Assembly: GCA_934725305.1 (NCBI GenBank)
Contig: CAKVBA010000022.1
Location: 1-44,438 of the forward strand
DNA length: 44,438 bases
Direction: 5' to 3'
DNA from: an uncultured Parabacteroides sp.
GTDB lineage: Bacteria > Bacteroidota > Bacteroidia > Bacteroidales > Tannerellaceae
Numbering within the stretch: position 1 is the stretch's first letter; every line of letters begins with the position of its first letter. The position numbers and the translations under genes were made by a program. The notes under the pieces were generated by a model. The model made no database searches. It saw nothing but the letters and a program-made list of their open reading frames with translations, and was not told where the DNA came from. Shown in pieces: positions 1 through 44,438 of the stretch.

Positions 1-93
1 TAAATTCTGATTTAGATGTTCTTTCCCCTTTGCTGATACATTGAACTTCCCGTTCGTGGATGGAATAAACCTTTTAGTTACCCTTCAAATATA

Positions 94-162
94 TCACCTT
101 GCACCGAATTTCATCTTTTCGCCCTCTTCGTTATATTGCTTACGCTTGCCGGTAGGTGGCTC
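94..162 (-). pseudogene. C-terminal remnant of a Nim-like flavoprotein gene
   Basis: The minus strand reads EPPTGKRKQYNEEGEKMKFG and two more residues before a TGA stop. This closely matches the C-terminus of the intact Nim-family protein at 9500-10015 (EPPTGKRKQYDKEGVEMKYG). It begins directly after the flavodoxin stop codon, in the same frame, with no start codon and no N-terminal part. I read it as the tail of a lost or recombined nim-like gene. The match is seen in the sequence; the history is inferred. Positions 1-93 hold no gene I can support. Confidence 0.6.
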
Positions 163-168
163 TCACCA

Positions 169-687
169 TTACAGATTCAATGTCTTCAACCAGTCAGATA
201 CTTTGGACAGATCTTGGCGTGTCTCATGACCGTACATACAGAATGCCTCCTTGAATGTGGCATTCGGATAGATGGATTTCAGGTCGTTTACAATGTTGCC
301 AAGTCCGCTGCCTTCGTGAGTGGAGAAAGGTATGATGGTTTTGCCATTCAAATCATATTTATCGAAGAATGTAAACATCACTTGTGGAAATGTCTCCCAC
401 CAAATCGGACCGCCAATAAAGAGGGTCTCATATTCATCCATATTCTTTACCTCGCCCTTGAACGCCGGTCTCTCACCTTTTTGAGACTCTTCCTTTGCCA
501 GTTTCGTGAGGGCGTCATAAGGCATGTCGTAGCTCTTCTCTGCCACGATTTCAAACTCATCGCTGCCGGTCAGCCGTTGTATCTCGTCGGCAACAAGCTT
601 GGTGTTACCCACCTTTACGTTTCCTACACTATAGTTCTCTCCTGCATGAGAAAAGAACACAATCAGCACTTTCCCTTTCTTTTCCAT
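169..687 (-). CDS. Flavodoxin family protein
   Basis: A 172-residue single-domain flavodoxin-like protein, probably a cytoplasmic FMN-binding electron carrier. It opens with a beta strand and a loop (KVLIVFFSHAGENYS, about residues 6-20) where flavodoxins bind the FMN phosphate. The aromatic flavin loop GGPIWWETF is at 92-100 and a second flavin loop, GSGLGNIV, is near 126. Length is normal for long-chain flavodoxins. It is the last gene of a run that starts with the AraC regulator and includes an FMN reductase just upstream (47-bp gap), so the two may exchange electrons or act on the same stress. A remnant of another flavoprotein abuts its stop codon. The family is clear; the substrate is unknown. 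Confidence 0.85.
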   Translation of the reverse strand: MEKKGKVLIVFFSHAGENYSVGNVKVGNTKLVADEIQRLTGSDEFEIVAEKSYDMPYDALTKLAKEESQKGERPAFKGEVKNMDEYETLFIGGPIWWETFPQVMFTFFDKYDLNGKTIIPFSTHEGSGLGNIVNDLKSIYPNATFKEAFCMYGHETRQDLSKVSDWLKTLNL

Positions 688-733
688 TGTTTCATTCTTT
701 TATTAGTGAGTCGTTTCTCGCCCTTATTCCTCG

Positions 734-1270
734 TTACACCCTTTTTCCTAACTCATAAGCCTCTTGCAATTTGCTGTTGCCTTCGATGGAGAGAGGAGCG
801 TCAACGCCACCACAGAAGAGTGTTCCTACAAGGCGGCTCTTAGGATAGCAATCAATCCATCCGGTCAATCCGGCCTCGGCACGCTTGGGTACATCCGGCT
901 CATTTTCGGCAGCCGTTGTGAGCATATACACGTCGCGGAACTGATAGTCGAGAGAGTACATGGCATTCATGCGGTCGATAAGTGTCTTCATCTGTCCGCT
1001 CATCTCATAGTAATAAATAGGAGTGGCCCAGCAAACCACATCGGCATTCAACACCTTCGGCATGATGTCGTTTACATCATCCTTGATGACGCACTTACCC
1101 AACTTCTGGCAAGCCAGACAACCCTTGCAGAACTTGATGTCTTTGCCAGCCAGTGAGATCTTTTCTACTTCGTGTCCGGCAACGCGGGCACCTTCAATAA
1201 ATTTATCAGCGAGCTTGTCGCTATTAGAACCAGCACGCAGACTGGCTGAGATTACGATTACGTTCTTCAT
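734..1270 (-). CDS. NAD(P)H-dependent FMN reductase-like flavoprotein with a cysteine cluster
   Basis: A 178-residue flavodoxin-fold oxidoreductase of the NADPH-dependent FMN reductase / iron-sulfur flavoprotein group. The phosphate loop SASLRAGSNS is at residues 8-17. The motif CKGCLACQKLGKC follows (Cys48, 51, 54, 60), the spacing that binds an iron-sulfur cluster in Isf-type flavoproteins; whether a cluster is present here is inference. TPIYYYEMSGQMKTLIDR matches the conserved flavin-binding and dimer region. I start at the ATG at 1270 because MKNVIVIS is the natural first strand; an upstream ATG at 1315 would add 15 unlikely residues overlapping the preceding gene. It lies 22 bp after the CMD-cupin gene, in the same apparent operon. 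Confidence 0.85.
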   Translation of the reverse strand: MKNVIVISASLRAGSNSDKLADKFIEGARVAGHEVEKISLAGKDIKFCKGCLACQKLGKCVIKDDVNDIMPKVLNADVVCWATPIYYYEMSGQMKTLIDRMNAMYSLDYQFRDVYMLTTAAENEPDVPKRAEAGLTGWIDCYPKSRLVGTLFCGGVDAPLSIEGNSKLQEAYELGKRV

Positions 1271-1292
1271 ACGATATAATGTCTTTCTTTGT

Positions 1293-2129
1293 TTATAATT
1301 TGTTGTACTCCTCATCGCTCACCGGTTCAAGCCATTCGTTGGGAGCCGATCCGGGGCGTGTGTTTTCCACCTCGATATGAGAGGTGACGTGTTGAAACCA
1401 AGAATCCTTTTGTGCACCGTGCCAATGTTTTATCCCTTCGGGAATATCAATGACATCACCGGCTTTGAGCGCGATTGCCGGCTTGCCCCATTCCTGATAC
1501 CATCCTTTGCCCGAGACGCAGATGAGAATCTGACGGATGCCATGATGAATATGCCAGTTGTTGCGGCAACCCGGCTCAAAAGTCACGTTGCTCATCGGCA
1601 TTGCACTTTTTTCTCCTTCGGAGAGGTTCTTTGGTGTGAGTGTGGCAAGATGACTGTTACCGGTGAAGTATTTGGCGTATGCCGTATTCGGTTCTCCTAT
1701 CGGGAAAGCCAGTTGTCCGGCATCCGTCTTATTGCTTGGGTTGGCATCGTCGGCCCACACCTCTTTGGCCAGATTGAATGCCGCCCATGCCTTGGGCCAT
1801 CCCGCATAGAACGCCATGTGGGTGATAATCTCAGCTATCTCGGTGCGTGTTATGCCGTTGCTTTTAGCCGACTGAAGGTGATATTTCAGTGAGTTATCGG
1901 TGATGCCCTGACTGATGAGCGATGTGAGAGTCACCAAGCTGCGGTCGCGTAGCGAGAGCAGGTCATTGCGGCTCCACACTTCTCCGAAGAGAATATCGTC
2001 GTTGAGGCGGGCAAATTCGGGAGCGAACTCACCAAGCTGGGTGCGCCCGGCTGTCTGTACTATTTTCTGTTGTGCCATGAGGTTTAATGATATTGCTGCT
2101 AATGTAATTAATAATCCGTATTTCTTCAT
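1293..2129 (-). CDS. Exported carboxymuconolactone decarboxylase-cupin fusion protein
   Basis: 278 residues. An N-terminal signal peptide (MKKYGLLITLAAISLNLMAQ) is followed by a carboxymuconolactone decarboxylase domain (about residues 40-125, with RDRSLVTLTSLISQG and HMAFYAGWPKAWAAF). A cupin domain follows (about 165-265, NWHIHHGIRQILICVSGKG, then AGDVIDIPEGIKHWHGA, giving the usual metal-binding histidines). The CMD part lacks the CxxC pair of AhpD peroxidases, so peroxidase activity is not indicated. This fusion is common next to AraC regulators and small flavoproteins in Bacteroidota, where its reaction is not established. The start sits 13 bp after the araC-type gene, consistent with co-transcription. 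The signal peptide places it in the periplasm, away from its cytoplasmic flavoprotein neighbours. Confidence 0.85.
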   Translation of the reverse strand: MKKYGLLITLAAISLNLMAQQKIVQTAGRTQLGEFAPEFARLNDDILFGEVWSRNDLLSLRDRSLVTLTSLISQGITDNSLKYHLQSAKSNGITRTEIAEIITHMAFYAGWPKAWAAFNLAKEVWADDANPSNKTDAGQLAFPIGEPNTAYAKYFTGNSHLATLTPKNLSEGEKSAMPMSNVTFEPGCRNNWHIHHGIRQILICVSGKGWYQEWGKPAIALKAGDVIDIPEGIKHWHGAQKDSWFQHVTSHIEVENTRPGSAPNEWLEPVSDEEYNKL

Positions 2130-2142
2130 ACTCTTTCCTGTT

Positions 2143-3033
2143 TTACGCCACTTTTCTATACTCTGTCGGAGTCATTCCTGTCTTCGCTTTAAAAAACCTC
2201 ACGAAGTGTTGCGGATATTCAAAGCCGAGCTGCTGGCTTACTGTTTTGATGCTCAGAGCATCGTTGTTGAGTAGTTGTTTGGCGGCACGCAACATACGGT
2301 CGTTGATAAAGTCTTTGGCGGTGTGCCCAGTCTCTGTCTTCACCAGCTCACCGAAATACTTGGGCGAGTAGCAACACTTGTCGGCAAAATAGGTGACCGA
2401 AGGAAAGCCCTCAAATCTGGCTTTGTCGGCAATATATTGGTCGAGCAAGGCGGTGAACTTCTTCACCACCGTATGGTTGATCTCCTCGCGCGTGATGAAC
2501 TGGCGGTCGTAGAAGCGCAAGCAATAGTTGAGCAGCAATTCAATGTTGCTGACGATAAGTTCACGTGAATGTTTGTCGATGCTCCGTTGTAGTTCCTGCT
2601 GAATCATCGAGAGCACACCGCGGAATATCTCAATCTCGCCAGCAGACAGATGTAAAGCCTCGTTGGATGTGTAGTCGAAGAATTCGTATCGGTTGATGTT
2701 CCGGCCCAGCAAAGTGCGGTTGAGCAGGTCGGGATGAAACACGATAGCCGTCCACTTCGGTATCGTCACCTCCGGATTGGGCTCTACATGGATTACTTGT
2801 CCCGGCGCAAAACTTGTCACAGTCATCTCGTCGAAGTCGTACTCCGTGCGGCCATACGACAGCTTACAACCCTTGTTCTCCTTTAGAAACAGAGCATAAA
2901 GCCCATAGTGATATGTAGCCTCTTCAAGAGTTCTCGGCTTGTCGTAGCGCACAATACTTACTAACGGATGGAGCGTCTCCAATCCATAGAAATCGTTGAA
3001 GTCCTGAACTGTATTGAAATGAAATTCTTGCAT
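2143..3033 (-). CDS. AraC family transcriptional regulator
   Basis: 296 residues. The N-terminal two thirds is a cupin-like sensing domain (for example FAPGQVIHVEPNPEVTIPKW), and the C-terminal 100 residues are the two helix-turn-helix motifs of AraC/XylS proteins (VTYFADKCCYSPKYFGELVK, then IKTVSQQLGFEYPQHFVRFF, ending in TPTEYRKV). It is the first gene of an apparent operon with CMD-cupin, FMN reductase and flavodoxin genes. A 41-bp motif containing direct repeats lies upstream and recurs before the hydrolase at 11616-12728, so autoregulation and a second target are likely (inference). The inducer is unknown. Confidence 0.9.
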   Translation of the reverse strand: MQEFHFNTVQDFNDFYGLETLHPLVSIVRYDKPRTLEEATYHYGLYALFLKENKGCKLSYGRTEYDFDEMTVTSFAPGQVIHVEPNPEVTIPKWTAIVFHPDLLNRTLLGRNINRYEFFDYTSNEALHLSAGEIEIFRGVLSMIQQELQRSIDKHSRELIVSNIELLLNYCLRFYDRQFITREEINHTVVKKFTALLDQYIADKARFEGFPSVTYFADKCCYSPKYFGELVKTETGHTAKDFINDRMLRAAKQLLNNDALSIKTVSQQLGFEYPQHFVRFFKAKTGMTPTEYRKVA

Positions 3034-3169
3034 AATTCCTCCAATTTAATACTTACCACTCAACATAAGAGACGACGACGTCTTCTGCAATCTGCGGTGT
3101 TCCAATAAGGTCTTACCTCAAGAATCCGGAGTGCGATCAGTCCGTGCTCTTTTGTCAAGTTTACAATGG

Positions 3170-3236
3170 CAAAACTATGTACAATTCTCTTCGTTTCTTA
3201 TACCTCAAAGTCGGATGTAATTACCGTTATTCCGTT
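3170..3236 (-). promoter_or_regulatory. Promoter and putative AraC operator of the flavoprotein operon
   Basis: On the minus strand a Bacteroides-type -7 box TAGTTTTG lies at 3170-3177. It is preceded, 18 bp upstream, by a motif at 3196-3236 that contains GGTAATTAC and TGAGGTATAAGA. The two GGTAW elements are 21 bp apart, two helical turns, as expected for tandem AraC half-sites. The motif occupies the place of the -33 box, which is not recognisable. A near-identical arrangement occurs at 12765-12831. The predicted leader to the AraC start is about 130 nt. The region 3034-3349 otherwise holds no gene. Confidence 0.6.
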
Positions 3237-3349
3237 ATTGTGTCGGTGTGTAGTACCAGTTAATGGGCAAAACGCAGGCTAATTTGGTGTGTCAGAATTG
3301 TAAACTGCAGCGTTGCTATCGGAATTCGACCTCAGTGTCTTGCATTATA

Positions 3350-3856
3350 TTAATCATGGTGCTCCTTAAGAGGCAGCATCCAGATAGCTATTTTGACGCA
3401 TCCGCCAATGATGCCCCACATCACCATTTCCCAGCCGCTCATAGCAAGCCAGATACTCCACATGCCGAAGCCGGCAAAGGGGAGAAGTAGCAATGATGAA
3501 ACCAATCCGGGCACATAGCCTCGCACTCCAATAGCTTCTCCAACGTGAACAAGCAGATAGACCGAGAATGCGATGAACAGCGCCGACCAAAGCTCTAAGC
3601 TATAGGCTCCTTGCTGCAATACGTAAGCCGTAGCCAATAGAATGACCATCAGCTCCACCAGTGCTGTGGTGGCGAACACTTTTGTGCTGCGCTGGGCCAG
3701 CTTTTCAATCATCGGCCGGATCTTTGGGAATCTTTGGACTAAAGATTCCTTGTGTGCCAACATCCAGCGGTGTTGCATAATAACCTTCTCTGCGCTGTAT
3801 GCGATAAACGCAATCGGGAAGGGTATGACGAGATATAAAACTGCAAGTATACTCAT
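3350..3856 (-). CDS. HXXEE-like integral membrane protein
   Basis: A 168-residue membrane protein with about five hydrophobic segments. The first segment is followed by AYSAEKVIMQHRWMLAHKE and the segment RFPKIRPMIEKLAQRS, which resembles HXXEE-domain proteins (typically HDLEE, then a W-containing helix). The signature itself is degenerate here (AEK in place of EE), so the assignment is tentative. No enzymatic role is known for the family. It begins 30 bp after the ZIP transporter gene on the same strand and is probably co-transcribed with it. Confidence 0.55.
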   Translation of the reverse strand: MSILAVLYLVIPFPIAFIAYSAEKVIMQHRWMLAHKESLVQRFPKIRPMIEKLAQRSTKVFATTALVELMVILLATAYVLQQGAYSLELWSALFIAFSVYLLVHVGEAIGVRGYVPGLVSSLLLLPFAGFGMWSIWLAMSGWEMVMWGIIGGCVKIAIWMLPLKEHHD

Positions 3857-3886
3857 TTCTTTCTTCTTTTTGTTATAGTTGTTTTG

Positions 3887-4642
3887 TCATTCAAATAATT
3901 TCTCAATCAAGAGTAATGTTATAAATCCAAGTATCAAGGCATACGTCGCCTGTTTCTGATAGCCATGGGCATGAGTCTCGGGAATCATTTCGTCGCTTGT
4001 GACATAGAGCATGGCGCCACCGGCGAAACCGAGCATTACCGGCAAAAGGTTCTGAGATATACTGCCTAAGGCAAAACCAAACCATACACCTATGACTTCA
4101 AGTAAGCCGATAGCCAGCGAGATGACGAAAGTGCGTAAAGGACTTACTCCGGCCAATAGCAGAGGCGCAATGATGACCATGCCTTCCGGAATGTTCTGCA
4201 AGGCGATGCCCAAACTGACGGTAAAGTTCGTTGATGCGGTTTCGCTCACACTCACACCGGCAGCCATGCCTTCGGGCAACTTGTGCAAGGCGATGGCCAT
4301 AACAAACAGAAGCACTCTATTGAGAGATGTGTTGTTGTGGTGTTCTGCTTCGTCAAGTCCGGTAATGTAGTGTAGGTGAGGAGTGACCCAATCGAGCACA
4401 TTCAGGAAGAAGGCTCCGGACATAACGCCAATGGTAACCAACCACCAACTGGTTGCCTGCTCAAAAGCAGGCACTATCAGTCCTAAGGTGGATGCCGCCA
4501 GCATGATGCCGGCACAATAGCCAAGTATCGTGTCATTCCACTTGTGGGGCAACTCTTTAATCATAAAACCAAGAAGGCTGCCTATTATCGTTGCACCGCA
4601 AAGTCCTGCGGCACTAATCCAAACGTGTGTCATATTTGTCAA
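3887..4642 (-). CDS. ZIP family metal transporter
   Basis: A 251-residue inner-membrane protein with about eight transmembrane segments. It has the two ZIP signature helices, HKLPEGMAAGVSVS in TM4 and LQNIPEGMVIIAPLLLAGV in TM5, which carry the metal-ligating His and Glu residues. The loop before TM4 is short and polar (HYITGLDEAEHHNNTS), as in GufA-type bacterial ZIPs. These import divalent cations such as zinc, iron or manganese; specificity cannot be read here. No clear metal-regulator site was seen in the 72 bp upstream. The membrane gene at 3350-3856 follows directly. Confidence 0.9.
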   Translation of the reverse strand: MTNMTHVWISAAGLCGATIIGSLLGFMIKELPHKWNDTILGYCAGIMLAASTLGLIVPAFEQATSWWLVTIGVMSGAFFLNVLDWVTPHLHYITGLDEAEHHNNTSLNRVLLFVMAIALHKLPEGMAAGVSVSETASTNFTVSLGIALQNIPEGMVIIAPLLLAGVSPLRTFVISLAIGLLEVIGVWFGFALGSISQNLLPVMLGFAGGAMLYVTSDEMIPETHAHGYQKQATYALILGFITLLLIEKLFE

Positions 4643-4714
4643 ACATTATTTTAGCATCCGCTCATAGTCTCTCTGCCTATTCGTTTGGTCTTGCCTCTAC
4701 GCTGGCGTTGTCAA

Positions 4715-5347
4715 TCATTCCATGAATCGAATCTTGTCAGTGCGTCGTGGCTTGGCCGCAGGCGTTTCGTCGGGATAACCCAGAGCGATGCAGTAGAGAA
4801 GTTCATAGCCTTCAGAGAATGCCATACGGTCGAGATAGGGCTTGGCCGACGGTGAATCAAGGATCATTCGTGCCGGACCGCCCAGGCAGCAAGAGCCGAT
4901 ACCTTTGGCCCATGCAGCGAGGATGATGTTTTCGCCAAGTAATCCGCAGTCTATTTGTGCCATGTCGTACTTCGTGTCGTAGGCAATGCAAACAACGCAA
5001 GGTGCATTCACAAAGATATTCTTGAAGCCTTCACGTTCGGCAATCTTCGGGTTGTCATTTACTACTGCCTTCGTAATTGAGTCGATGAGAGCGGGAGAGT
5101 CGATTACTCTAATCTCATATGATTGCAGGTTTCTTCCATTGGGCGCATTGATGCCACATGTCAGAATTTCGTTCAATGTCTCACGGCTGATGACGGAATC
5201 CTTGTATGCGCGGATGCTTCGGCGACTCATCATCAGGTCGGTCACTACACTTGCCGGATCAACTGTCTGCGTTGGTTCCTGCTGCTTGTTCTCGTTGCAT
5301 GCTATCAGCATAAGAGCTGCGGCTATGCCTAAAAAGATCTGTCTCAT
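4715..5347 (-). CDS. Nitroreductase family lipoprotein
   Basis: 210 residues from the ATG at 5347, which gives a lipoprotein signal (MRQIFLGIAAALMLIAC, lipidated Cys17). An in-frame ATG at 5395 would bury that signal behind 16 residues, so I reject it. The mature part is a nitroreductase-fold flavoprotein: MMSRRSIRAYKDSVISRETL is the FMN phosphate-binding start, and CGINAPNGRNLQSYEIRVI and LGENIILAAWAKGIGSCCLGG match the family core. Such enzymes reduce nitro groups or quinones with NAD(P)H. Export of a flavin enzyme as a lipoprotein is less usual but occurs in Bacteroidota. The neighbouring HxlR regulator and 136-residue membrane protein lie upstream on the same strand. Confidence 0.85.
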   Translation of the reverse strand: MRQIFLGIAAALMLIACNENKQQEPTQTVDPASVVTDLMMSRRSIRAYKDSVISRETLNEILTCGINAPNGRNLQSYEIRVIDSPALIDSITKAVVNDNPKIAEREGFKNIFVNAPCVVCIAYDTKYDMAQIDCGLLGENIILAAWAKGIGSCCLGGPARMILDSPSAKPYLDRMAFSEGYELLYCIALGYPDETPAAKPRRTDKIRFME

Positions 5348-5440
5348 AATTCTCTTGTTGTTTAGTGATTTATATGTGTTGTTTTGTGGAGCCATATTTG
5401 TTGTTCCCGGCCATGCTCCGATGTTCCCTCCTCGAAAAGG

Positions 5441-5851
5441 CTATAATTCCTTAGGGCAGAGAAAGGCAGAGATGTAGATTACGCCGGCCATCATTAACGC
5501 CGAACCCAATCCTACGTAGAACGAGGCGATAAACGAAGGCGCTATGGCCGGACATCTTCTAAGCAATATGCCGAATGTAATCATGAAAGCCATGATGATG
5601 TATGACTTCAAAGGCATTATATTCCACACCCTTCGTTTCTCGGCTTCAATCTCTTGGATGCGTCGCATATTCTTGAATAGCATCTTGACGAACATGCTCG
5701 AAAATAGTATCATAGTGACGATGCTGCCGATGACCATGACCACAGAGGTGGTGTCGAGATTTGTCCACGACGCAACACCAATTCTACAGACATTCAAGCC
5801 TGCAATCAGCCAGATAATACCGGCGATGAAAGCGAGTGTTTTTGTTTTCAT
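5441..5851 (-). CDS. Four-helix membrane protein of unknown function
   Basis: 136 residues with four hydrophobic segments: about 5-22, 36-60, 87-101 and 109-131. A charged stretch between the second and third (KNMRRIQEIEAEKRRVWNIMP) is probably cytoplasmic. I do not recognise the family. It lies between HxlR (96 bp upstream) and the nitroreductase lipoprotein (94 bp downstream) on the same strand. Linkage to these redox genes is only positional. Confidence 0.7.
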   Translation of the reverse strand: MKTKTLAFIAGIIWLIAGLNVCRIGVASWTNLDTTSVVMVIGSIVTMILFSSMFVKMLFKNMRRIQEIEAEKRRVWNIMPLKSYIIMAFMITFGILLRRCPAIAPSFIASFYVGLGSALMMAGVIYISAFLCPKEL

Positions 5852-5946
5852 ATATATGAAGATAATCCTTTTCTCTACCTGTTTTACTATATTGAATCTG
5901 TTCTCGATTGGCCAAACGACCCTTTGTTGATTCCCGACATACCGTG

Positions 5947-6315
5947 TTATTTAAACAGATATTGCTTTCTTAGCTCCAGAATATCGCCCATGTTGTCGAT
6001 GGCCCATGACAACAGGTTGTCGATATGCGGAAGAAGGCTCTTGCCCTTATCGGTCAGTGAGTATTCCACACGGGGAGGAATCTCCGGGAATGCTTCTCTT
6101 CGCACTAATCCATCCGCTTCAAGCGTCTTGAGGGTGGTAGTCAGCATCTTCTGAGAAATGTCCGGGATATTGCGTTGCAGCTCCTTGAATCGCTGACTGT
6201 AATTCTTCTCCAGCGTGAAGAGCACCAACAACGACCACTTGTCGCCTATGCGAGACAAGATGTTTCGGATAGGGCAATTGGGAAAAAGTGCATCTCTAAC
6301 CTCTGTTCTATTCAT
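5947..6315 (-). CDS. HxlR family transcriptional regulator
   Basis: A 122-residue winged-helix regulator of the HxlR/MarR type. CPIRNILSRIGDKWSLLVLF carries the conserved N-terminal cysteine (Cys15) that senses quinones, aldehydes or disulfide stress in several HxlR proteins. The recognition region is FKELQRNIPDISQKMLTTTL, followed by the wing EIPPRVEYSLTDKG. It is divergent from the cupin gene at 6561, with 245 bp between them containing repeated GTTAC/GTAAC-type motifs. It probably controls the cupin gene, its own gene and perhaps the downstream nitroreductase. Confidence 0.9.
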   Translation of the reverse strand: MNRTEVRDALFPNCPIRNILSRIGDKWSLLVLFTLEKNYSQRFKELQRNIPDISQKMLTTTLKTLEADGLVRREAFPEIPPRVEYSLTDKGKSLLPHIDNLLSWAIDNMGDILELRKQYLFK

Positions 6316-6437
6316 GTTAATACGTTCGTTTTATTGTATTACTGAATAAAAGTAACTATAGTAAGTGAGACTACTTCTAAAATTCTTGTTAAACTATCTA
6401 AAACAGCAAAGATTCAATCCCTTTATTCTGAGTATTA

Positions 6438-6506
6438 GTTACCTCGGAGTAACCGGCTTACCTTCTCGTGCCTACTTGTGTACCCTGTTGGAATACAATA
6501 GCTTTG
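6438..6506 (+). promoter_or_regulatory. Promoter of the cupin gene with a putative HxlR operator
   Basis: A -7 box TAGCTTTG at 6499-6506 is preceded by TTG at 6476-6478 with 20 bp between them, matching the Bacteroides consensus. Upstream, the imperfect palindrome GTTACCTCGGAGTAAC at 6438-6453 is a candidate operator. Another cluster of related half-sites (AGTAAC, AGTAAG) lies at about 6353-6366, nearer the hxlR start. The leader to the cupin start is about 48 nt. The operator assignment is inference from the divergent arrangement. Confidence 0.55.
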
Positions 6507-6560
6507 CTATCGAAAACAATCGGACAATCATTATAGAACAATTCAAAAGTAATAAGTATT

Positions 6561-7007
6561 ATGAAATCAGTACAGACAACAAAGACAGGTAAAAATTTTA
6601 CAGCAGTAAGTGTAGGCAAACTCAGCGAAATCAAGGATTATGTTCTTCCGTTGGGCAACATCCAGATTCCCGGAAAGGTGTTCGTTGGTCAGGCACTCGG
6701 CACGACAGGCAGTGAGCTTTCATTCCAGACTTTCGCTCCCGGTCAGGATGGCGGATTCTTGCACACTCACAAGAACCACGAGGAGCTTTACTTCATCCTC
6801 AAAGGCGAAGGTTTGTATCAGGTAGATGGCGAGAACATCCCGGTGTCGGAGGGCAGCATCATTCGTGTTTCTCCCGAAGGAAAGCGTGCCATTAAGAACA
6901 CCGGCTCAGAAGAGATGCTGATGCTCTGCGTACAATACAAGGGCAACACTTTCACGGCAGAGGATGCTACCGACGGCGTGATTCTGAATGATGAATTGAA
7001 GTGGTGA
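6561..7007 (+). CDS. Cupin domain protein
   Basis: 148 residues, single cupin. FLHTHKNHEELYFILKGEG is motif 1 with three histidines and a glutamate ready to bind a metal, and EGSIIRVSPEGKRAIKN is motif 2. There is no signal peptide, so it is cytoplasmic. The sequence resembles cupins annotated near quinone and aldehyde stress genes; no reaction can be assigned. It is transcribed divergently from the HxlR regulator, which suggests it is the regulator's primary target. The repeat element at 7021 starts 13 bp after the stop codon. Confidence 0.85.
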   Translation: MKSVQTTKTGKNFTAVSVGKLSEIKDYVLPLGNIQIPGKVFVGQALGTTGSELSFQTFAPGQDGGFLHTHKNHEELYFILKGEGLYQVDGENIPVSEGSIIRVSPEGKRAIKNTGSEEMLMLCVQYKGNTFTAEDATDGVILNDELKW

Positions 7008-7020
7008 TCGGGCTTATTAT

Positions 7021-7371
7021 CCACAAAATACAATAAGTCCATGCACAGGCAAGAGACTATTAGCCTTGCCAAAATGGAGTAGGCTGTTTTCGGAAATTGG
7101 GTGCCTACCCATTTCCAACGGAGTAGGCACCCAATCCGAACGGAGTGCCTACCCATTTTCGAAAAAGTACCTACCCATTTCTCAAACAGTCTATACCCTT
7201 TCCTTAAAAGCTCTATAAACCATTGAAAGATAGCTGAAAACCTGTTTTAAAAGGCCGTATGGAGACAGACGGACTTGTCTGCCAATCCCAGCGAGGTTAC
7301 CGGCTATTTTGGGTGGGCAAGTCTGATATTTTCAATGACTAATTATCGGTTTAAATGACAATAACCCTACG
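7021..7371 (+). repeat. Dispersed ~350-bp element, copy 1, with a 22-bp tandem array
   Basis: This intergenic element has relatives at 22033-22381 (inverted) and 43740-44105. It starts with AAAATACAATAAG and ends with ACAATAACCCT. From 7101 to 7232 it consists of six units of exactly 22 bp, each opening with a 10-bp core: GTGCCTACCC, GTAGGCACCC, GTGCCTACCC, GTACCTACCC, GTCTATACCC, CTCTATAAAC. AT-rich 12-bp tails follow each core. Core 2 is the reverse complement of core 1 over GTAGGCAC and can pair with core 1 or core 3. No coding capacity is evident. It fills the gap between convergent genes. Confidence 0.85.
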
Positions 7372-7403
7372 GGCGTTAGACCGAAAAGGAGGATACTTTT
7401 ACC

Positions 7404-8189
7404 TCACTTGAAGGTTTCCATCATTTTCCTGAACTTTGAATCCGAGCATACACCGATGTCTGTTGTAACAAATTTCCCGTTTCGGAAAAGGGAAAAGATG
7501 GTAGCAGGAGTTGGTGAGCATTGTGCCTGTTCTCTCGATTCAAATTTTATGACTTTCAATGGAATGTTATTTTCCTCAGCAAGCACACGCAACATCCCGT
7601 TCACATAATAGTCTGTGTACGGACATCTGTTAGAGTAATAAACCACCAGACCTTCATTAGGCTGGATATTCTCTATCTTTGTGCAATCGTTGAAGAAGGG
7701 ATTGGCTGCCTCTTCATGTAGTTTCAAAGCCAATAAAGCGAAGCCGTTCGGGAGTTTGTCGATCACTTCAAAACCCTGTTTGAGAAACCATTTAGTGTCA
7801 CCTATAAAATGGAACTTCTTGGTTCCAACTATTGTAACGATTCCACTTTTCTGCTGTCTTTTCGCATCCTCTATCACAGACTGCAGCAGATTATATCCAT
7901 GTCCCGAACCTTTGTATTGTCCTGAAACCCAGAAGCAGTTTATCATGAGATAGTTGGGCGCAGTAACAGGAGCCCAGGCATGTTCAGCCGGAACATATTC
8001 GATAAAGACCTTGGCGCGTGCGTCCAGTCTTCTGAAAACGTAACCGTTTCCAAATTCTCTACTGAGCCATTGTTTCTTCAATTCATAGCCTTCTGAGCAT
8101 TTCTTGTCAGAAAACGCACAGCAAATATGTTCCTTACCGATATTCTCCTTGGTAAGAGTGATGTAGTTGAAAGGTTCTTTATCCATCAT
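7404..8189 (-). CDS. GNAT N-acetyltransferase with YoaP-like C-terminal domain
   Basis: 261 residues. The N-terminal 170 residues form a GNAT fold: NYLMINCFWVSGQYKGSGHG is the acetyl-CoA region, in which the usual R/QxxGxG appears as YKGSGHG, and FLKQGFEVIDKL is the last strand-helix. The C-terminal part (about 180-261) resembles the YoaP domain, a thioredoxin-like fold with a lone cysteine in YSNRCPYTDYY. The substrate is unknown. The start ATG at 8189 overlaps the stop of the 58-codon ORF upstream (TAATG), which suggests translational coupling if that ORF is real; a second in-frame ATG follows at 8186. Confidence 0.8.
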   Translation of the reverse strand: MMDKEPFNYITLTKENIGKEHICCAFSDKKCSEGYELKKQWLSREFGNGYVFRRLDARAKVFIEYVPAEHAWAPVTAPNYLMINCFWVSGQYKGSGHGYNLLQSVIEDAKRQQKSGIVTIVGTKKFHFIGDTKWFLKQGFEVIDKLPNGFALLALKLHEEAANPFFNDCTKIENIQPNEGLVVYYSNRCPYTDYYVNGMLRVLAEENNIPLKVIKFESREQAQCSPTPATIFSLFRNGKFVTTDIGVCSDSKFRKMMETFK

Positions 8190-8365
8190 TATCCAATCAA
8201 TTTTTGTATCTGTTTGTCCAAAACTTCAGGTAGCCTCTTCTTCAGAGGCTCAAATATCCTCTGATAAGACTCTTCGGGAGTTCGATATCTGTCATGTTTT
8301 GAATTGTAGGCTACTGATGCGCTCGCAGATATTCCCAAAGTTTTGTGTTTTAACTTATTATCCAT
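8189..8365 (-). CDS. Small ORF of 58 residues upstream of the GNAT gene
   Basis: An uninterrupted ORF with an ATG start, beginning MDNKLKHKTLGISAS and ending LPEVLDKQIQKLIG. Its stop codon overlaps the start of the GNAT-YoaP gene. I do not recognise it. The first 15 codons recur in the second copy of this module (near 11005-11049) with only three codon differences, but the later part diverges and is frameshifted there. The last 28 nt recur, slightly changed, at the end of the GNAT gene at 10012. It may be a real leader ORF or a mosaic of repeated debris. Confidence 0.35.
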   Translation of the reverse strand: MDNKLKHKTLGISASASVAYNSKHDRYRTPEESYQRIFEPLKKRLPEVLDKQIQKLIG

Positions 8366-8372
8366 ATATTTG
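8342..8372 (+). promoter_or_regulatory. Promoter of small membrane protein gene, copy 1
   Basis: TTTG at 8342-8345 and TATATTTG at 8365-8372 are separated by 19 bp, a near-perfect Bacteroides vegetative promoter. The expected start of transcription falls at or next to the ATG at 8380, so the mRNA would be leaderless or translation would start at the in-frame ATG at 8407. The same promoter, with a 20-bp spacer, occurs in the second copy at 11025-11056. Confidence 0.65.
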
Positions 8373-8379
8373 CGGTGTT

Positions 8380-8595
8380 ATGGAAGATATAATATTTAAT
8401 ATATATATGTTCGTCTTTGGGGTCTTCTGGCTGCTTGTTTTGATAGCCATGTTTCAAGATTCCTACAGCTTTAGCCGCCGTCGTCGCCTGACGGATAAAC
8501 AGCGGAAGGAACTCGATGAGCTTCACGACAAATGGGAAAGAGAAGAACAGGAAGCAAAGGAGGCGGAAAAGCGGAATAGGGAGAAAGAATCCTAA
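8380..8595 (+). CDS. Small single-pass membrane protein, copy 1
   Basis: 71 residues: a hydrophobic helix (IYMFVFGVFWLLVLIAMF, about 8-25), an arginine cluster (RRRR, about 33-36) and a highly charged C-terminal helix rich in Glu, Lys and Arg. The arrangement suggests an N-terminal membrane anchor with a cytoplasmic helical tail. A diverged copy lies at 11064-11276. The copies differ by one whole-codon deletion and by mostly silent or conservative changes, which supports real coding. If the promoter sets the 5' end, the ATG at 8407 may be the true start (62 residues). The family and function are unknown. Confidence 0.6.
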   Translation: MEDIIFNIYMFVFGVFWLLVLIAMFQDSYSFSRRRRLTDKQRKELDELHDKWEREEQEAKEAEKRNREKES

Positions 8596-8774
8596 TCGTT
8601 TCCGAACCTCGCCATGATACGGACGACATCCTCTTTCGTTGTCTTCTCCTCCGTCTTTTTGCCCGCTTTATCCCACTCAAACACCACGATGTCTGTCGGC
8701 TTCAACCGCTTCTTTGAGTAGGGCATCAGCGCACAGAGCGCGAGAAAGCGGGTCTGTTCCCAGCTTGTCCGGCG
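8592..8774 (-). pseudogene. Remnant of a phage-like gene, no start codon
   Basis: An open frame on the minus strand runs from the stop codon of the DUF2461 gene, reading TSWEQTRFLALCALMPYSKK and later KPTDIVVFEWDK, and ends RIMARFGND with TAG. The style recalls small phage tail-assembly proteins, but I cannot name it. There is no plausible upstream start, because it is in frame with and directly after the DUF2461 stop. Its TAG overlaps by two bases the TAA of the opposing membrane protein gene. The last 37 codons recur in the second copy (11273-11407) with three differences, two of them silent. Confidence 0.45.
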
Positions 8775-9482
8775 TCATGCTGTACACGTCGCCCCTTCTA
8801 TCTCTTCATTCACGTAATCAACAGCACGGTTTATATAATCGATAAAAGGTTTGGTGGTTTTGAATAGTTCAGCCACACGCTGGGCAAGATTGTCCTCCAG
8901 CAAGAAACTGTCGTCCGTTTTGGCAGTCAAACAATAAGCTTTCATTCGCATCCAGTCGGCATAGGGTGCATTCGGATCGTATTCTCTTGGCACACGCTTC
9001 AATGCTCCTTCCATGTCTGGAATAAACAAGCCGTTGGCCTTTCCTAATATACTCGAACTGAATGTTTCCCAATCGTCACTAATATCTTCACGCAATATCT
9101 TGACAGCCCTGTTGTCGTAGCAATAGTTGCCGGAAGCGAGCATGTGGGCATGTGGATATTCTGAGCTGCAGCCGGTTCCGATATGGAAATAATACCCTGC
9201 ATGCATCGACTTCTTGCCTCCTTTTGCCAGGAACACACCGAAATGAGTTTTGTATGGCGACTTGTCCTTACTGAATCTTGTGTCGCGGTAAATGCGATAG
9301 GTGCAGTCTTTGATTGTCAGCGGGGCGATGTCTTCATCAAAGCGTCCGATTTCTGTAATGAGGCATTCGCAGAATGCGTACCATTTCTTTAAAACCTTTT
9401 GGTATTGGTCTTTGTTTGAGTTAAACCATTCACGATTGTTGTTGTTCTCCAAATCGCGAAGAAAGTCCAGTATTTCTTTCAT
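8775..9482 (-). CDS. DUF2461 family protein
   Basis: 235 residues of the DUF2461 (TIGR02453) family. Signatures are FLRDLENNNNREWFNSNKDQ near the start and TYRIYRDTRFSKDKSPYKTH followed by GGKKSMHAGYYFHIG. The family has no proven function. It begins 17 bp after the Nim-family gene and is likely the third gene of a GNAT-Nim-DUF2461 operon. The last few residues (GATCTA before the stop) sit at the join with the phage-like remnant, so the native C-terminus may have been altered. Confidence 0.85.
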   Translation of the reverse strand: MKEILDFLRDLENNNNREWFNSNKDQYQKVLKKWYAFCECLITEIGRFDEDIAPLTIKDCTYRIYRDTRFSKDKSPYKTHFGVFLAKGGKKSMHAGYYFHIGTGCSSEYPHAHMLASGNYCYDNRAVKILREDISDDWETFSSSILGKANGLFIPDMEGALKRVPREYDPNAPYADWMRMKAYCLTAKTDDSFLLEDNLAQRVAELFKTTKPFIDYINRAVDYVNEEIEGATCTA

Positions 9483-9499
9483 GATGTATGATTTTTATA

Positions 9500-10015
9500 T
9501 TATTCCATTCTGCCATATTTCATTTCCACACCTTCCTTATCATACTGCTTGCGCTTGCCGGTTGGTGGCTCAGTAAGCCTGATGCGTACGACAGCCGTGC
9601 GTGATAGGGAACGGGCGATGCTCTGGTCGAAAGCATCCATGTGTTGAGGCAGGAATCGTTCACAGACCAGTCGGAGACCATGAATCTTCTCTGCGTCATC
9701 GGTCACGATTTCAGCCTTGCCGAAAGCAATGGCAGATTTGTATTGCAGGGTGAAACTGTCGTCCTTCGGACCAACCGTAGGCGCACAACGGGTAACGGCA
9801 GAAAGGCAGACTTCGGGATGAACCTTGATTGCCTCCAGTTTCTTGCCTTCCAAAGCACCATGAAAATACCAGTTCACATCATCTTCGGATGCGAGCGACA
9901 GTGGTAAGCCGTAAGGTTTGCCGTCTTCGTCAATAAAACTTACAGTTATATATGGAGCCTTGTGCATCACTTCCAATGCCCATTGGCTGTCCATTGCCCT
10001 TGATTCCTTTCTCAT
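9500..10015 (-). CDS. Nim-family / pyridoxamine 5'-phosphate oxidase-like flavoprotein
   Basis: 171 residues from the ATG at 10015, which overlaps the stop of the upstream GNAT gene (ATGA). An in-frame ATG at 10024 lies inside that gene. The split-barrel fold is shown by PYITVSFIDEDGKPYGLPLS and by WYFHGALEGKKLEAI, whose histidine matches the conserved FHxA site of 5-nitroimidazole resistance (Nim) proteins. The C-terminus EPPTGKRKQYDKEG is repeated as a remnant at 94-162. Family members bind flavin; some Nim proteins reduce nitroimidazoles. Actual activity of this chromosomal relative is unknown. Confidence 0.8.
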   Translation of the reverse strand: MRKESRAMDSQWALEVMHKAPYITVSFIDEDGKPYGLPLSLASEDDVNWYFHGALEGKKLEAIKVHPEVCLSAVTRCAPTVGPKDDSFTLQYKSAIAFGKAEIVTDDAEKIHGLRLVCERFLPQHMDAFDQSIARSLSRTAVVRIRLTEPPTGKRKQYDKEGVEMKYGRME

Positions 10016-10557
10016 TTTATCCAATCAGTATTTGTATCTGTTTGTCCGTTGTACTTAAACACCTTGACCATATCCTTGTCGCCACCCACGAGCTGGCTGC
10101 ATTGGTTCAGCATTCCGGTGTCTGAGAAACCGCATTTCTCCATGACTCTTCCCGAGGCAGGATTTCCGGTGAAATGATCTGCCCAGATGTTCTCGAAATG
10201 CTTCTCGTGGATGCAGTAGTCGAGCATCAGCTTCAAGGCTTCGGTGCAGATTCCCTTGTTCCAATAAGGCTTTCCTACCCAGTAGCCCACCTCGCAGTCG
10301 TTTTCTCCGATAGGGATATTGCTGGTTCCATGAGTATAGAAACCTATACAGCCGATAGCCTCGCCACTCTCTTTCAAGACAATTGCCCATGTCGTATCAT
10401 TATGGAAGAATGTCCGGATAATCTCCCGACTTTCCTCCACAGACTTATGTGCCGGCCATCCTGCACGAGGTCCTACATCAGGGGCTGAGGCGTACTTGAA
10501 GAGCGCCTCTGCATCCGATTCCTGCCAATAACGGAGTAGAATTCTTTCTGTTTCCAT
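10012..10557 (-). CDS. GNAT family N-acetyltransferase (RimJ/RimL type)
   Basis: 181 residues from METERILLRYWQ at 10557; the ATG at 10569 would add four residues. It is a RimJ/RimL-like acetyltransferase: ERILLRYWQESDAEALFKYA at the N-terminus, CEVGYWVGKPYWNKGICTEA for the acetyl-CoA pyrophosphate loop, and NPASGRVMEKCGF near the end. These acetylate amino groups of proteins or small molecules. The last 12 codons use DNA that also occurs at 8190-8220 in another frame, so the tail (GQTDTNTDWIK) may be acquired. It is translationally coupled to the Nim-family gene. Confidence 0.85.
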   Translation of the reverse strand: METERILLRYWQESDAEALFKYASAPDVGPRAGWPAHKSVEESREIIRTFFHNDTTWAIVLKESGEAIGCIGFYTHGTSNIPIGENDCEVGYWVGKPYWNKGICTEALKLMLDYCIHEKHFENIWADHFTGNPASGRVMEKCGFSDTGMLNQCSQLVGGDKDMVKVFKYNGQTDTNTDWIK

Positions 10558-10585
10558 AGAATATATCAATGAAATTCTTCGTCCT

Positions 10586-10774
10586 TTATTTTGTTATCAA
10601 TTCATTCAGCTTATCTTCTCTGATCATCTTCGGTTGAACCTTACCGGTGAGAATGAGAATCTTCTTGCCGTTGGCTTTGCCTTCCTCAGACGCGACTCGG
10701 TAGAGTTCAAGCGAGCTTGACTCTACTCTCGCTGCTCCTTCGGCTGCGATAAATGTGGAGTTGGCGTGAGTGAA
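10586..10774 (-). pseudogene. Unidentified gene remnant
   Basis: The minus strand is open for 62 codons between two stops and reads FIAAEGAARVESSSLELYRV, then ASEEGKANGKKILILTGKVQ, ending KLNELITK. The composition is protein-like, but there is no start codon at the upstream side, where a TAG precedes the frame. I cannot name the family. Inside it, around 10701-10725, is an imperfect inverted repeat (TAGAGTTCAAGC against AGCTTGACTCTA). Confidence 0.35.
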
Positions 10775-10783
10775 CTACGGCAG

Positions 10784-10969
10784 TTAGCTCTTCATCATTC
10801 TGCTCTTTCTTACTAATTCTGACGTACCTCTACGAGGCGGCATCAAAATTAGTTGTTTTGACTCACTTTTGGAGAATCTAATGACCGTTTTGGAGTTAAA
10901 ATTCCCAAAGTCTCCTTTCATCATCCATCCACCAAGTTCTCCAAACGTCCGGTCCGACCGATCCAGCAT
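10784..10969 (-). CDS. Doubtful 61-residue ORF within duplicated module, copy 2
   Basis: Reads MLDRSDRTFGELGGWMMKGD onward and ends SRMMKS. The frame stays open further upstream, without an ATG, through NFGNISERVANLQSKNF. Copy 1 has the homologous start of that frame (NFGNICERISSLQFKT) followed at once by a stop. Most base differences between the copies are compatible with coding in this frame, but no proper start exists. It may be a dispersed repeat rather than a gene. Confidence 0.2.
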   Translation of the reverse strand: MLDRSDRTFGELGGWMMKGDFGNFNSKTVIRFSKSESKQLILMPPRRGTSELVRKSRMMKS

Positions 10970-11024
10970 ATCAGTGAAGTTCTTGGATTGCAGATTGGCG
11001 ACACGCTCGCTGATATTCCCAAAG

Positions 11025-11056
11025 TTTGATATTTCAACTTATTATCCATATATTTG
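11025..11056 (+). promoter_or_regulatory. Promoter of small membrane protein gene, copy 2
   Basis: TTTG at 11025-11028 and TATATTTG at 11049-11056, 20 bp apart, fit the Bacteroides consensus. As in copy 1, the -7 box ends 7 bp before the ATG, so transcription should start at about the first codon. Conservation of both boxes, despite changes between them, supports function. Confidence 0.6.
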
Positions 11057-11063
11057 CGGTGTT

Positions 11064-11276
11064 ATGGAAGATATAATATTTTATATATACATGTTCGTCT
11101 TTTGGTCCGTCGGGCTGTTTGTCGGGGTATCCATGTTTCAGGATTCCAACAGATTCCACCGCCGTCGCCTGACCGATAAACAGCGAAAGGATCTCGAAAG
11201 GCTTCGCCACAAATGGGAAAGGGAAGAACGGGAAGAAAGGGAGGCGGAAAAGCGGAATAGAGAGAAAGAATCCTAA
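11064..11276 (+). CDS. Small single-pass membrane protein, copy 2
   Basis: 70 residues, paralogue of the gene at 8380-8595. It has the same plan: MEDIIFYIYMFVF leading a hydrophobic helix to about residue 24, an arginine cluster, then a charged helix ending AEKRNREKES. One codon is missing relative to copy 1 in the arginine run. The internal ATG at 11091 could be the start if the promoter gives a leader. Its stop codon overlaps the stop of the opposing ORF at 11273, as in copy 1. The function is unknown; the duplicated setting suggests a mobile or prophage origin. Confidence 0.6.
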   Translation: MEDIIFYIYMFVFWSVGLFVGVSMFQDSNRFHRRRLTDKQRKDLERLRHKWEREEREEREAEKRNREKES

Positions 11277-11407
11277 TCGTTTCCGAACCTCGCCATGATA
11301 CGGGCAACGTCCTCTTTCGTTGTCTTCTCCTCCGTCTTTTTGCCCGCTTTATCCCACTCAAACACCACGATGTCTGTCGGCTTCAGTCTTAAACCCAAAT
11401 TGATCAT
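11273..11407 (-). CDS. Short phage-like ORF, copy 2 (44 residues)
   Basis: Starts with an ATG at 11407 (MINLGLRLKPTDIVVFEWDK) and shares its last 37 codons with the remnant at 8592-8774, differing by two silent changes and one Val-to-Ala. The first seven codons come from unrelated sequence at the edge of the duplication, so this is probably a truncated gene that has a chance start. The stretch 11408-11615 shows no gene I can support. Confidence 0.3.
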   Translation of the reverse strand: MINLGLRLKPTDIVVFEWDKAGKKTEEKTTKEDVARIMARFGND

Positions 11408-11615
11408 TAGATTACAATTCTTGTTGGTACTTGTTTTGAACAGATTGCAATGGTTCTACGTTGAAGGCATAGCGGGCTATGTCGAAACGCATGCGGAAGC
11501 AAGATGCCAAAAGAAGTACCAACAAGGGATGGAAAGAATAAAAATAGTCAGCTGTTTTACTTCTTTCGTTCTAATGACCGATTTGGGTTTAGTTGATACT
11601 TCTGTATTCTGATGT

Positions 11616-12728
11616 TCAAATCTGGACTAAATAGGTGTTCAAGAAGCTTTCGAGTTTGTCCCATGGAATCATTCCATCTTTACCACCATCGTAAAGGTCA
11701 CAATGTGAAGCTCCGGGGATGATGAGCAGCTCCTTGTTGTCTGGCATAGGATTGGGCTTTCGCACAAAATCGTAGCCTTCTGCTTTGCCCTCCATCATGT
11801 ATTTGAAGGCATTCTCACCAAAGTAGCGTGAGTGGGCGTTCTCTCCATGCACAATGAGCACAGCTGAACGAATCTCGTTGATGTAGTAGAGAAAACGAGT
11901 GTTACAGTAAGCTTGGCAGCCTGTCGTGCGCCAGCCGTCATTCGAATTGCCCGAACGCTTATGATAGCCACGTGGAGTTTTGTAGTAATCATAATAATCC
12001 TTCACAAACGGTGGAGCATCTTGTGGCAATGGGTCAACAACGCCGCCGGCTTGAGAGAACTTCTTGTTCTTGAGATCGGCGGTGCGAGCCTCTGCCCATG
12101 CTTTGCGTGCTGCATATCGGCTTTCTTCGTTGTCATCTGTGTCGAAGTATCCATTGCCATTCACCCGACTCATGTCGTACATGGTTATGGCTGCTGTAGC
12201 CTTGATGCGTGGATCTTGTGCGGCTGCATTCAGAGCGATACCACCCCAACCACAAATACCGATAATAGCGATACGTTCGGCATCTACATCATCGCGCATG
12301 TTGAGGAAATCGACGGCAGCCAGAAAGTCTTCTGTATTGATATCGGGCGAAGCCGTACGACGAGGTTCACCTGACGATTCGCCGGTGAATGAAGGGTCGA
12401 ACGCGATGGTTACAAAACCACGTTCTGCCATTGTCTGGGCATAAAGGCCGGAGCATTGTTCCTTGACGGCTCCGAATGGACCGCTCACTGCTATGGCCGG
12501 CAACTTGCCTTTGGCATTTTTAGGAACATACAGGTCGGCGGCAATAGTAAACCCATATTGAGTCTTGAATGTCACTTTCTCATGATTGACCTTCTCCCTT
12601 TTGGGAAAGGTCTTATCCCATTCCTGAACCAGTTTAATTTCCGTATTGCTCTCTCTTGTGTTTTGTTTGACCTGATTGCAGGCACAAAGCGCGAGAGCTG
12701 CTGCTGTAATTGTAAATAATCTGTTCAT
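11616..12728 (-). CDS. Lipoprotein alpha/beta hydrolase (dienelactone hydrolase-like)
   Basis: 370 residues from the ATG at 12728, which gives a lipoprotein signal MNRLFTITAAALALCAC; the upstream ATG at 12767 would precede the predicted transcription start. It is an alpha/beta hydrolase. AVSGPFGAVKEQCSGLYAQT is the early loop region, IIGICGWGGIALNAAAQ is the nucleophile elbow with cysteine in place of serine (GICGWG), as in dienelactone hydrolases, and IPGASHCDLYDGGKDGM carries the catalytic histidine. It probably cleaves an ester or lactone at the cell surface or in the periplasm. Its promoter shares the putative AraC box with the operon at 169-3033. Confidence 0.85.
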   Translation of the reverse strand: MNRLFTITAAALALCACNQVKQNTRESNTEIKLVQEWDKTFPKREKVNHEKVTFKTQYGFTIAADLYVPKNAKGKLPAIAVSGPFGAVKEQCSGLYAQTMAERGFVTIAFDPSFTGESSGEPRRTASPDINTEDFLAAVDFLNMRDDVDAERIAIIGICGWGGIALNAAAQDPRIKATAAITMYDMSRVNGNGYFDTDDNEESRYAARKAWAEARTADLKNKKFSQAGGVVDPLPQDAPPFVKDYYDYYKTPRGYHKRSGNSNDGWRTTGCQAYCNTRFLYYINEIRSAVLIVHGENAHSRYFGENAFKYMMEGKAEGYDFVRKPNPMPDNKELLIIPGASHCDLYDGGKDGMIPWDKLESFLNTYLVQI

Positions 12729-12764
12729 AATAAACGTTTGATTGTTGGGTTTAAAAAGATGATA

Positions 12765-12831
12765 CAAAATTAAGAGCGCTATTTATAACATCTTATACCT
12801 CATTTTCGGAAGTAGTTACCATTATTCCGTT
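12765..12831 (-). promoter_or_regulatory. Promoter and putative AraC operator of the hydrolase gene
   Basis: The minus strand has TAATTTTG (-7 box) at 12765-12772 and, 18 bp upstream, a 41-bp motif at 12791-12831 matching the one before the AraC gene. It contains TGAGGTATAAGA and GGTAACTAC, whose GGTAW cores are 21 bp apart. The 18-bp spacer itself is not conserved, so the match is not simply a recent duplication. The predicted leader is about 28 nt. Confidence 0.6.
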
Positions 12832-12878
12832 TCTCGTTTATTATGTGCCGTGTCGTCATGGCAGCAAGGAGAACGGCT

Positions 12879-13322
12879 TCAGTCTGAAATCTGTCTTTCA
12901 ATCCAAGTCATCAGTACGGCTACGGCATATTGCTGCTCCTCTTTCGTTAGCAGTCTTCCTGCGGGAATATGATGCCACTTGAAGAAGCATCCCCGACAAC
13001 AACAACCCGTGGCATGTTGAGCAAGGAACACCGGATGACCTCGCATCGGAGTCTGTTTCCCGTCATTCGGAATTACGGCAGGAGCCAGTCGCTTGGCCAC
13101 GAAATCTTCTGCATGTTTGTGGATGGTCGCCAACCCTTTCTCTGCAATATACTCTTTGTCTTTCTTCGTCAGGTGGAAACGACTACGGAAGTCGGACCGG
13201 GCGAGCCTTTCAAACAAATCGGTGAGATCATACTCTTTGACGGAAGAAGAGTTGGAGGATATTTCCTCTTTCTCCTCTTCTTGGAACAGGTCGAGCTGGA
13301 TATATTTCGATTGTGTAGCCAT
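12879..13322 (-). CDS. DUF4186 family protein
   Basis: 147 residues. After a variable acidic N-terminus (IQLDLFQEEEKEEISS) comes the DUF4186 domain: LFERLARSDFRSRFHLTKKD, TIHKHAEDFVAKRLAPA, then a cysteine-histidine segment HATGCCCRGCFFKWHHIP that looks able to bind a metal. The family has no known function. It may be co-transcribed with the esterase-NUDIX gene, which ends 45 bp upstream of this start on the same strand. Confidence 0.8.
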   Translation of the reverse strand: MATQSKYIQLDLFQEEEKEEISSNSSSVKEYDLTDLFERLARSDFRSRFHLTKKDKEYIAEKGLATIHKHAEDFVAKRLAPAVIPNDGKQTPMRGHPVFLAQHATGCCCRGCFFKWHHIPAGRLLTKEEQQYAVAVLMTWIERQISD

Positions 13323-13367
13323 TACTTTATGAATCGGATTGTATGATTTATGAGTAGAAGTGTCATG

Positions 13368-14522
13368 TCAGATCAATCGGTTCATCGCGAAATACTTCCA
13401 AAGCGGAGCCGCCATCATGGCCTGATGAAACTCATCATTTTTCAGCATACGGATCACTTCGTCCCGATCCAAAAGGACAATCTTGATGTCTTCCGACTCT
13501 TCGAGATGCTGAGTAGAGACTGGCTCAACGCCCACGGCAAGAAACGAATAGCTGTAGTTGGTGCAAGCACCCGGATTGGGACTGATGGTCATCAGCTGCG
13601 ACCATTCGCCGCCGGCATAGCCGGTCTCTTCATACAGTTCGCGCTTGGCTGCCTCCATGGGCTCTTCGCCATCTTCCACACAGCCGGCAGGAATCTCGAT
13701 ACCGGTCAGATGCTGGGCATGGCGGTATTGGCGTTCCATCAGGAATTTGCCCTCTTTGGTGATTGCGATGACATTGCAGAATGCCGGATATTCCAATACG
13801 TAGAACTCTTGAATCTCTGCACCTGTCGGCAACTTGACGTGTTCACGTCTTGCGGTAAGCCAAGGACGCTTGAAGATGTATTCACTCTCAAGCACCTCCC
13901 ATGCCATCGGGTCTTTATCTTGCTTATTCATTGAAAACTCCATCAGCATCTTGGCGGCCAATGGTGCATACCAGGTCTTCACCTCCTGTTCTGTCGGCGT
14001 GTGGCCGCCCGGGAAATGATAGGCATGGCTGTAGTGCTCCAGAAAGATGGGAGCGAAGTGAGCCAAGGTGTCTTGCTCACCAAAAAGTCCCCACACACGT
14101 TCTCTGTAGCAAGGCTTGCAGCCATCAAACTGCACGGCTTCGAGTTCGGCGAACTCCTCAATCAGCGCCTCGTCAATGACCAGTTGCTGATTGCCATCCC
14201 TGCGAGGTGCTTTGTATTCATGCACACCGATACGCCTCTTCAGAAACTCCGTCATCTTGAAATGCGGATTACCCAGCAAAGCCGGAATATCCATAGCCGG
14301 AGCCAGCATCTGTGCCAGGAATGCTCCGCAGCTGTTGCCGAGAAGCAAGTCGGGATGCTCTTTGTCAATGATAAACCGAATCAGCTTCAGAGCCTCCTTA
14401 GGATGTAACGGCAGATCCGGCGTCAACACCTCTGCCGAGTCTTTGAAGGCTTCTTTAAGAGCCAATGCCATCGGACAACTGCCCGTGGCAAAAAATCCGT
14501 GTAGGAATAATATCTTCTTCAT
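13368..14522 (-). CDS. Esterase (YqiA/YcfP-like) fused to NUDIX hydrolase
   Basis: 384 residues with two enzymes in one chain. Residues 1-195 are a small alpha/beta hydrolase of the YqiA type (ILFLHGFFATG, nucleophile region GNSCG at 62-66, FGEQDTLA, and FPGGH with His174). Residues 215-384 are an ADP-ribose pyrophosphatase-like NUDIX domain. Its box runs from Gly280 (GCVEDGEEPMEAAKRELYEE then TGY), with all consensus Glu and Arg residues present. The frame is continuous across the junction. Such domains usually hydrolyse nucleoside diphosphate derivatives; the pairing with an esterase suggests a two-step route or a convenience fusion. Confidence 0.85.
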   Translation of the reverse strand: MKKILFLHGFFATGSCPMALALKEAFKDSAEVLTPDLPLHPKEALKLIRFIIDKEHPDLLLGNSCGAFLAQMLAPAMDIPALLGNPHFKMTEFLKRRIGVHEYKAPRRDGNQQLVIDEALIEEFAELEAVQFDGCKPCYRERVWGLFGEQDTLAHFAPIFLEHYSHAYHFPGGHTPTEQEVKTWYAPLAAKMLMEFSMNKQDKDPMAWEVLESEYIFKRPWLTARREHVKLPTGAEIQEFYVLEYPAFCNVIAITKEGKFLMERQYRHAQHLTGIEIPAGCVEDGEEPMEAAKRELYEETGYAGGEWSQLMTISPNPGACTNYSYSFLAVGVEPVSTQHLEESEDIKIVLLDRDEVIRMLKNDEFHQAMMAAPLWKYFAMNRLI

Positions 14523-14631
14523 GCTCTAATATTCAATGTCTTGTTTACTTTGTGTCAGTTCTGGGTATCGGTGATGATGTTTGAATGTCCCGAAATCCTT
14601 AATGACCGGAAAAGACCGGATTCCCATCCCT

Positions 14632-17600
14632 CTACGCAATAATCACCTGGTGCATCTGCTTGATGAAATCCTTGAGATTTACAAACGTGTCGCCGAAGGT
14701 TTCGCGCCATTTCAGCTCCTTCAGCGGATACTCCATGAAGTTCCGGGTCTCGATGTCGCCATTCATGCTGACGTAGTCGAGTATGTTCTTCAGGTAACGC
14801 TCTTGCTCCGAAGTGAGGTTATAGCCCTCGACAAACTGCTGATAGATCTGTAGTGCCTTCTTGCGGTCGATGCCGTTGATGACACGGATAAAAGCTGCCA
14901 CATTCTTCTTATAAGGACGGCCGTCGGTGAGCGCGTTGTATTCCTCTTTTGTGCCAAGCTCTTCGAAGAAGATGCGCTCCAGTTCCTGTATGTCGGCGGG
15001 CGTCAGCTGCTCGAAGTGCTGAATCTTGCGCAGGGTGGCGTTGTCGCTGTTGGCTGCCAGATAGTCGATGACACGCTGTTTGTATGAGGTCTGTATCACT
15101 ACTTCGGTTTCCTCTGTCGAAGCGGTGTAGTCGTCCTCTATGTCGATGACAAACGTCTTGTTGCGGCGTTGTTCCTTCAGCAGGTGCATCAGGTCGCGCA
15201 GCTCTTTGCGCACCTTCTCCAGTGCATCCAGCGACTCGTTTTCCCAGAACTGCTGTGTCTGCACCATTCGTATGGTGTTGATGCGGGCCATAACCGCCGG
15301 CACCGTGCCCTTCTTTTCCAAAAGAGCCGCCACATTCACCACCACTTGGCGGAACTGTCCGGCCTTTACCGCCGTGTCGATATGCGCCAGCATGATGTGG
15401 AGCATCACGACGTCGAACTTCTTTGCCTCCTCGTCGTCTTTGTCTATGGGAATCAGACCGCCGATATTTTTCAGGCGCATGGCATCCACCTCCGAGAGGC
15501 ATGTCCAGTTGTCTTTGTCGCGAAAAGGCTCGATAACGCTGAGATAGGGGCGAACCTCTTTGCGCTCTTTGCCGATTGATGCCACCTGTTGATGGAGCAG
15601 CGTCTTCAACTCGTCGTGGAGCTGCTTGTCAAACGCTTTCTCCTGATGGCTGGCATGTTGCAGCTCTTTGGCAATATCCACACGTAGCTCAAAGAGGCGT
15701 TCGGTGAGCGACTTGATGCTGGCAGGTTCTATGCCGTCGGCATTCTTCGAGAAGTATTCAAAGTTGCCGCCCCAGTCGAAGATGTAAAACTCCTTCTTGT
15801 CTTGTCCCGGACCCAAAAGGTCTTTGCAAAGTCGGGTACCACGGCCAATCATCTGTTCAAACTTGATCTTAGACTTCACAATCTTGAAGAACACAAGGTT
15901 CAAGATCTCCGGCACATCGATGCCGGTGTCGAGCATATCCACCGACACGGCAATCTGTGGCATCTTCTCGGCCACCTTGAAGTCGGCAATGATAGCCGAA
16001 TGGTGCTTCACTTGATTGTCTATCAGCTGGCAATAGTCGGCCCCACGCTCGGGATAGAGTTCGCCGAAGCGCTCCACGATGCGCTCGGCATGCCTATGGT
16101 TGTAGGCAAAGATGATGGTCTTGCCCACATCTTCGCCACTATGAATCTTCAGTCCGTTCGTCATCAGCTCGGCAAGCACATTGTCGATGGTGTCGTCGTT
16201 GATCAGGTAGCGGAATATCTCGTTGCTCTGGATGTCACGGTGATACTCTTCGTTTGGGCGAATGCCCTTCAATGCCTTTTCGTAGGCCCACACCTTTTCC
16301 AGCTCGTCGCGCTCCTCCTGACAAAGCTCGTCGTACTTGATGCCTCGGTTTATCATCTTCGAGGTGCAGTTCTTCAGGCGATAGGGCCGCAGATATTCGT
16401 CCCGGATGGCTTCGTCGTAGGTGTATTCAAAGTTGGGTTCGTCTTCCAGCTCCAATAGCTTGAAGGTGTTCTTGTCTATCTCGTCGCGTGGTGTGGCGGT
16501 GAGTCCTATCAGCAGCGAGTCGAAATACTGGAAGATGGCGCCATACTTGCCAAACACGCTTCGGTGAGCCTCGTCGATGATGATCAGGTCGAAATGGCCT
16601 ACCGAAAACTTCACCGGCACGGCATTGATATAGTTGATCATAGTCTGATAGGTGGAGAAGATAAAGCGGGCCGATAGATCCGGTTCGTTATCTTCTGACA
16701 GGCAGGTCATCGACTCGCTGGGCAACAGGTTCTCATAGTTCTGACGCGCCTGATTTACCAGCTCCGTGCGGTCGGCCAGGAAGAGCACCTTCTTGATCCA
16801 GTTGTTGCTGGACAATAGTTTGCAGAGCGAGATGCTCACGCGCGTCTTGCCCGTGCCCGTTGCCAACACCAGCAGACCGCGGCGATGCTTCTTGTTGAGC
16901 CATTCCACCAAGCTCTTGATAGCCGTCTTTTGATAGGGGCGGTTGGTGATCTCGTCGTCAATCGTAAGGTCGGTAATGTCGGCACGGCCTCGTTTCTGTA
17001 TCATATATTCCAGGTCGTTGTGGCTATGAAACGAGATAACTTCTCTATCGGGATAGCCCAGCCCGTCTATCACCTTGGTTGTGTAGCCGTTGGTGTAGTA
17101 GATAACGGGCCGAACGCCATACTTGCGCTCCAGACAATCGGCATACTCGATGGCCTGTTTGCGCCCCTTCACCGCACTTTGTATCGTGCTCTTGGCCTCA
17201 ATCACCGCCAGCGGCTTGCCACCTTTGCTAAACAGCACATAGTCGGCATAGCCCGTGCCGGACGGATGAGTGGCTCTGTTCATTCCCTCTATCTTCACCT
17301 CGATGGCGGCTTTGGCGCCTTGGATGTCGCCCTTTACACCCGATATTTCCCAGCCGGCCTCGTTCAGCATATAGTCGATAAGGCACTTGCGGGTGATAGC
17401 CTCGCTCTCCAGCGATTCCTTGGGATGTTCCACGGGAGCTGTCGGCTGCTCAATAGCCTCGGCAGGCACACTATTCACCACTTCCGGCGAAACGGTCGGT
17501 TCGGAGTGGTCTGTCGCATAAATGCCATTGAAACCGTTGGGCACAAGTGTAGCATCAAAAGCCGTGATGCGCTGAATGGCTCTCCAGCGGAAGAGGAAGC

Positions 17601-17976
17601 CACTCACCACATAATATAATGAGCGCAGGCAGACGAAGGCATCGTTTTTCTTCACCTGTTGTGTGCCGGTGTGAGAGGCATAGTTGCCAATCTTCTTCAC
17701 CGTGCGCATGTGCTGTTCAAACTCCCAATCCTCATCGATAAACGCATCAATCTCCGGGCGTTTGATCATCTGGTTCAGCGTCTCATGAGGCTCCAATGTT
17801 ACATTCGCCATTGTCAGATGGTTTTTCACCAGCCATTCTAATGCCTTACGCGCATTGGCGGCACTCTCTTCGGGGAATGCCTTCTGAAAGATTTCTGCCT
17901 TATCGCAGTATGCGTGGAGCTGGCTGAAGGCGGGAATCACCTTTGTCAGTCGTGAGATAAAGTCAAAATTCTTCAT
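14632..17976 (-). CDS. hsdR: Type I restriction enzyme, R subunit
   Basis: 1114 residues. An N-terminal DUF4145-like region (about 1-130) precedes the nuclease domain, with ADYVLF and VIEAK (Asp245, Glu260, Lys262) forming a PD-ExK-type site. The SF2 motor follows: Walker A ATGTGKTR at 372-379, IIIDEAHRS at about 465-473, LTATPR near 492, and DTGIDVPEILN and QMIGRGTR further on. This subunit translocates and cuts unmodified DNA together with HsdM and HsdS. It starts 27 bp after hsdS and ends the locus. No frameshift is seen, so the enzyme looks intact. Confidence 0.95.
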   Translation of the reverse strand: MKNFDFISRLTKVIPAFSQLHAYCDKAEIFQKAFPEESAANARKALEWLVKNHLTMANVTLEPHETLNQMIKRPEIDAFIDEDWEFEQHMRTVKKIGNYASHTGTQQVKKNDAFVCLRSLYYVVSGFLFRWRAIQRITAFDATLVPNGFNGIYATDHSEPTVSPEVVNSVPAEAIEQPTAPVEHPKESLESEAITRKCLIDYMLNEAGWEISGVKGDIQGAKAAIEVKIEGMNRATHPSGTGYADYVLFSKGGKPLAVIEAKSTIQSAVKGRKQAIEYADCLERKYGVRPVIYYTNGYTTKVIDGLGYPDREVISFHSHNDLEYMIQKRGRADITDLTIDDEITNRPYQKTAIKSLVEWLNKKHRRGLLVLATGTGKTRVSISLCKLLSSNNWIKKVLFLADRTELVNQARQNYENLLPSESMTCLSEDNEPDLSARFIFSTYQTMINYINAVPVKFSVGHFDLIIIDEAHRSVFGKYGAIFQYFDSLLIGLTATPRDEIDKNTFKLLELEDEPNFEYTYDEAIRDEYLRPYRLKNCTSKMINRGIKYDELCQEERDELEKVWAYEKALKGIRPNEEYHRDIQSNEIFRYLINDDTIDNVLAELMTNGLKIHSGEDVGKTIIFAYNHRHAERIVERFGELYPERGADYCQLIDNQVKHHSAIIADFKVAEKMPQIAVSVDMLDTGIDVPEILNLVFFKIVKSKIKFEQMIGRGTRLCKDLLGPGQDKKEFYIFDWGGNFEYFSKNADGIEPASIKSLTERLFELRVDIAKELQHASHQEKAFDKQLHDELKTLLHQQVASIGKERKEVRPYLSVIEPFRDKDNWTCLSEVDAMRLKNIGGLIPIDKDDEEAKKFDVVMLHIMLAHIDTAVKAGQFRQVVVNVAALLEKKGTVPAVMARINTIRMVQTQQFWENESLDALEKVRKELRDLMHLLKEQRRNKTFVIDIEDDYTASTEETEVVIQTSYKQRVIDYLAANSDNATLRKIQHFEQLTPADIQELERIFFEELGTKEEYNALTDGRPYKKNVAAFIRVINGIDRKKALQIYQQFVEGYNLTSEQERYLKNILDYVSMNGDIETRNFMEYPLKELKWRETFGDTFVNLKDFIKQMHQVIIA

Positions 17977-18003
17977 TGTCGTTTGTTTTATATGTTAAAC
18001 ATC

Positions 18004-19167
18004 CTATTCAAACCAATATTGCATACGTGATGCCAACAGGGTTTCAAGGTCTGTGATTGTCTTCTGAACCTCCGCCTTCTGTCTCTCTATCTGCTCGATG
18101 CGCTGGGCAAAGAGTTGCTGGAGTGGAAGAGGAGGAAGAGGAACTTTAATAGAAGCAAGCTCTTTAGAATTTATGTTTGCTTGATTTACAGCACCTTTAG
18201 CCATTGAACGTAACACCTTCTTAATCGAAGTTAAATTAAACATTTTTGCCAAAACTATAGGTAATAAAGCTTCATTAAGTCTTACTCTTATTATATAGCC
18301 AGCAATCACCATTGGTTCTTTTTTATCAAACATACAAGTTTTACCAACCAATTCTATACTATTTGTACGATTAAACAGAATATCTCCATAGCGAACAATA
18401 CATTTCTCTATTTCATCATCTGCTATATCTATTGTTTTTAGATTTGACAGATCCAAGAAGCCATCATCTGTTAGATTGCACATCCTTAGATACTTATAAC
18501 GGCCATTCTCGCAAGCAGGTTTGCTTGTTCCATATTTTATATCAGTACATACCTCCCCCAGCTTCTTCACTTCCCATCCCATTTCATTCTCCACAGGATC
18601 ACCAAACATCTCATAGAAGATGCTTTGAGCGAGATTGTCATAATCTTTTAGTTGCTCCTTCTTCAAACGAATCAACTCGTTAATCTTGTCGAGTTCCTCC
18701 ATTATGGTCATCTGCTTGTTCATAGGGGGAATTGGTACAGACAAATTCAATAGGTCTTCTTTTGGTATAGATCTTCTTCGCATAGTTGTACCACGCAATT
18801 TGCTTTTATAGTAATTCATGGAATAAGGGCAATGAAGATATGTAACAAGAAAATGTCTATTGATTTTGGAAAAATCTACATCCCAAATATTATATGCTGG
18901 GCTCATTATGCCTGCTTCTACAATATTTTGAGTGTAAATTAGACCTTCATCAATAGGAAAGGCTATTACTAATTGACCATTTTTGACTATCTTATAGTTG
19001 CTGGTATCAACAGAGGCTATTGTTTTTTTAAATCGCTCATTTTGTAGGACTATACCATTTCTCATAGTTATAGAAAGAATGGGATAATCTATGTTATCAC
19101 AATTCTTAATAGCCTTTGCAGGGGTAATAATCTCTCCCAACTTCTTATATTCCCAACCTTGCTTCAT
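18004..19167 (-). CDS. hsdS: Type I restriction-modification specificity subunit S
   Basis: 387 residues from the ATG at 19167 (MKQGWEYKKLGEIITPAKAI); an upstream ATG at 19230 would read through the palindromic region. There are two target-recognition domains, each introduced by WEYKKLGEI or WEVKKLGEV. They are separated by a central conserved helix (PIPPMNKQMTIMEELDKINE) and closed by a C-terminal helix (PLPPLPLQQLFAQRIEQIER). This is the normal HsdS layout and sets a bipartite DNA target. The AT-rich base use of the recognition domains contrasts with hsdM and hsdR, as is typical of exchanged specificity domains. No second hsdS cassette or recombinase for inversion is nearby. Confidence 0.92.
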   Translation of the reverse strand: MKQGWEYKKLGEIITPAKAIKNCDNIDYPILSITMRNGIVLQNERFKKTIASVDTSNYKIVKNGQLVIAFPIDEGLIYTQNIVEAGIMSPAYNIWDVDFSKINRHFLVTYLHCPYSMNYYKSKLRGTTMRRRSIPKEDLLNLSVPIPPMNKQMTIMEELDKINELIRLKKEQLKDYDNLAQSIFYEMFGDPVENEMGWEVKKLGEVCTDIKYGTSKPACENGRYKYLRMCNLTDDGFLDLSNLKTIDIADDEIEKCIVRYGDILFNRTNSIELVGKTCMFDKKEPMVIAGYIIRVRLNEALLPIVLAKMFNLTSIKKVLRSMAKGAVNQANINSKELASIKVPLPPLPLQQLFAQRIEQIERQKAEVQKTITDLETLLASRMQYWFE

Positions 19168-19199
19168 ACAATACTTCTCTTTATTTATGTTTTTTGGCA

Positions 19200-19435
19200 A
19201 GATTGCGCCCCGAAGGGGCAACCTCTCCATAGCCCAGTGGCAACGCCCTGGGTGTTATGTGATTATGAGCTATTCGCCCTGTAAGGGCAAAAGTCCTATA
19301 TTCCCATTTTACTTTTGCCCTTTCAGGGCGTTAGGTGTGTTATAACCATTTTACCCAGGGCGTTGCCCTGGTCTAAGGAAGCCATTGGGCTTTCAGCCCG
19401 CCTTTGCTCACCGTCATTGGGCTTTCAGCCCGTTT
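19200..19435. repeat. Cluster of short GC-rich palindromes (REP-like)
   Basis: At least seven hairpins lie in 230 bp between hsdS and the transposase gene: GCCCCGAAGGGGC (19207), CCCAGTGGCAACGCCCTGGG (19233), GCCCTGTAAGGGC (19276), GCCCTTTCAGGGC (19317), CCCAGGGCGTTGCCCTGG (19354), and GGGCTTTCAGCCC twice (19387 and 19419). The TTTCA loop recurs with opposite stem polarity. Their position beside a Y1 transposase gene is the pattern of REP sequences and their RAYT transposases. Confidence 0.75.
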
Positions 19436-19465
19436 TTGCAAACGTTGTTGGTTTCCCCATCCTTG

Positions 19466-19921
19466 CTAATCCGTAAACACATACTTCTCGTCATATTCAA
19501 TATCATACAATTTCAAAAATTGCTTGTATTCATCTTGGAATGACATCTTCTTATGATGTTCCCTTTGGTTTTTGATATACGCCAATGTCTTATCCACAGC
19601 CGACTGGCTTACCGACAATGCCGCATAACCACCTTGCCATGCAAACCATGAATATTTTGGGGATAGCGACTTAATCCATCGGCTGCTATTGCGTTTGATA
19701 TTCTCTACAAGTTGCGCTATCGATACCTCACGCCCTAATAAACACAATACATGTACATGGTCGCCTACGCCATCAACCCAAGTGGTTGTGCATTTCGAGT
19801 CGTTGATTATCTCGCCGATATAGGCGTGTACACGTTTGAGATCATCATCAAGAATGCATGGACTTGTAGTCTTGATGTGGAATATTATGTGTAAATAGAT
19901 TTTGCAAAGTGATTGTGCCAT
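19466..19921 (-). CDS. IS200/IS605-like Y1 transposase (REP-associated type)
   Basis: 151 residues from MAQSLCKIYLHIIFH at 19921; an ATG at 19990 lies further upstream without family-like sequence. The HUH motif is GVGDHVHVLCLL, and the catalytic tyrosine is likely the one in TLAYIKNQREHHKK, followed by the conserved KMSFQDEYKQFLK tail. Length and motifs fit the Y1 transposase family. It lacks flanking IS ends or a TnpB partner and sits next to a palindrome cluster, so a REP-associated, possibly domesticated, role is likely. It lies inside the hsd locus on the same strand. Confidence 0.8.
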   Translation of the reverse strand: MAQSLCKIYLHIIFHIKTTSPCILDDDLKRVHAYIGEIINDSKCTTTWVDGVGDHVHVLCLLGREVSIAQLVENIKRNSSRWIKSLSPKYSWFAWQGGYAALSVSQSAVDKTLAYIKNQREHHKKMSFQDEYKQFLKLYDIEYDEKYVFTD

Positions 19922-19986
19922 AGGTTCTATAGTTGCCTTTTTAGGATGTTGGATTGTTTGATTACGAGATAGCGGTTGCGCAAGTC

Positions 19987-20160
19987 TCATTGCTCGCCAA
20001 GAAGCAAATTGCGGAAGAAACGCTCCAGATATTTAGGCTCAGGCATAATACCCTCGTTGTTCTTATACACATAACGCACCATGGCTTTCTCTCTTTGCGA
20101 TGGTTCGCCCTGTCGCAAATAGGTATCAAAATCAAAATATAACTGTCCTGACTTTTCCAT
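19987..20160 (-). CDS. Small protein of 57 residues in the hsd locus, unknown
   Basis: Reads MEKSGQLYFDFDTYLRQGEP at the start and ends LERFFRNLLLGEQ. It starts 30 bp after the hsdM stop on the same strand, close enough for an operon, and ends before the transposase. The opening FDFDTYLRQGEPSQREKA reminds me of short proteins that accompany Fic or restriction genes in Bacteroidota (VbhA-type antitoxins), but I cannot confirm this. Codon use and an uninterrupted frame favour a real gene. Confidence 0.55.
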   Translation of the reverse strand: MEKSGQLYFDFDTYLRQGEPSQREKAMVRYVYKNNEGIMPEPKYLERFFRNLLLGEQ

Positions 20161-20190
20161 AACATTTTTCCGAACCGTGGTTTGGAGTTC

Positions 20191-21705
20191 TTACTCCTCC
20201 AACATCTTATACAACTCGCTATACCCTTTCAGATACTCACTTTCGCTCTTCTCCAGCCTTGCGAGTATCTCCTTGACGGGTTCATACTCTACCTTCTCGC
20301 GCTCTATCTCCTTATACTTATTGATAGAGAGATCATAGTCGTTCTGGCGGATTTCATCAACGGGCACAAAGAAACTCTGCTCCTTGCGAGAGCGAGAGTG
20401 CTCGTCGGCGAGGTGGCGAAAGCGGCTGACCACATCCGGAATATCATTATCGGCTATAGGCGAACGCTTGTCGTCGAGCGAGAAACCGTCGGCCTTCATG
20501 TCGTAGAACCATACATGGTCTGTTCCGCCACAATTGGTCTTGTTGAATACAAGAACGGCGGTTGATACGCCGGCGTAGGGCTTGAACACACCGCTGGGCA
20601 TACTGATGACGGCGCGGAGCTGCTGATTATCGACAATCTCTTTGCGGATAGCCACGTGCGCCTTGCTGGTGCCGAAGAGCACACCGTCGGGCACGATGCT
20701 GGCACAACGGCCGCCAATCTCCAACGAGCGCACAAACTGAGCCAGGAAGAGCAGCTCGGTCTTGCTGGTGTTGGCATAGGCCAGAATCTTCTTGTTTACG
20801 TTGCCCTTGTCGAGGCTACCGGCAAAAGGCGGATTGGCCATGATGAGCGAGTAGCAGCTATGATCTTCGTTCTGCTCCGAGAGCGAGTCGCGCCAAGCCA
20901 AGCAGGGAGCAGAAATATCGTGGAGCAACAAGTTCATGGCACCGATGCGCAACATGGTCTGGTCGGTATCGTAGCCATTGATCATCGAGGTCTTCATGTG
21001 GTGAGCCTCTTCGCCGACATACATTGCCGTCTCGTGGTTTTCCTTGATATATTTGACAGCCTCCACGAGGAAACCCGCCGAACCCATGGCCGGGTCGCAG
21101 ATGAAATCCTTTGGAGTAGGCTCCATCATCTCCACAATCATGCGGATGATGTGGCGCGGCGTGCGGAACTGGCCGTTGGTGCCGCTGGCAGCCATCTTGC
21201 CGAGGATATATTCATAGACATCGCCCATGGCATCGCGGTTGTTCATGTCGAGCGAATCAACGCCATCGACCACCTTGACAAGCGTGCGGGCGTTGGGGAT
21301 AAGAAAGATTGCCGACTTCATATAGCGGCTATAAGCACTCTCTTCGCCGGTGCCGATGTGTTTGATAAACTCGAACACACTCTGGCGCACCACCTTGAAC
21401 ATATTGTCGGCACCGAAATTCTTGAACACATGCCAGCGCAGGCTTTCATAAGGCACGCCGGCCTTTTCCTCGTCGCTGACGGCGTCGGGATTCACCCAAT
21501 ACTTACCATCGAGAAAGGTAGGATTCTCCACCTCGCTATCCCAGTCGCGGGCATTCTCTTCCTCTTGAAGCTGTTTGTCGTCGAGCATCTTCATAAAGAA
21601 GATATAGGTCATCTGTTCCAATACGGTGATGGGGTTGGTAATACCTGCCACAAAAAATGTGTCCCAAATCTGGTCTATCTTGTTTTTAATCTCACCTGTA
21701 ATCAT
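20191..21705 (-). CDS. hsdM: Type I restriction-modification methyltransferase subunit M
   Basis: 504 residues. The N-terminal HsdM helical domain (KIDQIWDTFFVAGITNPITV) is followed by the N6-adenine methyltransferase domain. The AdoMet-binding motif DPAMGSAGF is at 204-212, with catalytic NPPF at 291-294. QFRTPRHIIRMIVEMM is the conserved lead-in. With HsdS it forms the modification enzyme and with HsdR the full restriction complex in the cytoplasm. It is the first gene of the locus; a -7-like box (TAACTTTG at 21800-21807, minus strand) lies 95 bp upstream. Confidence 0.95.
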   Translation of the reverse strand: MITGEIKNKIDQIWDTFFVAGITNPITVLEQMTYIFFMKMLDDKQLQEEENARDWDSEVENPTFLDGKYWVNPDAVSDEEKAGVPYESLRWHVFKNFGADNMFKVVRQSVFEFIKHIGTGEESAYSRYMKSAIFLIPNARTLVKVVDGVDSLDMNNRDAMGDVYEYILGKMAASGTNGQFRTPRHIIRMIVEMMEPTPKDFICDPAMGSAGFLVEAVKYIKENHETAMYVGEEAHHMKTSMINGYDTDQTMLRIGAMNLLLHDISAPCLAWRDSLSEQNEDHSCYSLIMANPPFAGSLDKGNVNKKILAYANTSKTELLFLAQFVRSLEIGGRCASIVPDGVLFGTSKAHVAIRKEIVDNQQLRAVISMPSGVFKPYAGVSTAVLVFNKTNCGGTDHVWFYDMKADGFSLDDKRSPIADNDIPDVVSRFRHLADEHSRSRKEQSFFVPVDEIRQNDYDLSINKYKEIEREKVEYEPVKEILARLEKSESEYLKGYSELYKMLEE

Positions 21706-21974
21706 TCGTTAATCTTATTTTTTTGATGTACACTTGCGCAAGCCCCCACAACGCAACGATAAATCGCTCTCTATTTGCAAAGGCTTAGCTAACTTTCTAC
21801 AAAGTTAAGCTTTTATATTGCAGCCTTTCTGCACTATAGAAGGTTTTTTCTACATTTTTCCTTTTTTATCGGTTTTATTCCTCTTTTTGGTTGCTCAGGG
21901 CGTTAATACAAATACAACAACAATCCAATATTTATATTGATTTTCAATGTGATTACGCAACGTGGCAACGGCGC

Positions 21975-22032
21975 CCGTGGCGAATGCCATGGGCAATGGT
22001 TTTTTTAGCCCAGGGCAGCGCCCTGGGCGCCC
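21975..22032. repeat. REP-like palindromes upstream of hsdM
   Basis: CCCAGGGCAGCGCCCTGGG at 22009-22027 is a near-perfect hairpin of the same kind as CCCAGGGCGTTGCCCTGG beside the transposase gene. Just before it, GCCCGTGGCGAATGCCATGG forms a weaker hairpin. They adjoin the end of repeat element 2. In the gene-free stretch 21706-22503 these, the element, a weak promoter and one terminator are all I can see. Confidence 0.6.
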
Positions 22033-22381
22033 AGGGTTATTGTATTTTACACAGATTCATTTTTACTAATAGCGAGAGATAAAGCCATTAAGGGCAACGG
22101 GCAATTCCGCCAAGGTTGACCGGCAAATCCGCCACGCTTCAAAACCCTTGAAAAACAAGGTTATAGACTCTCTTTCAAGGGTCTATAGACTTTCCGGAAT
22201 TAGTCTATAGACTATTCGGAAAAAGTCTATAGACTTTTTTGAAAATGGGTAGGCACTCCGTTCGGATTGGGTAGGCACTCCGTTGGAAATGGGTAGGCAC
22301 CCAATTTCCGAAAATAGCCTACTCCGCTTTGACGGGATTAATAACCTCTTGTACGCTCGTTGGCTTATTGTATTTTTGTGG
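22033..22381 (-). repeat. Dispersed ~350-bp element, copy 2, inverted, with a 22-bp array
   Basis: Read on the minus strand it runs from CAAAAATACAATAAGCC (near 22380) to ACAATAACCCT (22033-22043), like copies 1 and 3. Six units of 22 bp occupy 22169-22300, with a partial seventh to 22159. The cores are GTGCCTACCC, GTGCCTACCC, GTGCCTACCC and then GTCTATAGAC three times, the latter a perfect palindrome. Unit 2 is in direct orientation here, whereas copies 1 and 3 have it inverted (GTAGGCACCC type). It shows no coding potential. Confidence 0.85.
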
Positions 22382-22434
22382 TATAATAAGTAGAACCGTT
22401 TTGATGCAGCCTCGGCCTTTCTTATTTTACCACA

Positions 22435-22476
22435 CAAAAAAGGTCCGCATCAAAACCAACTATCTTGATGCAGGCC
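22435..22476 (-). terminator. Rho-independent terminator of the LysM-LemA-TPM operon
   Basis: On the minus strand GGCCTGCATCAA (22465-22476) pairs with TTGATGCGGACC (22442-22453) across an 11-nt loop and is followed by a run of T (22435-22441). It lies 28 bp after the TPM stop codon. Confidence 0.75.
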
Positions 22477-22503
22477 TCTATTTATAAACAGGTAGAAGCA
22501 AAA

Positions 22504-23457
22504 TCAGAACCGGCTTACGGCTCCACCACCACCGGAGCTGCCACCGCCCCAAGAGCCACCACCACCGGAGCTGCCGCCGCCCCAAGAGCCGCCACCGCCA
22601 CTATCGCTATTAGACAAACGACTTAGCGTCTGACGTTCGCGGCACGTATAGCCACACTTCTTACAACGATAGATTGTTTCGGCCAAACCTTCCGTGCGAT
22701 ACGTAGGTTGCTTCAACGTATGTTTTTTCTGATAAGATAATGTCTTGTTGTGACACTGAGGACAGAGACGAGGACGTCTTTTCATATAGCTCTTCAGACC
22801 AATCACTCCCATAAAAAGAGAGCCAAAGATCAAGAGGCCCCACATGTCATCATCATCATCATCAGACGCTTGATTTCGGTAGGCTATTTGCTCATCTTCG
22901 CTTGACATCAGATATTGGCTAACCGCAGAGACGCCTTTTTGCATGCCGGTGCTATAATCGCCTTCCTTCATGTCGGGAATCATATGATCTTGTTGCATGC
23001 GGTAGCAGGTCGCATCCGGAAGAACTCCTTCTAAGCCATAGCCGGTTTCAAACACAACGGAACGTTGGCTGGGATCGGTCACCAGCAAGATTAGCAAACC
23101 ATTGTCTTTTCCTTTCTTGCCCAATCCCCAATGCTTGAACAATTCGTTTGCAAAATCGCGCGGATCATTTTCACCAATACTCTTTACCGCCACTACCGCC
23201 ACTTCGATGCCAAGGCTATCTTCCAACTGATGAAGTGTCTGGTTGATGCTATGCACAGCATCCGGGCTAAGAATCGTATCGGGATTGCTGACATGACTGA
23301 AACGATCGGTCAGGCGAGTGTTCGGAATGGTCTTTACCGTGTAGTCTATAGAGGCATGAGCCAGTTGTGGAAGTAGAAGAGATAAGACAACAAAGGCTAT
23401 AAACAGGCAGCTATGCCACCTGCTTACAGCCTTTTTCGTATAAAGAGAATGAATCAT
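22504..23457 (-). CDS. TPM domain protein with zinc-ribbon-like segment and glycine-rich tail
   Basis: 317 residues. A signal/anchor segment (about 12-36) precedes a TPM domain (about 37-190, with SLGIEVAVVAV and GYGLEGVLPDAT). A second membrane segment follows at about 206-222. Next is a cytoplasmic segment with two CxxC pairs (LCPQCHNK and YRCKKCGY, about 231-270) that could bind zinc. The C-terminus is two copies of an 11-residue Gly/Ser/Trp unit (GGGGSWGGGSS). TPM proteins pair with LemA in many bacteria; LemA is encoded 11 bp upstream. The function is thought to be envelope-related, and the exact role is unknown. Confidence 0.85.
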   Translation of the reverse strand: MIHSLYTKKAVSRWHSCLFIAFVVLSLLLPQLAHASIDYTVKTIPNTRLTDRFSHVSNPDTILSPDAVHSINQTLHQLEDSLGIEVAVVAVKSIGENDPRDFANELFKHWGLGKKGKDNGLLILLVTDPSQRSVVFETGYGLEGVLPDATCYRMQQDHMIPDMKEGDYSTGMQKGVSAVSQYLMSSEDEQIAYRNQASDDDDDDMWGLLIFGSLFMGVIGLKSYMKRRPRLCPQCHNKTLSYQKKHTLKQPTYRTEGLAETIYRCKKCGYTCRERQTLSRLSNSDSGGGGSWGGGSSGGGGSWGGGSSGGGGAVSRF

Positions 23458-23468
23458 TTCTTTATGAT

Positions 23469-24056
23469 TTAGAATTCAACATTCGGTGCCTTTTCTGCAC
23501 CTGCATCGGCCGCGAAATAGGCCTTAGAAGTAAACCCAAACATGCCGGAAAGGATGTTGTTCGGGAAACGTCGGATGTACGTGTTGTAGCTCTGAGCCTC
23601 TTCGTTGAAGCGTTTGCGTTCAACGGAAATACGGTTTTCGGTGCCTTCGAGCTGAGCCTGTAAATCTCTGAAGTTCTCGTTCGCTTTCAGTTCGGGATAA
23701 CGCTCTACGACCACCATCAAGCGAGAAAGAGCTTGACTTAGTTCGCCCTGAGTAGATTGGAACTGCTTGATAGCCTCTTCGTTCAGCTGAGAGGGATCGA
23801 TTGTCATCTGAGTAGCTTTGGAACGAGCATTGACCACGCCTTCGAGTGTCTCTTTTTCATGACTGGCATAGCCTTTCACGGTGTTGACCAGGTTAGGAAT
23901 CAAGTCCAGACGACGTTGATATTGGTTTTCTACCTGGCTCCAGGCCGTTTTTACACTTTCGTCTTTCATTACCATGTCGTTATAGGCACCTTTTACCCAA
24001 AAGAACAGAAGAGCCACAACGGCAATAATGATCCAAGTTGATTTGTTCTTTGACAT
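23469..24056 (-). CDS. LemA family protein
   Basis: 195 residues. An N-terminal membrane anchor (about 8-25, IIIAVVALLFFWVKGAYN) is followed by the coiled alpha-helical LemA domain. QVENQYQRRLDLIPNLVNTV and GYASHEKETLEGVVNARSKA are the family signature, and FNEEAQSYNTYIRRFPNNIL closes it. LemA proteins are membrane-anchored helical bundles of uncertain role that co-occur with TPM proteins. It is co-directional with the beta-barrel gene upstream and the TPM gene downstream. Confidence 0.92.
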   Translation of the reverse strand: MSKNKSTWIIIAVVALLFFWVKGAYNDMVMKDESVKTAWSQVENQYQRRLDLIPNLVNTVKGYASHEKETLEGVVNARSKATQMTIDPSQLNEEAIKQFQSTQGELSQALSRLMVVVERYPELKANENFRDLQAQLEGTENRISVERKRFNEEAQSYNTYIRRFPNNILSGMFGFTSKAYFAADAGAEKAPNVEF

Positions 24057-24093
24057 ACGCTTAATGATTTAAATGGTTATACAATATATAGTT

Positions 24094-24765
24094 TTACTTC
24101 TTATGTAGAGGTAACAGATAGGAGAGTCTCACCGAGATGGTCTGTGAAGCCGAGCGGGAGAAGTGATCTTCCTTGCGGCTATTATAGATATCGCCCAGTG
24201 AGTAGAAATAGCGTCCTTCCAAAAGGAAGTAGCCGATGCCGGTGCGTAGCTCCAAGCCCGGTCCACCGCACAATCCCCATTCAAACTTCTTGTCGATGGG
24301 CTTGTCGTGCTGGAAGGTGTCGGAGTTTTCTTCCCCTTGGGTGTTGTCATCCAGATTGCTGCTGGTGGTTTCGCCCAGAGCATATCCAATCTGCGGACCT
24401 AAGTTGATGAAGAACTTCATCCGCTTGCTTCCGAAATAGATGTGCGTGAGGAAGGGAAGTTCCAGATAGTTGATCGTACGCTTATACTCATATTGAGGTT
24501 GCGACTCATATTTCTCTTGCCATCCCTGTTGCGAGAAGTTCAGCTCTGCCTGCAAACCCAGGTTGGCTTCGGTGTTCCAGCGAAGCGTGGCACCCGCATT
24601 GAAGCCCATCAGCATATCTTGCTTCACCTTAGGCGAAAAGGATACCGATGAGAAGTTGGTGCCGAAAGAGGCGCCAACGGCCAACTCCGGCTTGAACTTG
24701 CTTTGAGCCTTGCCGCTCGACACGACAAGGAAAGCCATTAAGAGGATAATTGCTTTTTTCATCAT
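24094..24765 (-). CDS. Outer membrane beta-barrel protein
   Basis: 223 residues with a signal peptide (MMKKAIILLMAFLVVSSGKA). Alternating strands and aromatic belts (NLGLQAELNFSQQGWQEKYE, FINLGPQIGYALGE, GIGYFLLEGRYFYSLGDIYN) match the PorT-like outer membrane beta-barrel family (PF13568). The start ATG overlaps the stop of the LysM gene (ATGA). A second ATG three bases on is equally possible. Likely an eight-stranded barrel of unknown function, co-expressed with the envelope genes on both sides. Confidence 0.8.
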   Translation of the reverse strand: MMKKAIILLMAFLVVSSGKAQSKFKPELAVGASFGTNFSSVSFSPKVKQDMLMGFNAGATLRWNTEANLGLQAELNFSQQGWQEKYESQPQYEYKRTINYLELPFLTHIYFGSKRMKFFINLGPQIGYALGETTSSNLDDNTQGEENSDTFQHDKPIDKKFEWGLCGGPGLELRTGIGYFLLEGRYFYSLGDIYNSRKEDHFSRSASQTISVRLSYLLPLHKK

Positions 24766-26600
24766 TTAACTTCGCTACGAGTAACCGTAAAATCGTTTTT
24801 ATAGTGAACAATAAACAACTGAGTATTGATGAAACCGCCCCAGTTGTTGACGCGATGGAAATCGAAACTGGTCTGCAAACTCTTGTAACGTATTTTGTTT
24901 AAGTTGTTTTCAAAGTTCGATCCCTGTTTCCAGATAGCATTGAGGAAGAACATACCTGTGTCAAATCCCAAAATACCATATTTCGGGAAGGTATTAATCA
25001 GGTCTTTACTATACCAGTTCTTATATAGCGTGTAGAAATTATGCACATCGGGCGACAGATTGTCGGCATAGAAGTTGCTATATATATAGGTGTTGAGTGC
25101 ATAGAAATCGTCCAGACATTCACGTGTATAGGTCTGCCATTCCGGATAGCCGAACAACGAGATGTTCAATACCGGACGTGTTTCGCGCAGCATACGCAAG
25201 GTCGGGCTGATTTTATTGATGGCATCCAACGAGCTTGAGACAGGCAAAACCACATTGCGGCGTGTGCTATCGAGCAGGGCTTCAATATCGGTTGCATAGG
25301 TCTCGGCATTATACGCCAACTCCTTGAAAGGAATGTTGCGTTGCTGCATTTCTCCTTTGAAGGCCTTGATAAACTCGGGCTTCTGTTGCTTGTCGTTTGT
25401 CTTTACAAGGATAATATTGTCTTTGTCGAACAGATTACATCCGGCTTGAGCCGCCTTGGAATAGAGATAAGAGTGAGGCGTATTGACCTGGAAGACGCAG
25501 GCGTTTGACAACACATCGTCGTTCTTTGATGTAAACGGAATCACATATTTGATGTTATGCTTTTCGGCAAAGTCGGCCACCGGACCAATCTGGTCGTTTT
25601 GCACCGCACCGATAATCAGGCTGGCATTTTTCAAGGCCTGTTCTTGTAGAATCTCGTTGACCTTTGTAGTGCCGTGTCCGGTGTCATAGACCGACAACTC
25701 AATAGAGCAACCCTGCTTGCGCAAGCTATCTACCGCCAGCAACATACCTTCATAGTATTCGATGAAGCGGGCCGTTGTCGAAGAGGGCACACTCTCGTTG
25801 GTCATGAAGGGCAACAATAAAGCCACTTGAATGCGATCGACCCGCTTCACCACTTTGGGAGCCGACAACAGGGCATTGATCACACTCTCTTCGGCCGGAA
25901 CAGGCACTTTGCCCGGCGTCTGTTCTACGTTGTTCTCTGTATCGTTGGTCACGGTTGTAGTTGTCGGCACCTTCAGGATCATGCCGGCTTTTACACCTTC
26001 CTTCAACTGAGGATTGAGCTTGATCAGTTCCGCACTTGAGACGCCGAACTTCCGGCAGATCCGATACATCGTTTCATTCTTCTTCACCTCGTATTCAATC
26101 ATCTGCTTAGTCGTCTTTTGAGCCGGAGTTGTCGAAGCCGATTGCTTCTTCATTACCGGAATACGGATGGTTTTGCCAAAGGAAAAGGTCTCGGTGGACA
26201 AACCCGGATTCACGCGGATGATCTCTTCGGCCGGAACCTGATAGCGGACTGATAAAGAATAAAGAGTCTCTTTTCTCAAGATTGTGTGATAAATATAGTT
26301 GGCTCCCGGTTTAACTTTGGCCGGTGAAATCGCTGCATTTCTCTGAGGAATCTTCAGGGTTGATCCGGCACGGATTCCCTCTTTGCTTTCCGGGTTGAGT
26401 CGATAGATATCTTCTACACTGACGCCATACATGGTGGCAATGGCATAAACCGTTTGCCCGCGTTCAATGGTGTGATAAAACAGATTACCGTCTTGATTGC
26501 CGGTAACCACGACATTGCCTCTCGTATGCTCTTGTGAATAACCAGAGAATGAGGCAAGACATAAGCAAAAAGCCAATAGGCATGTACGTATCTTATTCAT
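24762..26600 (-). CDS. LysM repeat protein with periplasmic-binding-like domain
   Basis: 612 residues. A signal peptide (about 1-22) is followed by three LysM domains (41-85, 104-148 and 169-212, each with the form YHTI..GxTxYxI...P). From about 250 to the end is a type 1 periplasmic-binding fold (QVALLLPFMTN, IIGAVQNDQIGPVADFAEKH, NIKYVIPFTSKNDDVLSNAC). LysM binds peptidoglycan, so the receptor-like domain is probably tethered to the cell wall. The domain pairing is common in Bacteroidota; a ligand is not known. It is first in the operon with the beta-barrel, LemA and TPM genes. Confidence 0.88.
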   Translation of the reverse strand: MNKIRTCLLAFCLCLASFSGYSQEHTRGNVVVTGNQDGNLFYHTIERGQTVYAIATMYGVSVEDIYRLNPESKEGIRAGSTLKIPQRNAAISPAKVKPGANYIYHTILRKETLYSLSVRYQVPAEEIIRVNPGLSTETFSFGKTIRIPVMKKQSASTTPAQKTTKQMIEYEVKKNETMYRICRKFGVSSAELIKLNPQLKEGVKAGMILKVPTTTTVTNDTENNVEQTPGKVPVPAEESVINALLSAPKVVKRVDRIQVALLLPFMTNESVPSSTTARFIEYYEGMLLAVDSLRKQGCSIELSVYDTGHGTTKVNEILQEQALKNASLIIGAVQNDQIGPVADFAEKHNIKYVIPFTSKNDDVLSNACVFQVNTPHSYLYSKAAQAGCNLFDKDNIILVKTNDKQQKPEFIKAFKGEMQQRNIPFKELAYNAETYATDIEALLDSTRRNVVLPVSSSLDAINKISPTLRMLRETRPVLNISLFGYPEWQTYTRECLDDFYALNTYIYSNFYADNLSPDVHNFYTLYKNWYSKDLINTFPKYGILGFDTGMFFLNAIWKQGSNFENNLNKIRYKSLQTSFDFHRVNNWGGFINTQLFIVHYKNDFTVTRSEVK

Positions 26601-26622
26601 CTGTTCGTTCGAATATTTGGAG

Positions 26623-26659
26623 CAAAGATAGTATATGTCCGTATAAAATACTAACTTTG
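26623..26659. promoter_or_regulatory. Divergent promoter pair
   Basis: Minus strand: TATCTTTG at 26623-26630, 23 bp before the LysM gene start. Plus strand: TAACTTTG at 26652-26659, 21 bp before the gene at 26680. Both match the Bacteroides -7 consensus; -33 boxes are not clear. The 79-bp gap thus seems to hold two back-to-back promoters. Confidence 0.55.
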
Positions 26660-26679
26660 GATGCTAATTCAGTTGTGAT

Positions 26680-28149
26680 ATGCAAAGAAACTATTTAAGA
26701 AAGTTAGGCTTTTTCTTATGTGGACTACTCATCGAGTGGGCAGCTTATGCTCAATACACAGTAACCGGAGGCCAGGGCGCACCCTTGTTGGCTGCTGATG
26801 ATTCACAAAATGACATAAAAGTGTATGTGGTGTATGGGATGGACAATGTGACATTAAGTTACAGCTCTTCCTCTACGGCACACACCTGGTATCGCTACAC
26901 AAAATCGAAGCTGGATGCCGTGAAGATAGAGAGCCGGCAGGATGGCACCACCTCAATCGTCACTCAGGTGGAGCCGGGATATGGTTACTTTGTAGAAGAG
27001 CCCGATGGCGGATTGCCCAAGTATATATGGATTGTCGATTATAGCCGTTATCTGTTTCAGATAGACCAGTTGCGTGTGTTGGAGAATGGAGACGCCTGCT
27101 CGGGCGTTCAGTTCGAGGGTAAAGGCAATATGCCTACAATCTATTATTATCTGCCCAATAATGGATTCCGCTCTACATTGCAACGCGAATTTGAGATCTC
27201 TTTCCAATCGCTGGATAGCTGGTCCGACAAGACATCCAACTTTCCGCCGGTGACAAAAACTATCACGAAGAAGATTGTGGCCACGGATGTAGAGGGAACC
27301 ACATTCCGCTTTTCTATCTCAGAGCCGCCTTATGTGGATACCGATTTCACTTTGACGGGCGATCAGTTTGCCCGCCATTTCGATAAAGCTGGCACTTTGT
27401 CAACCGATAGCTATGAGGCGGTGGCCGTACAACTACATGTTGACACCCTGCTGACGATGACCGATGCCGATAATATCAATACATCGAAAGAGGGATTGAA
27501 TGCTCCGGCAACGATTCTATTTACCGCTCATGCCAATGATCCGGTGGCCTCTCGCTACTTGTGGCGCATCTATAAGATAAAAGATCTGGCCGAAGAGCCG
27601 GCGCCTTCGCCGGATGGAGAGAATCCGGCCACGAAGACCGTGCGCTCTTTGCGGGCAGACGAGGCAACGGACGATAGTGGCGAAGAGACGGGCACTTTGT
27701 TGATGAACTTCTCGGGCGAAGAGGTGGAATATACATTCCGGGAGCATGGAGTCTATAAGGCCGTGGCAGAGGTGAGCGACCGCTCAGGCACTTGTGTGGC
27801 AACGGAAGAGCTGGATATTGTGGTTGCCTCTTCCTTTCTGGATGTGCCTAATGTGTTCACTCCGGGTGTAACACCGGGCATGAATGATGAATTCAGGGTT
27901 GCCTATAAATCATTGGTCAGCTTTAAGGCTTGGATTTATAACAGATGGGGAAAAGAGCTGTATCATTGGACCGATCCGGCACAAGGCTGGAATGGCATGG
28001 TGAAGGGTAAATACGTAGCACCGGGCGCCTATTATTATGTGATTGAGGCCGTGGGATCGGACGGTAAGAGATATAAGAAGGCGGGTGATGTCAATATTAT
28101 CCGCTCCAAACAAATACAAACAGATGTAATAGGAGATACGACAGAATGA
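26680..28149 (+). CDS. Secreted protein with gliding-motility (type B) C-terminal domain
   Basis: 489 residues with a signal peptide (about 1-25). The middle contains Ig/PKD-like beta-rich sequence without clear motifs (for example TLLMNFSGEEVEYTFREHGV). The last 90 residues are a gliding-motility-associated C-terminal domain: DVPNVFTPGVTPGMNDEFRV, then FKAWIYNRWGKELYHW and GKYVAPGAYYYVIEA. In type IX secretors this domain sorts proteins outward; no type IX secretion gene is in this window, so its role here may differ. It overlaps the next gene by 4 bp (ATGA), showing translational coupling. Confidence 0.85.
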   Translation: MQRNYLRKLGFFLCGLLIEWAAYAQYTVTGGQGAPLLAADDSQNDIKVYVVYGMDNVTLSYSSSSTAHTWYRYTKSKLDAVKIESRQDGTTSIVTQVEPGYGYFVEEPDGGLPKYIWIVDYSRYLFQIDQLRVLENGDACSGVQFEGKGNMPTIYYYLPNNGFRSTLQREFEISFQSLDSWSDKTSNFPPVTKTITKKIVATDVEGTTFRFSISEPPYVDTDFTLTGDQFARHFDKAGTLSTDSYEAVAVQLHVDTLLTMTDADNINTSKEGLNAPATILFTAHANDPVASRYLWRIYKIKDLAEEPAPSPDGENPATKTVRSLRADEATDDSGEETGTLLMNFSGEEVEYTFREHGVYKAVAEVSDRSGTCVATEELDIVVASSFLDVPNVFTPGVTPGMNDEFRVAYKSLVSFKAWIYNRWGKELYHWTDPAQGWNGMVKGKYVAPGAYYYVIEAVGSDGKRYKKAGDVNIIRSKQIQTDVIGDTTE

Positions 28150-29117
28150 AGATGACTAAAAATAGTGTGAGTGGATTGCTGGCAGGTGGTGTGATATGCC
28201 TTACTGCCTGCATCTCGATAGGATCGAAAGATGTGGAAAAGGTGATGCAGGAGCGTCCTGTGGTATCATCTATGATTGTCTCGCCTGAAATTCCTTCTGC
28301 TGTTCCCTTTTGTGGGAAGATAATAGACATTACGCGCTATAATATGCGAGAGGGTTTCGACCGCGAGATCTCTACCTTTTCTTATCTGCATGCAACGACT
28401 ATGCTCTATTTCAAGCGGGCTAATCGCTATTTCCCCATTATTGAGCCAATCTTAAAGGCCAATGGCATTCCCGACGACTTCAAATATTTGGCCGTGATAG
28501 AGAGCAATCTGGATACACGCATCAAGTCTCCCGCGGGAGCGGTGGGTATGTGGCAACTAATGCCCGCAACGGCCCGCGAATATGGCCTGGTCATCACGCC
28601 GACCGTTGATGAACGGTGTGACGTGGAAAAAGCAACGGCTGCTGCTTGCCGTTATCTGAAAGCCGCCTATGACAAATATAACGACTGGGCCGCCGTGGCT
28701 TCGTCATACAATGCCGGTATGGGCCGTATCTCCGGCGAGCTGAACAAGCAAGACGCCGATAACACTTTTGACCTGTGGCTGGTGGAAGAGACCACTCGCT
28801 ATGTCTATCGCATCATGGCCATCAAGACTATCTTTGAGAATCCATATAAGTATGGCTTCATCTTGCGTGCCCGCGATCTGTATAAGCCGGTTGAGTGTAT
28901 GGATGTGGCCGTCTCGTCGGATATATTGGATCTCTCGGCGTTTGCCCAAAAGCATGGAGTTACCTATGCCGACCTGAAGCGGTTTAATCCTTGGCTACGC
29001 GACCGCAAGTTGCAAACCGGAGGACGTACGTTCAAGCTGAAGATTCCGGTCGAGAAGGAACTATTCTATACGTCTCCGAATAATTATGTGCATAATCCGA
29101 ATTGGGTGGTGAAATGA
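28146..29117 (+). CDS. Lytic transglycosylase lipoprotein (MltD-like)
   Basis: 323 residues. A likely lipoprotein signal ends at CLTAC (about residue 19-23). The SLT domain spans about 90-240: YLAVIESNLDTRIKSPAGAV supplies the catalytic glutamate in VIES, GMWQLMPATAREYGL is the conserved motif, and VASSYNAGMGRI is the third. The C-terminal 60 residues (LSAFAQKHGVTYADLKRFNP) resemble a degenerate LysM. It cleaves peptidoglycan glycan strands in the periplasm. Its stop overlaps the uvrA start by 4 bp, an unusual coupling of a wall enzyme to DNA repair. Confidence 0.9.
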   Translation: MKMTKNSVSGLLAGGVICLTACISIGSKDVEKVMQERPVVSSMIVSPEIPSAVPFCGKIIDITRYNMREGFDREISTFSYLHATTMLYFKRANRYFPIIEPILKANGIPDDFKYLAVIESNLDTRIKSPAGAVGMWQLMPATAREYGLVITPTVDERCDVEKATAAACRYLKAAYDKYNDWAAVASSYNAGMGRISGELNKQDADNTFDLWLVEETTRYVYRIMAIKTIFENPYKYGFILRARDLYKPVECMDVAVSSDILDLSAFAQKHGVTYADLKRFNPWLRDRKLQTGGRTFKLKIPVEKELFYTSPNNYVHNPNWVVK

Positions 29118-32008
29118 AAGAAAACAATGATATTGTAGAAGATGGATACATCTCGGTGTTGGGCGCACGCGTTCATAACCTGAAGAATATTGATGTGGAG
29201 ATTCCGCGTAATAAGCTTTCCGTTATAACGGGCATGAGTGGAAGTGGCAAATCGTCCTTGGCCTTTGACACAATCTTTGCCGAGGGACAACGTCGCTATG
29301 TGGAGACCTTCTCTGCCTATGCGCGTAATTTCCTGGGTAATATGGAGCGTCCGGATGTCGATAAGATAACCGGTCTGAGTCCGGTGATCTCTATCGAGCA
29401 GAAGACAACCAATAAGAATCCTCGTTCGACCGTTGGGACCACGACCGAGGTGTATGACTTTTTCCGTCTATTGTATGCCCGTGCCGGCGAAGCCTATTCC
29501 TACCTGAGTGGTGAGAAGATGGTGAAATATACCGAAGAGCAGGTACTACAACTCATATTGGAGCATTATCAAGGACATAAGACCTATCTGTTGGCTCCTT
29601 TGGTGCGCAACCGCAAGGGCCATTACAAGGAGTTGTTTGAGCATATCCGTAAGAAGGGCTATCTGAATGTGCGTGTCGATGGCGAGATGAGAGAGATTAT
29701 TCATGGCATGAAGCTCGACCGTTATAAGATGCACACCATTGAGGTGATTATCGACAAGCTGATTGTTTCGGCCTCGGACGAGCGTAGGCTGAAAGAGAGC
29801 TTGAAGGTTGCCATGAAGCAAGGCGATGGCTTGGTGGTGGTGTTGGATGCCGATACCGGCGAGGTGCGCCACTATAGCCGCCAGTTGATGGATCCCATTA
29901 CCGGCTTGTCTTATAGCGAGCCGGCGCCTCATAATTTCTCATTCAACTCGCCTCAAGGAGCTTGCCCCAAGTGTAAAGGTTTGGGAAAGGTCAATCTGCT
30001 GGATATGGACAAGATTGTACCCGATCCTTCGCTCAGCATCCATCAAGGAGGAATTGTGGCCTTGGGAAGATATAAGAACTCTCTAATATTTTGGCAGATC
30101 GAAGCGTTGTGCGAGAAATATGGAGTAACCATCAAGACGCCGATCCGGGAGATTCCGGAGGAGGCGATAGACGAGATCATGAATGGAACCGATGAACGGT
30201 TGCAGATCAAGAATGATTCGTTGGGCAATTCCAACTATTTCCTCTCGTATGAGGGCGTGGCCAAATATATCATGATGCAACAGGAGACCGAGGCCTCTGC
30301 ATCCGCTCAGAAGTGGGCCGGCCAGTTCATCAAGATGTCGGTTTGTCCCGAGTGTCAGGGGCAACGTCTGAACCGTGAGTCTTTGCATTACAAGATTGAC
30401 GGAAAGAGCATTGCCGAGATAGCTTCGTGGGATATTTCTACGCTATATGAATGGGTCAGTACGCTTGAGACTAGTGGCTCTTTGAATGCCAAGCAGCAAC
30501 AGATAGCCGTCGAGATCTTGAAAGAGATCCGTTCGCGCCTGAAGTTTCTTTTGGATGTGGGGTTAGACTATCTGTCGTTGAACCGTGCATCGGCTTCGTT
30601 GTCGGGTGGCGAGAGCCAGCGCATCCGATTGGCAACACAAATCGGTAGCCAACTGGTGAATGTGCTTTATATCCTCGATGAGCCCAGTATCGGATTGCAT
30701 CAGCGCGATAATGTACGCCTGATTCATTCGTTGAAGCAACTTCGCGACACCGGCAACTCGGTGATTGTGGTTGAGCATGACAAGGACATGATGTTGAATG
30801 CCGACTATGTGGTGGATATGGGACCGAAAGCGGGACGATTAGGCGGAGAGGTGGTCTTTGCCGGCACACCCGAAGAGATGCTCACGTCGGACACGCTCAC
30901 GTCGGCCTATCTGAATGGTAAGATGGCGATAGAGGTGCCAGCGAAGCGACGTAGGGGAAACGGCCGGTTCATCACCTTGAAAGGGGCACGAGGCAATAAT
31001 CTGAAGCAGGTGGATGTCTCTTTTCCCTTGGGCACATTTATTTGTGTGACCGGCGTGTCGGGTAGTGGAAAATCTACGTTGATCAACCGGACATTGCAAC
31101 CGATTTTGAGCCAGCACTTCTATCACTCGTTAGAAGATCCGCTTCCCTATGATGCTATCGAGGGCGTGGAGCATATAGACAAGATAGTCAATGTCGATCA
31201 ATCGCCCATCGGACGTTCGCCACGAAGTAATCCGGCCACCTATACGGGTGTCTTCTCGGATATACGTAGTCTGTTTGTGGATCTACCCGAGTCAAAGGTA
31301 AGAGGCTATAAGCCGGGTCGTTTCTCCTTTAATGTGTCGGGCGGACGATGTGAGACCTGTAAGGGAAATGGCTACAAGACCATCGAGATGAACTTTTTGC
31401 CCGATGTCTTAGTGCCATGTGAAGATTGTCACGGCAAGCGATATAACCGTGAGACCTTAGAGGTGCGTTTCCGTGGAAAATCGATTGCCGATATTCTGGA
31501 TATGACCATCAATATGGCCGTGGAGTTCTTTGAGAATATTCCTTCCATATTATCCAAGGTGAAGGTGTTGCAAGATGTCGGATTGGGCTATATCAAACTG
31601 GGACAACCCTCGACAACGCTCTCGGGCGGAGAGAGCCAGCGCGTCAAGTTGGCCACCGAATTGTCGAAGCGCGACACCGGGCGTACGTTGTATGTCTTGG
31701 ATGAACCGACCACGGGGTTGCACTTCGAAGATATCCGCGTGCTATTGGGCGTGTTGAACAGGTTGGTCGAGAAGGGCAATACCGTTATCGTTATCGAGCA
31801 CAATCTCGATGTGATCAAAAGTGCCGACTATCTGATAGATATGGGACCCGAAGGAGGCAACAGAGGCGGGCAGGTGTTGTTTGCCGGCACACCGGAAGAG
31901 TTGGCTCAGCACCCTGTCGGATACACGGCTCCCTTCTTGCAAGAAGAGTTAAAGGCGTGTAAGAAACAGGAGGAAGAGAATGAAGAGCGAAATGGAAAAG
32001 ATGCGTAG
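29114..32008 (+). CDS. uvrA: Excinuclease ABC subunit A
   Basis: 964 residues from [18 protein letters not shown] at 29114; an ATG at 29102 lies inside the preceding gene. There are two ABC ATPase modules: Walker [10 protein letters not shown] near residue 41 and GVSGSGKST near 640, with signatures LSGGESQR in each half. Zinc-binding pairs [20 protein letters not shown] and CEDCHG are present. Length is close to the usual 940. It recognises DNA lesions with UvrB. Only one UvrA is in the window; Bacteroides often have two, so this could be UvrA1 or its paralogue. Confidence 0.95.
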
Positions 32009-32540
32009 TGGGGAGTTGGCCTATTTCTCTGATCCGGAGATACAAGAGAGCTTCAAGCATGCCAAGGCGGTTTGTGCCCGTTTGCAGAGCATGAGCATCT
32101 ATGACGAAGACTATCGAGAGGTGATAGAAGATCTGATACCGGGCATTCCGGCCAATACGGTCATCTGTCCTCCTTTCCGTTGTGATCATGGGCATGGCAT
32201 TCTCTTGGGTGAGAAGGTCTTTATCAACTATAACTGCATCTTCTTGGATGGCGGTTATATCCGCATTGGTGATCACACGCTGATAGGCCCTAATTGTCAG
32301 CTCTACACACCCAATCACCCGACCGATTATCGAGAACGTCGCGAAGAGAAAGAGTATTCCTATCCCATCACGATAGGCGATGATTGCTGGTTGGGCGGTA
32401 GCGTAGTGGTTTGTCCCGGAGTGACTATTGGTAACCGTTGTATCATAGCGGCAGGGAGTGTGGTCACCAAAGATATTCCCGATGATAGTTTTGCGGCAGG
32501 CAATCCGGCCGTAGTGAAAAAGAGGTTGAATCAGACGTAA
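31980..32540 (+). CDS. Maltose/galactoside-type O-acetyltransferase (hexapeptide repeat)
   Basis: 186 residues if the ATG at 31980, inside the end of uvrA, is used; ATGs at 31992 and 32001 are alternatives, the last matching the usual start [13 protein letters not shown] best. The N-terminal Mac domain (YFSDPEIQESFKHAKAVCAR) is followed by left-handed hexapeptide repeats (INYNCIFLDGGYIRIGDHTL, IGDDCWLGGSVVVCPGVTIG) ending DDSFAAGNPAVVKKR. It transfers acetyl from acetyl-CoA to a sugar. All possible starts overlap uvrA, so the gene is tightly linked to it. Confidence 0.88.
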   Translation: MKSEMEKMRSGELAYFSDPEIQESFKHAKAVCARLQSMSIYDEDYREVIEDLIPGIPANTVICPPFRCDHGHGILLGEKVFINYNCIFLDGGYIRIGDHTLIGPNCQLYTPNHPTDYRERREEKEYSYPITIGDDCWLGGSVVVCPGVTIGNRCIIAAGSVVTKDIPDDSFAAGNPAVVKKRLNQT

Positions 32541-32584
32541 GATACGTATATATTTATAGAATCATTAATAAGAGCAATAAAGCG

Positions 32585-32806
32585 ATGAAAAATCCGATAC
32601 AAATGATAAAGCAATGCGTTGAGAAGGATGAACCCTACTTCGTATTGCGAGGACAAGACTTGTGTGCACTGGCTGCTATCGAGGCCTATTATCAAGAGGT
32701 GCGTAACCATGTGAAAGACCCCTACTTTGTAGAGGAGATAGAAGAGATTATGAAAGATTTTCGTGCCTACCGCGAAGAGGTTGATAAAACTAAAATACCC
32801 GATTAA
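32585..32806 (+). CDS. Small conserved-looking protein, unknown
   Basis: 73 residues, predicted mostly helical: IQMIKQCVEKDEPYFVLRGQ, DLCALAAIEAYYQEVRNHVK, then FVEEIEEIMKDFRAYREEVD. There is no signal peptide, so it is probably cytoplasmic. I do not recognise a named family. It ends 3 bp before the YigZ-family gene, so co-translation is likely. Confidence 0.75.
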   Translation: MKNPIQMIKQCVEKDEPYFVLRGQDLCALAAIEAYYQEVRNHVKDPYFVEEIEEIMKDFRAYREEVDKTKIPD

Positions 32807-32809
32807 ACG

Positions 32810-33406
32810 ATGGCAGATGACAGTTATAAGACCATCAAAGCGATGGCCGAAGGCTACTACACGGAAAAACGTAGCCGCTTTATATCCTATGCGTTGCCTG
32901 TTCGGACGGTAGAAGAGGTGAAAGAGCATGTCGATAAATTCCGTAAGCAATATTACGACGCATGCCATGTCTGCTGGGCCTATATGTTGGGACCCGACCG
33001 CAAGCAATTCCGTGCGGTGGATGATGGCGAACCCTCTTCAACGGCAGGCAAACCCATCTTGGGCCAGATCAATTCCAATGAGCTGACCGACATATTAGTA
33101 GTGGTGATTCGTTATTTCGGAGGCATCGAGTTGGGCACGAGCGGACTCATTGTGGCCTATCGTACGGCCGCCGCCGAGGCCATTGCCGCCGCCGAGGTGG
33201 AAGAGCGCACCGTTGACGAAGACATCACGGTTGTTTTTGAATATCCCTACATGAATGGAATCATGCGGATAGTGAAGGAAGACAATCCTATCGTGCTTTC
33301 TCAGAAGTTTGATATGGATTGTGAAATGACTCTCCGTATCCGAAAAGGCGAGGCAGAACGGTTGCGCAACCGACTGCTCAAGGTTGAGACAGCCTATTTG
33401 AAATAA
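32810..33406 (+). CDS. YigZ/IMPACT family protein
   Basis: 198 residues. The UPF0029 N-terminal domain carries the family signature: KRSRFISYALPV, ACHVCWAYMLGPDRKQFRAV, DDGEPSSTAGKPIL and VVVIRYFGGIELGTSGLIVA. A second domain (DUF1949-like, about 135-198) follows. Bacterial YigZ proteins are small nucleotide- or RNA-associated proteins of uncertain role, related to eukaryotic IMPACT. It is part of the plus-strand run from 26680. Confidence 0.92.
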   Translation: MADDSYKTIKAMAEGYYTEKRSRFISYALPVRTVEEVKEHVDKFRKQYYDACHVCWAYMLGPDRKQFRAVDDGEPSSTAGKPILGQINSNELTDILVVVIRYFGGIELGTSGLIVAYRTAAAEAIAAAEVEERTVDEDITVVFEYPYMNGIMRIVKEDNPIVLSQKFDMDCEMTLRIRKGEAERLRNRLLKVETAYLK

Positions 33407-33420
33407 AATTACTGTATCCC

Positions 33421-33452
33421 TTGTTTTTTATAAACCTTATTCGATATATTTG
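33421..33452 (+). promoter_or_regulatory. Promoter of nhaA
   Basis: TTG at 33421-33423 and TATATTTG at 33445-33452 are separated by 21 bp, matching the Bacteroides promoter. Predicted transcription begins near 33459, so the nhaA start must be the ATG at 33484 and not an in-frame ATG at 33421. Confidence 0.65.
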
Positions 33453-33483
33453 TATTTACAATAATTTAACACAGCAAGTTTCT

Positions 33484-34839
33484 ATGGACCGTGCATTTCA
33501 AGTAATTCTAAAACCATTGCGTCGTTTTGCTATTCAGAAGCCGAACGCAAGTTTATTGTTATTCATAGCAACGATTATTGCTATGATATTAGCTAATTCA
33601 CCATGGGCAAGTGCCTATCACGAGATGTTGGCTTTTCCTGTCGATCTGCAGGCCAACAAGTTTAATTTCTTTGCGCATCATGGCGAGCCCATGTCTATGC
33701 TGGCCTTTGTCAATGATGCCTTGATGGCCGTCTTCTTCTTTGTCATTGGCCTTGAGATTAAGCAGGAGATTTTGATTGGTGAATTAAGTTCATTCCGCAA
33801 AGCCTTGCTTCCGGTGATTGCCGCTTGTGGCGGTATGATCGTGCCCGTTTTGTTCTATACCCTTGTATGTTCTGAAGGACTTGCCGCTGCTGGTGCCGCT
33901 ATTCCGATGGCAACAGATATAGCCTTTGCCTTAGCCGTGTTGGGTTTGTTAGGCCCACGTGTACCGTTGAGTCTGCGCATCTTCTTGACGGCCTTGGCCG
34001 TAGTGGATGATATCGGAGGTATCATCATCATTGCTCTGTTTTATAGCGGTCACATCGCCGTTGAGCCTTTGCTGATTTCCGTAGCTTTATTAGCTATTCT
34101 TTATGCAGGTGGCAAGATGCAGATACACAACCATCTGTTCTATTATAGTATCGGTTTTGTCGTTTGGATGTTGTTCCTCAAATCAGGTATTCACCCGACA
34201 ATCGCCGGTGTATTGGTGGCCTTTACCGTTCCTGCCCGCCCAGTGGTTAAGCTGGACGACTTTACGCGTAACATGAGTGGTTATTTAGGTCTGTTAGACT
34301 CAAGCGATGTGCTTCAGTCAAAGCAAGCAACCGTATTGACCGCCAAGCAGATTCATGTATTGAACAATATCCATTCATTGGCCAACAAGACGATTAGTCC
34401 GTTGCAGAAGATGACAGACCGGTTGCATCCGTTGGTAAACTATGTGATTCTGCCTCTGTTTGCCTTTGTGAATGCCGGTGTAACCTTTGGTAATATCCAG
34501 CTGGCATCGTTGGTCAATGTGCCTTTGGCCGTATTCATGGGTCTGTTGTTTGGTAAGACATTGGGCATATTCAGCTTCTCTTATCTATTTATCCGTAGCC
34601 GCATTGTCTCTATGCCGATAGGCATGAGCAAGCGCAATCTGTTGGGCGTTTCCATGTTGGGCGGTATCGGTTTTACCGTGGCTTTGTTTATTGCCAATCT
34701 ATCGTTCAATGCGTCTATTCCCGAAGGAGCAGACCTGTTGAATCAGGCTAAGTTGGGTGTATTCTCCGGCTCGTTTATCTCTGGAGTAGTGGGATACATT
34801 ACCCTGAACAAGGTGTTGCCTAAGGTCAAAAAGGCTTAG
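33484..34839 (+). CDS. nhaA: Na+/H+ antiporter NhaA
   Basis: 451 residues from MDRAFQVILKPLRRF. There are about twelve membrane segments. Signatures include FFFVIGLEIKQEILIGELSS, IPMATDIAFALAVLGLLGPR (conserved TDIAFA) and LAVVDDIGGIIIIALFYSG, which has the paired aspartates that carry ions. GVSMLGGIGFTVALFIANLS marks a late helix. A long loop around residues 255-300 (NMSGYLGLLDSSDVLQSKQA) is typical of Bacteroides NhaA. It expels sodium in exchange for protons at the inner membrane. It converges with an NhaC-type gene 16 bp downstream. Confidence 0.95.
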   Translation: MDRAFQVILKPLRRFAIQKPNASLLLFIATIIAMILANSPWASAYHEMLAFPVDLQANKFNFFAHHGEPMSMLAFVNDALMAVFFFVIGLEIKQEILIGELSSFRKALLPVIAACGGMIVPVLFYTLVCSEGLAAAGAAIPMATDIAFALAVLGLLGPRVPLSLRIFLTALAVVDDIGGIIIIALFYSGHIAVEPLLISVALLAILYAGGKMQIHNHLFYYSIGFVVWMLFLKSGIHPTIAGVLVAFTVPARPVVKLDDFTRNMSGYLGLLDSSDVLQSKQATVLTAKQIHVLNNIHSLANKTISPLQKMTDRLHPLVNYVILPLFAFVNAGVTFGNIQLASLVNVPLAVFMGLLFGKTLGIFSFSYLFIRSRIVSMPIGMSKRNLLGVSMLGGIGFTVALFIANLSFNASIPEGADLLNQAKLGVFSGSFISGVVGYITLNKVLPKVKKA

Positions 34840-34855
34840 GCAACAATCCATAAAA

Positions 34856-36187
34856 TCAGTTGGCCGGAGTATGTGCGAATCGTCTCGGATAATGAAAGAG
34901 AATCGATAGCAGTGCTCCGGCTCCCAGTAAATAGGGGTAATATAGATATTGCATAATCTCAATAGGAGAGACCCGACCCAAACCCGACGCCATCAACAAT
35001 TGCGCACCATACGGAATAATTCCCTGAATAAAGCACGAAAAGATATCCAGCAGGCTGGCACTTCGGCGCGGATCAATGTGGAACCGGTCTGCAATGTCTT
35101 TGGCTATCGGGCCCGACATAATCAGCGCGATGGTGTTGTTGGCCGTACATAGATTGGCAAAGCTAACCAGAGCCGCGATGCTACATTCGGCACCTTTCGT
35201 TGAATTGATGCGGGCCGTCAGCTTCTGAATAATCCAATCGATGCCACCGTTGTAGCGAATCATCTCCAACATACCTCCGGCAAGTAGCGTTACGATAACC
35301 AGTTCGCCCATGTTTACGATGCCCGATCCCATGGCCGCATTCCAAGTCCACACATCAAAACTACCGGTCAGCAGACCCACCACACCCGAGAGCAGGATTC
35401 CGGTCAGCAACACAATCATCACATGAATACCGCAGATGGCTGTAATCAAGACAACCAGATAGGGAATCACCTTGATCCATTCGATTTGAGCCGGCGTATA
35501 GCCTTCGCCGATATAGTGGCCCAATACGATGTAGAGAAGTGCGGTGAATAGGGCAACAGGCAGGGCTATGCGGATATTCACCTTGAACTTGTCGTTCATC
35601 TTGCATCCCTGTGTGCGAGTGGCCACAATCGTTGTGTCGGAGATAAAGGAGAGATTGTCGCCAAACATGGAGCCACTCACCACAACACCCAGCATCAACG
35701 GAACCGGAATGCCGGTCTTGGCCGCAATACCCACGGCAACGGGCGAGAGGGCAACGATGGTGCCGACGGAGGTTCCTACAGAGATGGAGATGAAGCAGGC
35801 CGCAATGAAGATGCCGGCCGCCAAAAGGTTTCCGGGCAGGACAGACATGGCCAGATTGACCGTTGCATCCACGGCGCCCATGGCCTTGGCGGTCTGGGCA
35901 AACGCACCGGCCAGGATAAAGATCAGCACCATAAGCATGATGTTGCTATTGGCCGCTCCACGGCAGAATTGCTCTATCCGATGGCTTAGTTTTCCCCCTT
36001 TCGACATGGCTACCGCTACAATAGAGGCAATCATAAAGGCCACCGTAATGGGCATTTTATAGAAATCTCCGGCAATGACCGATACGGCCAGATAGGAAAT
36101 CAAGAAAATCACTAAGGGCAATAAGGCCCATGCATTGGCTTTGTGTTTGATGCTTTTGTTGTTTAGCTTGAAACTGTTTTCTTCCAT
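34856..36187 (-). CDS. NhaC-type Na+/H+ antiporter
   Basis: 443 residues, about eleven membrane segments. The sequence matches the NhaC superfamily: FISISVGTSVGTIVALSPVA, GSMFGDNLSFISDTTIVATR (a conserved polar helix) and ASLLDIFSCFIQGIIPYGAQ. It exchanges sodium, or another cation or amine, for protons. It lies opposite nhaA, so two different sodium/proton antiporter families sit end to end. It starts 15 bp after the DUF5686 gene on the same strand and is probably co-transcribed with it. Confidence 0.88.
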   Translation of the reverse strand: MEENSFKLNNKSIKHKANAWALLPLVIFLISYLAVSVIAGDFYKMPITVAFMIASIVAVAMSKGGKLSHRIEQFCRGAANSNIMLMVLIFILAGAFAQTAKAMGAVDATVNLAMSVLPGNLLAAGIFIAACFISISVGTSVGTIVALSPVAVGIAAKTGIPVPLMLGVVVSGSMFGDNLSFISDTTIVATRTQGCKMNDKFKVNIRIALPVALFTALLYIVLGHYIGEGYTPAQIEWIKVIPYLVVLITAICGIHVMIVLLTGILLSGVVGLLTGSFDVWTWNAAMGSGIVNMGELVIVTLLAGGMLEMIRYNGGIDWIIQKLTARINSTKGAECSIAALVSFANLCTANNTIALIMSGPIAKDIADRFHIDPRRSASLLDIFSCFIQGIIPYGAQLLMASGLGRVSPIEIMQYLYYPYLLGAGALLSILFHYPRRFAHTPAN

Positions 36188-36202
36188 TTATCAAATGAAT
36201 TG

Positions 36203-38809
36203 TTAGAATGTAAAACGAAGAGCGATGCGGACACCGTCTTTTTTGATGTTGGGCTGATCTAAATAGGTCAGTCGTCTATAATAGTCGATACGCAAAATCT
36301 TGAAGATGTTTTCCAGACCGATGCTTGCCTCTAAGTAGGGCGTTGTTCCGATGGGCCTTGTGCCGTCGGGCAGGCGATACAACCCAACGTGATTGCCTCC
36401 GTCTTGAATCAATGGATTGTTCTTGTCGGATAGACCTCCATAGAAACCACTGAAAGAGACCACCTCGCGAAGCTTCAGCCACTTGATGCCGGGCACACGG
36501 TTCAAGATCCATCCCTTCAGATAGTAGGTCAAGTAGAACGAAGCATACTGGTCTGACACAAACTCCATGGCTCGCATCATGTGGAATGATTCGGGCTGGA
36601 TCGTGATAGACTGGTTGGTGTTGGGCAGGATCAATAGCGGGAAGGGCACTTTGTCCCATACCTTTCCGGCCTTTACCTGAGCATCAATATGTCCGAATGA
36701 AGAGAGCCAGATACGTTTCTCGGCGCTCACCTCGGTGTGGTTGAAGGCAAAGTCGCTATTCAGCACATTCTTGACGCCCAACATGTGTGATATTTTGAAG
36801 ACGGGAGCATCTTTCGACAGGTTGAAGATCGACTCCTTGCCCGAACGTCCGTTGTAGGCTCGTTCGCCGGGAGCAAAACGTAGCTGGGCACCAATCTCGG
36901 ACTTGGTGAACTCTTTGTGGTTGACCAGCCTGTCGTTGTCGGTATAGCAATCATATCGCAAGGTTCCTGCCGCCTCGTTCTTCTCGTTGCGTAACCATCC
37001 TTTGACGCTCAATCCGTTTTGCCACTCTTTGTCATATTGCAACATGCTTTTGCGGATATATTGCATATTGGTAACAGGCTCGCCCACCTTCCAGGCCACG
37101 AACATATTGTCCTTACTGGTGAAGAGGAAATCCTGACCCGGCGTATAGACGTCGTATTCCTGAATCAGAGAGAGGTTGTTTAGCGGACTTTCTCCCTCGT
37201 GATAGTTCTTCTTGTTGAAGCTATAGGTCAGCTTGGCGTTATACTTGAAGCGTCGGTCGTTGCTACCATAGGCCAGATAGCCGCTACCAAACCAGTGAGG
37301 ATGCAGATTGGCGGTTGTCATACCGCCCACGCGCATGCGGAAACCTTCCAGATGGTTGGCACTGAAGGTGGTATTCATCGGACCAAAGTCGAACTTGCTA
37401 TTGTTCTTGTCTGCCGTAGTTGGGATAAAGCCGGTAATCAAGATCTCGGCGGTCTTGATAATGGCATTAAAGGCCGGCACTTTGCGTAGCTGGGCCAACA
37501 GATCCTTCAGGGCACTCTCTTTCTTTCTCAGAGGAATATGGCGGTGCTCAATCCAGAAGGTGTCGCTCTGTGCGGTAGCCTCGGGGAGCATCAGATTTTG
37601 CCCTAATTGATTGAAGATAGAGTCGGAGACTTCGGGTTGTATGTCAAACTTATACCGGTCGAAGTTTCGCACTTGATGGGCATAGAGCTGTTGTGTCCCC
37701 TTCACCAGGTAGAAGTTGACATAGGTGTTTTCGCGGCTCAAGACCCACGTGCTATCGGGCATCCGCATAAATTCCTGGTCGATACGTAGTTTGTCCACCC
37801 AGTTCAGGTTGATATGGGTAGGGATGTTTAGCTGGAATTTCTTTACGGCATACTGGTCATCAAGTGTGATGTAGAGATGTCCGGTAAAACCGTAGCTCTC
37901 GCTATTGACCGGAACAAAGGCCAGATCAACACAAGGCTCACCGGCCACGGCAACCGTGTCCATGATGTAATACTTGTAATAGCTGACCGCCAGCGAAGAG
38001 GAGAGCGGACTCACGAAGCGGTTTAGCAAGATATTGATATTGTTGTCAAAGATATCCACCCGTTTGAAGATCTCTTCCAGGTTGGAAGTGATGGCACCGC
38101 CATCATCCAATGTCTTATCCACACCCTGCTGGCGCTTGGCCTTGACAATGTTTTTCTCGCTTTTCGGATGTTTGCGGTAGTACTGGTCCGATAGCGTTTC
38201 GCGCACCGATATGGTCAGGATGGGCTTGCCGTTAAACTCAGAAGTGTCGAGATAGTTCTTGATAAACTTAAACTTCTTCAGAAACTTGTTTTTGTCCAGG
38301 TTGGGATTAAAGTCGTCGAGCGACATGCTCAGCTTCTCATACACCTCGGCCTGATACATCTCTTTCGATTCGATGCGGTTGTCGTTCTTATGTTTGATTA
38401 CATTTCTGATCAGTTCGACGGCCGGATTTTCTTTACGGGAATATTTCTCTTTCTTAGGCTTGACCACAACCTCGGCAATCTCGAACGATGTGGGACACAT
38501 CTCGATCTTCAGGTTGTCATACTTCTGGCCCGGTTGCAACGGAATGCTCTTTTCGTTGTAGCCCAGTGTGGATACCACCAATGTTGTGTAGCCTTGGTTG
38601 TTTTGGAGAGTGAAAGAGCCATTGTCGTCGGTCATTGTCCCCACGGTGGAGTTTTTAAAGAGAACGGAGACATACGACAACGTTTCTCCAGAGATAGAGT
38701 CGGTTACTATGCCCGACACGGTTGTTATGTGTTGTGCCTGTAGTTTGAAGGAACTTGCCAATCCAAGTAGCAGCAACCATACAAACCCAAAGCGAATCAA
38801 TCTTGTCAT
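36203..38809 (-). CDS. DUF5686 / carboxypeptidase-like regulatory domain outer membrane protein
   Basis: 868 residues with a signal peptide (about 1-25). A CarboxypepD_reg-like beta-sandwich follows (about 28-110, VSGIVTDSISGETLSYVSVL then FKNSTVGTMTDDNGSFTLQN). The rest is the DUF5686 region and an apparent beta-barrel. The final residues GVRIALRFTF end in Phe, as outer membrane barrels do. The architecture is that of large Bacteroidota outer membrane proteins without a known substrate. A SusD partner is missing and no TonB plug is seen. The NhaC-type gene follows at 15 bp. Confidence 0.88.
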   Translation of the reverse strand: MTRLIRFGFVWLLLLGLASSFKLQAQHITTVSGIVTDSISGETLSYVSVLFKNSTVGTMTDDNGSFTLQNNQGYTTLVVSTLGYNEKSIPLQPGQKYDNLKIEMCPTSFEIAEVVVKPKKEKYSRKENPAVELIRNVIKHKNDNRIESKEMYQAEVYEKLSMSLDDFNPNLDKNKFLKKFKFIKNYLDTSEFNGKPILTISVRETLSDQYYRKHPKSEKNIVKAKRQQGVDKTLDDGGAITSNLEEIFKRVDIFDNNINILLNRFVSPLSSSLAVSYYKYYIMDTVAVAGEPCVDLAFVPVNSESYGFTGHLYITLDDQYAVKKFQLNIPTHINLNWVDKLRIDQEFMRMPDSTWVLSRENTYVNFYLVKGTQQLYAHQVRNFDRYKFDIQPEVSDSIFNQLGQNLMLPEATAQSDTFWIEHRHIPLRKKESALKDLLAQLRKVPAFNAIIKTAEILITGFIPTTADKNNSKFDFGPMNTTFSANHLEGFRMRVGGMTTANLHPHWFGSGYLAYGSNDRRFKYNAKLTYSFNKKNYHEGESPLNNLSLIQEYDVYTPGQDFLFTSKDNMFVAWKVGEPVTNMQYIRKSMLQYDKEWQNGLSVKGWLRNEKNEAAGTLRYDCYTDNDRLVNHKEFTKSEIGAQLRFAPGERAYNGRSGKESIFNLSKDAPVFKISHMLGVKNVLNSDFAFNHTEVSAEKRIWLSSFGHIDAQVKAGKVWDKVPFPLLILPNTNQSITIQPESFHMMRAMEFVSDQYASFYLTYYLKGWILNRVPGIKWLKLREVVSFSGFYGGLSDKNNPLIQDGGNHVGLYRLPDGTRPIGTTPYLEASIGLENIFKILRIDYYRRLTYLDQPNIKKDGVRIALRFTF

Positions 38810-38850
38810 GTGTAATTCAATTCGTTAATTCCTTCACGGATAATGCCTCG

Positions 38851-38858
38851 CAAAAGTA
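38851..38858 (-). promoter_or_regulatory. Probable -7 box of the DUF5686 gene
   Basis: TACTTTTG on the minus strand fits TAnnTTTG and lies 42 bp before the start codon. A -33 box is not clear. No comparable box was found on the plus strand for the gene at 38943. Confidence 0.45.
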
Positions 38859-38942
38859 GTGTTTTTTTTGCACAAGTGGAAATTTCTTGATAAACTTGCA
38901 CTAAAATCCTATAGAAGGGTTGATATTAAATAAAAAGGAAAG

Positions 38943-39293
38943 ATGACAAAAGTACAAGAAGAATTGGCCTCGCTTCACGAGGATAAGAAACAGCTGTTTG
39001 CTCCTGTATTCGGAGACGTAGATACCTTTTATACCGTTGTTTACCTGATAGCCCGCAATGAGCATGTCACCGATCAGGAGAAGCCCGACCGCTATGAAGA
39101 CCGTCTGCAGGTGATTCGTCAGATTCGGCACAAAGTGGAGAAGATGGTTACGGCATTTGGATTGCCCGGCGAAGAGATTGTGGCCGATATTGCCAGCGAC
39201 TATTTTGAAGACTATGTAAATTACAAGGAGCCGCAGATCGGGATTACGGATGACCGGTTTATTGCAATTATCCAGAAGATTGCCCGGCAATAG
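38943..39293 (+). CDS. Small conserved-looking cytoplasmic protein, unknown
   Basis: 116 residues, mostly helical and charged: EELASLHEDKKQLFAPVFGD, TFYTVVYLIARNEHVTDQEK, VIRQIRHKVEKMVTAFGLPG and IIQKIARQ. There is no signal or membrane segment. I do not recognise the family. It ends 38 bp before the histidine kinase start on the same strand, so it may belong to the same transcript and perhaps to the same signalling pathway. Confidence 0.75.
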   Translation: MTKVQEELASLHEDKKQLFAPVFGDVDTFYTVVYLIARNEHVTDQEKPDRYEDRLQVIRQIRHKVEKMVTAFGLPGEEIVADIASDYFEDYVNYKEPQIGITDDRFIAIIQKIARQ

Positions 39294-39331
39294 TGTTGCC
39301 ATTCGTCGTTTGCGTTTTTAACAACTCAGTC

Positions 39332-41806
39332 ATGAAAAGAGAGAGTGGACATATTACCCATAAAGTTGTGATCGGCTATATCTTGCTTATCATTATCTCG
39401 ATATGCGCCGTGGGATATGTGTTCAAGATTGTAAAGCAGGTAGCTGCCGAGACGGAGGTGATCCATAGCGTTCCCCGCCAAAAAGCCTCTTTGGTGAACA
39501 ACACACTCTCTCTCCTTTATGAGAGCGAAGCGTTGGGGCAGATGTTGGGAATGCCCGAAAACAAGTTGCGCCATTTCAACAACACGTTGAATAGAGCCAA
39601 TCGCAACATGGACTCCTTGCGCACCATGATAACCGATTCGGTGCAATTGCTCAAGATTGATACCATTCAGATGCTCTTGAAGCAGAAGAGATACAACACG
39701 AAGCAGCTGATCGAGACTTGGAACGAGACCAACTCGGAGCGTCTGTACACCCAAAACATCGAGAAGATCAAAGCAATACCCGATACAACCATACATCGGG
39801 TTGTGCGAATCGAAGAGCGGGTGAATGTCAAGCAAGACACAATTGTGATTCACCCTAAAAAGTTAGGCTTCTTCAAGCGTCTGGGCGAAGTGTTTTCTCC
39901 CTCAAGCAAAGATAGCACCATTGTCGTGAATACAACCAAAGAGATTGTTACAGACACGATTGTCAACTCCTACAATCCGGGCGACACCATCATGAGTGTG
40001 TTGAAGAGTATTCAGGATAGTGTGGCCTGGCAAAGGCAGCAATTGCAAGATCTGTTGCAAAAGCGTGCGGCCAATCTGCGTTATAGCAATAGTGTGATCA
40101 CCAGCCGTATCAACCAGTTGCTACGTGCCATCGAGGCCGAAGAGGCATCACATGTCATGGAGCGCATGGTAAAGAAGCAAGAACTGCTTCGCGAGACATC
40201 GCACCGCATCTCCGAGATTGCGATTATCTCCGTGTTGATAGCCATTATCTTTCTCTTTATCATTACCCGCGACATCTCGCGGAGCAAATATTACCGGTTG
40301 AAGTTAGAGAAATCAAACAAATATAACGAAGACCTGTTGCAGAGTCGCGAGAAGCTGATATTGACCATCAGTCACGACATTCGTGCACCCCTGTCGTCGA
40401 TCATTGGATACATAGAATTGTTGTTGCGCCGTAAACCCGATGAACGCCAGCAATATTTCCTGGAGAATATGCGTGGATCGTCTGACCACATCCTCTCTTT
40501 GGTAAACGACCTGCTCGATTACCAGCGATTAGAGGCCGGCGAGATAGAGATTCATCCCATACCTATACGCGTGTCCGATCTTTTTGATGAGATCTACACC
40601 AGCTTCAGGCCGTTGGCCGAGACCAAGGGTCTGCAATTCGACTTGAAAGTGGGCGATGCCGAAAGCTACGAAAAAGTCTATATGGGCGACCCGATCCGCC
40701 TCCGCCAGATTGTGGGCAATCTGTTATCGAACGCAATTAAGTTTACTCACGAAGGCCATGTCATCGTGTTTGTCTCTGTGCGTAAAGAGGAGCTGACGGT
40801 GGTGGTCAGCGATTCGGGCACAGGCATTCCCAAAGCCGAGCAAGAGCGCATCTTTAGCGAGTTTACCCGCGTGGCCGGATCGGAAAACACCGAAGGTTTC
40901 GGATTGGGACTCTCCATCACGCTCAAGCTGATTTCGCTCATGCGGGGCAAGCTCTCTTTGCAAAGCGAACCGGGCAAAGGTAGCGATTTCACCGTGACCT
41001 TGCCCTTACCCCTGGCCGAAAACCAGCAATTGCCACAAGAGGCAACGTCCGGTGAAGAAATGGTTGAGAAAGCATCCGTTAACACATTGCCGGGCAGAGA
41101 GATATATTGTCTGCTGGTAGATGACGACCCGCTACAACTGGCCTTGACCGAAGAGTTGCTCAAGCTGAGTCAGGTGCGAGTGGTTACCTGCACCAATCCA
41201 CACATGGTGGTGAGGTTGTTGCGCGAGCAACATTTTGATGCCGTGATCACCGATATACAGATGCCGGGCATGGATGGATTCAGCCTGCTCAAATCGATCC
41301 GCAACTCGTCGTTGCCGGATGCCGAGACCATCCCGGTCATTTCCCTTTCGGCCAGTGTGGCCAAAGAGCAGCAACACTACATCGAAGCCGGCTTCACCGG
41401 TTTCCTGAACAAGCCATTTACGGCCCACCGGCTGATAGAGCTTCTTAATAACCTTCTGACCATTCAACTCGAGCCCAAGTGTGAGTTGAACTTCCAGTCA
41501 CTGACGGCCTTTGCCGGCGAAGACAAAGAGGCCTCAGACTCCATCTTGCGGATTTTTCACGAAGAGACAACAAAGAGCATCCATCTGTTGCAAGATGCGC
41601 TCTCCAATGGCGATCGTGATGTGTCGATGAAGGTGTCGCACAAGCTGATCCCTCTGTTCACGATGTTGGGTGCCAACACCTTGGTGCAGCATCTGCGCAT
41701 TCTCGAAAAGAATGATGCCGAGCTGACCGATTCGGGTTGGGACCGCATCCTTAAAGAGGTGATAGAGCAGACCACAACGATTGTTAATCAAATGGGCAAC
41801 GTGTAA
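39332..41806 (+). CDS. Hybrid sensor histidine kinase with receiver and HPt domains
   Basis: 824 residues from MKRESGHITHKVVIGY. TM1 is at about 12-32 and TM2 at about 295-312, enclosing a 260-residue periplasmic region rich in predicted helices. The cytoplasmic part has HisKA (ISHDIRAPLSSIIGY, His348), HATPase_c (NLLSNAIKFTH, DSGTGIP, GFGLGLSI), a receiver (LVDDDPLQ, phosphorylated Asp641 in ITDIQMPGMDG, KPF) and a C-terminal HPt (His770 in VSHKLIPLF). This supports a four-step His-Asp-His-Asp relay ending on the neighbouring response regulator. The layout resembles RteA of Bacteroides conjugative elements, but no transfer genes are here. Confidence 0.92.
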   Translation: MKRESGHITHKVVIGYILLIIISICAVGYVFKIVKQVAAETEVIHSVPRQKASLVNNTLSLLYESEALGQMLGMPENKLRHFNNTLNRANRNMDSLRTMITDSVQLLKIDTIQMLLKQKRYNTKQLIETWNETNSERLYTQNIEKIKAIPDTTIHRVVRIEERVNVKQDTIVIHPKKLGFFKRLGEVFSPSSKDSTIVVNTTKEIVTDTIVNSYNPGDTIMSVLKSIQDSVAWQRQQLQDLLQKRAANLRYSNSVITSRINQLLRAIEAEEASHVMERMVKKQELLRETSHRISEIAIISVLIAIIFLFIITRDISRSKYYRLKLEKSNKYNEDLLQSREKLILTISHDIRAPLSSIIGYIELLLRRKPDERQQYFLENMRGSSDHILSLVNDLLDYQRLEAGEIEIHPIPIRVSDLFDEIYTSFRPLAETKGLQFDLKVGDAESYEKVYMGDPIRLRQIVGNLLSNAIKFTHEGHVIVFVSVRKEELTVVVSDSGTGIPKAEQERIFSEFTRVAGSENTEGFGLGLSITLKLISLMRGKLSLQSEPGKGSDFTVTLPLPLAENQQLPQEATSGEEMVEKASVNTLPGREIYCLLVDDDPLQLALTEELLKLSQVRVVTCTNPHMVVRLLREQHFDAVITDIQMPGMDGFSLLKSIRNSSLPDAETIPVISLSASVAKEQQHYIEAGFTGFLNKPFTAHRLIELLNNLLTIQLEPKCELNFQSLTAFAGEDKEASDSILRIFHEETTKSIHLLQDALSNGDRDVSMKVSHKLIPLFTMLGANTLVQHLRILEKNDAELTDSGWDRILKEVIEQTTTIVNQMGNV

Positions 41807-41842
41807 AAAAAGTGGGGCGTGTGGTGTGGAATTATTCCCCAT

Positions 41843-41868
41843 TGTGGAACAGGTCTCCACACTTTTTC
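41843..41868 (+). terminator. Possible terminator after the histidine kinase gene
   Basis: TGTGGA (41843-41848) pairs with TCCACA (41856-41861) around a 7-nt loop, followed by CTTTTTC. A wider pairing from GTGTGGA at 41825 is also possible. The stem is short, so strength is uncertain; it could instead be a regulator binding site. Confidence 0.4.
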
Positions 41869-41991
41869 TACACACAAAAGAGAACAAAACCCCTTAATCA
41901 GGTGGCGATAGATAGGGAAAAAGGGCCGTTGGATCGGTCTAAAAGGAGAGTTATGAAAAAATATGCATTTTTTATGCAGGAATATCCGACT

Positions 41992-42009
41992 TTGGCACGT
42001 TATTCGCAA
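41992..42009 (+). promoter_or_regulatory. Putative sigma-54 promoter
   Basis: TTGGCACG followed by TTATTCGCAA gives GG at 41994-41995 and GC at 42006-42007 with exactly 10 bp between. That is the -24/-12 geometry of RpoN promoters. The -24 element is perfect; the -12 element has one mismatch (TCGC for TTGC). It lies upstream of a gene for a sigma-54-dependent regulator. Transcription would start near 42019. Confidence 0.5.
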
Positions 42010-42018
42010 TATAGTAAA

Positions 42019-42246
42019 ATAGAAGCATGAATTGAAAGTTTCTATGTTTAACCGTGTGAATGCAAACTAACAAAAGATATATTAGGTATAGATAGGGTAT
42101 AAAAAGTATTTAAACGCAAAGAGAATAAAAAAAAGTAGGAAGAAGTTTGAAGATTATAGTGTTGAAGACAAAAAGATTAAGTCATGAAGGTTATCTGTTT
42201 AAGTTTGCTAAATAGAGAAGCGTCCCCTTTTGGACGCTTTTTTATT
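42019..42246 (+). ncRNA. Candidate sigma-54-dependent small RNA of about 225 nt
   Basis: The interval from the predicted sigma-54 start to a strong terminator has no credible ORF. The terminator stem is AAGCGTCC (42218-42225) and GGACGCTT (42232-42239) with a 6-nt loop and a T run to 42243. It would be an A-rich transcript ending before the promoter of the response regulator gene. It could also be an attenuated leader of that gene. This is inference from promoter and terminator placement; no expression evidence is available. Confidence 0.45.
42218..42246 (+). terminator. Rho-independent terminator
   Basis: An 8-bp perfect stem (AAGCGTCC/GGACGCTT), loop CCTTTT, then TTTTTTATTTT. It stands 72 bp before the response regulator start and is separated from the kinase gene by more than 400 bp, so something is transcribed in between. 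Confidence 0.85.
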
Positions 42247-42278
42247 TTGCAAAAAGTATTTAATTACATATAATTCAT

Positions 42279-42286
42279 TATCTTTG
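42279..42286 (+). promoter_or_regulatory. -7 box of the response regulator gene
   Basis: TATCTTTG lies 31 bp before the ATG at 42318 and just after the terminator, so the response regulator gene seems to have its own vegetative promoter. No good -33 box is visible. Confidence 0.55.
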
Positions 42287-42317
42287 TGTAGTTATATTTA
42301 CCAAAATACAAGGAATT

Positions 42318-43658
42318 ATGCCATCTATCCTAATAATAGAAGATGATATTACTTTCTCATTGATGCTAACTACATGGTTGAGCAAGAAGGGGTTCGATGT
42401 TAAAACCTCGGCATCGGCTTCTGCCGCTCGTGGCTATATTGATGAGGGGAATTTTGATCTGATCATCTCAGATTTGAGATTGCCGGATGGAGATGGCATG
42501 GATTTACTTAAGTGGCTCAAGGATAAATATCCGATGCTACCCTTGATCATGATGACCAGCTATGCCGATATACAGACAGCTGTGCAGGCCATTAAGTCGG
42601 GTGCCGCAGATTATATCTCAAAACCCCTGAACCCTGAAGAGCTGTTGAGCAAAATTAAGGAAACGCTGAGAAACGAAACAAAAAGCTCCTTCTCACCACC
42701 CGAAACCAACGCTCCCAAAGTATCCATGTCGGCCGTCAATCTTTATATCGAGGGGCAGAGTCATGCCGCCCGTCAGATGTATGACCATGTACGCCTGGTT
42801 GCCCCCACAGACATGTCGGTTTTGGTGACAGGTGCCAGTGGAACCGGAAAAGAATATATAGCCCGTCGTATCCACGAGCAGAGTAGTCGTAAGAAAGAGC
42901 CCTTTATAGCCGTTGATTGTGGCTCTATCCCCAAAGACTTGGCCGCATCTGAATTTTTTGGCCATGTGAAGGGGTCGTTTACAGGAGCCATCGACAATAA
43001 AATAGGGGCTTTCGTGGCTGCCCAAGGAGGAACCATCTTCTTGGATGAAATTGGTAACCTCACGTACGAGGTGCAGGTGCAGTTGTTGCGTGCGCTACAA
43101 GAGCGCAAAGTGAAGCCGATTGGCAGCAATCAAGAGATAGCCATTAATGTGCGACTGATCTCGGCAACCAACGAAAATCTGCGTGTTGCCATTGAGAAGG
43201 GCGATTTTAGAGAAGACCTTTATCACCGTATCAATGAATTCTCTATTCGCATTCCCGACCTGAAAGAGCGTAAAGAAGATCTGCTCTTGTTTGCCAACCA
43301 CTTCCTGGATTTGGCCAATAGTGAATTGAATAAAGACATTATCGGCTTCGATCCCGAAACAATCCATCTGTTCCAGTCCTATTCATGGCCCGGCAATCTG
43401 CGCCAGATGAATAATGTAGTGAAGTATGCCACGCTATTAGCCACAGGTCGTTACATTACTCGCAAGGAGTTGCCCGAAGAGCTTACCGAGTCGTTCCGCC
43501 CCGCATCCGGCATTCAGCTGAAGAACGAAGACCACGAACGCGAACTGATCTTGAAGGCTCTGTCAGAATCGGGAAACAACAAGACGAAGGCTTCTCAGAT
43601 GTTGGGTATTGATAGAAAGACACTTTATAATAAAATGAAGCTCTATCAGCTGGATTAG
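42318..43658 (+). CDS. Sigma-54-dependent response regulator (NtrC family)
   Basis: 446 residues. The receiver domain (about 1-120) has acidic residues EDD at 8-10 and phosphorylated Asp52 in ISDLRLPDGDG. The AAA+ domain has Walker A GASGTGKE at 172-179, the sigma-54 contact loop as GSFTGA (usual GAFTGA) at 219-224, and DEIG at 244-247. A Fis-type helix-turn-helix closes it (NNKTKASQMLGIDRKTLYNK). It activates RpoN promoters once phosphorylated, presumably by the hybrid kinase upstream. Architecture matches RteB-like regulators. A sigma-54 promoter candidate lies 310 bp upstream. Confidence 0.93.
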   Translation: MPSILIIEDDITFSLMLTTWLSKKGFDVKTSASASAARGYIDEGNFDLIISDLRLPDGDGMDLLKWLKDKYPMLPLIMMTSYADIQTAVQAIKSGAADYISKPLNPEELLSKIKETLRNETKSSFSPPETNAPKVSMSAVNLYIEGQSHAARQMYDHVRLVAPTDMSVLVTGASGTGKEYIARRIHEQSSRKKEPFIAVDCGSIPKDLAASEFFGHVKGSFTGAIDNKIGAFVAAQGGTIFLDEIGNLTYEVQVQLLRALQERKVKPIGSNQEIAINVRLISATNENLRVAIEKGDFREDLYHRINEFSIRIPDLKERKEDLLLFANHFLDLANSELNKDIIGFDPETIHLFQSYSWPGNLRQMNNVVKYATLLATGRYITRKELPEELTESFRPASGIQLKNEDHERELILKALSESGNNKTKASQMLGIDRKTLYNKMKLYQLD

Positions 43659-43739
43659 GGCGGCGGCGATCGGAGGGGGTCTGTAATGCGATACTTTTTG
43701 TTGTCTGTCTGGCGGAAATTATTGCTCAAAGCTAATAGT

Positions 43740-44105
43740 AAAATACAATAACCTAATAAGCGTTCAAGAGATTATTAACCCAATCAGAATGGATTAATCC
43801 ATTTGTGGAAATTGGGTGCCTACTCAATTCAAACGGAGTAGGCGCCCAATCCGAACGGAGTCCCTACCCATTTTCAAAAAAGTCCCTACCCATTTTCAAA
43901 AAAGTCCCTACCCATTTTTCAAAAACTCTATACCCTTTTCCCAAAAACTCTATAGATCCTTGAAAGACAGCCAAAATACTCTTTTAGAGGGTATTTATGC
44001 TGAGGCGGATTTGTCTGTTGGTTTCAATAGGATCTTCCGTTATTTCAGGCAGGCTTGTTAGCTGTTTTCAGTAAGTGACAACCATGTTAAAATTACAATA
44101 ACACT
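43740..44105 (+). repeat. Dispersed ~365-bp element, copy 3, with a 22-bp array
   Basis: It starts with AAAATACAATAACC and ends near TTACAATAACACT, like copies 1 and 2. Seven units of 22 bp run from 43816 to 43969. The cores are GTGCCTACTC, GTAGGCGCCC, GTCCCTACCC three times, CTCTATACCC and CTCTATAGAT. Units 3 and 4 are identical over all 22 bp and unit 5 is nearly so, showing recent homogenisation. The T-to-C change in core 2 keeps pairing with core 1 through a G-T wobble. It lies just after the response regulator gene. Confidence 0.85.
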
Positions 44106-44274
44106 GAGCCGATTACTTGAAGTATGTCGTGCCAAACGCCGGTGTGTCATACTTGCAAACGTCTGCGTTGCTTTGCAGACTGACCACCCGCGACATGTCT
44201 ATAGATTAACCTCCTGTCGGTCTTATCCTCAACTTTTCTCTTCAATTCGGTTTCAAGAAGTCCTCTCTTTTGTG

Positions 44275-44282
44275 TACATTTG
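44275..44282 (+). promoter_or_regulatory. -7 box near the right edge of the window
   Basis: TACATTTG fits TAnnTTTG. A partial -33 (TTTC) is about 20 bp upstream. It would drive transcription of the small ORF at 44317 or of a gene beyond the window. Confidence 0.4.
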
Positions 44283-44316
44283 TTGCCTACATTCATAAAT
44301 CGGAAGAAAAAGAGCG

Positions 44317-44409
44317 ATGAAGAATAACGGTTTTACCCTACGAAAGAGGTTGCGGAGTTTCAACCCAACTTCAACGCTGCAAAGAAAAAAACAGTATTTT
44401 TTCACGTGA
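44317..44409 (+). CDS. Doubtful 30-residue ORF
   Basis: MKNNGFTLRKRLRSFNPTST followed by ten more residues. It is very basic, has no homology I recognise, and lies 34 bp after a promoter-like box. It could be a leader peptide of a gene outside the window or chance. Nothing else is visible from 44106 to the end. Confidence 0.2.
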   Translation: MKNNGFTLRKRLRSFNPTSTLQRKKQYFFT

Positions 44410-44438
44410 AGTTTATCCTAAATCCTTGATATTTAAAT

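Follow-up and report, generated by a model that had tools for sequence, protein, structure and literature searches.

Dispersed intergenic elements with a 22-bp tandem lattice in a Parabacteroides-like genome and their relatives in Tannerellaceae

The window, i.e. the whole stretch of DNA analyzed here (44,438 nucleotides), contains three intergenic elements with common ends and tandem 22-bp units, designated E1, E2 and E3, and all three are present as described in a first-pass annotation of this DNA. The annotation had implied a Bacteroides host, which was not borne out, since the closest relatives of the gene adjoining E3 (42318-43658) were found in Parabacteroides and other Tannerellaceae (at most 75% identity); the host is Parabacteroides-like (Tannerellaceae). 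The elements and their surroundings are as follows.

6561-7007, + strand: cupin gene beside E1
7021-7371, + strand: E1, between the cupin and GNAT/YoaP genes, at the 3' end of each
7025-7036, + strand: left terminal direct repeat of E1, AAAATACAATAA
7079-7232, + strand: array of E1, 7 recognizable 22-bp units
7357-7368, + strand: right terminal repeat of E1, GACAATAACCCT
7404-8189, - strand: GNAT/YoaP gene beside E1
20191-21705, - strand: HsdM-like gene, downstream of E2
22033-22381, - strand (inverted): E2
22037-22046, - strand: right terminal direct repeat of E2, AATACAATAA
22147-22322, - strand: array of E2, 8 units of 22 bp, three of them with the palindromic core GTCTATAGAC
22365-22374, - strand: left terminal direct repeat of E2, AATACAATAA
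22445-22473, - strand: intrinsic-terminator-like hairpin between the TPM-domain gene and E2
22504-23457, - strand: TPM-domain gene, upstream of E2
42318-43658, + strand: sigma-54 response regulator gene beside E3
43740-44105, + strand: E3, downstream of the sigma-54 response regulator gene
43742-43751, + strand: left terminal repeat of E3, AATACAATAA
43794-43969, + strand: array of E3, 8 recognizable 22-bp units, the alignment showing a whole extra unit relative to E1 and E2
44092-44101, + strand: right terminal repeat of E3, ATTACAATAA

In a three-way alignment the ends, the leader and the array are common to all three elements, and the only gap within the array measures exactly 22 columns, corresponding to the gain or loss of one whole unit that is present in E3. 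The end motif AATACAATAA is a direct repeat that is exact at four of the six ends, carries one mismatch at the right end of E3 and is replaced by GACAATAA at the right end of E1; the motif is also matched exactly at 6331-6340, outside the elements. The direct match of approximately AAATACAATAA between the ends of E1-E3 was better than in shuffled sequences (p = 0.026, 0.008 and 0.026), and no terminal inverted repeats were detected, the inverted match of the ends being no better than in shuffles (p = 0.13, 0.31 and 0.81).

The constant 22-bp lattice with varying cores is supported by the alignment, by autocorrelation peaks at 22, 44 and 66 in each of the elements and by the tandem repeat program TRF, which calls period 22 at all three. 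When the bases of the window were permuted inside 100-bp blocks, three of 20 shuffles contained an array with a period of at least 15, and one of these had a period of 20-24. While the unit length agrees with the first-pass annotation, the number of units, previously given as six to seven, had to be corrected to seven in E1 and eight each in E2 and E3, counts that include a degenerate first unit; a further step of the lattice, present in E1 (7233-7254) and E3 (43970-43991), was left uncounted because of its degeneracy. The core GTnnnTAnnC, which had been ascribed to every unit, occurs in its strict form in four units of E1, seven of E2 and four of E3, and the remaining units are degenerate or have their inner bases inverted with unchanged spacing. 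In unit 2 of both E1 (GTAGGCACCC) and E3 (GTAGGCGCCC) the inner bases of GTGCCTACCC, which is forward in E2, are inverted in place (GCCT to AGGC). Dyad symmetry within single units of E1-E3 was not significant (p = 0.97, 0.23 and 0.91), with the exception of the three GTCTATAGAC units of E2 (p = 0.003).

Several other repeats were observed in the window. A stretch of about 400 bp occurs twice (8299-8704 and 10983-11385; two blocks with 82% and 92% identity), each copy holding a small ORF (8167-8595 and 10869-11276, respectively) and its flank, and represents a local duplication. GC-rich palindrome clusters at 19240-19440 and 21970-22037 (CATTGGGCTTTCAGCCCG; CCCTGGGCGCCCAGGG), one of which abuts the right end of E2, are perhaps another dispersed palindromic repeat, and an intergenic 41-bp stretch (TCTTATACCTCA..GTTATTCCGTT) is found at 3196-3236 and 12791-12831 with 85% identity.

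Relatives of the elements were sought in 123 Tannerellaceae genomes. BLAST with E3 (best five or fewer candidates per genome), as well as BLAST with E2 against 393 Bacteroidales genomes (best two or fewer candidates per genome), returned only fragments of 33-58 bp, and the sole hit of E2 in the latter set, located inside a reading frame, was rejected. The exact pattern of the E-type elements had no match in the GTDB contig collection, two exact-pattern searches of viral contigs gave 0 and 0 matches, and blastn found neither E3 in plasmids nor E1 in phages. A pattern with the 22-bp spacing built in matched two of the 123 Tannerellaceae genomes and its reversed control none. An exact search that left the spacing free, CCTACCC followed by a gap of 6 to 26 and a second CCTACCC (spacings of 13-33), yielded 39 matches in the 123 genomes, of which 10 were spaced by 22 bp and six by 23 bp (four of these in one genome), whereas spacings of 13, 27 and 32 bp were found three times each and any other spacing at most twice. 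The excess at 22 bp over the 21 possible spacings was significant (binomial p = 1e-5) and remained so (p = 0.001) after removal of two doubtful loci and of one member of an orthologous pair. Since the reversed-pattern control gave more matches in total than the pattern itself (its spacings were not listed), only the spacing, and not the number of matches, supports the family.

Sequences of 601 bp were examined for 13 of the places spaced by 22 or 23 bp, namely the loci of four of the six 23-bp matches and nine of the ten 22-bp matches, the one left out (G011) being an apparent orthologue of a place in the Parabacteroides metagenome-assembled genome G002. Seven of the nine 22-bp places are short arrays of NT[G/A]CCTACCC with a 12-nt spacer, while the other two lie inside a long reading frame (L231) and inside another repeat (L227). 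Three of the seven arrays are outside every ORF of at least 60 aa, and four (L228, L232, L233 and L235) overlap short frames or frame ends; a flipped core is found one lattice step further in L228 and L233. CCTACCC is common to these loci by design of the search, but the 22-bp spacing was not imposed, nor was the T at core position 2, which is not part of the pattern and was present in 15 of the 18 cores of the nine 22-bp places. Further lattice loci came from other searches (L037, L039, L040 and L224).

Additional places were obtained with R1, a sequence-only model (core, 12 bp, core) built from 12 sequences, whose built-in 12-bp gap favors matches of 22 bp and whose E-values are rough. At E<=0.05 per genome R1 found 28 places in 13 of the 123 Tannerellaceae genomes, with about six false ones expected, and at E<=0.01 it found 18 places in eight genomes, with about one false place expected. 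The 28 places comprised six of the loci used for building, three previously known loci and 19 new ones, including eight in G049 and four in G066, which brings the totals to ten and five places in these genomes, respectively; the building locus G002:C86 and the known locus L230 were missed. Only E1-E3 were matched in the window, nothing was found at E<=0.5 in 1.25 Mb of other DNA, and among the 393 Bacteroidales genomes, where fewer candidates were scored per genome than in the family scan, the two matches at E<=0.01 were both members of the Tannerellaceae set. When 16 further places were examined at 501 bp, 12 had no ORF of at least 70 aa over the array and most showed two or three cores exactly 22 bp apart; loci of G066, G054 and G058 hold three units with this spacing. 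The spacing is not perfectly rigid, since L255 contains a step of 21 and a pair in L245 is separated by 43. By eye, three loci of G066 (L249-L251) have a common leader of more than 100 bp and a common tail around three units, and a fourth (L248) has the array and a short tail in common with them, so that the G066 copies are organized like E1-E3, with leaders and tails of another sequence. Covariation within the core family was weakly positive (p = 0.03-0.06) at four of six arm positions, with related units counted as independent. The dispersed family proposed in the first-pass annotation and the existence of relatives in other genomes are supported, and among the related genomes searched we found neither a restriction to three copies nor freely varying periods. 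Dispersed elements with a 22-bp lattice therefore recur in Tannerellaceae, although their ends differ.

The family is real and dispersed, and its lattice would probably serve as a protein-binding platform. E1-E3 are three copies of a non-coding modular element in which a leader and a tail enclose an array of 10-bp sites arranged on a 22-bp lattice. We tentatively favor, at slightly less than even odds, the reading that the lattice forms a row of recognition sites for one conserved, putative DNA-binding protein and that the element spreads in trans. The set to which E1-E3 belong, found in several Tannerellaceae genomes, has the site NT[G/A]CCTACCC and its 22-bp spacing in common, whereas the leader, the tail and the 12-bp spacers differ from species to species, and it is because core and spacing persist while the 12-nt spacers and flanks drift that a protein is suggested as the reader of the array. 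The candidate protein would contact neighboring sites about two helical turns apart, the element would travel as a passenger of some recombinase or transposase, and an effect on neighboring genes, as a nucleoprotein boundary behind gene ends, would be secondary. No binding protein or mobilizing enzyme for the lattice was identified in this analysis. A protein may bind the cores on one face of the DNA, as the first-pass annotation suggested, but the helical-face argument is weaker than it appears: 22 bp is near two turns, whereas sister families of the wider class described below have periods of 23 or 24 bp, which fit two turns poorly. Arrays of unrelated sequence with periods of 21, 23 or 41-43 bp also occur in these bacteria, which a single protein would not explain.

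This wider class was surveyed with TRF. The DNA comprised 400 kb from each of G002, P. faecalis and B. oleiciplenus, parts of genomes from 20 Tannerellaceae and 20 Bacteroidales, and controls; each sequence-independent family that had a period of at least 12 and lay outside reading frames of more than 600 bp was counted once. The census drops arrays in long frames (23 in the Tannerellaceae set) as well as L010, L030, L031 and L034; its sample is dominated by G002 and P. faecalis, its contigs are not random, and a simple ORF rule stands in for genes. Tannerellaceae, including the window, had 68 non-coding array families in 1.26 Mb, of which 55 had periods of 20-24 bp (37) or 40-45 bp (18), one a period of 61-67 bp, and the others periods of 25-39 bp (two), 46-60 bp (none), 12-19 bp (nine) and 85 bp (one). 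In Bacteroidaceae 14 of 29 families had periods of 20-24 bp (ten of them exactly 22) and one of 40-45 bp, and in other Bacteroidales nine of 20 families fell at 20-24 bp. Outside Bacteroidales two of 14 families fell at 20-24 bp. Tannerellaceae (p = 2e-6) and Bacteroidaceae (p = 0.02) differed from this outside set, other Bacteroidales not clearly (p = 0.08). The outside set is small, as 250 kb of E. coli K-12 yielded only three non-coding arrays, two with periods of 20-24 bp. A single shuffle of the 400-kb G002 sample contained two arrays in total, none at 20-24 or 40-45 bp. In a test using all units, palindromic units (p<=0.05) were found in 17 of 45 families at 20-24 bp, eight of 19 at 40-45 bp and three of 23 at other periods, and a consensus-only test gave seven of 57 families at p<=0.05. 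Covariation inside the arrays was not detected (207 observed versus 202.6 expected), and an asymmetry between G.T and A.C, used as a test for RNA, was skewed with repeated units counted as independent, while a second test had too few mismatches.

Species-private families and unit turnover were seen in this class. In P. faecalis, elements with the ends ATTCTTTAG and CTAAAGAAT gave 46 end sites versus three for the reversed control; 42 of these form 21 pairs of 94 bp (18 pairs), 52, 73 or 115 bp, lengths that all equal 31+21n, and the other four adjoin array hits. The draft genome yielded no long copy carrying such ends, the 21-bp pattern matched one of 38 genus genomes, namely P. faecalis itself, and covariation within the family was absent (281 versus 278.5). 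The palindromic 31+21n bp elements (L061-L080 and L197-L223) number about two dozen in the draft genome. G002 has a dispersed 21-bp family (L041-L060; TATCTTTAGGCTAAAGATA) with TRF lengths of 51-82 bp and, by eye, inverted flanks, in addition to 23-bp and 41/42-bp families with unrelated palindromes, and in one of its arrays (L043:4996-5195) the sequence drifts, by eye, with the 23 bp kept. Array-bearing insertions differ, by eye, at one orthologous place between B. timonensis and B. cellulosilyticus. An orthologous 22-bp array (GGAAACGACAGTTTCC; L012:18963-19067 and L015:19034-19172) lies before one and the same gene in two Bacteroides records and differs between them in its number of units, and another 22-bp array (AACAGACCATCTGTTT..; L013:10374-10453 and L015:10373-10455) lies inside a stretch matching an NtrC-type regulator gene, near the end of the receiver domain.

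From these periods it is conceivable, although we would not lean toward it, that in Tannerellaceae, and less so in other Bacteroidales, a general process imposes a quantum of about 21-23 bp, or multiples of it, on intergenic arrays of any sequence, with private-sequence families being continually renewed in each species and the GTNCCTACCC lattice representing one family that kept its core across species. Such a process may be due to a structural DNA-binding protein or to the duplication machinery. A general 21-23 bp rule is possible and would be a larger claim than the element family itself; among the titles and abstract openings returned by literature searches, which covered few subscription papers, none stated such a rule for Bacteroidales.

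The strongest alternative to a protein-binding platform is a purely mutational minisatellite, in which duplication proceeds in steps of about 21-23 bp without a binding protein and the elements are passive. The concentration of Tannerellaceae periods at 20-24 and 40-45 bp, with two families at 25-39 and none at 46-60 bp, the privacy of families such as that of P. faecalis and the 31+21n lengths of its paired elements are all consistent with it, yet it does not account for NT[G/A]CCTACCC on a 22-bp lattice at unrelated loci of several species, and we consider it rather unlikely. On this reading, units of 41-43 bp would be two diverged units copied together and errors templated by hairpins would flip cores in place, as in the GCCT to AGGC inversion of unit 2. 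We know of no duplication enzyme with a step of about 21-23 bp.

Alternatively, the elements could act as RNA, with oppositely oriented units pairing into long hairpins at the 3' ends of mRNAs and affecting stability, processing or termination. In the window E1-E3 each follow the 3' end of a same-strand gene, two loci of G049 (L242 and L245) lie directly behind same-strand tRNA genes, and the predicted fold energies are 5.0-5.5 sd below dinucleotide shuffles for both strands of E1 and for the element strand of E2 and E3. However, the two strands of E1 fold equally well, and since both fold better than shuffles, an RNA role is not distinguishable from a DNA hairpin role. The covariation term was unfavorable in the three sequences, though nine of 84 pairs changed on both sides, and Rfam at its gathering threshold gave no match in the window and five scanned loci. 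The placement behind same-strand gene ends, which the first-pass annotation had suggested examining, holds for all three elements of the window, but elsewhere orientation to genes is mixed, and L037 and L224 oppose their neighboring genes. Upstream terminators were found at seven of 31 loci versus eight of 96 control positions, a weak link (p = 0.05), part of the seven terminator-like hairpins themselves containing lattice-like units, and with this p value and the mixed orientation both terminator association and gene orientation were dropped as a general rule. Altogether, an RNA element is an unlikely explanation. Still less credible is a remnant transposon end, i.e. a non-autonomous copy whose 22-bp sites bind a transposase needing several tandem sites, as TnsB of Tn7 and MuA of Mu do: the tandem sites, the dispersed modular build and the direct end repeats would suit it, but E1-E3 have no terminal inverted repeats, their arrays are internal rather than terminal, no autonomous copy was seen among the sequences searched and, by analogy, no long copy was found in the P. 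faecalis draft genome, where 42 of the 46 end sites are paired at no more than 115 bp.

If a protein reads the lattice, as the platform reading proposes, the elements would constitute a dispersed multi-site recognition system in Bacteroidota whose exact spacing is biochemically testable. If the period instead stems from DNA duplication, these genomes would have a preferred mutational step, which, if true, would explain why the repeats of P. gingivalis (22, 23 and 41 nt) and Tannerellaceae (21-23 and 41-43 bp) have similar lengths even where, as in many cases, their sequences are unrelated. On both views, scattered species-specific minisatellites are joined into one testable class.

Among known systems, plasmid iterons (e.g., the 22-bp iterons of R6K) are likewise tandem sites of about two helical turns, but E1-E3 are dispersed over several loci. 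All three copies adjoin ordinary genes, related genomes have as many as 10 places each and the ten window proteins scanned include no replication gene; an assignment to iterons was rejected. CRISPR arrays, with repeats of 24-48 bp and unique spacers, were rejected as well, the units of E1-E3 being contiguous and 22 bp long. The GTAG/CGTC REP repeats associated with RAYT are described as small intergenic palindromes that can be clustered (PMC3733652), whereas E1-E3 are not single palindromes of 20-40 bp. The Y1 transposase domain (Y1_Tnp, PF01797) was found in six of ten genomes tested but not in G002, which carries the lattice, and a RAYT is thus not required as mobilizer. MITE464/PgRS of P. 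gingivalis is a MITE-like element with 41-nt tandem repeats and repetitive flanks according to Klein et al. (2015; PMC4596501), who also mention 41- and 22-nt repeats in this species; 41 nt corresponds in length to the second Tannerellaceae period. The nearest described element is BrickBuilt, a MITE of Porphyromonas gingivalis that in the same source consists of a leader, an array of 23-nt units and a tail. Its units are imperfect and follow one another without spacers, it grows and shrinks by whole units, and it is predicted to fold into long stem-loops. Strain ATCC 33277 has 19 copies, and the element is marked by IS5-like terminal inverted repeats of 12 bp and, in some copies, target site duplications (PMC4596501). 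At the place that corresponds to E3 in the 11 nearest relatives examined, after the orthologue of its upstream gene, the sequence is a different one. Its overall design is shared by E1-E3 and the three G066 loci, where leader, array and tail likewise form one dispersed intergenic module, and the earlier statement that no named element has this structure was therefore too strong. Compared by description rather than by unit sequence, E1-E3 differ from BrickBuilt in that their units measure 22 bp instead of 23 nt, their terminal repeats are direct and their core occurs in several species, and they were not filed as BrickBuilt because they lack terminal inverted repeats. The E1-E3 family is a variant of minisatellite-bearing MITE-like elements.
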